Assembly: GCF_003544935.1 (NCBI RefSeq) | Contig: NZ_CP032098.1 | Span: 62,001 to 126,000, forward strand | Direction of reading: 5' to 3' | Origin: Malaciobacter molluscorum LMG 25693 | GTDB taxonomy: Bacteria; Campylobacterota; Campylobacteria; Campylobacterales; Arcobacteraceae | Length of the DNA stretch: 64,000 bases | Shown: positions 1 to 64,000 of the stretch, piece after piece | Layout: every line of letters starts with the position of its first letter | How positions within the stretch are numbered: the stretch's first letter is position 1 | Program-made: the position numbers and the translations under genes | Notes under the pieces: model-generated | The model's database searches: none | Seen by the model: the letters and a program-made list of their open reading frames with translations, nothing else | What the model was told of the DNA's origin: nothing

Positions 1-906
1 AGAAACTGGATGTTCAACTTGAAGTCTTGTATTCATTTCCATAAAATAGAAGTTTTGTTGGTCATCTGCTAAAAATTCAAATGTACCTGCACCTTCATAG
101 TTTAAGTATTTTGTAGCTTTTACAGCAACTTCATGAAGTTTTGCTCTTGTCTCATCATTTAATAAAATAGCAGGAGATTCTTCAATTACTTTTTGATGTC
201 TTCTTTGTAAAGAACAATCTCTTTCACCTATATGAATAGCATTACCATGTGAATCACCAACCACTTGAACTTCAATGTGTCTTGGGTTATTGATAAATCT
301 CTCAAGGTACATAGTTCCATCACCAAATGCCGCAAGAGCTTCAGATGAAGCTGCCATAAATAAATGGTCAAATTCTGATTCTTCATTGATAAGTCTCATA
401 CCTCTACCACCGCCACCAGCAGCAGCTTTAGCCATAATAGGGTAACCAATTTCTCTAGCTACTTTTCTACCCTCTTCTACAGAGTGTACAGAACCTTCAC
501 TACCTGGAACAACAGGAACCCCTGCTCTTACCATTTCATCTTTTGCTTTAGATTTGTCAGCCATTTTTTCCATTACTTCAACAGAAGGACCAATAAATTT
601 GATATTATGTAATCTACAAATCTCTACAAAATCTTGATTTTCTGATAAAAATCCATAACCAGGGAAAATAGCATCACATCCAGTCATTTCTGCTGCAGTT
701 ATAATTGCTGGTATATTTAAATACGAGTCAATTGATTTTGCTCCACCAATACATACAGCTTCATCTGCATGTTTTAAATATGAAGCTTCTTTATCACCTG
801 CACTATAAATTGCAACTGATTTTTTTCCCATCTCTCTTATTGTTCTAATAGCTCTTTGAACAATTTCACCTCTATTAGCTATTAAAATTTTCTTAATTTC
901 AGCCAT
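1..906 (-). CDS. accC: Biotin carboxylase subunit of acetyl-CoA carboxylase (partial, C-terminus outside window)
   Basis: Biotin carboxylase carboxylates the biotin on AccB using ATP and bicarbonate, the first half-reaction of malonyl-CoA synthesis in the cytoplasm. The frame is open from an ATG at 904-906 to base 1, giving 302 codons of a protein that usually has about 450. The N-terminus MAEIKKILIANRGEI is the conserved biotin-carboxylase start, and the last residues in the window (EMNTRLQVEHPVS) are the ATP-grasp active-site region. The C-terminal third lies beyond the window. accB lies 13 bp upstream on the same strand, so the two form the usual accBC operon. Confidence 0.96.
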   Translation of the reverse strand, partial: MAEIKKILIANRGEIVQRAIRTIREMGKKSVAIYSAGDKEASYLKHADEAVCIGGAKSIDSYLNIPAIITAAEMTGCDAIFPGYGFLSENQDFVEICRLHNIKFIGPSVEVMEKMADKSKAKDEMVRAGVPVVPGSEGSVHSVEEGRKVAREIGYPIMAKAAAGGGGRGMRLINEESEFDHLFMAASSEALAAFGDGTMYLERFINNPRHIEVQVVGDSHGNAIHIGERDCSLQRRHQKVIEESPAILLNDETRAKLHEVAVKATKYLNYEGAGTFEFLADDQQNFYFMEMNTRLQVEHPVS

Positions 907-919
907 ATTTAGCTCTTTC

Positions 920-1390
920 TTATAGTTTTTCTATAGTAAACAGTGGCATATCGTATTCTACTGGGTCAGCATCATTTACTAATACTTCCAAAATTTTGCA
1001 ATCACACTCTGCTTCTACTTCATTCATAATTTTCATAGCCTCTAAAATACATAGAGTTTGTCCTTTTCTTACTGTATCCCCAGCTTTTACAAATGCTGGT
1101 GAATTAGGTGATGGAGCAGCATAGTATGTTCCTACCATTGGAGAATTTATAGTATCAGAACAAGTTTGATTTCCTTTTTCTGTTGTGCAAGATGTTTCAG
1201 TTGGAGCACTAATAGATGAAGCTGAAGCTGGTGCAGTTTGTTGTACTGCAGTAGCAACAGGAGCCATCTCTACTGTTCCGTCAAAACCTCTCCCTATAGA
1301 AATCTCAAAATCGCCCTCTTTTATTTTTAATTTATTAAGTTCGCTTTTGTCAAATACTTTAATAAGTTCTTTAATTTCTTTAAAATCCAT
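920..1390 (-). CDS. accB: Biotin carboxyl carrier protein of acetyl-CoA carboxylase
   Basis: AccB carries the biotin that AccC carboxylates and that the AccAD transferase uses to make malonyl-CoA. The protein has 156 residues, normal for the family. It has an N-terminal helical domain (about 1-40), a flexible Ala/Pro/Ser/Thr-rich linker (about 41-80) and a C-terminal biotinyl-lipoyl domain. The biotinylation site AMKIMNE places the modified lysine at residue 120. It is first in the accB-accC operon; the start ATG is preceded by AAGGTACGTCAT, giving a plausible ribosome site. Confidence 0.96.
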   Translation of the reverse strand: MDFKEIKELIKVFDKSELNKLKIKEGDFEISIGRGFDGTVEMAPVATAVQQTAPASASSISAPTETSCTTEKGNQTCSDTINSPMVGTYYAAPSPNSPAFVKAGDTVRKGQTLCILEAMKIMNEVEAECDCKILEVLVNDADPVEYDMPLFTIEKL

Positions 1391-1467
1391 ATGACGTACC
1401 TTTTTTATAAAATTTCGCTATAATATAGCAAAAAAATGATTATAAGCTAATTTAAAATGGAGAATAT

Positions 1468-1902
1468 GTGTTAAATGATAGAAATTTTATAAATATTGCA
1501 CATGAAATTGCAAGTGCTTCAAAGTGCGTATCAAAGCAAGTTGGTGCAGTTATTGTAAAAGATGGAAGAATTTTATCTACAGGATATAATGGAACTCCTT
1601 CTGGATATATAAATTGTAGTGAACATTGGCATGATGAATATACAAGTAATCATCATGAGTGGTCAAAAACTTATGAAATCCATGCAGAGATGAATGCTAT
1701 AATTTGGGCAGCAAGAAAAGGTATAAGTATAGAAGATGCCACTATTTACGTGACTTTAGAACCATGTTCTGAATGTTCAAAGAATTTGATAGCAAGTGGA
1801 ATAAAAAGAATTGTTTATGATAGAGCTTATGAACATACAAATTCTGAAGTAGTAGCAAAGTTCATTAAAGAAAATGGAGTAATCATAGAGCAAATAAAAT
1901 AA
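1468..1902 (+). CDS. dCMP/cytidine deaminase family protein
   Basis: This is a ComEB/dCMP-deaminase-type zinc enzyme that would convert dCMP to dUMP for dTMP synthesis. The zinc and catalytic motifs are HAEMN (His72, Glu74) and PCSEC (Cys100, Cys103). It has 144 residues, close to family length. The start is a GTG at 1468; the ATG two bases earlier runs into a stop at once. The downstream methyltransferase gene begins at the last base of the stop codon (TAATG), so the two are translationally coupled. Substrate could also be another cytosine nucleotide, but the HAEMNAI/PCSEC spacing fits dCMP deaminases well. Confidence 0.88.
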   Translation: MLNDRNFINIAHEIASASKCVSKQVGAVIVKDGRILSTGYNGTPSGYINCSEHWHDEYTSNHHEWSKTYEIHAEMNAIIWAARKGISIEDATIYVTLEPCSECSKNLIASGIKRIVYDRAYEHTNSEVVAKFIKENGVIIEQIK

Positions 1903-2468
1903 TGCAAATAGATAATCATATTTTTTATAAAGAGGCTTTAAAAGAGTATGGCATTACTGCAAGAGGTGTTCATTGGAACTCTCAATTCTCCCAATATGTT
2001 AGATTTGAAGTAATAACTAAATTTATTAATAATATCAAAGAAAGCTCAATAGCAGATGCTGGATGTGGTTTTGCAGAGTATTTAAAATTCTTACATAATA
2101 AAGATCAGTTACCAAAAGATTATATAGGAATAGATAGAGAAAATTATATGCTTGAAATAAGTAAAGAAAGATTTCCTAGTTATGATTTTTTACAAATAAA
2201 TATTGTAAAAGATGAAAAATTACCTAAAAAAGATTACTATATATGTAGTGGAGCAATGAATTTGTTAAATCAAGAGGATGTTTATACTTTTATTTTTAAA
2301 TGTTTTTCAAGTAGTAGAAAAGCATTTATATTTAATTATTTGAAAAATGAAACATTTGTGAATGTTCCAAAATCTAATATTATAAATTTTTGTAAAAAAA
2401 TATCAAGAAATATACAAATTGATGAGAAATATTTAAACAATGATTTTACAATCTGCCTAAATAAATAA
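1902..2468 (+). CDS. Putative class I SAM-dependent methyltransferase
   Basis: A 188-residue cytoplasmic protein with a glycine-rich SAM-binding loop, ADAGCGFAEY (residues 51-60), followed by an acidic residue at the end of the second strand (IGIDRE), which is the usual order of methyltransferase motifs I and II. The remainder is divergent and I cannot name a substrate. It starts at the final base of the dCMP deaminase stop codon, so both are probably made from one message. It is not related in sequence to the lactate genes that follow after a 58-bp gap. Confidence 0.6.
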   Translation: MQIDNHIFYKEALKEYGITARGVHWNSQFSQYVRFEVITKFINNIKESSIADAGCGFAEYLKFLHNKDQLPKDYIGIDRENYMLEISKERFPSYDFLQINIVKDEKLPKKDYYICSGAMNLLNQEDVYTFIFKCFSSSRKAFIFNYLKNETFVNVPKSNIINFCKKISRNIQIDEKYLNNDFTICLNK

Positions 2469-2497
2469 AATATCATAAGATTTTCATATAGGTTGTG

Positions 2498-2503
2498 TAA
2501 AAT
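2498..2503 (+). promoter_or_regulatory. Putative -10 element for the lut operon
   Basis: TAAAAT lies 24 bp before the lutA start, in the context TGTGTAAAAT, with the AAAGGAG ribosome site immediately before the ATG. Campylobacterota promoters depend mainly on a -10 hexamer, so this is a reasonable call from sequence alone. No operator is evident. Confidence 0.35.
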
Positions 2504-2526
2504 ACTACTTAACTAAAGGAGTTTAT

Positions 2527-3270
2527 ATGAAAATTGGGTTATTTATACCTTGCTTTATGAATGAACTATATCCAGATGTATGTGTTGCTACATATAAGTT
2601 ACTTAAAAATCTAAATATAGATATTGATTATCCTATGAGCCAAACATGCTGTGGTCAGCCAATGGCAAATTCAGGATGTTCAAAAGATATAGAAACTTTA
2701 GCAAAGCAATTTGTCGAGACATTTAAAGATTATGATTATATTGTTGCACCAAGTGGATCATGTGTTGCAATGGTAAAAGATCATTATGGTGTATTTTTTA
2801 AAGATGATGCAGATTATAATAAAGTTAAAACTTCTATTTATGAAGTATGTGAATTTTTACATGATGTTATCAAAATTGATAAACTTGATGTAAGTTTTCC
2901 ATATAAAGTAGGGTTACATAACTCATGTCATGGACATAGAATGTTAAAACTTGCAACTCCTAGTGAACTTAATATTCCATATGATTCAAAATTAAAAAAT
3001 CTATTATCATTGGTTAAAGATATTGAACTTGTAACATTAAAAAGAGAAGATGAATGTTGTGGTTTTGGTGGTACTTTTAGTGTTACTGAAGAAGACATTT
3101 CTATTGCGATGGGAAAAGATAGAATAAAAGATCATCTTGATTCTCATGCTCAAATTATTACAGGTGCAGATATGTCATGTCTGATGCATATGGATGGAAT
3201 CATTAATAGAAATAATGAGAACATAAAAGTGATGCATATTGTAGAAATATTAGCAGGAGTTACAAAATGA
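2527..3270 (+). CDS. lutA: L-lactate oxidation iron-sulfur protein LutA
   Basis: LutA is one of three subunits of the flavin-independent L-lactate dehydrogenase LutABC that oxidises L-lactate to pyruvate. It has 247 residues made of two CCG (DUF224) domains: TCCGQP with Cys41-Cys42 and DECCGFGG with Cys177-Cys178, plus HNSCHG at 131-136. These cysteine-rich motifs bind an iron-sulfur cluster in related proteins. A strong AAAGGAG site precedes the ATG. The stop overlaps the lutB start by four bases, so lutABC forms a tight operon. Confidence 0.93.
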   Translation: MKIGLFIPCFMNELYPDVCVATYKLLKNLNIDIDYPMSQTCCGQPMANSGCSKDIETLAKQFVETFKDYDYIVAPSGSCVAMVKDHYGVFFKDDADYNKVKTSIYEVCEFLHDVIKIDKLDVSFPYKVGLHNSCHGHRMLKLATPSELNIPYDSKLKNLLSLVKDIELVTLKREDECCGFGGTFSVTEEDISIAMGKDRIKDHLDSHAQIITGADMSCLMHMDGIINRNNENIKVMHIVEILAGVTK

Positions 3271-4643
3271 GTAGCAAACACCCATTAAATGCGAAAGCTT
3301 TTGTTGCAAATGATGAGAGAATGCATTGGCATGATAAAGCTTTATGGTTTGTAAGAGAAAAAAGAGATATTACTTCAAAAACAATTCCAGAATGGGAACA
3401 GTTAAGAGAGTATGCAAATAGTATAAAAACACATACTATGGCAAATTTAGATAAGTATCTTATTGAGTTTGAAAAAAATGCACAAGAACGAGGTATTAAA
3501 GTACATTGGGCAAAAGATGCACAAGAACATAATGAAATTGTTTATAATATTTTAAAAGAAAATAATGCAAAAAAACTAGTAAAATCTAAATCTATGCTAA
3601 CTGAAGAGTGCCATTTAAACCCTTTTTTAATTAATAAAGGAATAGAAGTTATTGATACAGATTTAGGTGAAAGAATTGTTCAGTTAAGAGATGAACCACC
3701 TTCACATGTGGTTTTACCTGCAATACACTTAAAAAAACAAGATGTTTCAGATACATTTCATGAACACTTAGGAACGCAAAAAGGGAATTATGATCCTACA
3801 TATTTAACAAGAGCAGCAAGAGCTAATTTAAGAGAGAAGTTCTTAAGTGCTGATGCTGGAATAACAGGGGTGAATTTTGCTATTGCAAATACAGGAGGAG
3901 TTGTAGTTTGTACAAATGAAGGTAATGCAGATATGGGTGCAAATACTCCTAAACTTCATATTGCTTGTATGGGAATAGAAAAAATAATCCCTAGATTAGA
4001 AGATTTAAGTGTATTTACAAGATTACTTGCAAGAAGTGCAACTGGACAAGCTATTACATCATATACTTCTCATTTTCATGGACCAGTTAGTGGTGGTCAA
4101 ATGCATATTGTAATTGTTGATAATAAAAGATCACCATTTTTAAAATCGCAAAAATATCAAAAAGCGTTAAATTGTATTAGATGTGGTGCATGTATGAATA
4201 CTTGTCCAATTTTTAGAAGAAGTGGAGGACACTCATATGAGTATGTTATTCCTGGACCTATTGGATCTTCACTTGCTACATTTCGAGATCCTAAAAAACA
4301 TAAAACATTATCTTTCGCTTGTACTTTATGTGGTTCATGCACTAATGTTTGTCCTGTAAAAATTGATTTGGATTCACAACTTTATAATCATAGACAAGAT
4401 TTAACACAACAAGGTATTATAGATTCTAAGAAAAAGTTTATGTTAAAATCAGCATCTTGGCTTATGTCACATCCAACATTATTTGATATAGCTGGAAAAA
4501 TTGCAAGAAAAGTTGTCCCTTTATTACCAAAATCAATACTTTATACAAAATCAAATGTGTGGGGTAAAAATCGAGATCTACCTCAAATGCCAAAAAACAG
4601 TTTTAAAGAACTTTATAAAAAAGGGATTGAAGATGACAAGTAA
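3267..4643 (+). CDS. lutB: L-lactate oxidation iron-sulfur protein LutB
   Basis: LutB is the large iron-sulfur subunit of L-lactate dehydrogenase LutABC. In the 458 residues I see an LUD domain (about 60-290) followed by two ferredoxin-like [4Fe-4S] motifs, CIRCGACMNTCP starting at Cys303 and CTLCGSCTNVCP starting at Cys352, then the LutB C-terminal region. Length and domain order match the family. It overlaps lutA by 4 bp and lutC by 11 bp, implying coupled translation and a stoichiometric complex. Confidence 0.93.
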   Translation: MSSKHPLNAKAFVANDERMHWHDKALWFVREKRDITSKTIPEWEQLREYANSIKTHTMANLDKYLIEFEKNAQERGIKVHWAKDAQEHNEIVYNILKENNAKKLVKSKSMLTEECHLNPFLINKGIEVIDTDLGERIVQLRDEPPSHVVLPAIHLKKQDVSDTFHEHLGTQKGNYDPTYLTRAARANLREKFLSADAGITGVNFAIANTGGVVVCTNEGNADMGANTPKLHIACMGIEKIIPRLEDLSVFTRLLARSATGQAITSYTSHFHGPVSGGQMHIVIVDNKRSPFLKSQKYQKALNCIRCGACMNTCPIFRRSGGHSYEYVIPGPIGSSLATFRDPKKHKTLSFACTLCGSCTNVCPVKIDLDSQLYNHRQDLTQQGIIDSKKKFMLKSASWLMSHPTLFDIAGKIARKVVPLLPKSILYTKSNVWGKNRDLPQMPKNSFKELYKKGIEDDK

Positions 4644-5220
4644 AGAACAAATATTAGCTTCAATTAGAGAAGATAGAGTAGTTGTAGATACAAACCTTCC
4701 ATCTTATGATAATTTTGGAATGAAATTTGAAAATAAATTTGAGCAATATAAAAAGATGTTAGAGAGTGTTGGTGGAAATACTCTATGTATAAAAAAAGAA
4801 CAATTAGATGAAACAATAATGAATCTTTATCCAGATGCAAAAATTATTACTTCAAATGTAAAAGACTTTACAAAAGTAACATTTGATGCAAATGCACAAG
4901 ATGATATACACACTTTAAAAGATATAGAGTTGTGTGTTGTTGAAGGAAATTTTGCAGTTGCTGAAAATGGTGCAGTATGGGTAAAAAATAGTAATAATAG
5001 ACATAGAGGATTATATTTTATTTCTGAAAATATTGTAATAGTTGTTAAAAAAGATGAAATTGTAAATAATATGCATGAAGCTTATGAAAGAATAAGTTTT
5101 AATAGTGAAGATGCATATGGAGTATTTATAAGTGGACCTTCAAAAACAGCAGATATTGAACAGTCTTTAGTTATTGGTGCTCATGGTCCAAAATCTGGTT
5201 ATGTTATTTTTGTAGATTAG
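4633..5220 (+). CDS. lutC: L-lactate utilisation protein LutC
   Basis: LutC is the third subunit of LutABC. I place the start at the ATG 4633, which gives MTSKEQILASIRE, the usual LutC opening, and a protein of 195 residues. A longer in-frame reading from 4501 would translate sequence that codes for the end of LutB in another frame, so it is rejected. The protein consists of a single LUD domain with the family-like stretch VAENGAVW around residues 107-114. The start lies inside the last codons of lutB. Confidence 0.9.
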   Translation: MTSKEQILASIREDRVVVDTNLPSYDNFGMKFENKFEQYKKMLESVGGNTLCIKKEQLDETIMNLYPDAKIITSNVKDFTKVTFDANAQDDIHTLKDIELCVVEGNFAVAENGAVWVKNSNNRHRGLYFISENIVIVVKKDEIVNNMHEAYERISFNSEDAYGVFISGPSKTADIEQSLVIGAHGPKSGYVIFVD

Positions 5221-5249
5221 TGATATAATAGGTTTATTAAAGGAGAAGT

Positions 5250-7439
5250 TTGAAAAAAATCTTGATATTAATAAACCTCTTATTTTTTTCTGTTTGTTAT
5301 GCACAAACATCAACAAAAGAGATTCTTTTACTTCATTCTTACCATAAAGGTTATAAATGGACAGATGAAATTTCATCTGCAATAGAAAAAGAGTTTGCTT
5401 CTTATAATAATATAAATCTAACAACAGTCTATATGGATACCAAGAGAGTATCAAATAAAATTTACTATGAAAAACTTTATGAACTTTATAAAGAAGAGTT
5501 TAAAACTAGAAAATTTGATGTAATAATAGCAAGTGACAATTCAGCATTAGAGTTTTTAATAGAATATCAAAAAAGGCTTTTTCCTAATATACCTATTTTA
5601 TTTTGTGGTATAAACTATTTTGATGAATCAATTTTAGAAAAAAATGGTATGAAAAAATATGTTAGTGGAGTATTAGAACAAGTTGATTTAGAAAAGAATT
5701 TTGAATTAATTTCTAAAATTCATCCAAAATTAAAAAAATTAATAATTATAAATGATAAGTCAAGAACTGGACTTATTATGAAAGAAGATTTAGAAAAAAT
5801 ATTTCCAAAATATAGAAAAAAATTTAAAATAGAGTATATTGATGATATGAGAATGAATGAACTTAAAAAAGTTGTATCTAAAACAGATAAAAATACAGCT
5901 TTATTGTTTGTTCTTTTATTTAAAGATAAAACAGGAAAATTTTTCACTTATAAACAGAGTTTAAAACAGATAAAAAGTTTAGCTCATGTACCTATTTATG
6001 GTCTTTGGGATTTTTATTTAAATTATGGAGTGATTGGTGGATTATTAACTTCAGCTCAAGCGCAAGGTGAAGCTGTATCAAAAATGGCGATGAAAGTTTT
6101 AAATGGTACTGATATTTCACAAATACCAATATTAAAGAAATCACCAAATAGATATATATTTGATTATAATGAATTAAAAAAGTTTGATATAAATATTGAA
6201 AAATATTTAACAAATTACAAAATAATAAATAGACCTTTTTCTTTTTATAGAAAATATAAAATATTAGTTAATATTACAATCATTACAATGGTTATTTTCA
6301 TAATACTCATAATATTAATGAAAGCTAATATAAATAGAAGAAAAAAACTCCAAAGGGCACTTTCAAATAGATTAGAATTTGATAAAGTTTTACTTGATAC
6401 TATTCCAAATGCTATATATTATAAAAATGTTGATGGTAAATTTATAGGATGTAATTTAGCCTTTGCAGATTTAATGCAATTACCAAAACATGATATTATT
6501 GGAAAAACAGCATTTGAACTTTTTCCTGAAGATATTGCCATAAAAAATACACAAGTAGATGAAAAAATATTAAAAACTTTAGAAACTGATACTTCTGAGA
6601 TGGCACTTCATTTTAGTAATAAAGAGATTAAATATTTTATTTTGAATAAAGCAGTATATAAAAATATAGATGGACGAATCGGTGGTATTGTTTGTATTAT
6701 GGATGATATAACAGAAAGAGTACAACAAAAACAGTTTTTAATACAACAAAGTAAATTAGCTGAAATGGGCGATATGGTTGCAGCAATTGCTCACCAATGG
6801 AATGAACCTTTAGTTGAATTATCTGCGCAAGTTCAAGATATTCAAACTTCTTATTTGTTAAATGAATTAAAAGATTGTCAAGTAGAAGAGTTTGTTAAAG
6901 ATTCAATGATTCAAATACAGTATATGTCTAGAACATTAAATGATTTTAGGAACTTCTTAAAACCATCAACTAAAAAAGTTATATTTCTTATAAAAAAAGC
7001 ACTTGATGAAATAAATGAAATTATAGGAAAACAAGTATTTTATTCAAATATTGATATGCATTTTAATTATATTGATGGTGAAGATTTAGTTATTTATGGA
7101 TATGAAAATGAATTTAAACAAGTTTTATTAAATCTAATTAACAATGCAAAAAATAAGATTATGGAGAACCAAAGTGAAAAAAGAGGAAATATTATAATAA
7201 ATATTTCAAAAGAGCAGGAATATAATATTATAGAGATAATTGATGATGGAGGAGAAATAGATGAGAAAATCATCTCATCTATCTTTGAGCCTTATTTTAC
7301 AACAAAAACTGATGGAACAGGAATAGGGCTTTATATGGCTAAAGTAATAGTCGAAGATAAAATGCACGGTTTTATAAAAGTAAAAAACTTTGAGGGGAAT
7401 GTTGTTTTTACAATAAAAGTGCCTTATAAAAAGGATTAA
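5250..7439 (+). CDS. Membrane sensor histidine kinase with periplasmic ABC_sub_bind domain, PAS and kinase core
   Basis: A 729-residue kinase starting at a TTG (5250) with AAAGGAG upstream. Order: signal peptide (about 1-18), a periplasmic ligand-binding domain resembling ABC_sub_bind (about 20-325), one transmembrane helix (about 342-363), a PAS domain (about 375-490), then a kinase core with His515 in AHQWNEPLVELSA, N-box NLINNAKNK and G2-box GTGIGLYMAK. The H-box departs from the common HQWRQPL, and the G1 box reads DDGGEID rather than DNGGGI. It sits between lutABC and the TRAP operon, with its regulator one base downstream. I infer that it senses a carboxylate used by these genes. A paralogue lies at 47840-50020. 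Confidence 0.88.
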   Translation: MKKILILINLLFFSVCYAQTSTKEILLLHSYHKGYKWTDEISSAIEKEFASYNNINLTTVYMDTKRVSNKIYYEKLYELYKEEFKTRKFDVIIASDNSALEFLIEYQKRLFPNIPILFCGINYFDESILEKNGMKKYVSGVLEQVDLEKNFELISKIHPKLKKLIIINDKSRTGLIMKEDLEKIFPKYRKKFKIEYIDDMRMNELKKVVSKTDKNTALLFVLLFKDKTGKFFTYKQSLKQIKSLAHVPIYGLWDFYLNYGVIGGLLTSAQAQGEAVSKMAMKVLNGTDISQIPILKKSPNRYIFDYNELKKFDINIEKYLTNYKIINRPFSFYRKYKILVNITIITMVIFIILIILMKANINRRKKLQRALSNRLEFDKVLLDTIPNAIYYKNVDGKFIGCNLAFADLMQLPKHDIIGKTAFELFPEDIAIKNTQVDEKILKTLETDTSEMALHFSNKEIKYFILNKAVYKNIDGRIGGIVCIMDDITERVQQKQFLIQQSKLAEMGDMVAAIAHQWNEPLVELSAQVQDIQTSYLLNELKDCQVEEFVKDSMIQIQYMSRTLNDFRNFLKPSTKKVIFLIKKALDEINEIIGKQVFYSNIDMHFNYIDGEDLVIYGYENEFKQVLLNLINNAKNKIMENQSEKRGNIIINISKEQEYNIIEIIDDGGEIDEKIISSIFEPYFTTKTDGTGIGLYMAKVIVEDKMHGFIKVKNFEGNVVFTIKVPYKKD

Positions 7440-7440
7440 T

Positions 7441-8088
7441 ATGATGAAAATATTACTTTTAGAAGATAATAAAAAATTAAATGAAACAATAAAAAAAAGA
7501 TTGATGTTAAAAGGATATAAAGTTGACTCTTTTATTGATGGGAGTGAAGCTTATAATAGTTTAACAGAAGGATATAGCTGTTTTATTTTAGATATTAATG
7601 TTCCAAATATAGATGGAATAAAAATATTAAAAAAAATTAGAGAGTTTTATGATGAGGTTCCAATTATTATAATTAGTGCTTCAATAGAGCTTGAAATAAT
7701 TAAACAATCTTATGAATTTGGATGTAATGATTATTTAAAAAAACCTTTTTTTATTGATGAACTTGAAATAAAAGTGCAAAGACTTTGTAAAATTAGAAAT
7801 GACTTAATCTATTTTGATGAGAATTGTTATTTTGATTATAAAAGTTCTGTTGTATTTTTAGGTGTTGAAGAGTTAAGACTTACGAAAAAAGAGAGATTAT
7901 TAATGAATCTTTTTTTGACAAAAAGAAATCAAGTTTTAACATATGATACCATACAAAATTATGTATGGGAAGGAAGCTTTGCTTCTTTAGAATCTATAAG
8001 AAGTCTTATTAGACGCCTAAGAAAGGTACTTTCAAATAAATATATTGAAACAGTTGTGGACACTGGATATATCTTTAAAACTACATAA
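7441..8088 (+). CDS. OmpR/PhoB-type response regulator
   Basis: A 215-residue regulator with a receiver domain (acidic pair Glu8-Asp9, phosphoacceptor Asp51 in FILDINVP, Lys in KKPF) and a C-terminal winged-helix DNA-binding domain ending in RRLRKVL and a beta-hairpin. It begins two bases after the kinase stop, so the pair is co-expressed. Regulators of this type usually bind tandem direct repeats, and such a repeat (8109-8130) stands just downstream in front of the TRAP operon. I therefore infer that this protein controls the transporter. It is about as long as the paralogous regulator at 47196-47840 and shares the motif order. Confidence 0.92.
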   Translation: MMKILLLEDNKKLNETIKKRLMLKGYKVDSFIDGSEAYNSLTEGYSCFILDINVPNIDGIKILKKIREFYDEVPIIIISASIELEIIKQSYEFGCNDYLKKPFFIDELEIKVQRLCKIRNDLIYFDENCYFDYKSSVVFLGVEELRLTKKERLLMNLFLTKRNQVLTYDTIQNYVWEGSFASLESIRSLIRRLRKVLSNKYIETVVDTGYIFKTT

Positions 8089-8108
8089 AATTTACATAAT
8101 AAAGGAAA

Positions 8109-8130
8109 ATTATCATATCATTATCATATC
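8109..8130 (+). promoter_or_regulatory. Perfect 11-bp tandem repeat, candidate response-regulator operator
   Basis: ATTATCATATC occurs twice in direct succession (8109-8119 and 8120-8130). OmpR-family regulators typically bind two direct half-sites with 10-11 bp periodicity. The repeat lies 8 bp upstream of a -10-like TAAAAT (8138-8143), covering the -35 position, which is the layout of an activator site. The adjacent regulator gene ends 20 bp upstream. Confidence 0.6.
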
Positions 8131-8137
8131 AAATGGT

Positions 8138-8143
8138 TAAAAT
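8138..8143 (+). promoter_or_regulatory. Putative -10 element of the TRAP operon
   Basis: TAAAAT 30 bp before the ATG of the substrate-binding protein, directly downstream of the 11-bp tandem repeat and followed by an AAAAGGAG ribosome site. No recognisable -35 is present, consistent with activator dependence. Confidence 0.45.
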
Positions 8144-8172
8144 TTGAAACAATACATAAAAAGGAGAATGTT

Positions 8173-9243
8173 ATGATATTAAAAAAGACAACGAAATTGT
8201 TAGTTGCTTCAGCTTTAGTTGCGGGACTAAGTACAGCAGCATTTGCAAAAGATAGAGTGTATAAGTGGAAATTGGCAACTACTTGGGGTTCAACTTTATC
8301 ACCTTTTATTGATTCACCAAAAAATATGGCAAAACTTGCAGAAGAGATGTCAAATGGAAGACTTCAAATTAGAGTTGATGCAGCAAATAAACATAAAGCA
8401 CCATTAGGTATTTTAGATATGGTTAAAGCAGGGCAATATGAGATGGGTCACTCTGCTTCTTATTATTGGAAAGGTAAAGATATTAATCTTTTACCATTTA
8501 CAACAATGCCTTTTGGTATGACAGCACCTGAACAATATGCATGGTTCTATTATGGTGGTGGAATGGAATTAATGCAAAAAGCATATAAAAAACATAAAGT
8601 ATTATCTTTCCCTGGTGGAAACTCTGGTAACCAAATGGGTGGTTGGTTCAGAAAAGAGATTAATTCTGTTGAGGATTTAAAGGGATTAAAAATGAGAATT
8701 CCTGGATTTGCTGGAGAAGTTTTAGCAAAACTTGGAGTTACTGTTACTAACATTGCTCCTGGTGAATTATATACTTCACTTGAAAGAGGAACAATTGATG
8801 CATTAGAGTGGGTAAGTCCATCAATGGATGTAAAAATGGGATTCCATAAAATTGCACCATATTATTATACAGGATGGCATGAACCAGCGACTGAATTACA
8901 ATTTTTAGTAAATAAAAGAAAATTTGAAAAATTACCAAAAGATTTACAAAAAATCTTAGTTACTGCAATGAGAGTATCTGCATATGATATGTATATTCAA
9001 AATTATCATATGAACTCAGAAGCTTGGGCGAATATTGAAAAAGATTTTCCAAATGTTAAAATAAAAACATTTCCTAAAAGTGTAATTAATGCAATGAAAA
9101 AAGCAAATGAAGAGTTATTAGTAGAAAAAGCAAAAGAGAGTCCACTTTTAAAAGAAGTATTAAAATCACAAGCTGAATATTTGAAAAAAGTAAGAGAATG
9201 GACAAAAATGGCAGATTATAAATATTTAGAAGATAACTTATAA
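8173..9243 (+). CDS. TRAP transporter substrate-binding protein, TakP/DctP type (2-oxo or 2-hydroxy acid)
   Basis: A periplasmic solute-binding protein of 356 residues that delivers its ligand to the DctQM permease encoded next. The signal peptide covers about residues 1-25 with a likely cut after AFA. Family-type motifs include NQMGGWF (Gln154), MRIPG (Arg175, the carboxylate-binding arginine of TRAP proteins) and ALEWVSP (Trp213). This set resembles TakP and the calcium-lactate-binding TRAP proteins rather than C4-dicarboxylate DctP. With lutABC and a D-lactate dehydrogenase-like gene on either side, lactate or a related monocarboxylate is the likely ligand; this is inference. A hairpin separates it from dctQ. 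Confidence 0.85.
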   Translation: MILKKTTKLLVASALVAGLSTAAFAKDRVYKWKLATTWGSTLSPFIDSPKNMAKLAEEMSNGRLQIRVDAANKHKAPLGILDMVKAGQYEMGHSASYYWKGKDINLLPFTTMPFGMTAPEQYAWFYYGGGMELMQKAYKKHKVLSFPGGNSGNQMGGWFRKEINSVEDLKGLKMRIPGFAGEVLAKLGVTVTNIAPGELYTSLERGTIDALEWVSPSMDVKMGFHKIAPYYYTGWHEPATELQFLVNKRKFEKLPKDLQKILVTAMRVSAYDMYIQNYHMNSEAWANIEKDFPNVKIKTFPKSVINAMKKANEELLVEKAKESPLLKEVLKSQAEYLKKVREWTKMADYKYLEDNL

Positions 9244-9258
9244 TAAATTAAACTTTCT

Positions 9259-9282
9259 AACAGACTCCTTTTGGAGTTTGTT
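9259..9282 (+). promoter_or_regulatory. Intercistronic hairpin between TRAP binding protein and permease genes
   Basis: The arms AACAGACTCC and GGAGTTTGTT pair around a TTTT loop with one G-T pair. There is no long T-run after it, so it is more likely a partial terminator or a 3' stabiliser than a full stop. Such a structure would keep the abundant binding protein message at a higher level than the permease message. Confidence 0.5.
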
Positions 9283-9292
9283 ATATAAATTG

Positions 9293-9329
9293 AGAGTCTA
9301 GTGAATATTTAAGATATTTATTAGACTCT
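9293..9329 (+). repeat. Second inverted repeat in the TRAP intercistronic region
   Basis: AGAGTCTA (9293-9300) and TAGACTCT (9322-9329) are perfect inverted copies; between them AATATTT and AGATATTT also nearly pair, so a longer imperfect hairpin is possible. It lies 29 bp before dctQ and could act with the preceding hairpin in mRNA processing. Confidence 0.4.
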
Positions 9330-9358
9330 TAAGAGAGAGAAAAAAGAAAGGAAATTAT

Positions 9359-9940
9359 ATGCTATTAAAACTAGAGAGAGGTTTTGATAAACTAGCAGAT
9401 TTTATAGGTGGAATAACAGGTATCGTTTTAGTCCTTATGATATTAAATGTTTTTTATGATGCAATTATGAGGTATCTTTTTAATAGTGGAGATATTGCTT
9501 GGCAAGAGATGGAGTGGCATCTATTTTCTGTAGTAATATTATTAGGAGTATCTTATACTTTAAAAGAAGATGGTCATGTAAGGGTTGATTTGATATATGA
9601 TAATTTATCAGATAAGAAAAAAGCAATGATAAATATGATAGGAGTTATTACTTTTATTTACCCTATATCTTTATTAATTGTATATGGTTCTTATGATTTT
9701 GTACATGAATCTTATGCTTTTAATGAAATCTCAGGTGATCCAGGAGGATTAACACATAGATGGATTATAAAATCAATGATTCCAATATCATTTATTCTTT
9801 TGATGGTTACTTCAATTGGTTTTTTTATAAAAAATTTAAATACTTATTTAGGTTTACATAATTATGAAGACCATTCATTTTCTCATCAAGCTCATGAATA
9901 TAAAGAAAAAATTGAAGAAAAATCAAAAGGAAATAAATAA
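9359..9940 (+). CDS. dctQ: TRAP transporter small permease subunit (DctQ type)
   Basis: DctQ is the small inner-membrane subunit that associates with DctM. The protein has 193 residues and four predicted membrane helices (around 15-38, 55-72, 95-115 and 138-160). The motif DAIMRYLFNSGDIAWQEME, followed by a second helix with SYTLKEDGHVRVD, is typical of the family. The C-terminal tail is charged and cytoplasmic. The stop shares one base with the dctM start, so the two are coupled. Confidence 0.9.
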   Translation: MLLKLERGFDKLADFIGGITGIVLVLMILNVFYDAIMRYLFNSGDIAWQEMEWHLFSVVILLGVSYTLKEDGHVRVDLIYDNLSDKKKAMINMIGVITFIYPISLLIVYGSYDFVHESYAFNEISGDPGGLTHRWIIKSMIPISFILLMVTSIGFFIKNLNTYLGLHNYEDHSFSHQAHEYKEKIEEKSKGNK

Positions 9941-11313
9941 TGATAGGTATTATAATGTTTTTTACAGCATTATTTATGCTGTTAATTGGATTTCCCGTTG
10001 CTTTTACTTTTGGAGCAGTTTCAGTAGTTTTTGGAATAATTGCAGGAATTGTAGAAATATATAGATATGCAGACCCAGATATGAGTTTAACTTCTATTTT
10101 AATAGATGGTTTTTCTGAAGGTATGTTTATGTTTGATTTTATGCCACATAGAATATGGTCTATTATGAATAATACAATTTTAATGGCTGTTCCTATGTTT
10201 ATATTTATGGGGATTATTTTACAAAAAACAGGTCTTGCTGAGAGATTACTTGAATCTATGGGATTTTTATTTGGTGAAGTAAGAGGTGGAGTTGCAATAT
10301 CAACTGTATTAGTTGGAACACTTTTGGCTGCTTCAACTGGAGTTGTTGGTGCATCAGTTGTTGCAATGGGTGTTATCTCTTTACCTGTTATGCTTAAATA
10401 TAAATATAATACAGAACTTGCAACAGGAACAATTTGTGCTTCTGGAACATTAGGACAAATAATTCCTCCTTCAATTGTATTAATTATATTAGGAGATGTT
10501 TTTCAAGTTCCTGTTGGGGATCTATTTAAAGCAGCAGTATGGCCAGGATTGATGCTAGTTGCAGCATATATTTTATTTATATTAATTGTATCTTTTGTAA
10601 AAAAAGATATGGCTCCTGCAATTCCTGCTGATCCATCAAGAGGTTCAAAATCTAAGCAAGTAGTAAAAGCATTAATTGATATTATTCCATCTTTGACTCT
10701 AATTATTTTAGTATTAGGTTCAATTTTTGCAGGTGTTGCAACACCTACTGAATCAGCGGCAGTTGGATGTCTAGGAGCACTTTTATTAAGTATTATGTAT
10801 AAAACTTTTTCAAATTCTACTGTAAAAGAAGCAGCATTAGAATCTGTAAAAATTACATCAATGGTATTTGCTATATTAATTGGTGCAACAGCATTTTCAA
10901 TGGTATTTACTTATACAGGTGGAGATCAATTAGTTGAACATTTTATGATGAATTTACCAGGGGATGAAAAATTAGGATTTATTTTATTTACAATGTTAGC
11001 AATATTTGTACTTGGATTCTTTATTGATTTTGTTGAGATTTCATACATTATTGTTCCAATATTAGTACCAATTGCAACAAATTTAGATATTAATCCTGTT
11101 TGGTTTGCTATACTAATAGCAATGAATTTACAAACATCGTTTTTAACTCCACCTTTTGGATTCTCACTATTTTATTTAAAAGGTGTAGTTCCAGCAACTG
11201 TTAGAACGATACAAATATATAAAGGTGTATTGCCATTTATTATTATTCAAATCTTAATATTGGCATTACTTGCACTGTATCCAGAAATTTTTGGAATACA
11301 ATCAACACTATAA
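9940..11313 (+). CDS. dctM: TRAP transporter large permease subunit (DctM type)
   Basis: DctM is the large membrane subunit that drives sodium- or proton-coupled uptake of the ligand delivered by the binding protein. At 457 residues it has the usual length. It has about 12 hydrophobic segments and conserved family stretches such as GTLGQIIPPSIVLIILG, AGVATPTESAAVG and LTPPFGFSLFYLKG. It starts on the last base of dctQ and is followed by a clear terminator, so the TRAP operon ends here. Confidence 0.93.
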   Translation: MIGIIMFFTALFMLLIGFPVAFTFGAVSVVFGIIAGIVEIYRYADPDMSLTSILIDGFSEGMFMFDFMPHRIWSIMNNTILMAVPMFIFMGIILQKTGLAERLLESMGFLFGEVRGGVAISTVLVGTLLAASTGVVGASVVAMGVISLPVMLKYKYNTELATGTICASGTLGQIIPPSIVLIILGDVFQVPVGDLFKAAVWPGLMLVAAYILFILIVSFVKKDMAPAIPADPSRGSKSKQVVKALIDIIPSLTLIILVLGSIFAGVATPTESAAVGCLGALLLSIMYKTFSNSTVKEAALESVKITSMVFAILIGATAFSMVFTYTGGDQLVEHFMMNLPGDEKLGFILFTMLAIFVLGFFIDFVEISYIIVPILVPIATNLDINPVWFAILIAMNLQTSFLTPPFGFSLFYLKGVVPATVRTIQIYKGVLPFIIIQILILALLALYPEIFGIQSTL

Positions 11314-11314
11314 T

Positions 11315-11341
11315 AAAAAGAGAAGAGTTCTTCTCTTTTTT
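11315..11341 (+). terminator. Rho-independent terminator after dctM
   Basis: AAAAGAGAAG and CTTCTCTTTT pair around a short AGTT loop and run into a T tract. It starts immediately after the dctM stop. Confidence 0.8.
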
Positions 11342-11356
11342 TAAATAGAAATAGAT

Positions 11357-11476
11357 ATGAATAAAAAAGAAAATTTAAAACTTATTGAAAATTTAATCTT
11401 ATTGCAATGTGATAAGATGTTCTGTTTTATTGATGATCCTCAACAAAGAATTTATACTGTACCAAGATTAGAATAG
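11357..11476 (+). CDS. Possible 39-residue protein of unknown function
   Basis: A short open frame from ATG 11357 to TAG 11476 in the gap between the TRAP operon and the lactate dehydrogenase-like gene. The sequence starts MNKKENLKLIENL and ends DDPQQRIYTVPRLE, with two cysteines (CDKMFCFIDD) in the middle. It has no clear ribosome site and I do not recognise a family. The amino-acid composition looks protein-like, but it could be chance or a gene remnant. Confidence 0.3.
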   Translation: MNKKENLKLIENLILLQCDKMFCFIDDPQQRIYTVPRLE

Positions 11477-11528
11477 AGTATTATCCTAAATTAAAAAACT
11501 ATATATAACAATTTTATAAGGATAAACA

Positions 11529-14363
11529 ATGTTACCGCATAAATATCAACAATTTTATAATGATATAATAAAAAAAATACCAGAAAATATTATATTTACT
11601 GATGATTTGCATACATTAGCATATGGAACTGATGCTTCTTTTTATAGACTAATTCCAAAGATGGTAATTAGAGTTGAAAATGCTCAACAAGTTAAAGATA
11701 TTCTTCAATTAGCTTATTTAATGCAAATTAGTGTTACTTTTAGAGCAGCTGGGACTTCCCTTTCAGGTCAAGCAATTAGTGATTCAATATTAATAATTAC
11801 TTCTAGAAATTGGACTGATTTTAAAGTGGCACCTGATCAAAGTTATGTCTCTTTAGCTCCTTCTTTAACTGGAGCACAAGCAAATAATATATTATCACCA
11901 TATGGTAAAAAAATAGGTCCTGACCCAGCAAGTATTAATGCAGCCATGATTGGTGGAATTGCTGCAAATAATGCTTCTGGAATGTGCTGTGGAGTTGCTC
12001 AAAACTCATATAAAACATTAAAATCAATGAAACTTATTTTTAGTGATGGAACAGAACTTGATACAGCAGATGAAAACAGTAAAGATAGTTTTAGAAAAAC
12101 ACATAAAGAGTTTTTAGAAAGTCTTAAATCTTATGCAAAAAGTATAAAAGAAGATGAAAAAGTAAGTAAAAAAATAAAAGAAAAATTCAAAATGAAAAAT
12201 ACAACAGGTTATAGTCTTAATGCACTTGTTGATTTTGATGATGAGTTTGAAATATTGCAGCATCTGATAATAGGAAGTGAAGGTACTTTAGCTTTTATAA
12301 AAGAGATAACTTATTATACAGTCGAAGATTATAAAGATAAAGCTAGTGCATTAGTTTATTTTAAAGATGTAAATGAAGCATGTAATGCAGTTACAAAATT
12401 AAAATTAGCAAAAGAGAATGGTGATATTGTTGTAGATGCAGTTGAACTTATGGATAGAGCAGGTTTAGCAAGTATAGAAAATGATCCTAATATGCCAAAA
12501 TACTTAAAAGATTTTGATAAAGAGGTTACTGCTTTATTAATTGAAACAAGAGCTAAAAATGCAAAAGATTTAGATACTCAAATTAAACAAATTGAAGAGT
12601 CTTTAGAAGAGTTCTCTTTAGTAAGAGATTTATATTTTACAAAAGATGTAAAAGAATATACTCAATACTGGAAAATTAGAAAAGGATTATTTCCAGCTGT
12701 TGGTGCAGTTAGAAACATTGGAACATCTGTTATTATAGAAGATATAGCTTTCCCTATTAAATATATGGCAGAAGCAACACTTAAACTTCAAGAGTTATTT
12801 AAAAAACATAATTATACAGAAGCTTTGATTTTTGGACATGCACTAGAAGGTAACCTTCATTTTGTATTTACACAAGATTTTTCTACACAAGAAGAGATAA
12901 AAAGATATGATGATTTTATGTATGATGTTACACAACTAGTAGCTGTAAATTATCAAGGTAGTTTAAAAGCAGAACATGGAACTGGTCGAAATATGGCGGC
13001 ATTTATAGAATTAGAGTGGGGCAAAATTGCTTATAATATGATGAAAAATATTAAAAAACTTTTTGATCCTAATGATATTTTAAATCCAGGTGTAATTATT
13101 AATGAAGATAAAGAAGCACACCTTAAAAATTTAAAACCACTTCCTGCTACAAATGATTTAGTTGACAAATGTATTGAGTGCGGTTTTTGTGAACCAGTTT
13201 GTCCATCTAATGTATTAACTTTAACTCCAAGACAAAGAATTGTTATAAATAGAGAAATATCAAGATTACAAGAGATTCAAGAGATAAAAAAAGCACAAGA
13301 TTTAAAACAGTTATATCAATATGATGGAATAGAAACATGTGCAACATGTAGTTTATGTTCAACTGCATGTCCTGTTGGAATAGATACAGGAAGTTTGACA
13401 AAATATTTAAGACATGAGCAAGTTACACCAGCACAAGATAAAGTAGCAAATTTAATTACAAATAATTTCTCTAGAACATTAAGTTCTATGAGGTTTGGAT
13501 TAAAAGCTGCAAATTTAACACATTCTATTTTAGGTACATCTATGATGAAAAGTTTAACATCAGGTCTTAGAAAAGTATCAAATAATAAAATTCCAAGATG
13601 GAGTGAAAATTTACCTAAAGGTATAAGTGTAAATACTAGAATTGAGCAAAAAGCTAGTAATCTAAAAGTTGTATATTTCCCTTCATGTTTAAATAGAACT
13701 ATGGGATTAAGTAGTGCAAGTAAAGAAGAAAAAGAGTTATTTGATGTAACTGTTGAACTTTTAAATAAAGCAGGATATGAGATAATTTTTCCTAAAAAAA
13801 TTGAAAGTTTATGTTGTGGTATGCCATTTTCTTCAAAAGGATTTACAACTCAAGCAAATACAAAGTCAAAACAGTTAGAAGAAGCATTACTCGAAGCTAG
13901 TAATAACGCACAATATCCAGTTCTTTGTGATACAAGTCCATGTGTAAAAAAAATGGTTGAGAGTTTTAAAAGCAAACTTAAAGTTTTTGAACCAATTGAG
14001 TTTGCATTAGAACATTTAATTGATAAATTAGATATTGAAAAAATAGATGAACCAATTGCAATTCATTCAACTTGTTCTACTAGAAAAATGGGATTATATG
14101 AAAAATTTGTTGAGTTAGGAAATATTTGTTCTACAAAGGTAATAGTTCCAGCTGATATTACATGTTGTGGTTTTGCAGGAGATAGAGGATTTAATTATCC
14201 AGAATTAAATCAAAGTGCATTAAGAAACTTACCAAATAGTATAAAAGAAGCAAAATATGCTTTCTCTACTTCTAAAACTTGTGAAATAGGATTAAGTGAG
14301 TATTCAGGAAAAGATTATAACTCAATTTTTTATTTATTAAATAGATGTAGTAGTGCAAAATAA
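11529..14363 (+). CDS. FAD-linked oxidase with Fe-S and CCG domains, D-lactate dehydrogenase-like
   Basis: A 944-residue respiratory flavoprotein. Domain order: FAD-binding type 4 domain (about 30-260) with the GPDPASI...GGIAANNASG region, FAD-oxidase C-terminal domain (about 270-530), two [4Fe-4S] motifs (CIECGFCEPVCP from Cys548, CATCSLCSTACP from Cys604) and a C-terminal pair of CCG motifs (Cys762 in CCGMPF, Cys879 in CCGFAG). This is the arrangement of Dld-II type D-lactate dehydrogenases, which pass electrons to the quinone pool. Beside lutABC and a TRAP importer it would let the cell use both lactate isomers. A D-2-hydroxyglutarate or glycolate role cannot be excluded. Confidence 0.85.
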   Translation: MLPHKYQQFYNDIIKKIPENIIFTDDLHTLAYGTDASFYRLIPKMVIRVENAQQVKDILQLAYLMQISVTFRAAGTSLSGQAISDSILIITSRNWTDFKVAPDQSYVSLAPSLTGAQANNILSPYGKKIGPDPASINAAMIGGIAANNASGMCCGVAQNSYKTLKSMKLIFSDGTELDTADENSKDSFRKTHKEFLESLKSYAKSIKEDEKVSKKIKEKFKMKNTTGYSLNALVDFDDEFEILQHLIIGSEGTLAFIKEITYYTVEDYKDKASALVYFKDVNEACNAVTKLKLAKENGDIVVDAVELMDRAGLASIENDPNMPKYLKDFDKEVTALLIETRAKNAKDLDTQIKQIEESLEEFSLVRDLYFTKDVKEYTQYWKIRKGLFPAVGAVRNIGTSVIIEDIAFPIKYMAEATLKLQELFKKHNYTEALIFGHALEGNLHFVFTQDFSTQEEIKRYDDFMYDVTQLVAVNYQGSLKAEHGTGRNMAAFIELEWGKIAYNMMKNIKKLFDPNDILNPGVIINEDKEAHLKNLKPLPATNDLVDKCIECGFCEPVCPSNVLTLTPRQRIVINREISRLQEIQEIKKAQDLKQLYQYDGIETCATCSLCSTACPVGIDTGSLTKYLRHEQVTPAQDKVANLITNNFSRTLSSMRFGLKAANLTHSILGTSMMKSLTSGLRKVSNNKIPRWSENLPKGISVNTRIEQKASNLKVVYFPSCLNRTMGLSSASKEEKELFDVTVELLNKAGYEIIFPKKIESLCCGMPFSSKGFTTQANTKSKQLEEALLEASNNAQYPVLCDTSPCVKKMVESFKSKLKVFEPIEFALEHLIDKLDIEKIDEPIAIHSTCSTRKMGLYEKFVELGNICSTKVIVPADITCCGFAGDRGFNYPELNQSALRNLPNSIKEAKYAFSTSKTCEIGLSEYSGKDYNSIFYLLNRCSSAK

Positions 14364-14385
14364 GAAGTAGATCTTTCTACTTCTT
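14362..14385 (+). terminator. Hairpin terminator after the D-lactate dehydrogenase-like gene
   Basis: AAGAAGTAGA and TCTACTTCTT form a perfect 10-bp stem with a four-base loop, starting within the stop codon. A weak T-run follows further on (ACCTTTTTT). Confidence 0.65.
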
Positions 14386-14472
14386 AAGAAATAAAAAATA
14401 ACCTTTTTTATAAAAACTGATATTTACTATTTTTTTGGTAAAATATCACTTTTATGAAAAAGGAATTAGATT

Positions 14473-15297
14473 ATGAAAAAGCTATTAGGAATACTTTTAC
14501 TATCAACAACTATAAGTTTTGCTAACTTAGTTAACGCAGTTGCTTTAGTTGTAAACGATGAACCAATTACTCTTTATGATATTGATAAGAGAATGGTTGA
14601 ACAAAATTTGACTAAAAAACAAGCTGTAGGTTCATTAATTGATGAGATTTTATATAATCAGTTAATCAAAGAAAAAAATATAACTGTTGACTCATTAGAT
14701 ATTGATAATTACCTAGAAAAAATTGCAGCTTCAAATGGTATGGATTTATATACTTTTAAATCTGTAGTAAGACAAAAATATCCAAATTATAAAGTTTATG
14801 AAAATCAAATTAAAGAAAGAATTGAAAGAGAAAAACTAATAGGAAAACTTGTAAGTGGGAACTTAAAGATTGCAACTGAAGATGATTTGAAAATTTATTA
14901 TGAAAATAATAAAAGTCAATTTTCAATGGCAAATGAGATTGAAGTAATTCAATATGTTTCACAAAAAAAAGAGTCATTAGTTTCTTTAATGAAAAACCCA
15001 ATAGCTACAAATAGTGATGTATCTCAATCAAAAATTACATTAAAACAAAAAGATTTAAACTCTCAAATGAGATATCTTTTAAATGATACACAAATTAATC
15101 AATTTACACCTGTTTTTGCTGCTAATAATAGATATGTTACATTATTAGTTACTAAAAAAAGTGGTGTAGATACAATCTCTTTTGATGAGATTAAAAATAA
15201 AATCTTTGTGGTAGTAATGCAACAAAGAGAACAAAATTTCTTAAAAGAGTATTTTGAAAAATTAAAATTGACTGCAAATATAAAAGTTGTAAGATAA
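14473..15297 (+). CDS. SurA N-terminal-domain periplasmic chaperone / peptidyl-prolyl isomerase-like protein
   Basis: A 274-residue exported protein; residues 1-18 form a signal peptide ending in SFA. The sequence NAVALVVNDEPITLYDID is the typical opening of SurA-type chaperones, followed by helical segments and a parvulin-like part in the C-terminal half (about 140-260). Such proteins escort outer-membrane proteins through the periplasm. The isomerase part is divergent, so chaperone activity is safer than catalysis. gatB follows after 9 bp, so the two are probably co-transcribed. Confidence 0.8.
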   Translation: MKKLLGILLLSTTISFANLVNAVALVVNDEPITLYDIDKRMVEQNLTKKQAVGSLIDEILYNQLIKEKNITVDSLDIDNYLEKIAASNGMDLYTFKSVVRQKYPNYKVYENQIKERIEREKLIGKLVSGNLKIATEDDLKIYYENNKSQFSMANEIEVIQYVSQKKESLVSLMKNPIATNSDVSQSKITLKQKDLNSQMRYLLNDTQINQFTPVFAANNRYVTLLVTKKSGVDTISFDEIKNKIFVVVMQQREQNFLKEYFEKLKLTANIKVVR

Positions 15298-15306
15298 AGG
15301 AAATAG

Positions 15307-16734
15307 ATGTTTGAAGTTATTATAGGATTAGAAGTACATGTTCAATTAAATACTAATAGTAAACTATTTTGTTCTTGTGCGACAAGTTTTGGAGAAGCAC
15401 CAAACACAAATGTTTGTCCAACTTGTTTAGGTTTACCAGGAGCATTACCCGTTTTAAATAAACAAGCAGTTCATAAAGCAATCATGTTAGGAACTGCACT
15501 AAAATCAAAAATTAATCAGAAATCGGTTTTTAATAGAAAAAACTATTTTTATCCAGATTTACCAAACGGTTATCAAATATCTCAATTTGAAGTACCTGTT
15601 GTTGGTCTTGGTGAGCTAGTTATTGATTTTGAAGATGGAACAAGTAAAAAAATAGGTGTAACAAGAGCACACTTAGAAAACGATGCAGGTAAAAATATTC
15701 ATGCTGGTGATGTTTCTAATGTTGATTTAAATAGAGCAGGAACACCACTTTTAGAAATTGTTTCAGAACCAGATATGAGAAGTGCAGAAGAAGCGATTTT
15801 ATATCTTAAAAAATTACATTCAATTGTAAGGTATCTTGGAATTAGTGATGCAAATATGCAAGAAGGTTCTTTTAGATGCGATGTTAATGTTTCTATTAGA
15901 CCAAAAAATGATGATAAATTATATACAAGATGTGAAATCAAAAATATGAACTCATTTAAATTTATTGAAAAAGCGATTCATTATGAAGTTCAAAGACAAA
16001 TTGAAGCATGGGAAGATGGAGTATATGAGCAAGAAGTAGTTCAAGAAACAAGATTATTTGATCCTGAAAAAGGAGAAACAAGATCTATGAGAGGTAAAGA
16101 AGATGCTGCTGATTATAGATACTTCCCAGATCCAGACTTACTTCCTTTAATAATTACAGATGAAATGATAGAAAAGTATTCACAAATTCCAGAATTACCA
16201 GATGAAAAGAAACAAAGATTTATAAATGATTTTGCAATTAAAGATTATGATGCATCAGTAATTACTGCACATTTAGAAACTGCAAATTTCTTTGATGAAA
16301 TGATGAAAGAGGGAATATCTGGTAAAAATGCAACAACTTGGTTAACAGTTGAGTTACCTGCAAGATTTGGTGAAGGTGTTAATATAGAAAATTCTCCTAT
16401 TGATGCAAAAACATTAGCAACATTAGTAAAAAGAATAGAAGATGGAACAATCTCTGGAAAAGCTGCAAAAGAGGTTTTAGATTTTCTTATAGAAAAACCT
16501 GAAAACAGTGTTGATTTTGTAATTGATGAGTTAGGATTAAAACAAGTTTCTGATGATGGAGCTATTTTAGAAATAATTGATGGTATATTAGCTGCAAATC
16601 AAGATAAAGTAGAACAATATAAATCAGGAAAAGATAAACTATTTGGATTCTTTGTTGGTCAAACAATGAAAGCTTCAAAAGGTAGTGCAAATCCACAAAA
16701 AGTAAATGAACTTTTAAAACAAAGATTATCATAA
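15307..16734 (+). CDS. gatB: Asp-tRNA(Asn)/Glu-tRNA(Gln) amidotransferase subunit B
   Basis: GatB is the kinase/tRNA-binding subunit of GatCAB, which converts mischarged Glu-tRNA(Gln) and Asp-tRNA(Asn). The 475 residues begin with the conserved [13 protein letters not shown] and include the zinc-type cysteines CSC...[25 protein letters not shown], and a C-terminal YqeY-like tail domain (about 330-475) ending in [14 protein letters not shown]. Length and order are normal. Confidence 0.97.
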
Positions 16735-16739
16735 AAAAT

Positions 16740-16768
16740 ATAAAGTGGGGTATTTTACCTTACTTTAT
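16740..16768 (+). terminator. Weak hairpin after gatB
   Basis: ATAAAGTGGGG and CCTTACTTTAT pair fully if two G-T pairs are allowed, but no T-run follows. It may be a modest terminator or an RNA 3'-end structure. Confidence 0.4.
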
Positions 16769-16836
16769 AATCTTCATAAACAAACAATCTACATTAAACT
16801 AATTTACATAATTGTTATAAATATTTTGATAATATA

Positions 16837-16842
16837 TATAAT
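16837..16842 (+). promoter_or_regulatory. Consensus -10 element upstream of gpsA
   Basis: TATAAT 21 bp before the gpsA ATG in an AT-rich stretch, with TAAAGG as a ribosome site between them. It suggests gpsA has its own start site despite following gatB. Confidence 0.45.
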
Positions 16843-16862
16843 CGTTTATATAAAGGTATTTT

Positions 16863-17753
16863 ATGGCAAGAATAGCAGTTATTGGTGCAGGTAAATGGGG
16901 ACAAGCGCTTCATTATGCATTAAGTCAAAAACAAGAATGCTTAATCACATCAAGAACAAAAAGAGATATTAAAAACTTTGTAAATTTACAAACAGCAATG
17001 GAGTGTGAATACTTAGTAATTGCAATTCCTGCACAACAAGTTAGACAATGGTTAAAAGATAATTTTAAATTTAATAATCAAAAAATACTAGTAGCATCAA
17101 AAGGTATTGAAGCAAGTAGTGGTAAATTTTTAAATGAGATATATGAAGAGTTTATTCCAAGAGATAATTTAGGCTTTATTGCTGGTCCATCTTTTGCTGC
17201 AGAAGTTATTCAAGGCTTACCTTGTGCACTTGTATTAAATAGTTTGAATGAAGAGATTTTTATATCATTTGAGAAGTTCTTCCCTGATTTTATAAAAACA
17301 TATTATAGTTGTGATGTTATTGGCGCAGAGATATGTGGAGCATATAAAAATGTATTAGCAATTGCAAGTGGAATTTGTGAAGGATTAAAACTTGGTAATA
17401 ATGCAAGAGCATCTCTAATCTCAAGAGGGTTAGTAGAAATGCAAAGATTTGGTGAACATTTTGGTGCAAAAATGGAGACTTTTCTTGGGTTAAGTGGAGC
17501 AGGGGATCTATTTTTAACTGCAAGTAGTGAATTGAGTCGTAACTTTAGAGTTGGTTTAGGTCTTGCAAAGAATAAAACATTAGATGATATTTTAATAGAA
17601 TTAGGTGAAGTAGCTGAAGGTGTGAAAACATCATATGCAATAAATTCATTAAGGATTGAGCACAATATTTATACTCCTATCGCAGCAGAAGTTTATTTAA
17701 TACTTGAAGGTAAAAATCCACAAGATAGTTTAAAAGATTTATTAAGAACATAA
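16863..17753 (+). CDS. gpsA: Glycerol-3-phosphate dehydrogenase [NAD(P)+]
   Basis: GpsA reduces dihydroxyacetone phosphate to sn-glycerol-3-phosphate, the backbone of phospholipids. The 296 residues start with an NAD-binding loop IGAGKWGQAL (residues 6-15), and contain the GPSFAAEV motif, the catalytic region GAYKNVLAIASGI and the substrate-binding LSGAGDLFLT. It is somewhat shorter than the 330-residue enteric enzymes, as is usual in Campylobacterota. gatB followed by gpsA is an order I recall from Campylobacter. Confidence 0.95.
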   Translation: MARIAVIGAGKWGQALHYALSQKQECLITSRTKRDIKNFVNLQTAMECEYLVIAIPAQQVRQWLKDNFKFNNQKILVASKGIEASSGKFLNEIYEEFIPRDNLGFIAGPSFAAEVIQGLPCALVLNSLNEEIFISFEKFFPDFIKTYYSCDVIGAEICGAYKNVLAIASGICEGLKLGNNARASLISRGLVEMQRFGEHFGAKMETFLGLSGAGDLFLTASSELSRNFRVGLGLAKNKTLDDILIELGEVAEGVKTSYAINSLRIEHNIYTPIAAEVYLILEGKNPQDSLKDLLRT

Positions 17754-17758
17754 AAAAT

Positions 17759-18454
17759 ATGCAAACTATCTCTTTCTCTCATCTTTCATTAATGTTATTA
17801 CCCTTAATTGTTGTAGTTCATTTTTATTATAAATATACCAATGATAAAAAAGAGATAGTATATGCAACAATAAGAATGGTATTACAACTTATATTAATAG
17901 GTTATGTACTTATTTTTCTATTTAAGACAAAAGATTTATTAATAGGTATTTGTATTTTATCTTTTATGCTTATTATTTCAACTATTATAACACTAAGAAT
18001 TACTCAAAATAAAAGTTATAAGCACTATTTTATTATATTTATCTCAACTTTTTTATCGTCACTTTTACATCTATTTTTGATAATAGAAGTTTTAAGACTT
18101 GATTCTTTTTATGAACCTAGATATATTATTCCACTTGCAGGAATGATTTTTGGGAATATTATGAATGTATTATCTTTATGTATTGAAAGATTTGAAAAAG
18201 AGTTGTCAAGAAATGAAAGTTTTATAGAAGCAAGAACTATAAGTTTTAAAGCAGCAATGATTCCACAAATAAACACTTTATTAGCTGTTGGATTAGTCTC
18301 TTTACCAGGAATGATGACAGGACAAATATTATCAGGAATTGATCCTTTAATTGCAGTAAGATATCAGATAATGATTATGGTAATGTGTATCTCAAGTGGA
18401 GGTATTGCACTTATTCTTTATTATAAACTTAAAGAAAAGTTCTTTAAATATTAA
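17759..18454 (+). CDS. FetB/UPF0014-family membrane permease (iron or metal export-like)
   Basis: A 231-residue protein with about seven hydrophobic segments, matching the UPF0014 family that includes E. coli FetB, the membrane partner of the FetA ATPase. Family-like stretches are YIIPLAGMIFGNIMN and the acidic-basic EARTISFKAAMIPQINTLLAVGLVSLPGMMTGQ near the C-terminus. No FetA ATPase gene is adjacent, so the partner must be elsewhere or absent. It begins five bases after the gpsA stop. Confidence 0.8.
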   Translation: MQTISFSHLSLMLLPLIVVVHFYYKYTNDKKEIVYATIRMVLQLILIGYVLIFLFKTKDLLIGICILSFMLIISTIITLRITQNKSYKHYFIIFISTFLSSLLHLFLIIEVLRLDSFYEPRYIIPLAGMIFGNIMNVLSLCIERFEKELSRNESFIEARTISFKAAMIPQINTLLAVGLVSLPGMMTGQILSGIDPLIAVRYQIMIMVMCISSGGIALILYYKLKEKFFKY

Positions 18455-18477
18455 AGGCCTTTTTACTGAGGCCTTTA
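18452..18477. terminator. Bidirectional terminator between fetB-like and cusA-like genes
   Basis: TAAAGGCCT and AGGCCTTTA form a perfect 9-bp stem around TTTTACTG. It overlaps both stop codons of the convergent genes. Confidence 0.7.
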
Positions 18478-21400
18478 GTGAGATAGATTTGTTTCTAAAA
18501 TTTTATCTGTTTTTTTAAGTGCTAAAATATAAAAAATCGCGGGAATAATTATTAAAGTTAAAAATGCAGAAGATATTATCCCACCAATCATTGGTGCAGC
18601 AATTCTTTGCATAACTTCACTTCCTACGCCATTAATATACATAATAGGAACTAATCCTCCAAGTATTGCAAATAATGTCATTAGTTTTGGTCTAAGTCTT
18701 AAAACAGCACCTTTATAAATATAGTGAAAAATATGTTCTTTTGTAAATTCTAAACCTTTTTCTTTTAATTCATTCATTGCTTCATGTAAATAGACAAGCA
18801 TTACAATTGAGGTTTCAGATGCAACGCCAAGAAGAGCTAAAAAACCAACAATAACTGCAATAGAGATATTAAAGTTTAAATAATCTAAATAGAATATTCC
18901 ACCTGTTAATGCGAATGGCAATGTAAAGAATATAATCATCGTATAAGTGATATTTTTTAATGCAAAATATATTAATATAAAAATAATCATTAAAGTAAAA
19001 GGAATAATATATAGAAGTTTTTGCATAGCAGCTTCTAAATATTCACTTTGTCCTGCCCATTCAAAAAAGTATCCAGTTGGTAATTTTATTTCATCTAATA
19101 ATTTCTTTGCACTATCTTTGTACTCTTTTGCACTAATTCCATTTTTAGGTGTAATATATATAAAATTAACATTTAATGCTTTTTCTGATTTTATAATAGA
19201 TGGTCCCTCTTCATATTTTAAATTTGCAAATAGTTTTAATGGTTGGAATCCTAGTTTTGTTTTAATTTGTAGATTATTTAAACTATTTATATTTTCTCTT
19301 TGTGTTGTCTCATATCTTAAACTTATTGGGTATCTTTCTAAACCTTTATAAAAAGTAGATACTTCTGTTCCTGAAACTCCTAATGAGATAGTATTTAAAA
19401 TATCATCTTTTGTAATAGAGTATCTTGCAATCATCTCTTCATTTATATCTATATTTAAATAGTAACCAGAGTTGATTTTATCAGATGAAACAGAGAGTGT
19501 TTTATCAAATTTTTTCAATTTTTGTTCAATTTTTAATGCAATACTTTCAAGTTTTTCATGATCATTTCCATAAAGTTTTATTCCAAGAGGAGTACGAATT
19601 CCAGTTAGAAGCATATCAATTCTTCCTCTAATTGGATAAGTCCATGAGTTAATCAATCCAGCAACTCTTAATTTTTCATCCATTTGTTTCATCAACTCTT
19701 TATATGTCATTCCCTCTGGCCATTTTGATTGTGGTTTTAGAGTAACAATTGTTTCAATCATTGCAAGTGGTGCAGGGTCTGTTGCACTATTGGCTCGTCC
19801 AGCTTTTCCAAAAACAGTTTCAACTTCAGGAAATGATTTTAGAATTTTATCTGTTTTTTGAGTTATCTCTTTTGATAAATCAATTCCTAATCCATAAGGA
19901 GTTACTGGCATATACATAAAAGTTTGTTCATTCATCATAGGCATAAATTCCCAATTTTGTTTTTTATATATTGGGTATGCTAAGACTAATGTAGTTAAAA
20001 ATATTGCAACAATTACATATCTAAATCTTAAAGATAATTTCAATAGTGGAGAGTATATTTTTACAAAAAATCTATTTAATAAATTTTTTTCTTCACTTAA
20101 TATTTTACCTTTTATTAAAAATATCATCAAAATAGGAACTATAGTAATTGATAAAATGGCTCCGCTAACCATTGCAAATGTTTTTGTAAATGCAAGGGGA
20201 GTAAACAATCTTCCTTCTTGTCCTGTTAACGCAAAAATAGGTAAGAAAGATACAACTACTAAAATAAGTGCAAAAAATATTGGTCGTCCTACTTGTTTTG
20301 CTGATTTGATAATAATATCAACTCTTTGTTTATTTGAAATATCATCTTTCCCTTGAAGATGTTTATGAGCATTTTCTACCATTACAATTGTAGCATCAAC
20401 CATCGCACCAATTGCAATAGCAATACCACCTAAACTCATAATATTAGATCCCATCCCAAATGCTTTCATAAATAAAAATGTAAATAGAACCGTAATGGGT
20501 AAAGTTAAAATAATTATTAATGCAGAACGTGCATGAAATAAAAATAGTGCTGTTACAATCATAACAATTATTGACTCTTCTATAAGGGTAGATTTTAAAG
20601 TATCAATGGCTTTATCAATTAAAGAACTTCTATCATAAGTCTCTATAACTTTTACTCCATCTACTTTGAGTGTTTCTAATCTTTTTTTTATATCTTTTAT
20701 TACTTTATATGGATTTTCTCCATATCTAACAATAACAATACCCCCAACAGTTTCACCTTGACCGTTTAAATCAGCCATACCTCTTCTATTTGTTGAGGTT
20801 ACATTAACATCTGCAATATCTTTTATTTTTAAGGGATTATTATTTATAGTTTTTATTGTAATGTTTTCAATATCATATACACTTTTTAAATAACCTCTTG
20901 CAGTAATTATGTGTTCATAACCATTCTCTAAAATGATTCTTCCACCCTTGTCATCATTGCTTTGTTTAAGTGCTTTTTTTACCTCATTTATACCTATATT
21001 ATATTGAACCAGTTTGTTTTGGTTTAGAGTAATTTCGTAGTTTTTAATAAAACCACCAATTGATGCAATCTCACTCACACCATCTACACCTAATAATGCA
21101 TATTTATAATAATAATCTTGTAAAGTTCTTAATTCATCTAAACTTTTAGTATCAGATTTTAAAGCATATTCATAAGCCCAACCAACACCAGTTGCATCTG
21201 GACCAATTGTAATTTTTGCATTTTTAGGAAATTCACCTTGTAGTTGAGATAATTGTTCTAAAATTCTATTTCTAGATTCATATAAATTAGTTCCATCTTT
21301 AAATATTATATAAATTAGTGCATTAGAAAAAGAACTCATCGCTCTTACTGTTTCAATATTTGGTAAACTCATCAAATTTGAAATAAGAGGATAAGATACT

Positions 21401-21591
21401 TGTTCTTCTATTGTTTTGGGACTTTGTCCTGCCCATTTTACTTGTACAATTACTTGTGGGGGTGAAAGATCTGGAAGTGCATCTAAACTTGTATTTTTAA
21501 CTGCCCAAATTGAACCTAATGTAAGAATAATTACTGAAAATAAAATTAAAAATTTATTTTTTATACTATAAGATATTATATTTTCAACCAT
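18475..21591 (-). CDS. cusA: Heavy-metal efflux RND pump, CusA type (Cu+/Ag+)
   Basis: A 1038-residue inner-membrane RND exporter with the usual twelve helices and two large periplasmic loops. The TM4-region signature AIGAMVDATIVMVENAHKHL resembles the monovalent-cation (CusA, HME4) subgroup rather than CzcA. RIDMLLTGIRTPLGIK aligns with the E. coli region that holds a copper-binding methionine; here it is Met660. It would assemble with the CusB-like adaptor and TolC-like channel encoded just upstream and export Cu+ or Ag+ from periplasm or cytoplasm. It is the last gene of the operon and ends in a shared terminator. Confidence 0.9.
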   Translation of the reverse strand: MVENIISYSIKNKFLILFSVIILTLGSIWAVKNTSLDALPDLSPPQVIVQVKWAGQSPKTIEEQVSYPLISNLMSLPNIETVRAMSSFSNALIYIIFKDGTNLYESRNRILEQLSQLQGEFPKNAKITIGPDATGVGWAYEYALKSDTKSLDELRTLQDYYYKYALLGVDGVSEIASIGGFIKNYEITLNQNKLVQYNIGINEVKKALKQSNDDKGGRIILENGYEHIITARGYLKSVYDIENITIKTINNNPLKIKDIADVNVTSTNRRGMADLNGQGETVGGIVIVRYGENPYKVIKDIKKRLETLKVDGVKVIETYDRSSLIDKAIDTLKSTLIEESIIVMIVTALFLFHARSALIIILTLPITVLFTFLFMKAFGMGSNIMSLGGIAIAIGAMVDATIVMVENAHKHLQGKDDISNKQRVDIIIKSAKQVGRPIFFALILVVVSFLPIFALTGQEGRLFTPLAFTKTFAMVSGAILSITIVPILMIFLIKGKILSEEKNLLNRFFVKIYSPLLKLSLRFRYVIVAIFLTTLVLAYPIYKKQNWEFMPMMNEQTFMYMPVTPYGLGIDLSKEITQKTDKILKSFPEVETVFGKAGRANSATDPAPLAMIETIVTLKPQSKWPEGMTYKELMKQMDEKLRVAGLINSWTYPIRGRIDMLLTGIRTPLGIKLYGNDHEKLESIALKIEQKLKKFDKTLSVSSDKINSGYYLNIDINEEMIARYSITKDDILNTISLGVSGTEVSTFYKGLERYPISLRYETTQRENINSLNNLQIKTKLGFQPLKLFANLKYEEGPSIIKSEKALNVNFIYITPKNGISAKEYKDSAKKLLDEIKLPTGYFFEWAGQSEYLEAAMQKLLYIIPFTLMIIFILIYFALKNITYTMIIFFTLPFALTGGIFYLDYLNFNISIAVIVGFLALLGVASETSIVMLVYLHEAMNELKEKGLEFTKEHIFHYIYKGAVLRLRPKLMTLFAILGGLVPIMYINGVGSEVMQRIAAPMIGGIISSAFLTLIIIPAIFYILALKKTDKILETNLSH

Positions 21592-21600
21592 TATCTTATC

Positions 21601-22608
21601 CTACCAGTCTTCATCATTTTCATTATCATATAAACCATTTGTTACAGCATCACTATCAAGTAAAAATAAAGAGTTATTTATAACTTTTTGTCCTTCTTGA
21701 AGTCCATCTAAAATTTCATATTTATTTGATGAGATTCTTTTTACCGTAACTTCAATTGGTTCAAATTCACTTTTTGAAATAGGCTTAAATACATAATATT
21801 TATTTGCTTTATTTAATACAGCTGTTTTAGGTAAAGTAAGCATAGTTTTACTTTTTATTTGTACTTTAACTTTTGCAAACATATTTGGATATATTTTTTT
21901 ATTTTTATTATCTATTGTCATTCTTATATCAATAGTTTTATTTTTTATATTTGTATTGGGATAGATAAAATCTATTTTTGATTTAATAGGTGTTTCTATT
22001 CCATCAAAAAATATTTTTACATTTTGACCTACTTTTATATCTTTTAAGTCACTTTCATATATTTTTGCAATAACCCATAATTTATCTATATTTGCAAGTT
22101 GTAAAAGTAGTTTTCCTTTTTTTACAAATGATTTATCATTTATATTTTTTTGTAATACAAGTGCATTATTTGGTGAATAAATAGTAATATCTTTAAAGTT
22201 AGTTTTTAAGTTTTTTAATCTTTTTATCTCTTTTTTATCTATATCTAAAACTTGAAGTTTATCTATTATACTTTTGTATAATTGTGTATCTAAATTTTTT
22301 GCAATTTCTAAATCTTTTATTATATTATAAATTGTATCTGAATATATAGAAAAAAGAGCTTCTCCTTTTTTTACATTCATATATGTTTTATTTGCACTTA
22401 ATTTTGTAATATATCCATCAAATCTAGTTACAATATCTATGATCTTATCATCCATAATTGAACTATTTGCATAAAAATCTTTTGTGATAGATATTTTCTC
22501 TTTTTTTACAGTGGTTACTTTTTTATTAAATAATTGTTCTACTTCAATTATTTTTGCATTTAAGATAGTTATAGTAATTAAGAATATTGGTATTATAATT
22601 TTTTTCAT
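21601..22608 (-). CDS. cusB: Efflux RND periplasmic adaptor, CusB type
   Basis: A 335-residue membrane-fusion protein with a cleavable signal peptide (about 1-18, ending LNA). The central part has the barrel-sandwich motif RFDGYITKLSANKTYMNVKKGEALFSIYS and a returning strand YSPNNALVLQKNINDKSFVKKGKLLLQLANIDKLWV split by a helical hairpin. It links the RND pump to the outer-membrane channel. It shares one base with the TolC-like gene and sits 9 bp before cusA. Confidence 0.87.
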   Translation of the reverse strand: MKKIIIPIFLITITILNAKIIEVEQLFNKKVTTVKKEKISITKDFYANSSIMDDKIIDIVTRFDGYITKLSANKTYMNVKKGEALFSIYSDTIYNIIKDLEIAKNLDTQLYKSIIDKLQVLDIDKKEIKRLKNLKTNFKDITIYSPNNALVLQKNINDKSFVKKGKLLLQLANIDKLWVIAKIYESDLKDIKVGQNVKIFFDGIETPIKSKIDFIYPNTNIKNKTIDIRMTIDNKNKKIYPNMFAKVKVQIKSKTMLTLPKTAVLNKANKYYVFKPISKSEFEPIEVTVKRISSNKYEILDGLQEGQKVINNSLFLLDSDAVTNGLYDNENDEDW

Positions 22609-23792
22609 TAATTCCCTTTGTAATATATGGCTTTAGAAAGTGTTGTAAAATATCTTGTTTTTTCATTTAATGCTGATATTTCTAAACTTATTGTTTTATT
22701 TAGGTTTTTTATGATTTTTGATGTAGTATCTTTGAAATTATTATTTATATTTAATGTTTTTTCTATATTTTTCTGAATTTGAATAATATCTTTTTCTATT
22801 ATCGTATAGTTTTCATAACTATTATTTAATTCTTGTTGCAATATTTTTGTATCTATTCTCAGATTTTGTTTTTCATCTTCTAAATCATCTTTAGTCTTCA
22901 AATAAGCAAATTGGGCTTTTTTTGCTTTAATATTTTCTCTATCATAAATTGAAAGAGGAATAGTAATTGAGATATTTACATAATCTTCAAACTCATTTCT
23001 ATTATAGTATGTCGCATTTAATTTTATATCTGATGTTTTTAATGCTTTTTCATATGCTTCTTGTTGTTTATTAAGTTTTAAATTTTGCTTTAATATTTTT
23101 ATTCTTGGATGTTCATTAAAGTTAAAGTGTAATATCTTTTTTTTTATATTTGTATTTATATTTACATTATTCATTGATGTATATGTTATTTTCTCAAGGT
23201 TTAATTTTAAAGTTTTTATATTTGTATCTAGATTATTTAATGCAATATCGAAGTTTTTTATATCAATTTTAGTATCAAATATTGAGTCTATATCTATTTT
23301 TGATGTTTGATATTTTGTATTTTGTAAAGTTATTAATTTTTGTAAATTTTGTTTTTGTTTTTGTATAAAATCTCTTTTTTCTTTCAAAATTGCAATTTTA
23401 TACACCAGTTCGTAAATTTTTGATTTTAATAGTAATTTTTTATCCTCTAATTTTAGTGATAAAATAGTCTTATTTGTAATTTGTATAGATTGGTTTATAT
23501 CTAGCTTGTCAGTTATAGGAATAACTTGTGAAATTCCTATAAACTGAGTTTGCATTGGTTCTAAATCTCTTTTGTCATAATTAGAATTTGTATGAATATC
23601 TGCTATTCCAAGAGATAAAGAAGGATTTTGATATTTTGTGGCAAGTGAAATGTTTTCATTTGCAATTTTGATAGATTTTTCTATACTTTTTAATTCACTA
23701 TTTCTTGATATAGCACTATTTACAAGACTATCAATGCTATTTGCACTTAAGTTTATGATAAAAAAGCCGATTACAAATAGTGTTTTTTTCAT
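22608..23792 (-). CDS. TolC-family outer-membrane efflux channel
   Basis: A 394-residue exported protein: signal peptide about 1-17, then long amphipathic helices rich in Asn, Lys and Ile in two repeats, the OEP fold. Motifs include NSELKSIEKSIKIANENISLATKYQNPSLSLG near the N-terminus. It would form the outer-membrane exit duct of the CusAB-like pump. It overlaps both neighbours by one base, showing tight translational coupling. Confidence 0.85.
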   Translation of the reverse strand: MKKTLFVIGFFIINLSANSIDSLVNSAISRNSELKSIEKSIKIANENISLATKYQNPSLSLGIADIHTNSNYDKRDLEPMQTQFIGISQVIPITDKLDINQSIQITNKTILSLKLEDKKLLLKSKIYELVYKIAILKEKRDFIQKQKQNLQKLITLQNTKYQTSKIDIDSIFDTKIDIKNFDIALNNLDTNIKTLKLNLEKITYTSMNNVNINTNIKKKILHFNFNEHPRIKILKQNLKLNKQQEAYEKALKTSDIKLNATYYNRNEFEDYVNISITIPLSIYDRENIKAKKAQFAYLKTKDDLEDEKQNLRIDTKILQQELNNSYENYTIIEKDIIQIQKNIEKTLNINNNFKDTTSKIIKNLNKTISLEISALNEKTRYFTTLSKAIYYKGN

Positions 23793-24175
23793 TATATGTT
23801 TACACTACCTCTAATTTTATGTATCTTACCATCTGAAGTTTTAACTTTTAGTTGATATTGCCAAGTTCCTCCCATAGAGAAATTTACATCGATTTTATAT
23901 TTATCTCCAACTAATTTTGCATTATTTTCAGATTCCATATAAGGCATACCTGGCATTTCTGGCATATAGAATTTTATTTTTGCTTTAGCGTTAGTTACTG
24001 CTTTATTAGCTTTTGTTACTTTTACATAAAGAACATTTGAACCTTTTACAAGAGACTTTTCTGATGTAAGTTTTACATCATAACCATTTTTACTTACTGA
24101 TTGTGAAATTGGATCTGCATTTGCAATACCTAGTGCTAAAATTAAGATTGAAAAAAGTTTAAATAAACTTTTCAT
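23792..24175 (-). CDS. FixH/YtkA-like small periplasmic protein of the efflux operon
   Basis: A 127-residue protein with signal peptide (1-20, GIANA) and a single beta-sandwich of the YtkA/FixH type. The stretch FYMPEMPGMPYMESE is rich in methionines (five between about 69 and 80), a feature of periplasmic Cu+ binding proteins. It is the first structural gene after the sensor kinase and overlaps the TolC-like gene by one base. I infer a copper chaperone or metal-capturing role for the pump; this is not proven by the fold. Confidence 0.7.
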   Translation of the reverse strand: MKSLFKLFSILILALGIANADPISQSVSKNGYDVKLTSEKSLVKGSNVLYVKVTKANKAVTNAKAKIKFYMPEMPGMPYMESENNAKLVGDKYKIDVNFSMGGTWQYQLKVKTSDGKIHKIRGSVNI

Positions 24176-24214
24176 AAGAACTCCTTGTTATTATTTTAAG
24201 GAATTCTTACATAT

Positions 24215-25351
24215 TTAGTGTGGATTTTTTGTGTAATTTAGATTTAATGTAAAGATTGTGCCAATATTTTGTTTAGAATCAACATCGACTTTTATATTAA
24301 ATTGTTTACAAATAGTATAAACAATATTTAATCCAATTCCAAAACCACCTTGCACATCATTTGCTCTATAAAATCTTTTAAAAATATCTTTTAAATATTT
24401 TTTATCAATTCCTATTCCACTATCTTTTACTATTAACTGATTATTTTTTAGAATTATATCAACTGTTCCATTTATTTTATTGTATTTAATAGCATTTGAT
24501 ATTAAATTGTTGCTAAGTCTAATAAAGCTTTCTTTATCAATTATATATGATGTTGGCTCTATTGTGATTGTAATGGTTATTCTTTTTTTTGATGCAAGTG
24601 CTTTAAAATACTCTATTTGTTCATTTAATATCTTATCAATTCTTAATTCTTGTGGTAAATCTCTTTTTTTATCTTGTAAAAAAAGAAATATCAAATCTTT
24701 ATATATCTCTGAGATTCTTTTTGCACTTAAATTTATTCGTTGAAGATTTTTTTCATTTAGAGATGAACCTTTGCTTGTGCACATCAAAATAGCAGTTATT
24801 GGGGTATTTAATTCATGAGTTGTGTCTTTAATAAAGTTATTTAATTTTATTCTTTCATTTGTTATTGGTTTTATAAACATCTTAGCAAGATAAAAACCTA
24901 TTAAAGAAATAAAAGAAAATATAAGAAAAAAAGAGATTAATATTTTGTTTCTTAGTTTTGATATTTTTTTATGAAGTATTGTCTCTTTTATAACAACATA
25001 GTTTACACCAAGATGACCTAATGCAGAGTCATCAATAACTACATAACTATTATTTACTTTTTGAATATCTTTTCTAAAATCTAATTTAGTTTCTATATTA
25101 TTTATATCACCTGCTAATTTTTCATGATCAACATTAAATAAAGCAAAATCAAAATCAATATTTTTTTTGATTTTTTCAGGGCTAATTTTTTGATTTGTCA
25201 TATGTGCGTAAATAATAGTTGAAGATATTTTTGATGCAACACTTTTCATATTAGATGTAATTAAATCATAATAAAGATTTGATTCCATTCTAAAAAAAAG
25301 CCAGGCAATTATTATTAATAATATAAATGATGAGCCAAGATATAGACTCAA
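24215..25351 (-). CDS. Sensor histidine kinase of the metal-efflux operon
   Basis: A membrane kinase of about 378 residues. A first helix (about 5-20), a short periplasmic domain (about 25-135), a second helix (about 138-160), then the kinase core with His179 in DTTHELNTPITAI, N-box NNLISNAIKYN, G1 DSGIGID and G2 GGFGIGLNIV. The start is unclear: no ATG is available, the frame is open upstream into the regulator gene, and I use the TTG at 25351, 23 bp after the regulator stop. By position with RR and CusABC-like genes it is the CusS counterpart. Confidence 0.85.
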   Translation of the reverse strand: MSLYLGSSFILLIIIAWLFFRMESNLYYDLITSNMKSVASKISSTIIYAHMTNQKISPEKIKKNIDFDFALFNVDHEKLAGDINNIETKLDFRKDIQKVNNSYVVIDDSALGHLGVNYVVIKETILHKKISKLRNKILISFFLIFSFISLIGFYLAKMFIKPITNERIKLNNFIKDTTHELNTPITAILMCTSKGSSLNEKNLQRINLSAKRISEIYKDLIFLFLQDKKRDLPQELRIDKILNEQIEYFKALASKKRITITITIEPTSYIIDKESFIRLSNNLISNAIKYNKINGTVDIILKNNQLIVKDSGIGIDKKYLKDIFKRFYRANDVQGGFGIGLNIVYTICKQFNIKVDVDSKQNIGTIFTLNLNYTKNPH

Positions 25352-25373
25352 AAACCTAATTAAGGCACTTTTT

Positions 25374-26039
25374 TCACTTCTTATTAAAGCTATATCCTAC
25401 TCCTTTTTTAGTTTGAATATAATCTTCACTTAAAATTTTTCTTAAGTTTTTAATATATGTTCTAATAGTTGAAGAAGTAGGTGTCTCTTCATATCCCCAA
25501 ATATTTGAAGTTAGTTCTTCATGGGTAACTACTTTATTTGCATTATTTACTAAATATATTAAAATTTTTGCTTCTTTTTGTGGTAAATTATGAATAATTC
25601 CATCATTGTTTAACATATAATCTTTTGTATTTAAAATAATATCTTTATCTATTTGAATAGTGTTTGCTTCAATATTAAAAGTTTTTTTGATATTTTCTAT
25701 TCTTAAACCCAACTCTTCTAGTTCAAATGGTTTTTTTATATAGTCATTACAACCTATATCAAAACCTTTTTTTAAATCATCAATTTGATTTAATGATGTG
25801 ATAAAAATAGAAGGAGTTGTAATTCCCTCATCTCTTAATCTTTGTAAAATCTCAAAACCATTTATATTAGGCACATTTACATCTAATAAGACTAAATCAT
25901 AAATTGTTGAGAATAGTTGAGTTAATGCATCTTCTCCATCATAAGTTGATGTTACTTCAAAATCTTTTGATTCTAGATATTCTGTAATAATCTCATTTAA
26001 TATAAGATCATCTTCTAATAAAAGTATTTTCATAATCAA
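25374..26039 (-). CDS. OmpR-type response regulator of the metal-efflux operon
   Basis: A 221-residue regulator with receiver domain (Asp53 in LVLLDVNVPNINGF, Lys in KKPF) and a winged-helix output domain (about 125-220) ending ILSEDYIQTKKGVGYSF. It is the first gene of the six-gene minus-strand metal-efflux operon and is divergent from the yceI-like gene, so both may be controlled from the 97-bp region between them. CusR-like by context. Confidence 0.9.
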   Translation of the reverse strand: MIMKILLLEDDLILNEIITEYLESKDFEVTSTYDGEDALTQLFSTIYDLVLLDVNVPNINGFEILQRLRDEGITTPSIFITSLNQIDDLKKGFDIGCNDYIKKPFELEELGLRIENIKKTFNIEANTIQIDKDIILNTKDYMLNNDGIIHNLPQKEAKILIYLVNNANKVVTHEELTSNIWGYEETPTSSTIRTYIKNLRKILSEDYIQTKKGVGYSFNKK

Positions 26040-26136
26040 TCCTAAAGGTTAAGTATAACATAATATAAAAGAATATTTCTACACAAACAGTACACACAAG
26101 AACAATAAAATAATTTAATTCAAAAAAGGAGTGAAA

Positions 26137-26718
26137 ATGAGGATTTTAGTTAAGTTAATTGGGGTAGTTGCTCTATTTTTAGGTGTGCTAAATGCAGCAG
26201 AATTTAATGTGGATAAGAGTCATACAAATGTTGGTTTTTCAGTAAAACATATGATGATTTCAAATGTAAAGGGTAAATTTGAAACTTATGATGCAAAAAT
26301 AGACTTTGATGAGAAAACTAAAAAGTTTTATGCATTAAGTGCAACTATAAAAACTAATTCAGTTGATACTGCTAATGAAAAAAGAGATAAACACTTAAGA
26401 AGTGCAGATTTTTTCTATTCTAGTAAATTCCCTGATATGAAATTTGTTATGAAATCTTTTAAATTAGAAGAAGATAATGAAGGAATAATGGTAGGTGATT
26501 TAACTATTAGAGGTGTTACTAAAGAAGTTAAATTAGAAGTTGAATTAAATGGTGTTATAAAAGACTTCAGAGGAGCAACTAGATTAGGTTTTACATTAGA
26601 AGGTGAAATTAATAGAAAAGATTTTGGACTTAAATGGAATAAAGCTTTAGAATTAGGTGGCGTTGTTGTAGGTGAAAAAGTAGAAATTGAAGTTGAAGTT
26701 GAAGCTATAAAAAAATAG
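26137..26718 (+). CDS. YceI-family periplasmic lipocalin-like protein
   Basis: A YceI protein of 193 residues: signal peptide about 1-20 and a beta-barrel that binds isoprenoid chains in characterised members. Motifs are VDKSHTNVGFSVKHMMISNVKGKF and FTLEGEINRKDFGLKWN. I choose ATG 26137: it has AAAGGAG five bases upstream, whereas the GTG at 26131 lies inside that ribosome site. It is transcribed divergently from the metal-efflux operon. Confidence 0.92.
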   Translation: MRILVKLIGVVALFLGVLNAAEFNVDKSHTNVGFSVKHMMISNVKGKFETYDAKIDFDEKTKKFYALSATIKTNSVDTANEKRDKHLRSADFFYSSKFPDMKFVMKSFKLEEDNEGIMVGDLTIRGVTKEVKLEVELNGVIKDFRGATRLGFTLEGEINRKDFGLKWNKALELGGVVVGEKVEIEVEVEAIKK

Positions 26719-26724
26719 TATAAA

Positions 26725-26753
26725 TTAAAGAAAAGAGAATCTCTTTTCTTTAA
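26725..26753. terminator. Bidirectional terminator between yceI-like and MATE genes
   Basis: TTAAAGAAAAGAG and CTCTTTTCTTTAA form a perfect 13-bp stem around AAT; the right arm contains the MATE stop codon. AT-rich tails on both sides serve both strands. Confidence 0.75.
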
Positions 26754-28105
26754 ATATCTGGAATATTTAATTTTTTTAATTCATTTCTTGTATATAAGAA
26801 AGCAAAAATAGCTGCTGAATATATCATTACTAATGTTCCCATCCAAAAATATTTTAAATCTAATGCAAAATAAATAACGATAATATATCCTACGAAGTAT
26901 TTTGCAACTATTTGTCTATATAAGCCTATCCAAAATATCATTTTTGGTTTTTTTATTGCTTGTAGAGTAGAAACACAAATAAATAAAGTAACAAATGCAT
27001 AGAAAATCCAAACTTCAATAGCTAAATAACCTGTTGCATAAGATATAACTTCTTTATCTTTATCAAATTGTGAAACAATAAGTTCTCCAAAAATATATAA
27101 AAAGGCAACACCAAATGTACATATTATAAATCCATATTTTAAAGCTTTATAAATAGTTTGCGATACTCTATCATATTTTTTTGCACCAAAATTATTTGAA
27201 ACTAAAGTTAAAACAGCTGTGCTTAATCCAAGTGCAGGTAAAAGCATAATTTGTTCAACTCTAAAACCTATACCATATCCTGCTACTGCTTTATAGCCAT
27301 ATTTAGTAACAAAATAAGTTAATAAAATAGAACCTATTCCCATAGTAAGCATATTTAAACTTGAAGGAAGACCATGTACTAAAAAATCTTTATATATTTT
27401 TTTTTGAGGTAAAAAATATCTCGGTTTTAAAAAGTGAACCATTTTTGTTTTTAAAACTTTTCTAAATAAATAAAGCATATTTATAATTTGAATAAGTACA
27501 GTAGCAAAAGCAATACCTGAAATACCCATTGCAGGAATAAATAAAAAACCATGAATAAATAAAGGATTTAAAATAAGATTTGCAAAAAATCCAAAGATTA
27601 AAGTATTTCTATATGATTTTGTATCTCCCGTAGCTACTAAAATAGAGTTTAGTGAGTAATTTAACATAAAAAAAGGAATACCACCAAATATCATATAAAT
27701 ATAATCTAAACAAATTTGTAAATAATCATCTTTTGCTCCTAATAGTATAAACATATCTTTTGCATATAAAAAACCAATTATCATAAGGAACATTCCAACT
27801 AATGGAATAAATAAAATTCCTTTGTGAGCATAAATAGAAGCTAATAATTTCTTATTTTTACCTAAAGAATTTCCAATTAGTGCAGTTATTGCAGAAGCAA
27901 AACCATACCCAAGTCCAATAATCATAAAAAATAGCATAAAACTTAGGGATAATGCTGAAATAGCTTTTGTAGAAATAACTCCTGCATAAAATGTATCTAC
28001 GACATTATACATGGTATTAAAAAACATACCTGTACTTGCAGGAATAGTTAATTGTTTTATTAAAGTAGGTATATCATCTTTTGTTAAATTTTGAGATTTG
28101 TTCAT
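26750..28105 (-). CDS. MATE-family multidrug/sodium efflux protein
   Basis: A 451-residue inner-membrane protein with twelve hydrophobic segments in two similar halves. The opening PTLIKQLTIPASTGMFFNTMYNVVDTFYAG is characteristic of the DinF/NorM-type MATE transporters that exchange drugs for cations. Length is typical. It is single, convergent with the yceI-like gene; substrate unknown. Confidence 0.9.
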   Translation of the reverse strand: MNKSQNLTKDDIPTLIKQLTIPASTGMFFNTMYNVVDTFYAGVISTKAISALSLSFMLFFMIIGLGYGFASAITALIGNSLGKNKKLLASIYAHKGILFIPLVGMFLMIIGFLYAKDMFILLGAKDDYLQICLDYIYMIFGGIPFFMLNYSLNSILVATGDTKSYRNTLIFGFFANLILNPLFIHGFLFIPAMGISGIAFATVLIQIINMLYLFRKVLKTKMVHFLKPRYFLPQKKIYKDFLVHGLPSSLNMLTMGIGSILLTYFVTKYGYKAVAGYGIGFRVEQIMLLPALGLSTAVLTLVSNNFGAKKYDRVSQTIYKALKYGFIICTFGVAFLYIFGELIVSQFDKDKEVISYATGYLAIEVWIFYAFVTLFICVSTLQAIKKPKMIFWIGLYRQIVAKYFVGYIIVIYFALDLKYFWMGTLVMIYSAAIFAFLYTRNELKKLNIPDI

Positions 28106-28199
28106 ATTTTTCTTTTTTGATTAAATTTGAGAGTATATTAAGTATAAATAGCTTAAAAAGATATTTAAAATTTTTTTGGATTTTTTTTAAAATAGAAGC

Positions 28200-29462
28200 T
28201 TATGCTTCTATTCTAATCATTGCAGGTTTTTGAGTTACTACTTTAGTTTTTTCAAATTCTGCAATTGCTTTTAAAATATCTTTTTCTGTTGATGTATGTG
28301 TTGCTAATAACAAATTTGCTTTTTCATTTCCAATAGGTTTTTGAAGCATCTTTTCAATTGAAATACCACAATTACCTAAAATTGTAGAGATTTTTGCTAA
28401 AACACCAGTTTTGTCAGCAACTTCAAGTCTTAAATAGTATTTTGTTCTTATTTCATCTTTTGAAAGAAGAGATAATTTTTCACCATAATCCTCTTCAAAT
28501 CCAAGCATTGGAGAACCTTTACCTCTTCTTGCAATATCTACAAGATTTGCAATTACAGCAGAAGCTGTTGCATCACCGCCAGCTCCTGGACCATAATACA
28601 TTGTTTCTCCAACTTTATCGCCAATAACAGAAATACCATTCATAACCCCATCAACTTTTGCAATCATTGCTTCTTTTGGTACAAAAGCAGGGTGAACTCT
28701 AAGTTCTATATTGTTTTTATCTCTTTTTGCAATTCCTAAAAGTTTTATAGAGTAGTTAAACTCTTTTGCAAATTCTATGTCATAACTTGTGATGTTTTGA
28801 ATACCTTCAATCAAAATATCTTCAGGTTTTGCATCAATCCCATATGCAATAGAACCTAAAATTAATAGTTTATGTGCAGCATCAAATCCACCAACATCAA
28901 ATGTTGGATCTGCTTCTGCATATCCTAAATCTTGGGCCTCTTTTAGAATATCATCGTATTTTACACCTTCATTTATCATCTTAGTAAGCATATAATTACA
29001 AGTACCATTCATAATCCCTTGAATAGAAGTAATATTATTTGCTGTTAGACCCTCTCTTAAAGCATTAATAATAGGAATTCCTCCTGCAACTGCTGCTTCA
29101 TATTCAAAAGGAATGTCTTGTGCAAACTCTTCTAATTCATATCTATGATATGCAAGAAGTGCTTTATTTGCTGTAACAACTGCTTTTTTCTTTGCTAAGG
29201 CTTTTTTTACGATTTCATAAGGTTTTTCAATTCCACCCATTAATTCTACAATTATATCTATTGAATCATCTTCTAATACTTTATTTATATCATCAGTTAG
29301 ATCAATAGATACATTTCTTTTTTTTGTTAAATCATTTACAACCCCAATTGTTGGCACTAGTTCAACTCCAGCTCTAGCTGTAATAATCTCTTTATTTTTC
29401 TTTAAAATATTAGCTACGCTTGAACCTACTGTTCCTACACCAATAATTGCTATTTTTAACAT
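28200..29462 (-). CDS. hom: Homoserine dehydrogenase
   Basis: Hom reduces aspartate semialdehyde to homoserine for threonine and methionine synthesis. The 420 residues hold an NAD(P)-binding loop GVGTVGSSVANIL (7-19), the catalytic region GIMNGTCNYMLTKM and AEADPTFDVGGFDAAHK, and a C-terminal ACT domain (about 345-420) for threonine feedback. The aminotransferase gene is 12 bp upstream, an order I recall from Campylobacter (Cj0149c-Cj0150c). Confidence 0.96.
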   Translation of the reverse strand: MLKIAIIGVGTVGSSVANILKKNKEIITARAGVELVPTIGVVNDLTKKRNVSIDLTDDINKVLEDDSIDIIVELMGGIEKPYEIVKKALAKKKAVVTANKALLAYHRYELEEFAQDIPFEYEAAVAGGIPIINALREGLTANNITSIQGIMNGTCNYMLTKMINEGVKYDDILKEAQDLGYAEADPTFDVGGFDAAHKLLILGSIAYGIDAKPEDILIEGIQNITSYDIEFAKEFNYSIKLLGIAKRDKNNIELRVHPAFVPKEAMIAKVDGVMNGISVIGDKVGETMYYGPGAGGDATASAVIANLVDIARRGKGSPMLGFEEDYGEKLSLLSKDEIRTKYYLRLEVADKTGVLAKISTILGNCGISIEKMLQKPIGNEKANLLLATHTSTEKDILKAIAEFEKTKVVTQKPAMIRIEA

Positions 29463-29474
29463 CTTTTGTCCTAA

Positions 29475-30683
29475 TTATAAAGTTTTTAAATATTTTTTTA
29501 TATTTTTTGCTGCTTGTCTAATTCTTTTTTCATTTTCTATTAAAGCAATTCTTACATATTGGTCACCATACTTACCAAAACCAATACCTGGACTCACAGC
29601 AACTTTTGCTTGGGTTAATAACTGTTTTGAAAACTCCATACTTCCTAAATGCTGTGCTTTTTCAGGAATCTTAGCCCAAATAAACATAGATGCATTTGGT
29701 ATATTCATTTCCCAACCTGCATCTTTAAATGCTTCAATCATAATATCTCTTCTAAAGTGATATTTATCAATGTGTTGTTGTACACACTCTTGTGGTCCAT
29801 CAAGTGCAATTGTTGCTGCAACTTGAATTGGAGTAAACATACCATAGTCAAGCCATGATTTAATTCTTTTTAATGCTCCAACTAATTTTTCATTTCCAAC
29901 TATAAATCCAACTCTCCATCCTGCCATATTATATGATTTTGATAGAGTAAAACTCTCAACTGCTACATCAATTGCACCTTTTGCTTGAAAAATTGAAGGT
30001 GTTTTATAACCATCAAAAGTAAGATCAGCATATGCAATATCAGATATAATATAAAATCTCTCTTTTTTAGCCATATCTACTAATCTTTGGTAAAATTCTG
30101 GTCTTACTGTGGCACAAGTTGGATTATGAGGAAAATTTACAACCACATATTTTACTTTTGGAATTGATTCATCAACTGTTTTTTGTAATCTTTCAAAAAA
30201 TAAATCTTCATCAACTTTATATTCATCATCAAAAGATAACTCAAATTTGTGAATTGCAGCACCTGCAAGCATAAATGCATATGAGTGAATAGGATAAGTA
30301 GGATCTGGAACAACTGCAACATCACCTACATTTACAATTGCTTGAACAAGGTGAACATAACCCTCTTTACTTCCCATTGTTGCACAAGCATGTTTATTTG
30401 GATCAAGTCCTTCAACTCCAAATTTTCTTTTATACCAATTACAAATTGCAAGTCTTAACTTATAAATTCCAGCACTTGCACTATAACCATGGTTTTTTGG
30501 CTTATCTGCTGTCTCTTTTAGTTTATCTATAATATGTTGAGGCGCTGGTCCATCTGGATTTCCCATAGAGAAATCTATAATATCTTCACCTCTTCTTCTT
30601 GCTTCCATTTTTATATTATTTACTTCTGCAAATACATAGTTTGGAAGTCTTTTCATTCGTTCAAATTCTATTTCAGGAAACAC
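29475..30683 (-). CDS. Class I/II PLP-dependent aminotransferase (LL-DAP/alanine-type)
   Basis: A 402-residue fold-type I aminotransferase. The PLP lysine is Lys249 in SFTLSKSYNMAGWRVGF; other conserved parts are SMGNPDGPAP near the N-terminus, NFPHNPT for the PLP-pyridine contact and YVRIALIENEKRIRQA near the C-terminus. It groups by motif with the AlaC/LL-diaminopimelate aminotransferase class. Its exact amino donor is uncertain. It heads hom on the same strand and follows a periplasmic protein gene. Confidence 0.88.
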   Translation of the reverse strand: MFPEIEFERMKRLPNYVFAEVNNIKMEARRRGEDIIDFSMGNPDGPAPQHIIDKLKETADKPKNHGYSASAGIYKLRLAICNWYKRKFGVEGLDPNKHACATMGSKEGYVHLVQAIVNVGDVAVVPDPTYPIHSYAFMLAGAAIHKFELSFDDEYKVDEDLFFERLQKTVDESIPKVKYVVVNFPHNPTCATVRPEFYQRLVDMAKKERFYIISDIAYADLTFDGYKTPSIFQAKGAIDVAVESFTLSKSYNMAGWRVGFIVGNEKLVGALKRIKSWLDYGMFTPIQVAATIALDGPQECVQQHIDKYHFRRDIMIEAFKDAGWEMNIPNASMFIWAKIPEKAQHLGSMEFSKQLLTQAKVAVSPGIGFGKYGDQYVRIALIENEKRIRQAAKNIKKYLKTL

Positions 30684-30687
30684 TTTA

Positions 30688-31506
30688 TTACTCCTTAGTA
30701 ATTATCGTCAACCCACGTCTAATATTTATTAATGTATATAGGTCGTCTATTTTTATATATTTTGTATCAACTGGCACATCAAGACTTATCTTTTTATGCA
30801 ACTTGTCTTGTTTTATAATATCAAGAATATTTAGATCTTTATCATAAAAAACTACTTTAGGAAACCAGTTATTTAATACTTTTGAAAGAATTATTAATTT
30901 ACTGATATTTTCATTTAATTTTATCAAATAAGGTTTAAGTGGTTTTGTTAAATATTTTCTCTCATTTGCTGTCATTAAAATCGAATTATTCAGTTTTGAA
31001 AATGTTGTATCAATACTGTATTCCCATTTGTCTTCACCCTCTCTGTTTATATTAGCAACCCTACAGTTTTGTTTGTATAGTTCATTTGCTAAAATGAGAG
31101 GGTCAATGGCGGCTTCAGTTTTGAGTTTTATTTCCCAGTTTAAGTTTTGAGTATCATATTTAAGTGTTTGTGTGAAGTAATAATAAAAACCTAAAGATTT
31201 TAAAGTATCTTTTAATATTTTTAATGATTTTATTGGTGCACTATTTGTGTTGAATTTGATATAAATATCTTTTGGCTTATTAAGTTTTAATTTTAAAAGC
31301 CCATTTTCTTGAAGTTTTTTTATCACTTTTATATAATCAATACTATTTCCAATAAAATAGTCATTTTCATTTTTGAATATATAATTTATAAGATTTTTAT
31401 GTTTAAAGTATTCAAATTTACCAATAAGATTTTCAATCTTATCATCTAAAGTATTAGCATAAAGAGTTAGTGTAAATAAACTTAAGAAAATTATTTTTTT
31501 TATCAT
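30688..31506 (-). CDS. Periplasmic protein of unknown function (Campylobacterota-conserved)
   Basis: A 272-residue exported protein with signal peptide MIKKIIFLSLFTLTLYANT. I choose the ATG at 31506 instead of a TTG two codons earlier because the hydrophobic leader starts there. The body is mixed alpha/beta with no motif I recognise. Its place between the rRNA methylase and the aminotransferase matches my recollection of Cj0151c in C. jejuni, also annotated only as a periplasmic protein. Function unknown. Confidence 0.75.
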   Translation of the reverse strand: MIKKIIFLSLFTLTLYANTLDDKIENLIGKFEYFKHKNLINYIFKNENDYFIGNSIDYIKVIKKLQENGLLKLKLNKPKDIYIKFNTNSAPIKSLKILKDTLKSLGFYYYFTQTLKYDTQNLNWEIKLKTEAAIDPLILANELYKQNCRVANINREGEDKWEYSIDTTFSKLNNSILMTANERKYLTKPLKPYLIKLNENISKLIILSKVLNNWFPKVVFYDKDLNILDIIKQDKLHKKISLDVPVDTKYIKIDDLYTLINIRRGLTIITKE

Positions 31507-31520
31507 AGTCAACTTCTATT

Positions 31521-32210
31521 TTATTTTTTTAAATTGTATATTAGTATTCCTGCTGCAACTGAAACATTCAATGAATCAAATTCATGTTGCATTCCAATTG
31601 AAACTTTCAAATCAAGTTTTTTAATCACTTTTTTTGAAAGACCTTCCCCTTCACTTCCTAGAAATAGGGCAACTTTATCAGTATTATCAATCTTACCATA
31701 TTTTTTTAAATCAGTCCCATCCATTGTTGCACCAATTAGTGCAAAATCTGATTGTTTTAGCTCATTTGCTAAATCAAGGCTATTGGGATATAAGCCAAAA
31801 GGAATATCTAACATCGCTCCAGCACTTGTTCTTATCAAACCAGAGTTATTTAATGATTTAACATTTGATGCAATAATTGCATCAACTCCTAAAGAATAAG
31901 CAGATCTTGCAATTGCTCCAATATTTCCCACATCAGTTAGTCCATCAAGAACTAAGATAAAATTCATATCTTTTATATCTTTAATTGGAGTATATTCAAA
32001 CTCTTTTAATTTTAGAAAAAAACCTTGATGATTCCCACCTTGAGCTAGTCCTTGTGCTTTTTTATTATCAAGTTTTATGATTTTTTTTCCAAGTTTTAGG
32101 AATTTTGAAAATATTTTCTGATCAATTTCTTTAGAAAAAAGTACCTCTTCTATTAAGTGAGGATGTTTTTCAAGTACATAAAGTACAATTTGTTTTCCAT
32201 ATATTATCAT
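31521..32210 (-). CDS. SpoU/TrmH-family 23S rRNA 2'-O-methyltransferase (RlmB-like)
   Basis: A 229-residue SPOUT methyltransferase. The three knot motifs are present: LDGLTDVGNIGAIARSA, ALFLGSEGEGLSKKV and IGMQHEFDSLNVSVAAGIL. RlmB methylates G2251 of 23S rRNA; the N-terminal substrate domain (about 1-60) is consistent with that. I use ATG 32210 over a TTG two codons earlier. Confidence 0.88.
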   Translation of the reverse strand: MIIYGKQIVLYVLEKHPHLIEEVLFSKEIDQKIFSKFLKLGKKIIKLDNKKAQGLAQGGNHQGFFLKLKEFEYTPIKDIKDMNFILVLDGLTDVGNIGAIARSAYSLGVDAIIASNVKSLNNSGLIRTSAGAMLDIPFGLYPNSLDLANELKQSDFALIGATMDGTDLKKYGKIDNTDKVALFLGSEGEGLSKKVIKKLDLKVSIGMQHEFDSLNVSVAAGILIYNLKK

Positions 32211-32281
32211 AAGCAAGATTTTATCTAAAAGTACTTAATAAACCTCTTTAGAGAACTATTGATTAAATCATTTATTTATTA

Positions 32282-32287
32282 TATAAT
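32282..32287 (+). promoter_or_regulatory. -10 element upstream of the FIST chemoreceptor gene
   Basis: TATAAT 28 bp before the TTG start. It is followed at once by CGATTG, which resembles the sigma-28 -10 (CGATAT) used for motility genes in this phylum, so either factor could be involved. Confidence 0.4.
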
Positions 32288-32314
32288 CGATTGACATTAT
32301 TTAAAGGCATATAA

Positions 32315-34294
32315 TTGGAAAATTTAGTACAAAATTACATAAAAGTAATTAACACAAATGAAGCAAGTTTAAATGATGAAATAATTAATAGTTTGAATTT
32401 TGAAGATAGTGTATCCAAATTAGTTTTAGGATTTGTTTCTCCTCATATTGATTTTAATACTATTTCAACTAAACTAAAATCGAAACTTGACCCTTCTACA
32501 AAACTTATTCTTACTACAACAGCAGGTGAATTATGCACATTTAATTTTGATAAAAAAAGAGATAAACTTTATAATGATGCAAGTTCTACTTGGGATGATA
32601 TAGTATTACAAAGTTTTAGTAATGAAATAATTGATGAAATCTCAATATCTACTATTGAATTGTTTAGTAAGAATATTACAGAACAAACGATTTCTCATAA
32701 TGAAAGAATTTCAAAGATAACAAATGAAATAAAAAATATGAATATTCCATTTAAAATAAGTCATGAAAATACATTTGCTTTGACATTTATTGATGGACTT
32801 TCTAATAGTGAAAGTTTTTTCACAGAATCAGTTTATAAAAGTGGCAAATTACCTTGCCTTTTGATAGGTGGTTCTGCTGGTGGGAAACTTGATTTTCAAA
32901 ATACATATATATTTAATAACGAAAAAATAGTAAGACATAAAGCTGTAATAATTCTTGTAAAATTAAAACCTCAAATAAAGTTTGGTGTCTTTAAATCACA
33001 AAGTTGTGAAGATACAAAAATGTCATTTTTGGTTGCACAATCAAATCTTTTAAATAGAACAGTAAATAGTGTATTAAGTACAAAAACAAATGAAATTGTA
33101 AATATTATTGATGCGTTATGTAGAAGTTTCTCTTGTCAAAAAGAGCACCTTCCTGAACTTTTGAAAGAGTACACTTTTGCAATAAAAATAAATGAAGAAA
33201 ATTATATAAGATCAATATCAAATGTAGATATTGAAAATAAACAAATTTCATTTTTTTGTGATGTGGCTTTCGGTGATGTGCTTCATTTAGTAAAAACAAA
33301 AGAGTTTACTCAAATAACACAGAATGATTACAAAAAATTTGCTTCTTCTAAAAAACATGAACCTTTAGGCGCTATTTTTAATGATTGTATTTTAAGAAGA
33401 TTATTAAATCAAGATAGATTAAACTCTCTAAAAACATTTAATGATATTCCACTTGCAGGATGTTCAACTTTTGGAGAACTATTAGGTCTGAATATAAATC
33501 AAACTTTAACTGCATTGTTTTTTTATAAAGTTGATGAAAAAGAAGATTTTTATGATGAATATATAAGTAATTTTGTAGATAAATATGCTTCATATGTGGT
33601 TTATTATAAACAAAGAGAAATCAATCAATATCAACTACTTTCAAGAGTAAGAACAACACTTTTAAATAATTTAAAAGATGCTTTCCCTTTGATTTTAGAT
33701 ATGGTAAATATTATAAATTCTGTTTATAAAAATACAAAAGAGGGAAATGAAATAATACAAAATCTAATAAAAAGATTTGAATCATTTTCAAAAGATATTA
33801 TGAATAATGTAGAAGCAAATGACAAACTTGTAGAAGATATGAAAGATTTGACAAAAAATGCTGATGATATTAAAAAAGTTATGTCTTCTATATCTGAAAT
33901 TGCTATTCAAACAAACCTTCTTGCATTAAATGCAGCAATAGAAGCTTCAAGAGCAGGGCAGTATGGTAATGGCTTTAAAGTTGTTGCAGATGAAGTAAAA
34001 AAACTTGCAAAAAAAACACAAACAAGTTTAATTCAAAGTAATAAGTCAGTTGATGTTGCAAATATAGGAATAAATAAAATATCTAAAACAATTGATGTGA
34101 CAAGTGAAAAATTACAAGTAGTTTCTTCTGATGTGGTAAATATAAATGAATCTTTTTCTACTATACATGATAATTCAAATGAGACTAACACAATTATTGC
34201 AGAAAAGATGGATCAATTTGAAAGATTAGTTGATAGTATTAATACAATTGAACAAATACAAAAAAATTTAGAAAAATTAGAAGAAAATGTATAA
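32315..34294 (+). CDS. Soluble FIST-domain methyl-accepting chemotaxis-like sensor
   Basis: A 659-residue protein without membrane helices. Residues about 35-230 and 240-400 match FIST N- and C-terminal domains ([41 protein letters not shown]), thought to bind small ligands such as amino acids. Residues about 480-655 form a short MCP signalling helix pair whose tip reads [21 protein letters not shown]. The start is TTG 32315. It would feed a cytoplasmic signal to CheA. The gene is inserted, on the opposite strand, in a row of translation genes that I recall as contiguous in Campylobacter. Confidence 0.87.
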
Positions 34295-34317
34295 AGTATA
34301 GCTATTTGCTATGCTTT
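34293..34317. terminator. Hairpin between chemoreceptor and rsmI
   Basis: AAAGTATAGC and GCTATGCTTT pair with one G-T around TATTT. Located between the two convergent stops; can serve both strands. Confidence 0.6.
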
Positions 34318-35123
34318 TATAGTAGTTCTTGATAAATATCTTTTGTTTTTCTTCCTGTAAGTTTCGAAAGAAGTTTTGCTTTTACTTTAGGAGCTAAATC
34401 AAGATCTTGAATATCTGATATATTAAGTGCTTCACCTTGAAAAACAATAGGTTCTATTAAAACAACCCATTCTCCTTTAATATTTATACTTTTAAAAGTC
34501 TCAAATATATTTTTCGCACTATCTTTGAAAGATTCTTGATGAAGTTTTGTCAATTCTTTAACTAAAAATATAGTTCTAGTCTCATCAATAATAGTAACCT
34601 CTTCAAGCAATTTTAGTAACCGGTGTGGTGACTCATAAAGGATACCTAATTTATCACTTTGCATAATAGATTTTAGTTTGTTTGTTCTATCACTACCTTT
34701 GTGTGGTAAAAAGCCATGAAAAGTAAAAGTATTATAAATAAATCCACTCATTGCATAAGCTGTGAGAACTGCATTTGCTCCAGGGATTACATCATATTTG
34801 ATATTGTTTTTTATACAAAAATCAACAAGCGTTGCACCAGGATCACTTACACAAGGCATACCTGCGTCACTTACATAAACAACATTTTTTTCAAATAGTT
34901 TTGACTCAAGTGTTTTTAGTATTTGATTTTCATTGTGTGAGTGGTAAGATTTATACTCTTTATTTTCAAAATTTATATTGTGTTTTTGGCTAAAAAGCCC
35001 AAGTAGTTTTTTTGTTACTCTAGTATCTTCACAAAAAATTAGCTCCGCCTCCTCTAAGGCTTTAAGTGCTCTTAAAGATATATCTTCAAGATTTCCTATT
35101 GGAGTTGGAACTAAAGTTAACAA
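34317..35123 (-). CDS. rsmI: 16S rRNA (cytidine-1402-2'-O)-methyltransferase
   Basis: RsmI methylates the ribose of C1402 in the decoding centre. The 268 residues open with LTLVPTPIGNLEDISLRAL, and contain EDTRVTKKLLG, VSDAGMPCVSDPG and GRKTKDIYQELL at the C-terminus, all standard for the tetrapyrrole-methylase-fold family. rpmE lies 10 bp upstream on the same strand. Confidence 0.95.
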   Translation of the reverse strand: MLTLVPTPIGNLEDISLRALKALEEAELIFCEDTRVTKKLLGLFSQKHNINFENKEYKSYHSHNENQILKTLESKLFEKNVVYVSDAGMPCVSDPGATLVDFCIKNNIKYDVIPGANAVLTAYAMSGFIYNTFTFHGFLPHKGSDRTNKLKSIMQSDKLGILYESPHRLLKLLEEVTIIDETRTIFLVKELTKLHQESFKDSAKNIFETFKSINIKGEWVVLIEPIVFQGEALNISDIQDLDLAPKVKAKLLSKLTGRKTKDIYQELL

Positions 35124-35133
35124 GACAGTTGTC

Positions 35134-35337
35134 TTATTTATTTAAATTATATTTAGCTTTGAATTTCTCAACTCTACCAGCAGCATCAACTATTTTTTGC
35201 TCTCCAGTAAAGAATGGGTGACAAGCTGAACAAATATCAACTCTTAATGCTTCTACATTTGATTTTGTTTCAAATGAATTTCCACAAGCACAAGTAACTT
35301 TACAAGTTTTGTAATCTGGGTGAATGTCTTTTTTCAC
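35134..35337 (-). CDS. rpmE: 50S ribosomal protein L31 (zinc-binding form)
   Basis: 67 residues, normal for L31. The zinc ligands of the C+ form are present: Cys16, Cys18, Cys36 and Cys39. The conserved [20 protein letters not shown] follows. A zinc-independent paralogue is not visible in the window. Confidence 0.97.
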
Positions 35338-35425
35338 TTTGTTTTCCTTAAGATTTCTAATGTCTAATAAAAGGTCAAGTCTTTTGTTGCCCTTTATTAA
35401 ACTCTTTTAAAGTCATGGATTATAT

Positions 35426-36298
35426 CTAAAAAAACTTAATAATATCTGAATTTAAGTTCTGTATAATATTTGAAGTTATATTTTCTTGAAATTGTGAATT
35501 ATTAAAAGTATTTTGCCTTTTTGCAAGTTTTGCAGTATTTATAGATATTTTTTCTTCTAATTGTTCTTTTGTAAGTTTCCCATCAAGATATTCTAAAGTT
35601 TCTATAATTCCTATAGAACTCATACAATTTGGCAGTCTTGTATATTTTTTTTCTAAAAAAATAACTTCATCAATAAGTCCATTATTTATCATCTGTTTTG
35701 TACGAAGAGATATTCTTTTTTTTAATTCATCTCTTGGCCATGTGATCTCAAAAATTTTTAAATTTTTTGCAATGGGTTCTTTTTTATTTTCGTTGAAAAA
35801 TTCAGTAGGAGTTTTTCCTGTTTGTTTATAAATAGCATAGGCTTTTTCTATTCTATATGAATCATTTGAGGCGATTTTTTGCATATATTGTTTATCAAGA
35901 TTATACAAAAACTCGTAGGCTTCTTCTTTTGATATATCAAGTTTTTGTTTTGTATCTACTCCTAAAGATATGCCTTCAACTAAGGCTTTTAGATAAAAGC
36001 CAGTTCCTCCTACTATTATTAGGTTTTTTTTATTTAAGTAAGCAAATTCTTTGGCTTTTTTATAACAATTAATAAATTGAATGACATCAAAATTTTCATC
36101 GGGATAGACTTCATTTATTCCAAAATGAACAATACCACCTCTTTCTTTTACTGTTGGTTTAGCAGATGCAATATCTATTTGTTTATAAACAGAAAGTGAA
36201 TCTAAAGATAGAATAATAGAGTTCGTTTTATTTGCAATATCTAATGCTAAAGCAGTTTTTCCTGAAGCAGTTGAACCTATTATTGCTATTTGTTTCAT
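35426..36298 (-). CDS. miaA: tRNA dimethylallyltransferase
   Basis: MiaA transfers a dimethylallyl group to A37 of tRNAs that read UNN codons. The 290 residues begin with the P-loop GSTASGKTALA (8-18), followed by LSLDSLSVYKQIDIASAKPT, GGTGFYLKALVEGIS and a C-terminal AKRQNTF. Slightly shorter than enteric MiaA, as usual in the phylum. Its start overlaps the end of the upstream lipoprotein gene by four bases. Confidence 0.95.
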   Translation of the reverse strand: MKQIAIIGSTASGKTALALDIANKTNSIILSLDSLSVYKQIDIASAKPTVKERGGIVHFGINEVYPDENFDVIQFINCYKKAKEFAYLNKKNLIIVGGTGFYLKALVEGISLGVDTKQKLDISKEEAYEFLYNLDKQYMQKIASNDSYRIEKAYAIYKQTGKTPTEFFNENKKEPIAKNLKIFEITWPRDELKKRISLRTKQMINNGLIDEVIFLEKKYTRLPNCMSSIGIIETLEYLDGKLTKEQLEEKISINTAKLAKRQNTFNNSQFQENITSNIIQNLNSDIIKFF

Positions 36299-36495
36299 TT
36301 TTTTGCATCTTCTTTTAATTTTTCTATTTCATTTTCTAATTTTTCTATCTTTTGATCTTTTTTATGAAGCTCGTCAAGTAGTTGTGAAATTTGTTGATTG
36401 TTTGATTTATCAATACTCTCTTGATTTAGGCTTGTTGTACAAGCATTGAAAGTAATAGATATAAGTATAAGTAATAATATTTTTATATATTTCAT
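36295..36495 (-). CDS. Small putative lipoprotein with coiled-coil tail
   Basis: A 66-residue protein: hydrophobic leader followed by SITFNACTT, whose Cys19 fits a loose lipobox, then a polar segment and a heptad-patterned coiled coil (LLDELHKKDQKIEKLENEI). It overlaps miaA by four bases (ATGA), so they are co-translated. Function unknown; a structural outer-membrane or periplasmic lipoprotein is the most I can say. Confidence 0.6.
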   Translation of the reverse strand: MKYIKILLLILISITFNACTTSLNQESIDKSNNQQISQLLDELHKKDQKIEKLENEIEKLKEDAKK

Positions 36496-36599
36496 TTAAT
36501 TCCTTTACGATGAGAATTCTATTTAAAAATCAATAAAGAATACTTGAAAAGCCACCTTATATAAATAACTTTATATATAATATTAGATAAAATCCAACT

Positions 36600-37454
36600 A
36601 TGAAAAAATTAAATGAACTCTTAAATGACTTTAGTGAACTAGTAATGTTCAAACACTCTGTATTTTCACTACCTTTTATCTTTATTGCAATGGTAGTAGG
36701 TGCAAAAGGATGGTTTGGTTTTAAGCTTCTTATCTTGGGAATTTTGGCAGCTTTAACAGCAAGAAATTTTGCAATGGCTGTAAATAGATATTTAGATAGA
36801 GATATTGATGCTTTAAATCCAAGAACAGTAAACAGACCAAATGTTGATGGAAGAATAAGCCCTTCTCAAATGTTAGCTTTTATTAGTTTAAACGCTATTG
36901 GTTTTGTAATAGTTGCATATTTTGTAAATGATTTAGCTTTTAAAATATCTATACCAATCTTAATAGTAATTGGTTCTTATTCATACTTTAAAAGATTTTC
37001 TTTTTTGGCACATTTAATACTTGGAATATCTTTAGGTCTTGCACCAATTGCAGGAGTAGTTGCAGTAACTGAAACTATTCCTTTATGGACAGTTTTATTA
37101 AGTATTGGAGTTATGTTTTGGGTAGCTGGATTTGATTTGTTGTATTCACTTCAAGATATTGATGTAGATAAAAAACTAGGACTTCATTCAATACCAAGTA
37201 AATTTGGTGCAAAAAATACTATGAATATATCTAAAGTATTTCATCTTTTAACAGTGATATTTTGGCTTTTATTTGTAATTCAATCAGGTGGTTCAATCTT
37301 TGCTTATATTGCTGTAATGATAAGTGCATTAATGCTTGCATATGAACACTATCTAGTAAATAAAGACTTTAGAAAAATAGATAGAGCCTTTTTTACTGTT
37401 AATGGATATTTAGGAATTGTATTTTTTATTTTGATAGTAATAGATAATATTTAA
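36600..37454 (+). CDS. mqnP: UbiA-family prenyltransferase, menaquinone futalosine pathway (MqnP-like)
   Basis: A 284-residue membrane prenyltransferase with eight or nine helices. The two Asp-rich motifs are NRYLDRDID (61-69 region) and DLLYSLQDIDVD, which hold the polyprenyl diphosphate through Mg2+. MqnP attaches the side chain in the futalosine route to menaquinone, the only quinone of this phylum; assignment over UbiA rests on this lineage and on the PF01040 pattern. Confidence 0.87.
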   Translation: MKKLNELLNDFSELVMFKHSVFSLPFIFIAMVVGAKGWFGFKLLILGILAALTARNFAMAVNRYLDRDIDALNPRTVNRPNVDGRISPSQMLAFISLNAIGFVIVAYFVNDLAFKISIPILIVIGSYSYFKRFSFLAHLILGISLGLAPIAGVVAVTETIPLWTVLLSIGVMFWVAGFDLLYSLQDIDVDKKLGLHSIPSKFGAKNTMNISKVFHLLTVIFWLLFVIQSGGSIFAYIAVMISALMLAYEHYLVNKDFRKIDRAFFTVNGYLGIVFFILIVIDNI

Positions 37455-37486
37455 AAGCAAGTAGAAAATTTTAAGTTTTCTTTTGC

Positions 37487-37492
37487 TAAAAT
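37487..37492 (+). promoter_or_regulatory. -10 element of tRNA-Arg
   Basis: TGCTAAAAT: an extended -10 ending 17 bp before the tRNA gene, with the T-rich stretch TTTTAAGTTTTC upstream. Suits a stable-RNA promoter. Confidence 0.5.
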
Positions 37493-37509
37493 TCGAACCT
37501 ACTACAAGC

Positions 37510-37586
37510 GCGTCTGTGGCTCAACTGGATAGAGCGCCGGGTTTCGGCCCCGGTGGTTGAGGGTTCGAATCCTTCCAGGCGTACCA
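37510..37586 (+). tRNA. tRNA-Arg (anticodon UCG), CCA encoded
   Basis: The cloverleaf folds fully: acceptor GCGTCTG with CAGGCGT (two G-T pairs), D arm with GCTC/GAGC, anticodon stem CCGGG/CCCGG around the loop TTTCGGC (anticodon TCG), T arm GAGGG/CCTTC around TTCGAAT, discriminator A and encoded CCA. The anticodon reads CGA/CGN codons. Its 3' end is the attachment point of the genomic island that follows. Confidence 0.96.
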
Positions 37587-37589
37587 TTA
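37569..37589 (+). repeat. Left attachment-like repeat (tRNA-Arg 3' end)
   Basis: The last bases of tRNA-Arg, ending CCAGGCGTACCATT, recur at 45563-45583 with two mismatches in 21. This is the usual mark of integration at a tRNA 3' end. Confidence 0.7.
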
Positions 37590-37592
37590 CAA

Positions 37593-37639
37593 AGCTCGAT
37601 ATAATGGACTCCTTGGAGTTTTTATATCGGGCTTTTTTT
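37593..37639 (+). terminator. Strong terminator after tRNA-Arg
   Basis: AGCTCGATATA pairs with TATATCGGGCT (one G-T), with an inner GGACTCC/GGAGTTT helix, followed by seven T. It isolates the tRNA from the island. Confidence 0.8.
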
Positions 37640-37688
37640 ATTTCTAAAAAGTATTATTCCCACTTATTTCCCACTTAACTTAATTCTT

Positions 37689-39059
37689 CTAAAGAAAATT
37701 TACTCTTAAAGATATATTTTCAATTGTATAGGGTGTCTTATCTATCGTTTGATAAATACTTTTCAAAATATCTTTTTCAAGTTCAAAAATATAAATTTCA
37801 TCGTCTTTTACTATTCTAACTTCGTAATTATTGTAATTTTCATATGCAAATATTATTTCATTTAAAGAAAAGAAAATTACATCACTTGTTGTACTTTTTA
37901 CTTCAATATACAAAATATTGTCATTTCTATGACTAAGAATATCAAAAGGAGCTTTTGCATAAATATTTTTACTATAATGAATTATTAAATCTATATCTTT
38001 ATGTATATTAGATAAATTATTAAATTTGTCCATTCGGGTAAGTAAATTAACTAATTTAGACTTATTGATTCTTTTCAGTTCATATTGGTATACAAGTTCT
38101 TCTGCTCTTAATCCATTTAGGATTTTACACTTATTTTCTTTTTCTTGTTTTTCTAAGTTAAATCTTTTATCTCTATCTTTAGTATTAATATCTTTAATTT
38201 TTCTACTTTTTTTAGTATGATTTATAAATGCTTTTTTTAATATATTTGGGAGAGACTCTTTTTTCCTTTTTTTTAATTTCCCATTAAATTCCATGGCTAT
38301 TAAAAATAAACTATCAGAATCCTTTAATCCATTATTTATACGAATGTTTCTTAAATCTTCATCTAAACAATCAATATCGTAATCTCCCATAAAAGATGTT
38401 ACTATTTTTTGTTTATCTTCTCTACTTCCAATTGGTTCATATAAATCAGGGCTAAAGAGATAATTTAAAATATGTATAGAAGGGAGGGTAGTTCTATTGG
38501 GTAGATTTTCAGAAGATATTTCTTTAGTCAATGTATTAATATCTATATTATTTATTATATCATTATAGCTTCTATTAGTTTGTTTATAATGTTTAACAAA
38601 AAAGTATATAAAGTTTATATCGGCATATTTAGAATGGTATAGGTTTCCATAGTTTAGTATACCTTCACTAGGAATTTTAGGTTCAATAATACTAAAATCT
38701 GAAGTGTTTAAAAACAATGCAATTTCATTTATTTTTGTTTTTCTTAATTTTGATTCATTTCTGATAGGAAAATTATAAAGCCAAATTAAGTTAGCAAAAA
38801 AATGTCTAAATTTAGAAGATGCGTTATTTAATTGATGTAAATACTTATCTAAGTTATTATCAGAGGAACTATCATAACCTTTAATTATTCTACTTTCAAA
38901 ATCATCAAAGACATCATCATTATCAAATAAAACTATAGTTTTATCAAAATATGAAACACCTTGTTCTAAAAATGTATTTTTGAAATCTTGGAATTGACTG
39001 TAAATTTCTCTTTTTTCTTCTATACTTAAATCGTGATGAGATTTGGTAAAGTGATCCAT
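37689..39059 (-). CDS. DUF3883/PD-(D/E)XK nuclease-like defence protein
   Basis: A 456-residue protein when started at ATG 39059, which has AAAGG nine bases upstream. A longer start at 39113 would translate the transposon's inverted repeat, so I reject it. The middle part (HILNYLFSPDLYEPIGS, then KIVTSF) resembles the region before the AAA domain in McrB-like proteins. The C-terminal 120 residues match DUF3883, with Asp373 in PFDIL and Glu386-Lys388 in YIEVKS forming a PD-(D/E)XK nuclease motif. Likely a restriction or abortive-infection nuclease. Its promoter region now lies beside the left end of the transposon. Confidence 0.7.
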   Translation of the reverse strand: MDHFTKSHHDLSIEEKREIYSQFQDFKNTFLEQGVSYFDKTIVLFDNDDVFDDFESRIIKGYDSSSDNNLDKYLHQLNNASSKFRHFFANLIWLYNFPIRNESKLRKTKINEIALFLNTSDFSIIEPKIPSEGILNYGNLYHSKYADINFIYFFVKHYKQTNRSYNDIINNIDINTLTKEISSENLPNRTTLPSIHILNYLFSPDLYEPIGSREDKQKIVTSFMGDYDIDCLDEDLRNIRINNGLKDSDSLFLIAMEFNGKLKKRKKESLPNILKKAFINHTKKSRKIKDINTKDRDKRFNLEKQEKENKCKILNGLRAEELVYQYELKRINKSKLVNLLTRMDKFNNLSNIHKDIDLIIHYSKNIYAKAPFDILSHRNDNILYIEVKSTTSDVIFFSLNEIIFAYENYNNYEVRIVKDDEIYIFELEKDILKSIYQTIDKTPYTIENISLRVNFL

Positions 39060-39080
39060 ATTATATTGTACCTTTATTTT

Positions 39081-39104
39081 CGATATTATGTAGCAAATGC
39101 ACAA
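39081..39104 (+). repeat. Left terminal inverted repeat of the restriction-system transposon
   Basis: A 24-bp sequence beginning CGATATTATGTAGCAAA; its reverse complement with one mismatch stands at 43659-43682. No further copy is seen between the methylase and DUF6471 genes, so this pair is the only good match for the element ends. Confidence 0.7.
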
Positions 39105-39119
39105 AAATATCAAAAAAAT

Positions 39120-39344
39120 TTATAGCTTAATTTTTGTATGATTTTTTAAAGATTTTTTCTTAGTAATTAGAAGTTCATCTCCATCATCTAAATCGTAATC
39201 ATCATAAATCTTTTCAAGAACCAAAGTAGATACTTGTTCTGTAATATCTATTTCTGATTCTAAGAATTCATCCTCTGTATAAGTACAGAGTGTTATTTTG
39301 TGAGTTTGTTTGTTATATTCAATGGTTCTAGTTTTATTGTTCAC
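39120..39344 (-). CDS. Small hypothetical protein of the R-M cassette
   Basis: 74 residues, acidic in the middle (IYDDYDLDDGDELLITKK) with a basic C-terminus; no family recognised. Its start overlaps the end of the HNH nuclease gene by 11 bp, so it is the last gene of the same operon and lies just inside the left terminal repeat. It could be a nuclease partner or inhibitor, but nothing in the sequence proves this. Confidence 0.55.
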   Translation of the reverse strand: MNNKTRTIEYNKQTHKITLCTYTEDEFLESEIDITEQVSTLVLEKIYDDYDLDDGDELLITKKKSLKNHTKIKL

Positions 39345-40116
39345 TACAAAAACTCAAATCTGTATTTATGTAATTTTTCAACTCTTCAAATGATAAATAA
39401 TTTGTTCTTCTTTTATGTATCATTCTATGACAATTTGGACATACTGGAATAACATTATCTAGTGCTTCTTCAATTGTTTTTTCTAATTCATTTTCATCAA
39501 ACATGAAAACTGGTTTTTGGTGATGTATTTCTATAAATCCTTTCCCAAAATCTCCATAAAAATCTTCAAAATCAAAGCAACAAGCTTTACATTTTATTCT
39601 TCCATCTTTAGTATAATATTCAATTGCCATATTTCTTAACTTATTTGAACGTTTATAAGATTTTGTTTCAATAATTTTATTTTGCCCCTCCGCAATAGTA
39701 ATATTTTCATCTAGAAATTTAATTTTTTTATTTTTATTATCAGGCAAATTCATACTTTTAAAACTTTCAATCATATCATTAAAATTAAAGTCATTTGTAA
39801 ATAGATATTGCACAAATTCATAATTATCTTTCAAAAATTGTTTACCTTTATCTGTAATAAACAAAGGTTTATTTCGTCCACTTTCTCTATAAATAAATCC
39901 ATTTTTAACAAATGGTCTTTCAGTACCAGTTAAATTTCTTACAATTTGAGAAAATTTATCATCTGTTCGGTTATCTAATATATCTAAGTCCTCACCTTTT
40001 GGATTTAAAAGATTACGAAGTAGTTTTGATAGTTCTGTTGTTGTAATTGCACCATTTTTTAAATTTATTAAGTAAAGTGAAGGAAGCTGTAAGTCTTCTT
40101 CTAATATTCTTGTCAT
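39334..40116 (-). CDS. HNH restriction endonuclease with N-terminal winged-helix domain
   Basis: A 260-residue protein with two parts. Residues 1-95 form an Mrr-N-like winged-helix domain (FSQIVRNL, FITDKGKQFL). Residues about 160-245 form a zinc-supported HNH nuclease: Cys176 and Cys179, the IEIHHQ motif with His198-His199, then CPNCH (Cys226, Cys229, His230) and His234. It stands downstream of a Dam-like methylase and a lone winged-helix protein, so it is most likely the restriction subunit of this cassette. It overlaps the 74-residue gene. Confidence 0.8.
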   Translation of the reverse strand: MTRILEEDLQLPSLYLINLKNGAITTTELSKLLRNLLNPKGEDLDILDNRTDDKFSQIVRNLTGTERPFVKNGFIYRESGRNKPLFITDKGKQFLKDNYEFVQYLFTNDFNFNDMIESFKSMNLPDNKNKKIKFLDENITIAEGQNKIIETKSYKRSNKLRNMAIEYYTKDGRIKCKACCFDFEDFYGDFGKGFIEIHHQKPVFMFDENELEKTIEEALDNVIPVCPNCHRMIHKRRTNYLSFEELKNYINTDLSFCSEQ

Positions 40117-40128
40117 AATAAACCCTAT

Positions 40129-40440
40129 TTATTGTATTGATTGAAGGTATTGCTTACCTTTTTCTGTTATTGTAAAACTTCCACTTTGTCCTTTTGATGA
40201 AGGTGGAGTATATTGAGCATGACCTAATTCATTAAATGTGTCATGAGATTTTAGATTTCTTACAATTTGAGAAAATTTAGAATCACTTCTATCTTTTAAA
40301 ATTACTAAATCTTCTTTTGAAGGTTTCATCACTACTGTTAATTTTTGAATTAAATCAGTTGTTGTTAAAGTATTATTAGTTGCTGTATTTAATAGCTTTA
40401 ATGTCGGTATTATTAAATCATTTTCACTTATTCTTGGCAT
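40129..40440 (-). CDS. Stand-alone Mrr-N-like winged-helix protein
   Basis: 103 residues from ATG 40440, which is preceded by AAAAGGAG; the upstream ATG at 40470 has no such site. It is clearly homologous over its whole length to residues 1-95 of the adjacent HNH nuclease: both have the pattern TTTxL, EDLxILxxRxDxKFSQIVRNL and FTITEKGKQYL. It lacks any nuclease part. It may be a specificity partner or regulator of the cassette. Confidence 0.65.
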   Translation of the reverse strand: MPRISENDLIIPTLKLLNTATNNTLTTTDLIQKLTVVMKPSKEDLVILKDRSDSKFSQIVRNLKSHDTFNELGHAQYTPPSSKGQSGSFTITEKGKQYLQSIQ

Positions 40441-40473
40441 TATAACTCCTTTTAGGATATATAATACCAAGAA

Positions 40474-41631
40474 TTAATTTATTTTATAATTTGTTATTAA
40501 TAAATGTTCAACATTTTTATCATTTCTATTTTGAAAACTAACTAAATATTTTTTATCAAAAGAAGTCATATAAATTCCTTCTTTATTGTATAGCTCGTAA
40601 ATAAAATCAGTATTTTTAATAACCATCATCCAATTAGCTTTACAATCGTTTATTAAGTAGTTTGCTAACCTTGATTGGTCATTTCTAGTAAATTCATTTT
40701 GAGCATAAGTACTAAATTCACTATCATATGGTGGGTCTAAAAAAATGAAGTCATCTTTTTTTGGTTTATTTTTTTTGAAAAAATCTTCAAAATCTAAATT
40801 ATCAATTGTAGTTTTATTTAAATGCTCTACTAATTCTTCTGTTTTTAAATAATCTACTTTTTTTGATAAGTTTTTTCTGTTATAGCCTATACCACCATAA
40901 GGAACATTAAAACCACCACTTTTGTTATATCTAAACATACCACTATACGCAAAATTTCTAATAAAGAAAAATATTGCAACTGCAAAACTATGTTCTATAT
41001 TATATTTTTCAATATTATTATATAAATATCTAAAGTGCATATAAAAAGCACTTTTTAAAGCACTTTCCATATTGTCTAATATATCATTATCAGGAAGTTT
41101 ACCTTTTTCAAGTTCAATTTTTTTCATTCTTTTCATTTTATTATTAATATTTTTTCTTATTTCTTTCAAAAAATTTTCTATATTAACATTAAAATTTGTA
41201 TCAAACATTCCATTGAATTCATCATGATGTTTTAAAACAAATGAAGTCACCCAGTTTTTAACTTTATCATCATCAATTTCATTTTCAGAAAACTGTTTAT
41301 ATTTTTGTATAAAATCTTTATCATTATTAATAATTATATTTTGTAATAGTTCCCAATTATGTATCATTTCATTAACAACATTAAAAAATTTATCATCTTG
41401 AGTAGATATAGCATTGTATAAATTAATTAATTCATGTGATTTGTCATTAATAAACATTTCATTAGCATTAAGTGAAAAATATACCGCTCCCCCACCAATA
41501 AAAGGCTCATAATAATTATTTATCTTTTTAGGTAAGCATGGATGTATATATTTAAGTTCTTGTTCTTTACCACCCGCCCATTTTAGAATGGGAGACAATC
41601 TATTCTCTTTTGTTTTTATTGTTGCTACCAT
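40474..41631 (-). CDS. Dam/D12-class DNA adenine N6-methyltransferase
   Basis: A 385-residue modification enzyme. The SAM-binding motif is ILKWAGGKEQE (15-25) and YYEPFIGGGAVYF; the catalytic motif is DPPY (299-302); the C-terminal part contains VSFQNRNDKNVEHLLITNY. The class includes Dam and DpnII-type GATC methylases. A long insertion (about 90-200, Lys/Asn-rich, helical) makes it larger than a typical Dam of 280 residues, so the target sequence may differ. First gene of the R-M cassette operon. Confidence 0.87.
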   Translation of the reverse strand: MVATIKTKENRLSPILKWAGGKEQELKYIHPCLPKKINNYYEPFIGGGAVYFSLNANEMFINDKSHELINLYNAISTQDDKFFNVVNEMIHNWELLQNIIINNDKDFIQKYKQFSENEIDDDKVKNWVTSFVLKHHDEFNGMFDTNFNVNIENFLKEIRKNINNKMKRMKKIELEKGKLPDNDILDNMESALKSAFYMHFRYLYNNIEKYNIEHSFAVAIFFFIRNFAYSGMFRYNKSGGFNVPYGGIGYNRKNLSKKVDYLKTEELVEHLNKTTIDNLDFEDFFKKNKPKKDDFIFLDPPYDSEFSTYAQNEFTRNDQSRLANYLINDCKANWMMVIKNTDFIYELYNKEGIYMTSFDKKYLVSFQNRNDKNVEHLLITNYKIN

Positions 41632-41752
41632 AATACCCTCTTTAAAATAATATCATATTGTAATCTAAGTATTTAATTTATAGATTATTTATTACAATAT
41701 GTAATAAATTTCTTATTGCCATTTAAAAAAATAAAATAATACCTAAACCTTA

Positions 41753-41971
41753 TCATATTTCCAAATTTAGATTTTTAACCCCAAGTGCTTTCATACATTT
41801 TAGAAAAAACACTGCATTAAAACCACCTCTACTCATTTTATTATTAAATGATAGTTCGGTTAAATCTTCCCCATAAGGCTTTAATCTTTCAACTAAATCT
41901 TTAACTTTTAAACCTCTTCTTTGAAGTTCTGATTTAATAAGTCTTTTAGGTAAATCGTCAATGTTTTCCAA
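41753..41971 (-). CDS. DUF6471-domain protein associated with the transposase
   Basis: 72 residues starting at TTG 41971, with AAGG seven bases upstream. The pattern IKSELQRRGLKVKDLVERLKPYG, then NKMSRGGFNAVFFLKCMKALGV matches DUF6471, which looks like a small helix-turn-helix (XRE-like) fold. It is divergent from the transposase gene with a 168-bp gap, a natural position for a repressor of transposition. Role is inferred. Confidence 0.7.
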   Translation of the reverse strand: MENIDDLPKRLIKSELQRRGLKVKDLVERLKPYGEDLTELSFNNKMSRGGFNAVFFLKCMKALGVKNLNLEI

Positions 41972-42139
41972 AAATCAACCTTAATTTTTATTCTTACTAG
42001 TATTTTATCTAAAATTATATTTATTGTCAATATTAATTATAAATATATACATTAATAATTATAAATAAATACTTTACCTATTGACAAATATAATCATTTT
42101 CGATATAATTTAAAATAAATAAAACATAAGGAACAAAAA

Positions 42140-43156
42140 ATGGCACAACATTTTCTACTATCAGCAAAAGCAAGAGAGTTATCAATGGTAAAAATTATGA
42201 TGATGTCAGATATGGAAGCCTTTGAAATGTTTAAAAATGTTAGATGGAGTTCAACAAATGGTGAACCAGTTTGTCCTTGTTGTGGAAGCTTAGAAAAACA
42301 TTACTTTTTAAAAACAAGATTTCAATACCGATGTAAAGAGTGTTTTCATACTTTTAGTGTAACAAGTGGAACTATCTTTGCTAGTCATAAAAAACCTTTA
42401 CAAATTTACCTTTTAGCAATTGTTTTATTTACTAATGCTGTAAAAAGTATTAGTGCCTTACAGTTATCAAGAGATTTAGATGTTCAATATAAAACAGCTT
42501 GGGTTTTATCTCATAAAATTAGAGAATCTTTAATGGATTATAATAGTGATGAAAAGTTTGAGGGAACTTGTGAAATGGATGGTGTTTATGTTAATCATTA
42601 TGTTAGACCTAAAAATCAATTAGATAAAAGAGTTGATAGAAGAAAAGTTCATAAACCAAATAAAAGAGTTATTATTTCTTTAAGACAAAGAGCAGATGAA
42701 AAAAGTGAATTTGTTGGAGCAGTTAAAACTAAAACTTTTGTTTTAAAATCTGAAAACTCAAAAGAAGTTAGAGAAATTGCCTATAAACATATAAAATCAG
42801 GTTCAAGTATCCATACTGATGAATCAAATGCTTATGATGATTTAACAGCTCATTATGATATGAACAGAGTTAACCATCAAATTGAATATTCAGGTATCTA
42901 TGGAGAGAACAATAACCAAAGTGAATCTTATAATGCAAGATTTAGAAGAATGCAATATGGTCAATGTCATAAAATTGGAAATTTATATTTATCTAATTAT
43001 GCCAATGAAATTGCATATAGAGAAGATACAAGAAGAATGAATAATAAAGCTATCTTTGATGATATTTTATCTAAATGTTTAAGTTCTTTAGTATCTAATG
43101 AGTTTTGTGGGTACTGGCAAGGAAATAAAAGAGTTGCTGAAAGATTAGGAGCTTAA
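42140..43156 (+). CDS. ISXO2/IS1595-type transposase
   Basis: 338 residues. An N-terminal zinc ribbon (Cys45, Cys48, Cys65, Cys68) is followed by a helix-turn-helix region and an ISXO2-like DDE nuclease core: Asp147 in EMDGVYVN, Asp227 in HTDESN and a likely third acid Glu262 in NNQSESYNARFRR. It is full length, so transposition could still be possible. It converges with the coiled-coil/winged-helix gene with a 4-bp overlap. Confidence 0.9.
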   Translation: MAQHFLLSAKARELSMVKIMMMSDMEAFEMFKNVRWSSTNGEPVCPCCGSLEKHYFLKTRFQYRCKECFHTFSVTSGTIFASHKKPLQIYLLAIVLFTNAVKSISALQLSRDLDVQYKTAWVLSHKIRESLMDYNSDEKFEGTCEMDGVYVNHYVRPKNQLDKRVDRRKVHKPNKRVIISLRQRADEKSEFVGAVKTKTFVLKSENSKEVREIAYKHIKSGSSIHTDESNAYDDLTAHYDMNRVNHQIEYSGIYGENNNQSESYNARFRRMQYGQCHKIGNLYLSNYANEIAYREDTRRMNNKAIFDDILSKCLSSLVSNEFCGYWQGNKRVAERLGA

Positions 43157-43596
43157 TTTAACTTTTTAATCTTCCAAGTAATCACTAATCCCTCTTTACT
43201 AACCCTTTGAACTAAATTATCTTTTTCAAGATTATTAAGAGCTGAGATTATAGCTTTTCTAAAAGACCTAGTTTCATAATCATTTTCAAAGAATAAACCT
43301 TTTTTAGAAGCAACAATATCACTTAAGTCATCAGTTCTTATTGGCTCACTTTTAACTCTTAAAGTATCAAGTATTAAAATCTTAGCTTCACCATTATTAA
43401 AGTAAGTATTTCTTCTATGCTTATTAACAATTTTTGTAGAATCAAATTTATAATCAGGTTCAAAAATTCTTATAGTTGCATCAATAGTAGCTAAATCTTT
43501 ATCTAAAGAGGTAATTAGTTGTTTGTAATGTCTAATAGAACCTAAGAGTTCTCCTCTTTTTGTTGTTAGTGCTGAAATAACATGAGTGTCTGCCAT
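43153..43596 (-). CDS. Coiled-coil plus winged-helix accessory protein of the transposon
   Basis: 147 residues. The N-terminal half (10-50) is a coiled coil (KRGELLGSIRHYKQLITSLDKDLATIDATI), the C-terminal half (about 70-140) a winged helix (ILDTLRV..PIRTDDLSDIV..ALNNLEKDNLVQRV). AAAGGAG precedes the ATG. I recall similar small proteins beside ISXO2-type transposases in other proteobacteria. It may help bind the transposon ends, which lie 63 bp away. Confidence 0.65.
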   Translation of the reverse strand: MADTHVISALTTKRGELLGSIRHYKQLITSLDKDLATIDATIRIFEPDYKFDSTKIVNKHRRNTYFNNGEAKILILDTLRVKSEPIRTDDLSDIVASKKGLFFENDYETRSFRKAIISALNNLEKDNLVQRVSKEGLVITWKIKKLN

Positions 43597-43658
43597 TTTT
43601 TACTCCTTTAAATTATAAAAATCAAAAGAAATTTTAGCCGAAAATTAGGTTGAAAGTC

Positions 43659-43682
43659 TTGTGCGTTTGCTACATAATATCG
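43659..43682 (-). repeat. Right terminal inverted repeat of the restriction-system transposon
   Basis: The reverse complement begins CGATATTATGTAGCAAA and matches 39081-39104 in 23 of 24 bases. Immediately outside it begins the remnant of an ABC-3C middle component. Confidence 0.7.
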
Positions 43683-43777
43683 TAAATTTTGATGATTTTA
43701 TTTATACTATTGATTTTCTTTATATGATAAAAAAAATTAAAATAAAAAATGATGATGTTTTGGAAGTGGTGATATGA
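43683..43777 (+). pseudogene. C-terminal remnant of an ABC-3C middle component (MC6-like)
   Basis: From the transposon's right end a frame stays open for about 31 codons: NFDDFIYTIDFLYMIKKIKI, then KNDDVLEVVI and a stop that overlaps the ATPase start (ATGA). The pattern (FDxF, then xLDFLYxIxxI) is that of the C-terminus of the MC6 type of middle component. These usually have about 70-80 residues, and the N-terminal half is missing. In the island's present form no start or promoter for it is visible, except an internal ATG at 43724. Confidence 0.55.
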
Positions 43778-45429
43778 AATTAATTCAATTGTCTAGTAAT
43801 GATAAAAGATTTAAACCTTTAGTATTTCATTCTGGTCTTAATATTATTGTAGGTCAGAAGATTTTAAAAGATGATAAGAAGAAAACATCTAATGGAATTG
43901 GTAAAAGTTTATCTTTAATTTGCATTGATTTTATGTTAGGGAAAGGGAATCAAAGTAAAGAAGTTAAAAAACTTAAAGAGATAATGAAACAAGAAAATAT
44001 AACTTTAAGTCTAATATTTGAACATAGAGGAGATACCTATCATATTCAGAGAACACATGAAAGTAGTTATATTAATGAAGTAAGATGTGAAAATGAAAAA
44101 GATTATAAAGATTTTTTAAATAGTTTATTAGTGGATACTGATTATAGTTTTAGAGAAATCTTTACTAGGTTTTTTAGAACAGATAAAACAAGTTATACGG
44201 ATGCAATAAAACAAGTGTTTAGTGAAGAATCATATAAAAATAATTTAATTAATGCATATTTACTAGGATTAGATTTAGATTATTTAAAAACTAAAAAGAA
44301 ATTAAAAGTTAAAAGTGATAGATTAAAAGTTTTAATAAAAGAATTGAAAGAAATTCAAAAGAATATAGATAAAGAAAAAGAAATTGAATATGAAGAGAAA
44401 TTAAAAAGAATTGAGAAAGATCTAGATTCTTTTGAAATAGCAGAAGATTTTAATCAATTGAAAGAAGAAGCTGATATTTTAACTTCTGAAATACAAAAAA
44501 TAAGAAATCAAACTGCATTTTTTAATAGAGAAATCAGAAATAAACAAAATATTATAAATATTAATAAACAAACAGAAATTGACATATCAAAAATTGAATA
44601 TATGTATAAAGAAGCAGAGTTTTTTTTAAGTAAAGATGTATTAGCACATATAAATTCTGTAAAAGACTTTCATGAAACACTTTTTAAAAATAGAAGAAAT
44701 AAAGCAATTAAAGATATAGAATCGTTAAATAAAAAAATAGAAGAAACAAAATCAAAAGAAAAAAATTTAGATATAAGAAGAAGTGAAATTTTTAAATATT
44801 TAGAAAATAAAGGTGCATTAGAAGAGTATCATTCTTTAAATAAAGAAAAAGATAGTGTAGTTTCATATTTAAATGAAATTCAAAGAAATCAAAAAGCACT
44901 TACAGCATTTAAAAAAGAGCAAGCAGACATAAAAATAGAAATAGACCAATTTAAAAGAGACTTAATTGAATTAGAAGATAATATAAAAGAAAGAATAGAA
45001 TTTCTAAAAAAATCATTTAGAGAAATATCTGAAGAACATTACGATGATAAACCTGGATATTTAGATATAGAAGTTAATAATAATTTTATTACAGAGAGAC
45101 TTTATAATATAGTTCCTGTTATAACAGGAGATAGTAGTGATGGAATAAATGAAATGAAAATATTTATATATGATATGCTTATATATAAGTTAAATCCTAC
45201 TCTAATTGGTTTAATAGGACATGATAATAGGTTATTTGACATGGTTGATGAAAGACAAATAGCAAAAGCTTTTAATTATGTATCAAACAATTTATCTCAA
45301 TATGTATGTTCAATAAGTGATACTAAAATTGATGAAGTTAAAAAACATATAAATTTAGATTGGGATGAAGTTGTTATCAGAAATTTAAATGAAAAAGACA
45401 AACTTTTTGGTTTTGATTTTGAAGAGTAA
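43774..45429 (+). CDS. ABC-3C system ATPase with DUF2326 domain
   Basis: A 551-residue SMC/RecF-type ATPase. The Walker A motif TSNGIGKSLS contains Lys44. A long coiled coil (about 155-415) separates the N- and C-terminal halves, and the C-terminal part (IGHDNRLFDMVDERQIAKAF) matches DUF2326. In published surveys such ATPases form ABC-three-component conflict systems with a small middle component and an effector. The gene overlaps the broken middle component by four bases, as expected for the family, but no effector lies upstream on the same strand, so the system is probably incomplete. Confidence 0.75.
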   Translation: MKLIQLSSNDKRFKPLVFHSGLNIIVGQKILKDDKKKTSNGIGKSLSLICIDFMLGKGNQSKEVKKLKEIMKQENITLSLIFEHRGDTYHIQRTHESSYINEVRCENEKDYKDFLNSLLVDTDYSFREIFTRFFRTDKTSYTDAIKQVFSEESYKNNLINAYLLGLDLDYLKTKKKLKVKSDRLKVLIKELKEIQKNIDKEKEIEYEEKLKRIEKDLDSFEIAEDFNQLKEEADILTSEIQKIRNQTAFFNREIRNKQNIININKQTEIDISKIEYMYKEAEFFLSKDVLAHINSVKDFHETLFKNRRNKAIKDIESLNKKIEETKSKEKNLDIRRSEIFKYLENKGALEEYHSLNKEKDSVVSYLNEIQRNQKALTAFKKEQADIKIEIDQFKRDLIELEDNIKERIEFLKKSFREISEEHYDDKPGYLDIEVNNNFITERLYNIVPVITGDSSDGINEMKIFIYDMLIYKLNPTLIGLIGHDNRLFDMVDERQIAKAFNYVSNNLSQYVCSISDTKIDEVKKHINLDWDEVVIRNLNEKDKLFGFDFEE

Positions 45430-45936
45430 TACTATATAAAGTATTTTTCTGGTGTCAAATAGGTGCCATTTATTACTATTTAATAAGTCTTTTAGATGAA
45501 ATAGTAAAAGTATAAAGTATGTATTTATGGTATTAAGTGGTATTTAGTTCGACTCCTGATAAAATCCTACCAGGCGTGCCATTTCTTAATCTATTTTAAT
45601 CTAAAATTTTATTTAAATCGCCCATTAAACATAGAAGTGAAACATCAATCAAAAATTATGTTGCAAAATTCCTTTGTAAAATCTTAGAAAATATAATTAA
45701 TATTGGGTACTATTATGGGTGTTTAAAACTACCCTCCTATTAAAAAGATAAAGGCTTATTAAATTACAATGCATTTAATTATCATATAAAATGAACAACA
45801 AATAAAGTTCTCAAATAATAATTTATATTATAAATTATAGTAATGTATTTTTAGATTATATATAAATAATTAATAACCTAATATTTAAGTAATTAATTGT
45901 AAAATTTCATAATATTTTAATTTATAAAGGATAAAA
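45430..45936. other. Gene-free stretch at the right edge of the island
   Basis: About 500 bases without a supportable gene. It contains the right attachment-like repeat, a stretch GGTGTCAAATAGGTGCCATT before it that could be an old recombination arm site or integrase end, and very AT-rich DNA ahead of the next gene. I see no RNA gene or strong hairpin. Confidence 0.5.
45563..45583 (+). repeat. Right attachment-like repeat of the island
   Basis: AATCCTACCAGGCGTGCCATT is not identical but matches 19 of 21 bases of the tRNA-Arg 3' end. An upstream AGTTCGACTCC also resembles a tRNA T loop, so a longer part of a displaced tRNA end may be preserved. Confidence 0.65.
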
Positions 45937-46779
45937 GTGAATGGCATAGTTCTAAATATTACTGAAACTTCAGGTATTATAGTTGATGACAATGGAGAAC
46001 GTTATACATTTGAAATTAATGAAGTAAAGCAAGGAAGTTTAAAAAATGGTTCAAAAGTAAACTTTGTTAATAATGATGGATTAGCAAAAGATATTTATTT
46101 ATTAAATTCTGCAAATATTGCTTCAGATACTACTGAAACAATTTCTAAAGGTATCTTAAAGGGTGCTTCAGTTGCATCTAGTACAGGTACTTTGATCAAA
46201 GAAAAAATAGACTCTTATACTAATGGTTCTCAAATCCAAAAAATGGGTTTAATTGCAGCATTTGGTGCTGTTATAGTTATATTATTTTTTAATGTTTCAG
46301 ATATTTTAACAATTGTTGGTTTTGCTATAGAAATGTTTGCTCTTTACAATCTTGGAATAATAAAAAAAAATATGAGTTTTTTTACTTATAGAATTAAAGC
46401 AATTATATCTTTTGCAATTGCAATGTTTATTTTAAATTCAATTGTAATGAACTTTTTTATTATATTCCAAGGAGAAAATTTAATTTTTAATGGATTTAAG
46501 GCTGTATTATTAATAGTAGCAATTATCTATTCTATATATTCAATTTTTAAAGCATATACTCAATTAGGTAAAATATTTAATAATAAGTTATTTATAATTT
46601 CTGCTTGGCTTTATATTGCAGCTCTTATTTCTCCAATATTATTTATTTTAATGAAAGATTTACCTTTAGCACTTGATGCACCTTATTATTTAGTATTTGG
46701 ACATTATATTATTTTAATAATTGCATATATTAAAATAAAAGATGATAAAGTTGAAGAGAATGATGTAAATAATGACTAA
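45937..46779 (+). CDS. Membrane protein with N-terminal OB-fold-like domain, function unknown
   Basis: 280 residues from a GTG start with AAAGGA upstream. Residues 1-58 resemble a cold-shock/S1-like OB fold (NGIVLNITETSGIIVDDNGERYTFEINEV). After a linker with repeated Ser/Thr/Gly come about six membrane helices (105-275). The combination is known from other small bacterial membrane proteins of unknown role. It is outside the island repeats and is not coupled to its neighbours. Confidence 0.65.
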   Translation: MNGIVLNITETSGIIVDDNGERYTFEINEVKQGSLKNGSKVNFVNNDGLAKDIYLLNSANIASDTTETISKGILKGASVASSTGTLIKEKIDSYTNGSQIQKMGLIAAFGAVIVILFFNVSDILTIVGFAIEMFALYNLGIIKKNMSFFTYRIKAIISFAIAMFILNSIVMNFFIIFQGENLIFNGFKAVLLIVAIIYSIYSIFKAYTQLGKIFNNKLFIISAWLYIAALISPILFILMKDLPLALDAPYYLVFGHYIILIIAYIKIKDDKVEENDVNND

Positions 46780-47195
46780 ATTATAGTTTAATCATATTTT
46801 AACTATTTTCGGATCATATTTATATTTAATCATTGAGAAAAAACAAAGAATATAAAATTTTTTTTAATTTTATATTCTGTTTATTCATATGAAAATCCTA
46901 ATGCATATACAGAATTTGAATATAATTACTTTAAAAACGAACTTAAAATAAATACTCATAACAATAGGTTATTAAAGTTATAATACATTACAATTTGTAA
47001 TTAATTCAATATTATCTTTTTTAAATTACTATAATATTTGTAAATCAACACAATAGATATAGAATTAATACTTGAGGAAAAAAATGGATGGGAAGATAAT
47101 GGTCACATATAAGTATGTAAAAATGATTTTAATTTAGAGTTGCCAATTGGAAAGTTATTGGAAAAGTTAATATCTACAAAGTCTTTTTGATGGGA
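46780..47195. other. Gene-free stretch with gene debris
   Basis: About 400 bases that carry no intact gene. Two coding-like fragments are visible (46833-46983, described separately, and 47044-47190). The second reads ELILEEKNGWEDNGHI, a stop, then CKNDFNLELPIGKLLEKL before its end. These are best seen as remains of lost genes. Confidence 0.4.
46833..46983 (+). pseudogene. Possible frameshifted gene fragment with an 8-T run
   Basis: Two frames join across TTTTTTTT (46858-46865): LRKNKEYKIFF in the first, then LILYSVYSYENPNAYTEFEY and KNELKINTHNNRLLKL in the second. Together they look like a signal peptide plus the start of a mature protein. No good start or ribosome site; likely a decayed gene. 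Confidence 0.25.
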
Positions 47196-47840
47196 TTATT
47201 TACTAGTTATTAGTTTATATCCATAGTTTTCTGTTTGAATAAATTCTTTACAAACTTTTGAACGAACTCTTTTAATTAAAGATCTTATTCCTGAAATTCC
47301 AACAATTTCGCCTTCCCAAACGTATTGCTCTATCGTGTCTAAAGATACAGCTGTATTTGGTGTTTTACAAAGCAAGTTTAAAAGTCTTTTCTCTTTTTGA
47401 GTTAATTTTATAGAATTTTTATTTTCATCATAAAGTATCTCTTCTTTTATATTAAAATGAAAGTCATTGCAAAAGATTAATTCCTCTTCTTTATTACATA
47501 AAAGATCCACTTTACATTCAAGTTCATAAATATAAAAAGGTTTTTTCAAAAAATCATTACATCCACTACTGTAAGCTTTTTTTACTGTTTCAAATTCAAT
47601 ATTTGAGCTTATTATAATTGCAGGAGTTGTTTTATCTCTAGATCTTATCTCTTTTAGAAGATTTAGGCCATTTAGTGATGGAACATTAATATCTAAAATA
47701 AAGCAGTCATATCCATTTATTATTTCATATAAAGCCTCTTGTCCATCTTGAAACCAATCAACAATTAAACCTTTTTCTTCAAACATTTCTTTTATTATTT
47801 CTGCAAGACTAACATTATCTTCTAGTAATAAGATTTTCAT
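47196..47840 (-). CDS. OmpR-type response regulator (second copy)
   Basis: 214 residues with receiver domain (Asp50 in CFILDINVPSLNG, Lys in LKKPF) and winged-helix output domain (RSLIKRVRSKV, then TENYGYKL). It shares motifs and size with the regulator at 7441-8088 (EDNxxL, GYxCFILDINVP, QYVWEG), so the two are paralogues. Its ATG shares one base with the kinase stop. The likely target is the divergent dms operon 2 kb upstream. Confidence 0.9.
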   Translation of the reverse strand: MKILLLEDNVSLAEIIKEMFEEKGLIVDWFQDGQEALYEIINGYDCFILDINVPSLNGLNLLKEIRSRDKTTPAIIISSNIEFETVKKAYSSGCNDFLKKPFYIYELECKVDLLCNKEEELIFCNDFHFNIKEEILYDENKNSIKLTQKEKRLLNLLCKTPNTAVSLDTIEQYVWEGEIVGISGIRSLIKRVRSKVCKEFIQTENYGYKLITSK

Positions 47841-50020
47841 TATTTAATACTCTCTGATATAGGAATTGATATAGATACTCTTGTACCATTTAAGATTTGT
47901 GATACTTTTATTTTTCCATGCATTTTATTTTCTATGATTAATTTTGCCATATATAAGCCAAATCCATCACCTTTACTTTTTGTAGTAAAAAAAGGATTAA
48001 ATAGTTGTTTAATTATTTCATCTTTTATTCCACATCCATTATCTTCTATATATAGTTCGATATTATCAGTATATTTATAAAGTGATAGTTTAATCAAGCC
48101 TTTTAGTGAAGTATTTGATTTTTTTGCACTGTTTATAGCATCTTTAGCATTATTTATTATACTTACTACTACTTGTTTAAACTCATTTGGATAACCATAT
48201 GCAAAACAATACGCTTTTGATTTATTTTCATAATTTAATTCTATATGAGAATATTTTAAAGAGTGAGATAAAAGTGTTAATACTTCTTGTAATCCAGTAT
48301 CAACATTAAAGGCTTTTGGCATATTTGAAGGTCTAATAAAATCTCTAAATCCATCAATTGTATCACTCATATATATAGTTTGTGTCATTATATTATCATA
48401 GAAGATTTTTATATCATCACTTGTAAGTTTATTTTTTTTATCATAATACATCATTTTATGTGCAATTGCTGAAAGTTCAACTAAAGGATTTTTCCATTGG
48501 TGTACAATTGCAGATAACATCTCTCCCACTTCTGATAATTTTGATTGTTGTATTATAAATTGTGTATTTACTTCAAGTTGTCTTTTTTCTGTAATATTTG
48601 TAATGATTGATACAACACCACCATTTTCACCTTTGTTATTTAAAAACATTTGGCTTGTCAATCTAAATATCTTTTCATCTGAAGTAAACTCTATTTCTTC
48701 TAAAGATTTTAGATTATTCTTAATTTGTAAATTACATAAATTAAAAAAAACTTTACAAATATCTTTACCTATAATCTCTTCTTGTTTTAAATTCAAAAGT
48801 TTACAAAAAGAGTTATTACACCCTTTTATTTTAAATTGATTATCGATCCAAAATATAGAGTTCTGTATATTATTTAATAAAACTTCTTGTAACTCGCTTT
48901 GTCCTTTTAATTTTTGACTTAGTTTATATTTTTGATAGTTATTTATTATTGCAAAAATTAAAGATATTAATAAAAATGGAAATATTATAAAAGCATATTC
49001 TACTAACTTTTTATGTTTTTCAAAAAAAGTTTTTGGTAGATTTATTATAATTGCATCTTTGGGAATTTTATCCATGTTAATATTATATTTTTCCATAGCT
49101 TTGCAATCAAAAGACCATTTTGACGGTACAATAATTGGATTGTATTTTAACTTTTTATTTGTTTGTAATATTCTAATTACTTGTTTTGCTGATTCTACTC
49201 CTAAATCATAACCTCTTAATAAATAGCCACCAATTACACCTTTTCCAAAGTGTGAGTCTGACATAGAAAACAAAGGAACTTTTGAAGAATTTAACACATC
49301 ATTTACATCATAGTATGGAATATATCTACCTTCTTTATCTCTAAAAAGACTTCCAAATAAAACAGCACTATTTTTAGGAAGATTTTTTATATCTTTTTTT
49401 ATTTGCTCTAAATTACCATTTAAATTAAGAGTTACTTTTATTCCCTTTTCTTCAAGTTTTTTTCCTTCATTTCTATAAGTGTGATTTACTAATACAGAAG
49501 CTCCTGTATAATCATTTATAATATATAGTTGTTCTAAATTAGGTAGTGTTTTTGCAATAAAATTCATATTTACTTTTATCTCTTTACTCTCTAATATCAA
49601 AGGAATATTTTTATTTAATATAATATTTATATCAAGTCCAGGATCTCTTTTATCTATTCCACAAAAAACTAAAGGGATATTTTTAAACAATTCATTTCTA
49701 TATTTTAATACAAATTCAACTGCTTCATTATCAGCTACAATAATAGCATCGAAAGTTTGATTTTCCATTTTTAAAACAAATAATTTATATAAAGAATTCA
49801 TATATTCTTTCGAATTTATCTTTTTTGTATCCATATATTCTGTTGTGATTTCATAATGATCTTGTTGCAAAAGTAACGTGTCTTCTATACCTTTTGATAT
49901 ATTATCAGACCAAACTAGTCCTTTATTATATGATTGCAATATAAGTATATGTCTATTTTCTGCATATAAAGAACCATAACACGATAAAAATATTATGATA
50001 GAACTCAATAAAAATCTCAT
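47840..50020 (-). CDS. Membrane sensor histidine kinase with periplasmic ABC_sub_bind domain (second copy)
   Basis: 726 residues with the same layout as the kinase at 5250-7439: signal peptide (1-20), periplasmic ABC_sub_bind-like domain (about 22-310), a membrane helix (about 338-360), PAS (about 375-480) and kinase core with His507 in HQWKNPLVELSA, N-box IINNAKDAI, G1 EDNGCGIKDE and G2 GDGFGLYMAK. The H-box again has PLVELSA in place of PLNALG. It is divergent from dmsABC, 132 bp apart, so it may sense an S- or N-oxide or related solute and switch on dms. Confidence 0.88.
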   Translation of the reverse strand: MRFLLSSIIIFLSCYGSLYAENRHILILQSYNKGLVWSDNISKGIEDTLLLQQDHYEITTEYMDTKKINSKEYMNSLYKLFVLKMENQTFDAIIVADNEAVEFVLKYRNELFKNIPLVFCGIDKRDPGLDINIILNKNIPLILESKEIKVNMNFIAKTLPNLEQLYIINDYTGASVLVNHTYRNEGKKLEEKGIKVTLNLNGNLEQIKKDIKNLPKNSAVLFGSLFRDKEGRYIPYYDVNDVLNSSKVPLFSMSDSHFGKGVIGGYLLRGYDLGVESAKQVIRILQTNKKLKYNPIIVPSKWSFDCKAMEKYNINMDKIPKDAIIINLPKTFFEKHKKLVEYAFIIFPFLLISLIFAIINNYQKYKLSQKLKGQSELQEVLLNNIQNSIFWIDNQFKIKGCNNSFCKLLNLKQEEIIGKDICKVFFNLCNLQIKNNLKSLEEIEFTSDEKIFRLTSQMFLNNKGENGGVVSIITNITEKRQLEVNTQFIIQQSKLSEVGEMLSAIVHQWKNPLVELSAIAHKMMYYDKKNKLTSDDIKIFYDNIMTQTIYMSDTIDGFRDFIRPSNMPKAFNVDTGLQEVLTLLSHSLKYSHIELNYENKSKAYCFAYGYPNEFKQVVVSIINNAKDAINSAKKSNTSLKGLIKLSLYKYTDNIELYIEDNGCGIKDEIIKQLFNPFFTTKSKGDGFGLYMAKLIIENKMHGKIKVSQILNGTRVSISIPISESIK

Positions 50021-50152
50021 GAAAAATCCATTTTTATTTTATTATATCAATTTTTTATAAAAAATATTAGACTTATCATAAACTGACAACTTTTTGCTAA
50101 CTTATTTTTATAAGATTACTTTTATAAATGAAATTTTTATTAAGGAGACATT

Positions 50153-52558
50153 ATGCATAAAATAAGTCGACGACAATTTTTGCAATGGAGTGGAGCATTA
50201 GGAGGTAGTGTTGCTGCTACAACTGTGTTACCTATTCCTTCTTTAGCAAAACAGAAAGTTGAAGAAAAACAGTATGATACTATTAAATGGGCAGGATGTA
50301 CTATTAACTGTGGAAGTAAATGTCCAGTGAGAGTATTTGTAAATGATGGAAAAATTGATCACATTGAAACAGATAATACAGGTGGGGATGAATTTGGAAG
50401 TCATCAAGTAAGAGCATGTTTAAGAGGACGATCTAATAGATTTAGAGTATATAATCCAAATAGATTAAGACACCCTTTAAAAAGAGTTGGAAAAAGAGGT
50501 GAAGGTAAATTTGTAAAAATTTCTTGGGATGAAGCGATTGATACAATTGCAAATAAACTTAAAGAAGTAAAAGCAAAATATGGGAATGAAGCCATCTTAA
50601 TACCTTATGCAACTGGAACAACTGGTGCAATTATGAATAGATGTACAAAAGGTCCTTTTATGAGACTTATGGGAATGTTTGGAGGATATATAAATTATCA
50701 TAATTCTTATTCAACTGGTCAAATAGCAAACGGATTAAAATACTTTTATGGAACACATAGAGGTAGTGATATTATGCAAGTAGAAAATGCAAAACTTGTA
50801 GTGATGTTTGGTAATAACCCAGTAGAAACAAGAATGAGTGGTGGAGGAACTGGATATGCTTATAAAACAGCTTTAGAAAAAAGTGGTGCAAAAATTATTC
50901 ATATTGACCCAAGATATTCTGATAGTTTAGTTGGTGCATGTGATCAATGGGTTCCAATTGAGCCTGGAACAGATGCTGCACTTGTTGCAGGTATTGCTCA
51001 TGTATTAATTAGTGAGAATTTACATGATAAAGAGTTTTTAGATAAATATTGTGTGGGATTTTCTGCAAATACACTTCCAAAAGATGCACCAAAAAATGCT
51101 TCATATGAAGATTATATTATGGGAAGAGGAGATGATAAAGTAGAAAAAACTCCAAAATGGGCTGAAAAAATAACAAAAGTTCCAGCTGATACAATTGTTA
51201 AATTAGCTAGAGAAATAGCAAGTGTAAAACCATGTTATATTGCCCAAGGTTGGGGTGCACAAAGACATGCAAATGGAGAACAATCTTCAAGAGCAATTGC
51301 AACATTAAATGTAATGACAGGGAATTTAGGACTTCCTGGTACAAATGCTGGAGGAAGAGAACATACTACAGGTTGGATAGAACCAGCTCATTTACCATTT
51401 AAAAATCCAATAAAAGATTCTATTCCATGTTTCTTATGGACAGATGCTATTACAAGAGGTAAAGAGATGACAGATTTAACTGATGGTGTAAAAAATACTA
51501 AACAGTTAAAACAAAATATCAAATTTATTTTAAATACTGGTGGAAATTGTCTTATAAATCAACATAGTGATACAAATAAAACAGCAAAAATTTTAGAAGA
51601 TGATACTCTTTGTGAATTTATTGTAGATGTAAATGTTACTAGAACATCAAGTAATAAATTTGCAGATATTATTCTTCCTGATGCAACTCCTTTAGAGCAA
51701 GAAGATTTTGTAAGATCAAGTGCTGGTTATTCAAATGATAGACCTTATATTATATATTCACAAAAAGCAATTGAACCAGTTGGTGAAGCTATGACAAACT
51801 ATGATATGTGTATTAAACTTGCACAAAAACTAGGAGGAAAAGAGTTAGTTGATAAATTTACAGAGGGTAGAACTCAAAAACAATGGTTAGAATATTTATG
51901 GAATAAAAAATTTGAAAATAACCCAAATATGCCAACTTTTAAACAAATGACAGAAATGGGAATTTTAAAACTTCCTAGATATAAAAAACCTTATATTGTT
52001 CATGAAGAGTTTATAAAAGATCCAATGGCAAATCCATTAAAAACTCCTACAGGGAAAATTGAAATTTTTAGTACAGCACTAGATACAATGGCAAAAACTT
52101 GGATTCTAAAAAAAGGACAAAAAATCACTCCTTTACCAGAGTTTGAGAATGCTAAAAATGGTCCATTAGACCCAATTAGAAAAAAATATCCATTACAAAT
52201 TTTTGGTTATCACTATAAAGGAAGAACTCATTCAAGTTTTTGGGAAAGTGCACCACTTAGAGAAATAAATCCAAATGAATTATGGATAAATCCACTTGAT
52301 GCAAAAGTAAGATCATTAAAAACAGGTGATAAAGCATTAGTTCATAATGACCACGGAAAAATTTTATTAACTGTTAAAGTTACATCTAAAATTATGCCTG
52401 GTGTTACAACTTGTCCTCAAGGAGGATGGTATAAAAATGAAAATGGAATAGATGTTGGAGGGTGTATTAATACCTTAACTGATTTAGAACCAACAGCAAT
52501 TTCAAAAGCTAATCCTCAACACTCTGCATTAGTTGAAATTGAAAAATATAGAGCATAA
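50153..52558 (+). CDS. dmsA: Molybdopterin DMSO reductase-type catalytic subunit
   Basis: DmsA reduces DMSO and N-oxides with electrons from menaquinol. The 801 residues begin with a twin-arginine signal (SRRQFLQWSG, Arg6-Arg7). A [4Fe-4S] site follows (Cys49, Cys53, Cys57, Cys89), then the molybdopterin domains. By alignment with E. coli DmsA from memory the Mo ligand is Ser187 in YHNSYSTGQ, and stretches such as VVMFGNNPVETRMSGGG and QGWGAQRHANGE agree closely. The strong AAGGAGAC ribosome site supports the start. First gene of dmsABC with chaperone. Confidence 0.93.
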   Translation: MHKISRRQFLQWSGALGGSVAATTVLPIPSLAKQKVEEKQYDTIKWAGCTINCGSKCPVRVFVNDGKIDHIETDNTGGDEFGSHQVRACLRGRSNRFRVYNPNRLRHPLKRVGKRGEGKFVKISWDEAIDTIANKLKEVKAKYGNEAILIPYATGTTGAIMNRCTKGPFMRLMGMFGGYINYHNSYSTGQIANGLKYFYGTHRGSDIMQVENAKLVVMFGNNPVETRMSGGGTGYAYKTALEKSGAKIIHIDPRYSDSLVGACDQWVPIEPGTDAALVAGIAHVLISENLHDKEFLDKYCVGFSANTLPKDAPKNASYEDYIMGRGDDKVEKTPKWAEKITKVPADTIVKLAREIASVKPCYIAQGWGAQRHANGEQSSRAIATLNVMTGNLGLPGTNAGGREHTTGWIEPAHLPFKNPIKDSIPCFLWTDAITRGKEMTDLTDGVKNTKQLKQNIKFILNTGGNCLINQHSDTNKTAKILEDDTLCEFIVDVNVTRTSSNKFADIILPDATPLEQEDFVRSSAGYSNDRPYIIYSQKAIEPVGEAMTNYDMCIKLAQKLGGKELVDKFTEGRTQKQWLEYLWNKKFENNPNMPTFKQMTEMGILKLPRYKKPYIVHEEFIKDPMANPLKTPTGKIEIFSTALDTMAKTWILKKGQKITPLPEFENAKNGPLDPIRKKYPLQIFGYHYKGRTHSSFWESAPLREINPNELWINPLDAKVRSLKTGDKALVHNDHGKILLTVKVTSKIMPGVTTCPQGGWYKNENGIDVGGCINTLTDLEPTAISKANPQHSALVEIEKYRA

Positions 52559-52569
52559 AAGGAAATATT

Positions 52570-53223
52570 ATGGAAAAAAATAGACAATTTGGTTTCTATC
52601 TTGACCAAACAAGATGTGTGGGATGTAGAACTTGCCAACTTGCATGTAAAGATTATAAAAAATCAGCAGTTGGTATTAGTTTTAGAAGAGTTGTTGAGTA
52701 TGAGGGTGGAAAATGGTTTCAACAAGAAAGTGGAGCATATGAGTCAACAAATGTATTTACTTATTATACTTCATTATCTTGTAATCATTGTGATGATCCA
52801 GCTTGTACAAAAGCTTGCCCAACAGGTGCAATGCATAAAGATAAATATGGAATTGTAAGTGTAGATTCAAACAAATGCATTGGTTGTAAATCATGTGCTA
52901 TGGCATGTCCTTATGGTGCTCCACAATTTGATGAAGATGCAGGACATATGACTAAATGTAATGGATGTAGTGAAAGACTTGATGAAGATAAAGAACCAGT
53001 TTGTGTTGAAGCTTGCCCTTATAGAGCACTGGAAGCAGGTTCTATTAAAGACTTGAGAGAGAAACATGGCGCGATTGCAGGAGTGGCTCCATTACCAAAA
53101 TATGAAAAAACTAGACCTAATTTATGTATAAAACCAGAGAAAAATGCGCAACCTTCTGAAAGTGGTTCAGGAGAAGCACATCTTCCTCAAAGTTATCAGG
53201 AGGTGAATTATGACATTGTATAA
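52570..53223 (+). CDS. dmsB: DMSO reductase iron-sulfur subunit
   Basis: DmsB relays electrons from DmsC to DmsA. The 217 residues contain four ferredoxin-type cysteine clusters: CVGCRTCQLAC, CNHCDDPACTKACP, CIGCKSCAMACP and CNGCSE...CVEACPYRALEAG. Length matches DmsB. It begins 12 bp after dmsA and overlaps dmsC by 14 bp. Confidence 0.94.
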   Translation: MEKNRQFGFYLDQTRCVGCRTCQLACKDYKKSAVGISFRRVVEYEGGKWFQQESGAYESTNVFTYYTSLSCNHCDDPACTKACPTGAMHKDKYGIVSVDSNKCIGCKSCAMACPYGAPQFDEDAGHMTKCNGCSERLDEDKEPVCVEACPYRALEAGSIKDLREKHGAIAGVAPLPKYEKTRPNLCIKPEKNAQPSESGSGEAHLPQSYQEVNYDIV

Positions 53224-54043
53224 CTCATTTATAGAGGAATTACCTCTTATTTTATTTACTGTTGTTGCACAAGCTGCTGTAGGATTTTCTTTATTATATG
53301 CAGTAAATAATGCAAATAATGCATTAGAAGATAGAAGTTATAAAAGATTTGGTATTGTATTTATTACGTTTGTTGTATTTGCAATGATTGCTTCAATATT
53401 TCATTTAGGTGATCCTTTTCATATACCTTATATGATAACAAGAATTTTTGGTTTCACACAAAATGGTGAGCATGTGATTTCTTGGTTACCTTTAGAAATA
53501 GTAGGAATAGGATTAATGCTTTTTATAGGATTAATTGTGTTTTTAAAAGGAAATAAAACAGCAATTTATCTTCTACCAATAGCTGGACTTGCAATGCTTT
53601 ATGCTATGGGGAATATATATGGTTCAATGGAAAATACAATTCCAACATGGGATTTAACATTAACAATATTATTATTTTTTGCATCAGCTCTATTTTTAGG
53701 TTCAATAGCATATATTGCATTTATTGCAAAAAGTCAAAAAGAACATAAAACTGCTATGCTTTTAGCAGTGATTGGATTTATTTTCTTTGTATTGGCTTTA
53801 GTTTTATATACTTCTTATTTGGGAAATCTAAGAATTGATGCAGTAAGTAATGTATTTGATTTAGCAAATGGTGATTATGCACTTTTTATTGGTTTGGGTA
53901 TTGTTTTATGTGGTGCTAGTTTAGCGTTATTATCAATAAAAGCAAATTTGTCTAAAATAGCATTTTTATTAGCATTAATTGGATTATTTTTAACAAGAAT
54001 AGTATTTTATGGATTAATTACTTCTCATTTGTTTATAGGATAA
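53210..54043 (+). CDS. dmsC: DMSO reductase membrane anchor subunit
   Basis: DmsC holds DmsAB at the membrane and oxidises menaquinol. The 277 residues form eight hydrophobic segments. The opening LYNSFIEELPLILFTVVAQAAVGF and FHLGDPFHIPY resemble E. coli DmsC (HELPLVFFTVL, HLG). It overlaps dmsB by 14 bp, showing tight coupling. Confidence 0.88.
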   Translation: MTLYNSFIEELPLILFTVVAQAAVGFSLLYAVNNANNALEDRSYKRFGIVFITFVVFAMIASIFHLGDPFHIPYMITRIFGFTQNGEHVISWLPLEIVGIGLMLFIGLIVFLKGNKTAIYLLPIAGLAMLYAMGNIYGSMENTIPTWDLTLTILLFFASALFLGSIAYIAFIAKSQKEHKTAMLLAVIGFIFFVLALVLYTSYLGNLRIDAVSNVFDLANGDYALFIGLGIVLCGASLALLSIKANLSKIAFLLALIGLFLTRIVFYGLITSHLFIG

Positions 54044-54053
54044 GGATATAATT

Positions 54054-54692
54054 ATGGATAATATTAAAGTTTTAGCTCAAATGGCATCTATTTTTTCACA
54101 GTTTTTATATAATCCACCTTCAGAAGAAGAATGGGAAAATATTAAAGAACAAAAAATCTTATTAGAGTGGTTTATCCACTCTGATAATAAAAATAATAAA
54201 GAAGCTTTAAATTTATGGGAAAAATCACATCATAATGAGAGTTATATTGATTTATCTGTTGATTATACTGATTTATTTATTTGTGATGAAATATATTTAA
54301 AAGCACCACCTTATGGATCTTTTTATTTAGATATGTCAGGTGAATTATATTCAAAAGAATCTGATACTGTAAAAGAATTTTATACACAATGTTCTTTTTT
54401 TACAAAAGCACTACTTGGACAACCAGCTGATTTTATAGCAATTGAACTTGAGTTTTTAAGTACACTTCTTTCAAATTTACACAGAGATGAAGTTTTTAAA
54501 AATATATTAATAGAGTTTTTAAAACAAAACTTTTTATCTTGGGTAAAAACTTGGATAATTGATCTTAAAACAAATTCAAAAAGCTTTTTTTATAAAGGTC
54601 TTGCTTTTCAAATTGAAGAGTTTTGTGATATGTTAATTGAAGAGTTTGACATAAAAGATTATGAAAAAAAGGTTTATAGAAAAGCATCTTAA
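54054..54692 (+). CDS. TorD/DmsD-type molybdoenzyme chaperone
   Basis: 212 residues, all helical, matching the TorD/NarJ family. The motifs are YTDLFICDEIYLKAPPYGSFYLD (the family's Y-x-x-LF...PPYGS) and AIELEFLSTLL. Such chaperones bind the twin-arginine signal of the catalytic subunit until the molybdenum cofactor is in place. It is the last gene of the dms operon, 10 bp after dmsC. Confidence 0.88.
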   Translation: MDNIKVLAQMASIFSQFLYNPPSEEEWENIKEQKILLEWFIHSDNKNNKEALNLWEKSHHNESYIDLSVDYTDLFICDEIYLKAPPYGSFYLDMSGELYSKESDTVKEFYTQCSFFTKALLGQPADFIAIELEFLSTLLSNLHRDEVFKNILIEFLKQNFLSWVKTWIIDLKTNSKSFFYKGLAFQIEEFCDMLIEEFDIKDYEKKVYRKAS

Positions 54693-54767
54693 TATTATTT
54701 ATAACCTTTATATTAGTAATGACTTAATTTATTTTTTGTTATTATATAAAAAATATAAAGGTTTTTT

Positions 54768-55313
54768 TTGCAAAATTATTATTTTAATATTAGTTTAGGA
54801 CTTATCGTTTATTGTTGTATTTCTATACTTAGTCTAGCTCTTTTTATCTATGCTAAAGAGGCTTTAATTTATGATAGAAGAGAAAAAATAGTTCGTATTA
54901 AAGACTTTAAAAAACAAAATTCTTTTTCAATAGCAAAGACTTATGGTTATGGTTTTTTATGTGGAGTTTTTATTTTATGCTTGGAAAATAAACAAAAACT
55001 TTTAGATTTAGATATATATTTGTTAGGATTACTTTTTTTATCTATTGCTTTTTTTATTGGAACTTTTTATGAAGAGTCTTTAAATAAAAAAAGAGAGTAT
55101 AAATTATCAAATTTCTTAAATGCTTTAGATGGTGTTTTTTATAATCTTATCCCAGCTATTATTATATATGTGATAAATCATCAATTTTTTAATAATGACT
55201 TAAAAACAAAAGATTATATATTTGCTTTAATAGTTTTTTCTTTTTCATGTAATTTTTTATCTATTACTCATTTATTAAAAAGTATCTGTTATCAAAGAAA
55301 AGTAAAACTATGA
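54768..55313 (+). CDS. Small membrane protein of unknown function
   Basis: 181 residues from a TTG start with AAAGG eight bases upstream. Four or five hydrophobic segments (5-25, 55-70, 82-100, 120-140, 150-175) separate charged loops. No family recognised. It follows the dms operon after 75 bp and converges with the CBS-domain gene, overlapping its stop by six bases. Confidence 0.6.
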   Translation: MQNYYFNISLGLIVYCCISILSLALFIYAKEALIYDRREKIVRIKDFKKQNSFSIAKTYGYGFLCGVFILCLENKQKLLDLDIYLLGLLFLSIAFFIGTFYEESLNKKREYKLSNFLNALDGVFYNLIPAIIIYVINHQFFNNDLKTKDYIFALIVFSFSCNFLSITHLLKSICYQRKVKL

Positions 55314-55955
55314 CCAAAGTTGTAGTTTTGGTAAATGAGAAACAGCTTTAATTATATCTGTTTTTGAAACTATACCTACAATAATATCCTCTTCATTTAC
55401 AATAGGAATTGCACCTAATTTAAAATCAAGCATTACTTTACATACACTTCTTATATCTGCACTTGGATCAGCTGTTATAACTTCTGGTAGATAAAAATCT
55501 TCTAATTTTCTTTGCAGAATATCTTTTGAATTATCTAAATCTTCTATTAGATAGTTTAATATTAATTTTTTATCTATAAGTCCTACTATCTTTTTCCCAA
55601 AAGATACTATGGGAATATGACTTACTTGTTTATCCTTTAATAATTCATATGCTTCATTTAAAGTAGCATTGCTATTTATATATATAATATTTTTAGTCAT
55701 CAAATCTTGTACTTGATATACTTCTTCTAAAGTATCTAAGTTTGCCATTTTTTCATAAGCTTTAACAGCTTCATTTTGTGCTTGATTATTAGATTGCTTT
55801 TTATTTTTTTCTTCATTATCAAGATAGTTTTGGAATAATGTATCATCATCAGGTTTTAATCTTGCTTCATTTGGAGCTTCAAGATTTTTTAGCTCATATA
55901 AGTTATCTGCTGTACTTCTAAAGCCAACATTACCTTTATTATATATTGCAAACAT
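55308..55955 (-). CDS. CBS-domain pair protein
   Basis: 215 residues with an N-terminal tail of about 80 residues (polar, KKQSNNQAQNEAVKAYEKM) followed by two CBS domains (VQDLMTKNIIYINSNATLNEAYELL...HIPIVSFGKKIVGLIDKK; LEDFYLPEVITADPSADIRSVC...AIPIVNEEDIIVGIVSKTDII). CBS pairs bind adenine nucleotides and regulate partners. No partner gene is coupled to it, so its target is unknown. Confidence 0.82.
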   Translation of the reverse strand: MFAIYNKGNVGFRSTADNLYELKNLEAPNEARLKPDDDTLFQNYLDNEEKNKKQSNNQAQNEAVKAYEKMANLDTLEEVYQVQDLMTKNIIYINSNATLNEAYELLKDKQVSHIPIVSFGKKIVGLIDKKLILNYLIEDLDNSKDILQRKLEDFYLPEVITADPSADIRSVCKVMLDFKLGAIPIVNEEDIIVGIVSKTDIIKAVSHLPKLQLWS

Positions 55956-56023
55956 TTAACTACCTTTTATTGTTTTTTATAAAATAATATAAAATTTATG
56001 TTAATAATATCTTAACATAAAAA

Positions 56024-57817
56024 TCAATCAATATATACTATATTTTTACCTTTAGCTTTTGCTTTATATAGATTCTCATCTGTCTTTTTATATATTTCAT
56101 CAATACTTTGTATATCTTTAGCTTTCATTGATGTTACTCCAAAAGATGCTGTAACAAAAGATGATGCACTATTTTTAATATGTTCTATATTTAATTTCTC
56201 AATTCCTTCTCTTATCTCATTTATATATTTTTCAGGTCTTGTTTTGTCATGGTCTCTTATTACTATGCCAAACTCTTCACCTCCTAGTCTAAAACATAAA
56301 TCTTCTGCACGACTAAGTTTTGATTTTACGTATGTTGAGACTTTGTTTAAAACCATATCTCCCTTTAGATGACCATATGTGTCATTGTAGTATTTGAAAT
56401 TATCAATATCAAAAATACAAAAAGTAATATAATCATCTTTTCTTTTTGCTGCATTTATTATTTTTGGAAATACTTCATTGAAAAATCTTTTATTAAATAG
56501 TTTTGTTAATTCATCTGTAATTGATATTTCTTCTAATCTTTTTTTATTAGTTATATCTTGATTTATTGATGTATATCCTATTTTTTTATTGTTTTCATCA
56601 TATATTGGAGAAACTACAATATCAACCCAAAAGATTGAACCTTCTTTATCAATATTTTTTACTTCGCCTTTCCATGTTTGATTATTTTTTAATGTATTCC
56701 ACATATTATCAAAAACTTTTACATTCATACTTTCATGTTTTAATATATGATGAGGTTTGCCAATAAGCTCCTCTTCTTTATATTTAGATAAAGTACATAA
56801 AGCTTTTGATGCATGAGTAATTCTTCCTTCTGTATCTAAATTTAAAAGTAATACATTCTCATCTACAACTTTTAAATATCTTCTTCTTTCATTTTCTATT
56901 TTTTTTCTTTTTTTTATTTCTCTATTTAATTTTTTATTTGCTCTTATAATAGTATAAATTACAGTGGAGAAAATAAAACATATAGCTAAAGTTGATAGAA
57001 ACATAAAAAAATAGTTATTCTCTTCAATATATTTAATTGCAATCCATTTATTAAATATCTCTTTTTGCTTATCTTCTTTTATAGATGCAAGTGCTTTATC
57101 AAAAATAGGAATAAGTTCTGGCATATCATTTCTCACTCCCATATGAAGTTGCCATGAGTAATTTAATGCTGCTGATATTTTCATCTCTCCAAAATATTTT
57201 TTTTGAATCAAATATCCAGCTGTAGCAACTGTATCTACAAATCCATAAAGATTTGAATTTCTAACTCTTTTATACCCTTCCTCTACAGAACCTACTTCAA
57301 TCACATTTAAATTAGGATATTTTTCTAATAACTCTTTTGGAAAAGCATATCCTTTTACAATACCAATTGGTCTATGAACATCTCTAATATCATTTATAAA
57401 AAATTCATTCATTTTTGTCACAATAACAAGAGGCAGTTTTAAATAAGGTTGTGTAAAATTTAAATAATTTGATCGCTCTTTTGTTTTTACAACTAAAGGT
57501 ATAATATCGCATCTTCTATCTTTTGCATACTCTAAGGTCTGTATCCATGAATTTGTAACTATAAGATCTATTTTTATTTCTAAAAATTTTTCTATTTCTT
57601 TTATGTAATCAGCTCCTAATCCAATATGATTTTTATTTTTTATTTTATCCATTGGCATCCAGTCAGGATCAACACATAAATTTAATTGTTTAAGATTTTT
57701 TAGATAGATTTTTTCTTGAGGTGTTAATATACTAGAAGAGTTTATTGGTATATTAGATATATTTTTGGCAAATAAACAAGTACAAAGAAGAATAAAAAAG
57801 ATAATTATTTTGTTCAT
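56024..57817 (-). CDS. Diguanylate cyclase with periplasmic SBP-type sensor and PAS domain
   Basis: 597 residues. Signal peptide (1-17), a periplasmic SBP_bac_3-like domain (about 40-260) related to amino-acid-binding proteins, a membrane helix (about 272-293), a PAS domain with a PAC tail (about 315-430; SKYKEEELIGKPHHILKHE, GYTSINQDITNKK), then GGDEF (about 435-597). The catalytic motif GGEEF (512-516) is intact, so it should make cyclic di-GMP in response to an external solute. Confidence 0.9.
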   Translation of the reverse strand: MNKIIIFFILLCTCLFAKNISNIPINSSSILTPQEKIYLKNLKQLNLCVDPDWMPMDKIKNKNHIGLGADYIKEIEKFLEIKIDLIVTNSWIQTLEYAKDRRCDIIPLVVKTKERSNYLNFTQPYLKLPLVIVTKMNEFFINDIRDVHRPIGIVKGYAFPKELLEKYPNLNVIEVGSVEEGYKRVRNSNLYGFVDTVATAGYLIQKKYFGEMKISAALNYSWQLHMGVRNDMPELIPIFDKALASIKEDKQKEIFNKWIAIKYIEENNYFFMFLSTLAICFIFSTVIYTIIRANKKLNREIKKRKKIENERRRYLKVVDENVLLLNLDTEGRITHASKALCTLSKYKEEELIGKPHHILKHESMNVKVFDNMWNTLKNNQTWKGEVKNIDKEGSIFWVDIVVSPIYDENNKKIGYTSINQDITNKKRLEEISITDELTKLFNKRFFNEVFPKIINAAKRKDDYITFCIFDIDNFKYYNDTYGHLKGDMVLNKVSTYVKSKLSRAEDLCFRLGGEEFGIVIRDHDKTRPEKYINEIREGIEKLNIEHIKNSASSFVTASFGVTSMKAKDIQSIDEIYKKTDENLYKAKAKGKNIVYID

Positions 57818-57884
57818 TTTGACACCTTTTATTTATTTTACCATAAAATTTAACTAAAAACTGTATAAAAATTTATATTTATTG

Positions 57885-59480
57885 TTATAATTTAGGCAAT
57901 TTAATAATAAAAGATATACCATTTTGAATATCTTTAATAAATATTTTACCTTGCATATTATTTTCAATAATTGTTTTTGTCATATATAATCCAATACCTG
58001 TTCCTTTTCCTTCTTCTTTTGTTGTAAAGTATGGCTCAAATATTTTATCTTTTATATCCTCTTTTATCCCTCCTGCATTATCCTCTATCTCTATTATTAC
58101 CTCTTCTTGTGTTTGCTTGGTTTTTATTCTTATCTCTGCTTCTTTTATCTTTCTTTCTACTAACGCATCTTTTGCATTTGATATTATATTTAATATACTT
58201 TGTGAAAACTCATTCTCAAATCCATATACTTTTATATCTTCTTTTATATCTTCTTTTAAATTTATTTGATGATTTTGTAATGTTGATTCCATTAATTCTA
58301 TCGCTTTTTTTACTGTTTTTGCTACATCAAATAACTCTTTATCTTTATTTGGTCTAAAAAAATTCCTAAAATCATCTATTGTTTTTGACATATTTGTTGT
58401 TAGCATATTTGCTTTATTTACACTTCTTTGGATAAACTCTTCATCTAAATCTCCTGTTTTATATGCAAATTGTATATTTTGCATCACTAATCCTAATGCA
58501 TTTAATGGTTGCCTCCATTGATGTGCTATATTCCCTATCATCTCTCCCATTGCTGCTAATTTACTCTGTTGTATTAGCATTTGCTCTTGTTTCCTTTGTT
58601 TCTCTATCTCTTCTTTTACTTTTACTTTTAGTTCAGATTTTCTTTTTTCTTGGTAGTTGATATAAGAGTAAATTATTAAAATTAAAGTGATGAATAAAAT
58701 CGAAATAATAGTATTATAAATATAAATTTGTTTTTTACTTTTTATAAATAAATCTCTTTTAAAGTATGTTTGTATATTTAAATCATCTTTTATTTTAATA
58801 TCAGAGATTATATATTCATCTGTAAAATTAGTTTTTACTTTTATGGAAGATAAATAGTTACTATTTTTGTCATATTCAAAATTTTTTGGGATTTTATCTC
58901 TGATTATAATGCTTTTAAATAAATTATTATTTAAGTTTTTAATATTAAGAAGTTTACCTGTGTAAATATATCCTCTGACATCACCAGTTGAATCACTTCT
59001 TAAAATATTTGACCTAACTACATAAAAGTATATGTCTTCTAGTTTTAAAATAGTAGGTTTATTTTCTTTATCATATGCATTTAAAAGTGTTGAAATAAAT
59101 TTATTTTTATTATTTATAAATGTTGTGAAATTAGAATATATAGTGTCTTTTTTTATATTTACAAAGATCATAAATGCTAGGTTAAACTCTTCTAATGTTG
59201 AACTATCTTTTCTAAAATTATCAAATATAAATCTATTATTTTTATTTGATATAAAATTATATGTATCATCCCAATATGCATAATCATTTGATACATTTTT
59301 TGTATTAGAAATTTGATCATCAATTTTTGTTATTAAAGAATCAACTCTTTTTTTATTTTCATGTGTCTCTAATGTTTTAATATCATTGATGAAATAATCA
59401 TAAGTAAATAAATTAAATAAGAATAAATATAAAATAAACAGTGTCATGATAATATATTTATTTTTTAGAAGATTTTTCAC
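57885..59480 (-). CDS. CHASE4-domain sensor histidine kinase
   Basis: 531 residues: a first helix (8-26), a periplasmic CHASE4 domain (about 30-260) marked by NDYAYWDDTYNFI, a second helix (about 253-275), a coiled linker, then the kinase core with His320 in AHQWRQPLNALG, N-box NIISNAKDAL, G1 EDNAGGIKED and G2 GTGIGLYMTK. This H-box is the common type, unlike the two paralogous kinases elsewhere in the window. No response regulator is adjacent. Confidence 0.88.
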   Translation of the reverse strand: MKNLLKNKYIIMTLFILYLFLFNLFTYDYFINDIKTLETHENKKRVDSLITKIDDQISNTKNVSNDYAYWDDTYNFISNKNNRFIFDNFRKDSSTLEEFNLAFMIFVNIKKDTIYSNFTTFINNKNKFISTLLNAYDKENKPTILKLEDIYFYVVRSNILRSDSTGDVRGYIYTGKLLNIKNLNNNLFKSIIIRDKIPKNFEYDKNSNYLSSIKVKTNFTDEYIISDIKIKDDLNIQTYFKRDLFIKSKKQIYIYNTIISILFITLILIIYSYINYQEKRKSELKVKVKEEIEKQRKQEQMLIQQSKLAAMGEMIGNIAHQWRQPLNALGLVMQNIQFAYKTGDLDEEFIQRSVNKANMLTTNMSKTIDDFRNFFRPNKDKELFDVAKTVKKAIELMESTLQNHQINLKEDIKEDIKVYGFENEFSQSILNIISNAKDALVERKIKEAEIRIKTKQTQEEVIIEIEDNAGGIKEDIKDKIFEPYFTTKEEGKGTGIGLYMTKTIIENNMQGKIFIKDIQNGISFIIKLPKL

Positions 59481-59838
59481 GAAGATAACCTTTTTATTTT
59501 TTTAGATTATATCTTTAAATTCTAATTTTTTCAATTTAAAAAAATTAATTAAAAACTTTTTAATTTTCTTTGGAATAAAGGGTTACAAAAATAAAAAAAA
59601 TATTATTTTAAAAGTCCATAAAAAGGCTTCTTTCTAATATATGTATAATTTTTAAGTTTAATTTTAGGATATTTTTTTGTTAATAGATTATAATTCGCTT
59701 GTAGAATAAGGAATCGGATAAAAGAGTTTCTATTGATGAATAGTTTTCTATAAAATCTAGAAGTTTTAGGTGTACTCTTAATATAGAGTAGATTTGTACT
59801 AAAAAATGGAACTTATGATAAGTTAAATAGGGGTATAA
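59481..59838. other. Intergenic stretch with likely long leader
   Basis: 358 bases without a gene. The left half is AT-rich DNA upstream of the minus-strand kinase. A TATAAT at 59689-59694 could start a plus-strand message near 59701, leaving a leader of about 137 bases before the small Cys-rich gene. A short inverted repeat TACTCT/AGAGTA (59773-59790) lies in that leader. Confidence 0.4.
59689..59694 (+). promoter_or_regulatory. Consensus -10 ahead of the twin-CX3C protein gene
   Basis: GATTATAATTCGC contains TATAAT, 145 bp before the ATG of the small secreted protein. It is the best promoter match in the gap and implies a long untranslated leader. Confidence 0.4.
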
Positions 59839-60090
59839 ATGTTAAAAATAGTTCTTGCTATTTTTTTTGCAGCTTTTTTAAGTTTTGCAGCAACTGATAT
59901 TGAGAATAATGACACTGAACAAGTTGAAGAAATTCCTGCAGTTAGTTTATGTGATAAAGTTTATGATGATTGCGCTTTAAAATGCGAAGATAGTGATGAT
60001 AAAGATAATGCAAAATGCTATGCAAATTGTGAAAAACTTTATGAAAAATGCTTAGAAGAGAATACTACAGAACAATCAGAAGAAAAGTAG
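59839..60090 (+). CDS. Small secreted protein with twin CX3C cysteine pattern
   Basis: 83 residues: signal peptide 1-17 (SFA), an acidic linker, then six cysteines (38, 45, 49, 60, 64, 71) spaced CX6CX3CX10CX3CX6C, a mirror-symmetric pattern around an Asp-rich turn. Two helices joined by disulfides are expected, like twin-CX3C hairpins. The rest is acidic. No family recognised. A periplasmic metal-binding or redox role is possible but unproved. It stands in front of the small-gene cluster that ends with a dioxygenase. Confidence 0.65.
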   Translation: MLKIVLAIFFAAFLSFAATDIENNDTEQVEEIPAVSLCDKVYDDCALKCEDSDDKDNAKCYANCEKLYEKCLEENTTEQSEEK

Positions 60091-60134
60091 TATTTTTTTA
60101 GGCCTTATTCTACTTAATCATAGGGAGTTTTAGA

Positions 60135-60338
60135 TTGAGTCAGGTAGAAAATGTAATCAATTCAAATCTAGAAATGATTGCCACTATAAAAACAGAATTA
60201 AAAAATAGACAATTTGACCAAGCGGCACAACTTTTTATTGATAATAATTTATCATTTGAAGAATTTATAAAAGTTGAAGATTTAAATGATGAAGATTTTG
60301 TGCAGCTTGCAAGTAAACTTATTCAAAAAAGTTTATGA
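60135..60338 (+). CDS. Small helical protein of unknown function
   Basis: 67 residues from TTG 60135, preceded by AGGGAG. It appears all helical (IATIKTELKNRQFDQAAQLFIDN, then EDFVQLASKLIQKSL). No family recognised. It lies 44 bp after the Cys-rich protein gene and 12 bp before the NTF2-like gene, so it belongs to the same cluster. Confidence 0.55.
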   Translation: MSQVENVINSNLEMIATIKTELKNRQFDQAAQLFIDNNLSFEEFIKVEDLNDEDFVQLASKLIQKSL

Positions 60339-60350
60339 ATCGGGGAGAAA

Positions 60351-60770
60351 ATGAAAAAAATTAAAAATGAAGACATTGTAAAAGATTACTATGAGTATTT
60401 ATGGAATAAACAAAATAAAGATTATATTGATATTTTGTTTGATGATGAAATAGAATTTTATGGTTCATTAGGTATTCAAACTAAAGGTAAAAAAGAGTTT
60501 GAAGAGTATATGGACAATATCTTAACTGGTATTCCAAATCTTTATCACGGAATTGAAATTATGATAAAAGAAGAAGATAGAATAGCAGTAAGAGCTGTAT
60601 ATAATGGTACTCATAAAGGAAAACTATTTGATTATGAAGCCACAAATAACAGGATTAAATATAATGGTGCTTCATTTTTTAGATTTAAAGATGGAAAAAT
60701 CGTGGATGTTTGGGTTTTAGGTGATTTAGCAAATTTACTAAAACAAATAGAAAATGGTTCAAATAAGTAA
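60351..60770 (+). CDS. NTF2/SnoaL-like small-molecule-binding protein
   Basis: 139 residues with the cone-shaped NTF2 fold: VKDYYEYLWNKQNKDYIDILF, GSLGIQTKGKKEFEEYMDNILTGIPNLYHGIE, AVRAVYNGTHKGKLFDYEAT, then FFRFKDGKIVDVWVLGD. Such proteins range from isomerases to ligand binders, and the catalytic residues are not diagnostic. Its end overlaps the dioxygenase gene by 17 bp, implying a shared function or complex. Confidence 0.78.
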   Translation: MKKIKNEDIVKDYYEYLWNKQNKDYIDILFDDEIEFYGSLGIQTKGKKEFEEYMDNILTGIPNLYHGIEIMIKEEDRIAVRAVYNGTHKGKLFDYEATNNRIKYNGASFFRFKDGKIVDVWVLGDLANLLKQIENGSNK

Positions 60771-61446
60771 TTATATATATTGTAAAGATGATATTTTACA
60801 ATTAGACATGCCAACAAAACTTTTTCCAAATCCATATTATGATTATCCATATATGATAATTGATGATTTTTTTTCAGAAAATAATATAAAAGAATTAAAT
60901 AGATTATTAAGAATAGATGATGATATTGAAGAAGCAAAAGTTAGGAAATTAACAAGAATTAATAGTATTGATAAAAAGTTAGATAAAAGTATCAGAAAAA
61001 CAAAAATTCATAAAATTCCTAGTAAATTTGATGAATTGTATCAAAAGCAATTCATTTTTTTTCAAAAAAGAATAGAAGATTTTTTTAAAATGGCACTTAC
61101 TACATCAACATCAGTACAAATTCTTGAATATACTAAAGGAAGCTTCTATAAAGCTCATAGTGATGATTCTAATATGTTATTAAAAGATGATAAACTAGTG
61201 GGGTTTAAACCTGTAGCAGAACAAAGAAAAATTACAACAGTTCTTTTTTTATCTGATGATTATGAAGGTGGTGAATTAATTTTCAATTATCTTTATAATG
61301 AAGATAAAGAAGTTGTTAAGATTAGAGGTAAAAAAGGACAAATGGTTGTTTTTCTTAGTAATCCCATTTTTACACATGAAGTAAAAGAGGTAAAAACTGG
61401 AAATAGATTTACTCTAGTTCAATGGCATGACGCAGTTTTAAATTAG
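60754..61446 (+). CDS. 2-oxoglutarate/Fe(II) dioxygenase, prolyl-4-hydroxylase type
   Basis: 230 residues. The iron triad is His135 and Asp137 (KAHSDD) and His208 (FTHEV); Arg218 in GNRFTLVQW binds 2-oxoglutarate. The fold is the 2OG-FeII_Oxy_3 class (FYKAHSDD, TTVLFLSDDYEGGELIF, KKGQMVVFLS). Substrate unknown: related enzymes hydroxylate proline residues or peptides. The start at 60754 lies in the end of the NTF2-like gene; an alternative ATG at 60811 would drop 19 residues. Confidence 0.85.
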   Translation: MVQISNYIYCKDDILQLDMPTKLFPNPYYDYPYMIIDDFFSENNIKELNRLLRIDDDIEEAKVRKLTRINSIDKKLDKSIRKTKIHKIPSKFDELYQKQFIFFQKRIEDFFKMALTTSTSVQILEYTKGSFYKAHSDDSNMLLKDDKLVGFKPVAEQRKITTVLFLSDDYEGGELIFNYLYNEDKEVVKIRGKKGQMVVFLSNPIFTHEVKEVKTGNRFTLVQWHDAVLN

Positions 61447-61455
61447 GAAATAATA

Positions 61456-61683
61456 ATGGAAGAAGATGATGATTTTACAATGGGTAGTTTAATGCCTAAA
61501 TATTTGAATAAATCAGATTCAATTTATCAAATAGTTTTTTTTATTTCAAAAAAAGAAGACTATTCAAGTGCAGCAAAAGTGCTAATAACACAAAGATTAA
61601 AAATTGGATATTTGTTTTATTCTAAAATGGTTTCAAAAATACAAATTGCAAAATTAGTAGATACTATTATAAATAAAGGATAA
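61456..61683 (+). CDS. Small protein of unknown function at the end of the dioxygenase cluster
   Basis: 75 residues, acidic N-terminus (MEEDDDF) then helical (YQIVFFISKKEDYSSAAKVL). It begins nine bases after the dioxygenase stop and ends in a shared hairpin. The helix pattern slightly resembles the 67-residue protein at 60135 but similarity is too weak to claim. Confidence 0.55.
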   Translation: MEEDDDFTMGSLMPKYLNKSDSIYQIVFFISKKEDYSSAAKVLITQRLKIGYLFYSKMVSKIQIAKLVDTIINKG

Positions 61684-61701
61684 GAAATTTCTTTCTTATC
61701 C
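61678..61701. terminator. Bidirectional terminator between the dioxygenase cluster and trxB
   Basis: GGATAAGAAA and TTTCTTATCC form a perfect 10-bp stem with a TTTC loop. It contains both convergent stop codons. Confidence 0.75.
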
Positions 61702-62625
61702 TAAAAAATCAATAATATCAACAGCAGCAGTAGCACCGTCACCAGCAGCACAAACGACTTGTTTAGCAGCATCAATTCTCACATCACCAGCAGCATATAA
61801 ACCAGATAAAGAAGTTCTCATTTTTAAATCAACAATAACTTGACCTTGATCATCAGTATCACATATAAATGTTCCATCTTCATTTTTTATTGGCTCATTT
61901 AATACATCTCTTCCTACAAAAATAAATACCCCTGGTACATCTAATTGTCTTATTGTTCCATCTTCTTTACTTTTTACTTTTAATCCTGTAACACCTGATG
62001 CATCTCCAAACACTTCCTCCACATCTACATTTGTTACTTCTTCTATATTCTCAGTCTTCTTCATATGCTCTATTGTACTTGGTGCTGCTCTATATGTATC
62101 TCTTCTATGTACTAAATATACTTTACTACATATCTTTGATAAATATACTGCCTCTTCTAAAGCTGAATCTCCTCCTCCAACTACTGCAACCTCTTTTCCT
62201 TTATAAAAAAATCCATCACAAGTTGCACAAGTAGAAATTCCTCTTCCAAAAAACTCATTTTCACCTTTAAATCCTGCACGTCTTGGAACTGATCCTGTAG
62301 CTAATAATACAGATTTAGATTCAAATGTACTTCCATCATCAGCAGTTAAAATAAAAATATCACCATTCTTTACAACAGAAGATATTTTTTTCATTTCATG
62401 TTTTAAACCGAACTTCATAGCTTGTTGTGGCCATGATTGCATTAAATCTAATCCTGAAACAACTTCTAATTGTCCTGGATAATTTTCAATTTCTGAACTA
62501 CCAGTGATTTGACCTCCAGGCATCCCCATTTCAAACATTACTACTTCTTTTAATCCACCTCTTGTTGAGTATAACCCAGCTGTTAATCCTGCTGGCCCTC
62601 CTCCTATTATCGCTAAATCTAACAT
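61696..62625 (-). CDS. trxB: Thioredoxin reductase
   Basis: 309 residues with FAD-binding loop [14 protein letters not shown] (6-19), the redox-active CATC (Cys133, Cys136), the NADPH loop [15 protein letters not shown] and C-terminal FAD contact AAGDVR. It reduces thioredoxin with NADPH. Divergent from the peroxiredoxin gene, fitting a shared oxidative-stress context. Confidence 0.95.
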
Positions 62626-62783
62626 TTTTAATTCCTTATTTTGTTTTATTTTATATAATTATGATGAAATTCTATAATATAAAGGATAAAAATTATCTTA
62701 AGAAAAAAATTATAAATAAATAAAAAATATCTTAAAATATAAAGCTAATAAAAAAACAATAAAAAAGATTAAAAAATTTTATG

Positions 62784-62789
62784 TACAAT
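62784..62789 (+). promoter_or_regulatory. Extended -10 ahead of the peroxiredoxin gene
   Basis: TGTACAAT: a TG-extended -10 (TACAAT) 35 bp before the ATG, with AAAGGA as ribosome site. Fits a strong stress-gene promoter. Confidence 0.45.
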
Positions 62790-62823
62790 TTCACCATAAA
62801 TAAAAAATATTAAAGGAAAAAAA

Positions 62824-63420
62824 ATGTTAGTTACAAAAAAAGCTATAGATTTCACAGCAGCAGCTGTATTAGAAGATGGTCAAATTGTTGAGGATTTTAA
62901 TTTATATGATAATATTGGAGAAAAAGGTGCTGTTGTATTTTTCTATCCAATGGATTTTACTTTTGTTTGTCCATCTGAAATCATTGCTTTCTCTAAAAGA
63001 GTTGATGAGTTCAAAGAAAGAGGAATTAATGTAATTGGAGTATCAGTAGATTCACAATTTTCACACTTTGCATGGAGAGAAACACCAGTTGAACAAGGTG
63101 GAATTGGAAGAGTAAGATTCCCTCTAGTTGCAGATATTACAAAACAAATTTCAAAAGATTTTGATGTATTATTTGAAGAGTCTGTTGCATTAAGAGGATC
63201 ATTCTTAATAGATAAAGATGGAACAGTAAGACATGCAGTAATAAATGACTTACCATTAGGAAGAAATATAGATGAAATGGTAAGAATGGTAGATACTATG
63301 ATATTTACAAATGAGCATGGTGAAGTTTGTCCTGCTGGTTGGAACAAAGGTGACGAAGGTATGAAAGCTGACAAAGATGGTGTTGCTTCTTATCTTGCTA
63401 ATAACGAAGGTAAATTATAA
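62824..63420 (+). CDS. 2-Cys peroxiredoxin (AhpC/Tsa type)
   Basis: 198 residues. Peroxidatic Cys49 in FYPMDFTFVCPSE and resolving Cys169 in GEVCPAGW identify a typical 2-Cys peroxiredoxin that reduces H2O2 and organic peroxides, with electrons from thioredoxin and TrxB in this phylum. Length and motifs are regular. It is divergent from trxB with 198 bp between them. Confidence 0.95.
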   Translation: MLVTKKAIDFTAAAVLEDGQIVEDFNLYDNIGEKGAVVFFYPMDFTFVCPSEIIAFSKRVDEFKERGINVIGVSVDSQFSHFAWRETPVEQGGIGRVRFPLVADITKQISKDFDVLFEESVALRGSFLIDKDGTVRHAVINDLPLGRNIDEMVRMVDTMIFTNEHGEVCPAGWNKGDEGMKADKDGVASYLANNEGKL

Positions 63421-63428
63421 TTTAAAAA

Positions 63429-63452
63429 AAGTAGTAGAATTTTCTACTACTT
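63429..63452 (+). terminator. Terminator after the peroxiredoxin gene
   Basis: AAGTAGTAGAA and TTCTACTACTT pair around a very short loop, starting 8 bp after the stop. The T-run after it is weak. Confidence 0.6.
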
Positions 63453-63557
63453 CTAATTAAAACTACTTTTTTTACTCCTAACTTCAATAAAAAATTTAAT
63501 TTAAATATAAAATAAAGAATTAGTATGTATAATTTATAAAAAAAAATAAAGTTTTTA

Positions 63558-64000
63558 TATGTTATCAAAAAAAGAGAAATACATATTAAATATTATAAAA
63601 TATTTTCCAATTATAATTATTCTTATAACTGCACTTACTACATCTTATTTATTTTTAAATGAACATGAAAAACACTATCAAAAAGAATTACAACAAGTAA
63701 AAGATAAATTTATACAATCTCAAGAACTTAAAATTAAAAATGAAGTTGATAAGATTTATGAATATATAGATTTCCATAAAAAAAACAATGAATCATTAAT
63801 TAAAATATATGTAAAAGAGCAAGTTAATGAGGCTTACAATATTTTAAATGGATTATATAATAAATATAAAACGACAAAAACAAAAAATGAAATAATAGAG
63901 ATGTATAAAGCCTCTTTAAGAAAAATGAGGTTTTTTAATAATAGAGGTTACTTTTATGTTTATGATATGAAAGGTAATAATATATTTCATGGACTTATGC
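63558..64000 (+). CDS. N-terminal part of a Cache-domain membrane sensor (partial)
   Basis: An open frame from ATG 63558 to the window end, about 147 codons. A first membrane helix (about 13-32, IIKYFPIIIILITALTTSYL) is followed by a periplasmic domain with a long helix and the stretch FFNNRGYFYVYDMKGNNIFHG, the signature of a single- or double-Cache domain. The remainder, probably a kinase, chemoreceptor or GGDEF part, is outside the window. Confidence 0.75.

Follow-up and report, generated by a model that had tools for sequence, protein, structure and literature searches.

An 11-bp direct repeat in the -35 position of the dctP promoter is very probably the site at which a dimer of the adjacent OmpR/PhoB-type response regulator (RR) activates genes for lactate uptake and oxidation, including its own operon. 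On balance we also favour a wider reading, an undescribed lactate-sensing two-component regulon of the Arcobacteraceae in which a kinase with a TrpX-like sensor would detect lactate or pyruvate directly and RR would act via a PHO-box-like sequence (here termed the lactate box) that precedes lutABC, the transporter genes and an unlinked permease gene, the box having stayed while the transporter was replaced (TRAP by LctP) or lost. The window, meaning the whole 64-kb stretch of DNA analysed, contains the features collected in Table 1. RR possesses the receiver and winged-helix Trans_reg_C domains of an OmpR/PhoB-family protein, and the histidine kinase (HK) gene lies directly upstream of it, an order shared by 64 loci of the family.

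Table 1. Promoter elements and genes of the lactate locus, in window positions
Feature	Position	Strand	Basis
11-bp direct repeat, predicted RR-dimer site, -35 position of dctP promoter	8109..8131	+	sequence, TRF, conservation, PWM
Predicted -10 element TAAAAT of dctPQM promoter, extended form GTTAnAAT	8138..8143	+	10 nt past second TCAT; conserved spacing and alignment columns
Second box with its -10, TCATAAGATTTTCATATAGGTTGTGTAAAAT, before lutA (lutABC-HK-RR operon; predicted autoregulation)	2473..2503	+	pattern search, conservation, PWM
lutA-like, CCG domains, lactate oxidation complex	2527..3270	+	PF02754
lutB-like iron-sulfur protein	3267..4643	+	PF02589/PF11870; TIGR00273 437.5 bits, just below cut-off 444.8
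lutC-like LUD-domain protein	4630..5220	+	PF02589
Sensor histidine kinase: periplasmic-binding-protein-like sensor (PF04392), PAS, HATPase_c	5250..7439	+	domains, AlphaFold2
OmpR/PhoB-type response regulator, predicted box binder	7441..8088	+	PF00072 3.6e-22 and PF00486 7.4e-14
dctP, TRAP solute-binding protein, 2-oxo/2-hydroxy-acid type	8173..9243	+	PF03480, nearest structures
dctQ	9359..9940	+	PF04290
dctM	9940..11313	+	PF06808, TIGR00786
FAD-linked oxidase with FeS domain, putative D-lactate/2-hydroxyacid dehydrogenase, downstream of dctPQM	11529..14363	+	PF02913, PF01565

Direct reading of the sequence confirmed the perfect 11-bp tandem that a preliminary description had placed after the OmpR-type regulator gene and upstream of TAAAAT. 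The unit ATTATCATATC occurs at 8109-8119 and 8120-8130, with the repetition extending to 8131 (TRF period 11, 100% matches), and begins after 20 bp from the end of the RR stop codon at 8088. The two half-site cores, TCAT at 8113-8116 and 8124-8127, are one helical turn apart; TAAAAT lies 7 bp past the repeat end (counted from 8130) and is followed on its 3' side by a ribosome-binding site (AAGGAG) and the dctP ATG. Repetition by itself is only mildly unusual. No other perfect 11-bp tandem exists in the window, and about 7% of dinucleotide shuffles of the window contain one, hence repetition could not make the case by itself. A search of the 2.8-Mb genome gave a single copy of the 22-mer, even with 3 mismatches allowed. 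Perfect identity is specific to this species: between the paired 11-mers of the orthologous sites compared, only 5-10 of 11 positions match, and identity was therefore rejected as evidence. The exact 11/11 match, stressed in the preliminary description, is incidental, and what is conserved is the TCAT half-sites, their 11-bp period and the gap to the -10 element.

Conservation was assessed in 104 Arcobacteraceae genomes, of which 64 loci held lutABC, HK and RR in the retrieved stretch; these loci are related to one another and not independent. In an initial comparison of relatives, nearly all of the first 34 non-identical loci had TCAT pairs 11 bp apart in the gap after the RR gene, and 30 fitted an ungapped 44-column alignment with 14 invariant columns and freely varying spacers. 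L060 and L061 were true exceptions; L066 resembled one only on account of an overlap between the RR stop codon and its first half-site. The conserved frame is TCAT-N7-TCAT-N10-TAnnAT, in which one helical turn separates the half-sites and the distance to the -10 element is constant. It was found before dctP (43 loci) or the lactate permease in its place (12) at 55 of 55 loci, 51 strictly, and before lutA, the first gene of the lutABC-HK-RR operon, at 64 of 64 (49 strict), against averages of 0.01 strict and 0.3 relaxed matches in dinucleotide shuffles. TCAT pairs had period 11 at 54/64 lutA and 54/55 transporter loci and almost never a neighbouring period, and the 10-nt gap to the -10 element was present at 54 lutA, all 55 transporter and 29 unlinked-lctP loci, with none at 9 or 11. 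No box was found upstream of the LutB, LutC, RR, DctQ or DctM genes in the same loci. Upstream of HK there were 14 relaxed matches in 63 loci and no strict one, all located in conserved lutC coding sequence, hence a relaxed match by itself is weak evidence.

Among relatives, the spaced half-sites and -10 element are conserved far beyond chance. The preliminary description had staked its prediction on the repeat's presence in relatives with the same gene order, and this check did not refute it: all 55 family loci with dctP or lctP after RR have the paired half-sites at period 11, with 10 nt between the second and the -10 element. A direct repeat with a period of about 11 bp and conserved half-sites, lying over the -35 position at a fixed distance from the predicted -10 element, has the layout of an OmpR/PhoB-type tandem site.

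Further copies of the box were sought throughout the genome. The strict pattern gave 7 matches compared with 3 for a reversed control, and 5-12 per genome in the genus compared with 2-5. A third box lies at C1:874194, 55 bp before an unlinked L-lactate permease gene (lctP; PF02652, TIGR00795), whose family orthologues had a box in all 30 cases retrieved (20 strict, 10 relaxed, with L290 doubtful), mostly at much the same distance from the start codon. The lutA and transporter sites of 85 relatives, without this genome and all unlinked lctP sites, served to train a weight matrix, which ranked the dctP site first in the window (35.7 bits) and the lutA site second (30.8), the third-best match reaching 10.2. 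The lctP site scored 12.5 bits even though its class was absent from training, and is weaker than the other two sites of this genome; the lutA site reached only E 0.09 with a profile built from transporter sites. One genome therefore carries the box before several unlinked lactate genes (lutA at 2473, dctP at 8113, lctP at C1:874194), and all convincing targets found are lactate genes, none of them phosphate genes. The search before orthologous TRAP genes and elsewhere in the genome, proposed in the preliminary description, returned boxes at dctP orthologues, lutA and lctP. That description is supported in its essentials, but its choice of the TRAP operon as target was too narrow, as the regulon also takes in lutA and the unlinked permease; the regulon's theme is lactate, and possibly pyruvate, embracing lactate uptake as well as oxidation.

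Several other matches in this genome were set aside. The second match of a sequence-only covariance profile (C1:1374796) is inside a coding region and probably due to chance, and the strict matches at C1:71440 (antisense in dctP), C1:1354813 and C1:2120226 have no plausible target gene. A weaker spaced-pattern match at C1:2790993 (L176) precedes another response-regulator gene, with similar-looking matches in other genomes of the genus, and may be that regulator's own box.

The box was retained through changes of transporter. At 12 loci (L181, L185, L187, L193, L195, L199, L205, L207, L208, L215, L217, L220) an L-lactate permease occupies the position of dctPQM and the box remains, a non-homologous transporter replacement. 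The FAD oxidase, without a box of its own in this genome, has a strict one in 12/56 loci, two of those without a transporter, and frequently where lctP replaces dctPQM; in L189 and L204 no transporter lies between RR and the oxidase and the box directly precedes the latter. The dctP box is also kept where a second, convergent two-component system intervenes (L184, L272-L275). To judge from these arrangements, the box follows function rather than one gene. A convergent second regulator (~60% identical), mostly with its kinase, was observed after RR in L184, L186, L188, L194, L210, L211 and L214, and sits between RR and dctP wherever dctP was found. The gene for the unlinked lactate permease seems to be disrupted in one genome of the genus (G001, C90:107411-109098), giving two partial matches in different frames and one stop.

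Whether RR itself reads the box was considered by comparing their distributions. The recognition helix SLESIRSLIRRLRK is nearly constant among RR orthologues, and wherever the box does not vary this DNA-binding helix does not either. Beyond the Arcobacteraceae, the comparison took in 40 lut loci of other families in the same order. No box was found before the lut genes in 24 of these 40, in genomes without an RR match at E <= 1e-50, nor in G075, the one family genome with lutABC but no RR. One outside genome with only a 48% paralogue gave a relaxed match. Fifteen Sulfurospirillum-like genomes encode a 52-62% identical regulator unlinked to lut, and the box precedes lutA in only 4 of them; several of their regulator-dctP gaps are without a box, which drifts outside the Arcobacteraceae, the half-site becoming TGTCAT in the most distant relatives. 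Absence of the box without the regulator fits RR as the binder, but is confounded with phylogeny. The strongest competing explanation is that the box is bound by another OmpR-family regulator, either one belonging to a paralogous two-component system or a phosphate regulator of the PhosR/PhoB kind. This genome has about 20 regulators with a match at E <= 1e-20, and distant boxes (TGTCATATAGATGTCATAT, L064/L066) resemble the E. coli pstS PHO box TGTCATAAAACTGTCATA (PMC10294691). We regard this as improbable, since the convincing targets are all lactate genes, the recognition helices of paralogues differ, lut genes lack the box where RR is missing, and box and RR stay together when the transporter changes.

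The resemblance to known systems is closest for the PHO box, in which two 11-nt direct-repeat units (7 conserved and 4 less conserved nt) are bound head-to-tail by the PhoB/OmpR-type effector domain, with the interaction of PhoB with sigma triggering initiation (PMC4415409). The lactate box TATCATATnATTnTCATnT has the TCAT-N7-TCAT frame of pstS, but in the Arcobacteraceae an A replaces the G before TCAT, its targets are lactate uptake and oxidation genes (lut, dctPQM, lctP), and the cognate kinase has a binding-protein-like sensor. RR scores 84.7 bits, far below the PhoB equivalog cut-off of 296.2, and falls under both the TIGR02154 and NF053854 cut-offs, which places the system outside the Pho regulon. 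KdpE, also an OmpR-family regulator, binds two 6-bp direct repeats with 5 bp between them before kdpFABC, giving the same period of 11 (PMC3264566), but its half-site (TTTATA/TTTACA) and regulon are different. In Campylobacter jejuni, of a related class, the lctP promoter is reportedly bound by the response regulator CemR (Cj1608), which would also influence the expression of lctP and lut (PMC11334517), yet CemR is described as atypical and corresponds to neither this kinase-regulator pair nor this box. Two-component regulators including LurR target a lactate oxidation operon in Desulfovibrio (PMC6456213); phylum, operon and regulator set all differ from the Arcobacteraceae system. In the literature searched, no lactate two-component system of Arcobacter was found, nor any description of this one.

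We infer binding by RR, its dependence on phosphorylation, activation rather than repression, and the ligand. Two half-sites, each a TCAT core with an A/T-rich flank (ATATCATAT), which an 11-bp spacing puts on the same side of the helix, would take an RR dimer, the second half-site lying 10 nt upstream of the extended -10 GTTAnAAT so that RR would sit in the -35 position. Housekeeping promoters of the Campylobacterota depend little on a -35 box, hence RR most likely recruits RNA polymerase through contact with the sigma factor, in a PhoB-like manner. RpoD promoters in C. jejuni reportedly have a periodic signal in lieu of a -35 box (Petersen et al. 2003, cited in PMC3847290), and an activator in that place would therefore be expected to matter. 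Phosphorylated RR would then induce its own operon, lutABC-HK-RR, as well as dctPQM, the oxidase that follows it and the unlinked L-lactate permease gene.

A protein bound over the -35 position can also block polymerase, and RR might accordingly be a repressor released by the signal. We give this slightly less credence than binding by another regulator; a direct repeat at a fixed 10 nt from the -10 element is the activation geometry of PhoB-type regulators, a repressor site would not need such fixed spacing, and apart from the box no good -35 hexamer is conserved. Far less probable is that the element is core promoter only, an A/T-rich example of the periodic signal typical of Campylobacterota RpoD promoters and said to replace the -35 box in C. 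jejuni, acting with no regulator: promoters in general have neither an invariant C in both half-sites nor a fixed 11-bp period, the pattern exceeds its reversed control in genomes of the genus, and it is absent from lut promoters without RR. Chance duplication through replication slippage, suggested by the frequency of perfect tandems in shuffled windows and by identity unique to this species, is refuted by the presence of both half-sites at the same spacing in all family relatives and retains next to no probability.

Returning to activation by RR, the kinase would use its binding-protein-like domain to sense a signal in the periplasm, either lactate or a related compound such as pyruvate, and would phosphorylate RR. 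The AlphaFold2 model of this sensor (pLDDT 94) has TrpX/CD0873-type binding proteins as its nearest folds, and a small periplasmic molecule is therefore the likely ligand. DctP is 64-66% identical to its nearest solved structures, 5cm6 and 4pet, followed by 2hzk (alpha-keto-acid binding subunit), 7ug8 (ketovalerate receptor) and 2zzv/TTHA0766 (calcium and lactate); as its own model reached only pLDDT 77, the sequence match is the stronger evidence. This proximity to alpha-keto-acid and lactate binding proteins makes lactate or pyruvate the likely cargo, which accords with a regulon that contains lutABC and lctP. The replacement of the TRAP system by an unrelated lactate permease behind the same box likewise suggests lactate or pyruvate, and thereby points to the substrate of a TRAP transporter.

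The site, its geometry and conservation, its three target promoters and its link to the presence of RR can be read from the sequences compared, and provide a testable, sequence-defined lactate-use regulon for the whole family Arcobacteraceae, whose many two-component systems mostly lack assigned roles; A. butzleri has 78 two-component system genes (PMC2147049). Paralogous pairs of kinase and regulator with the same architecture number at least five, at 47196-50020 (-) in the window and in G000 at C1:267854-270665, 272219-275052, 2519274-2522127 and 2583096-2585933, several adjoining genes that resemble carboxylate or amino-acid transporters. The lactate box was not found in the promoters examined at these paralogous systems, which form an expanded family with boxes that might be decoded in a similar manner. 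The putative transporter gene starting at C1:272062 (-; L178), beside one such system, has in its promoter TTTGTCATACTAATGACATATT an inverted repeat, TGTCAT/ATGACA.
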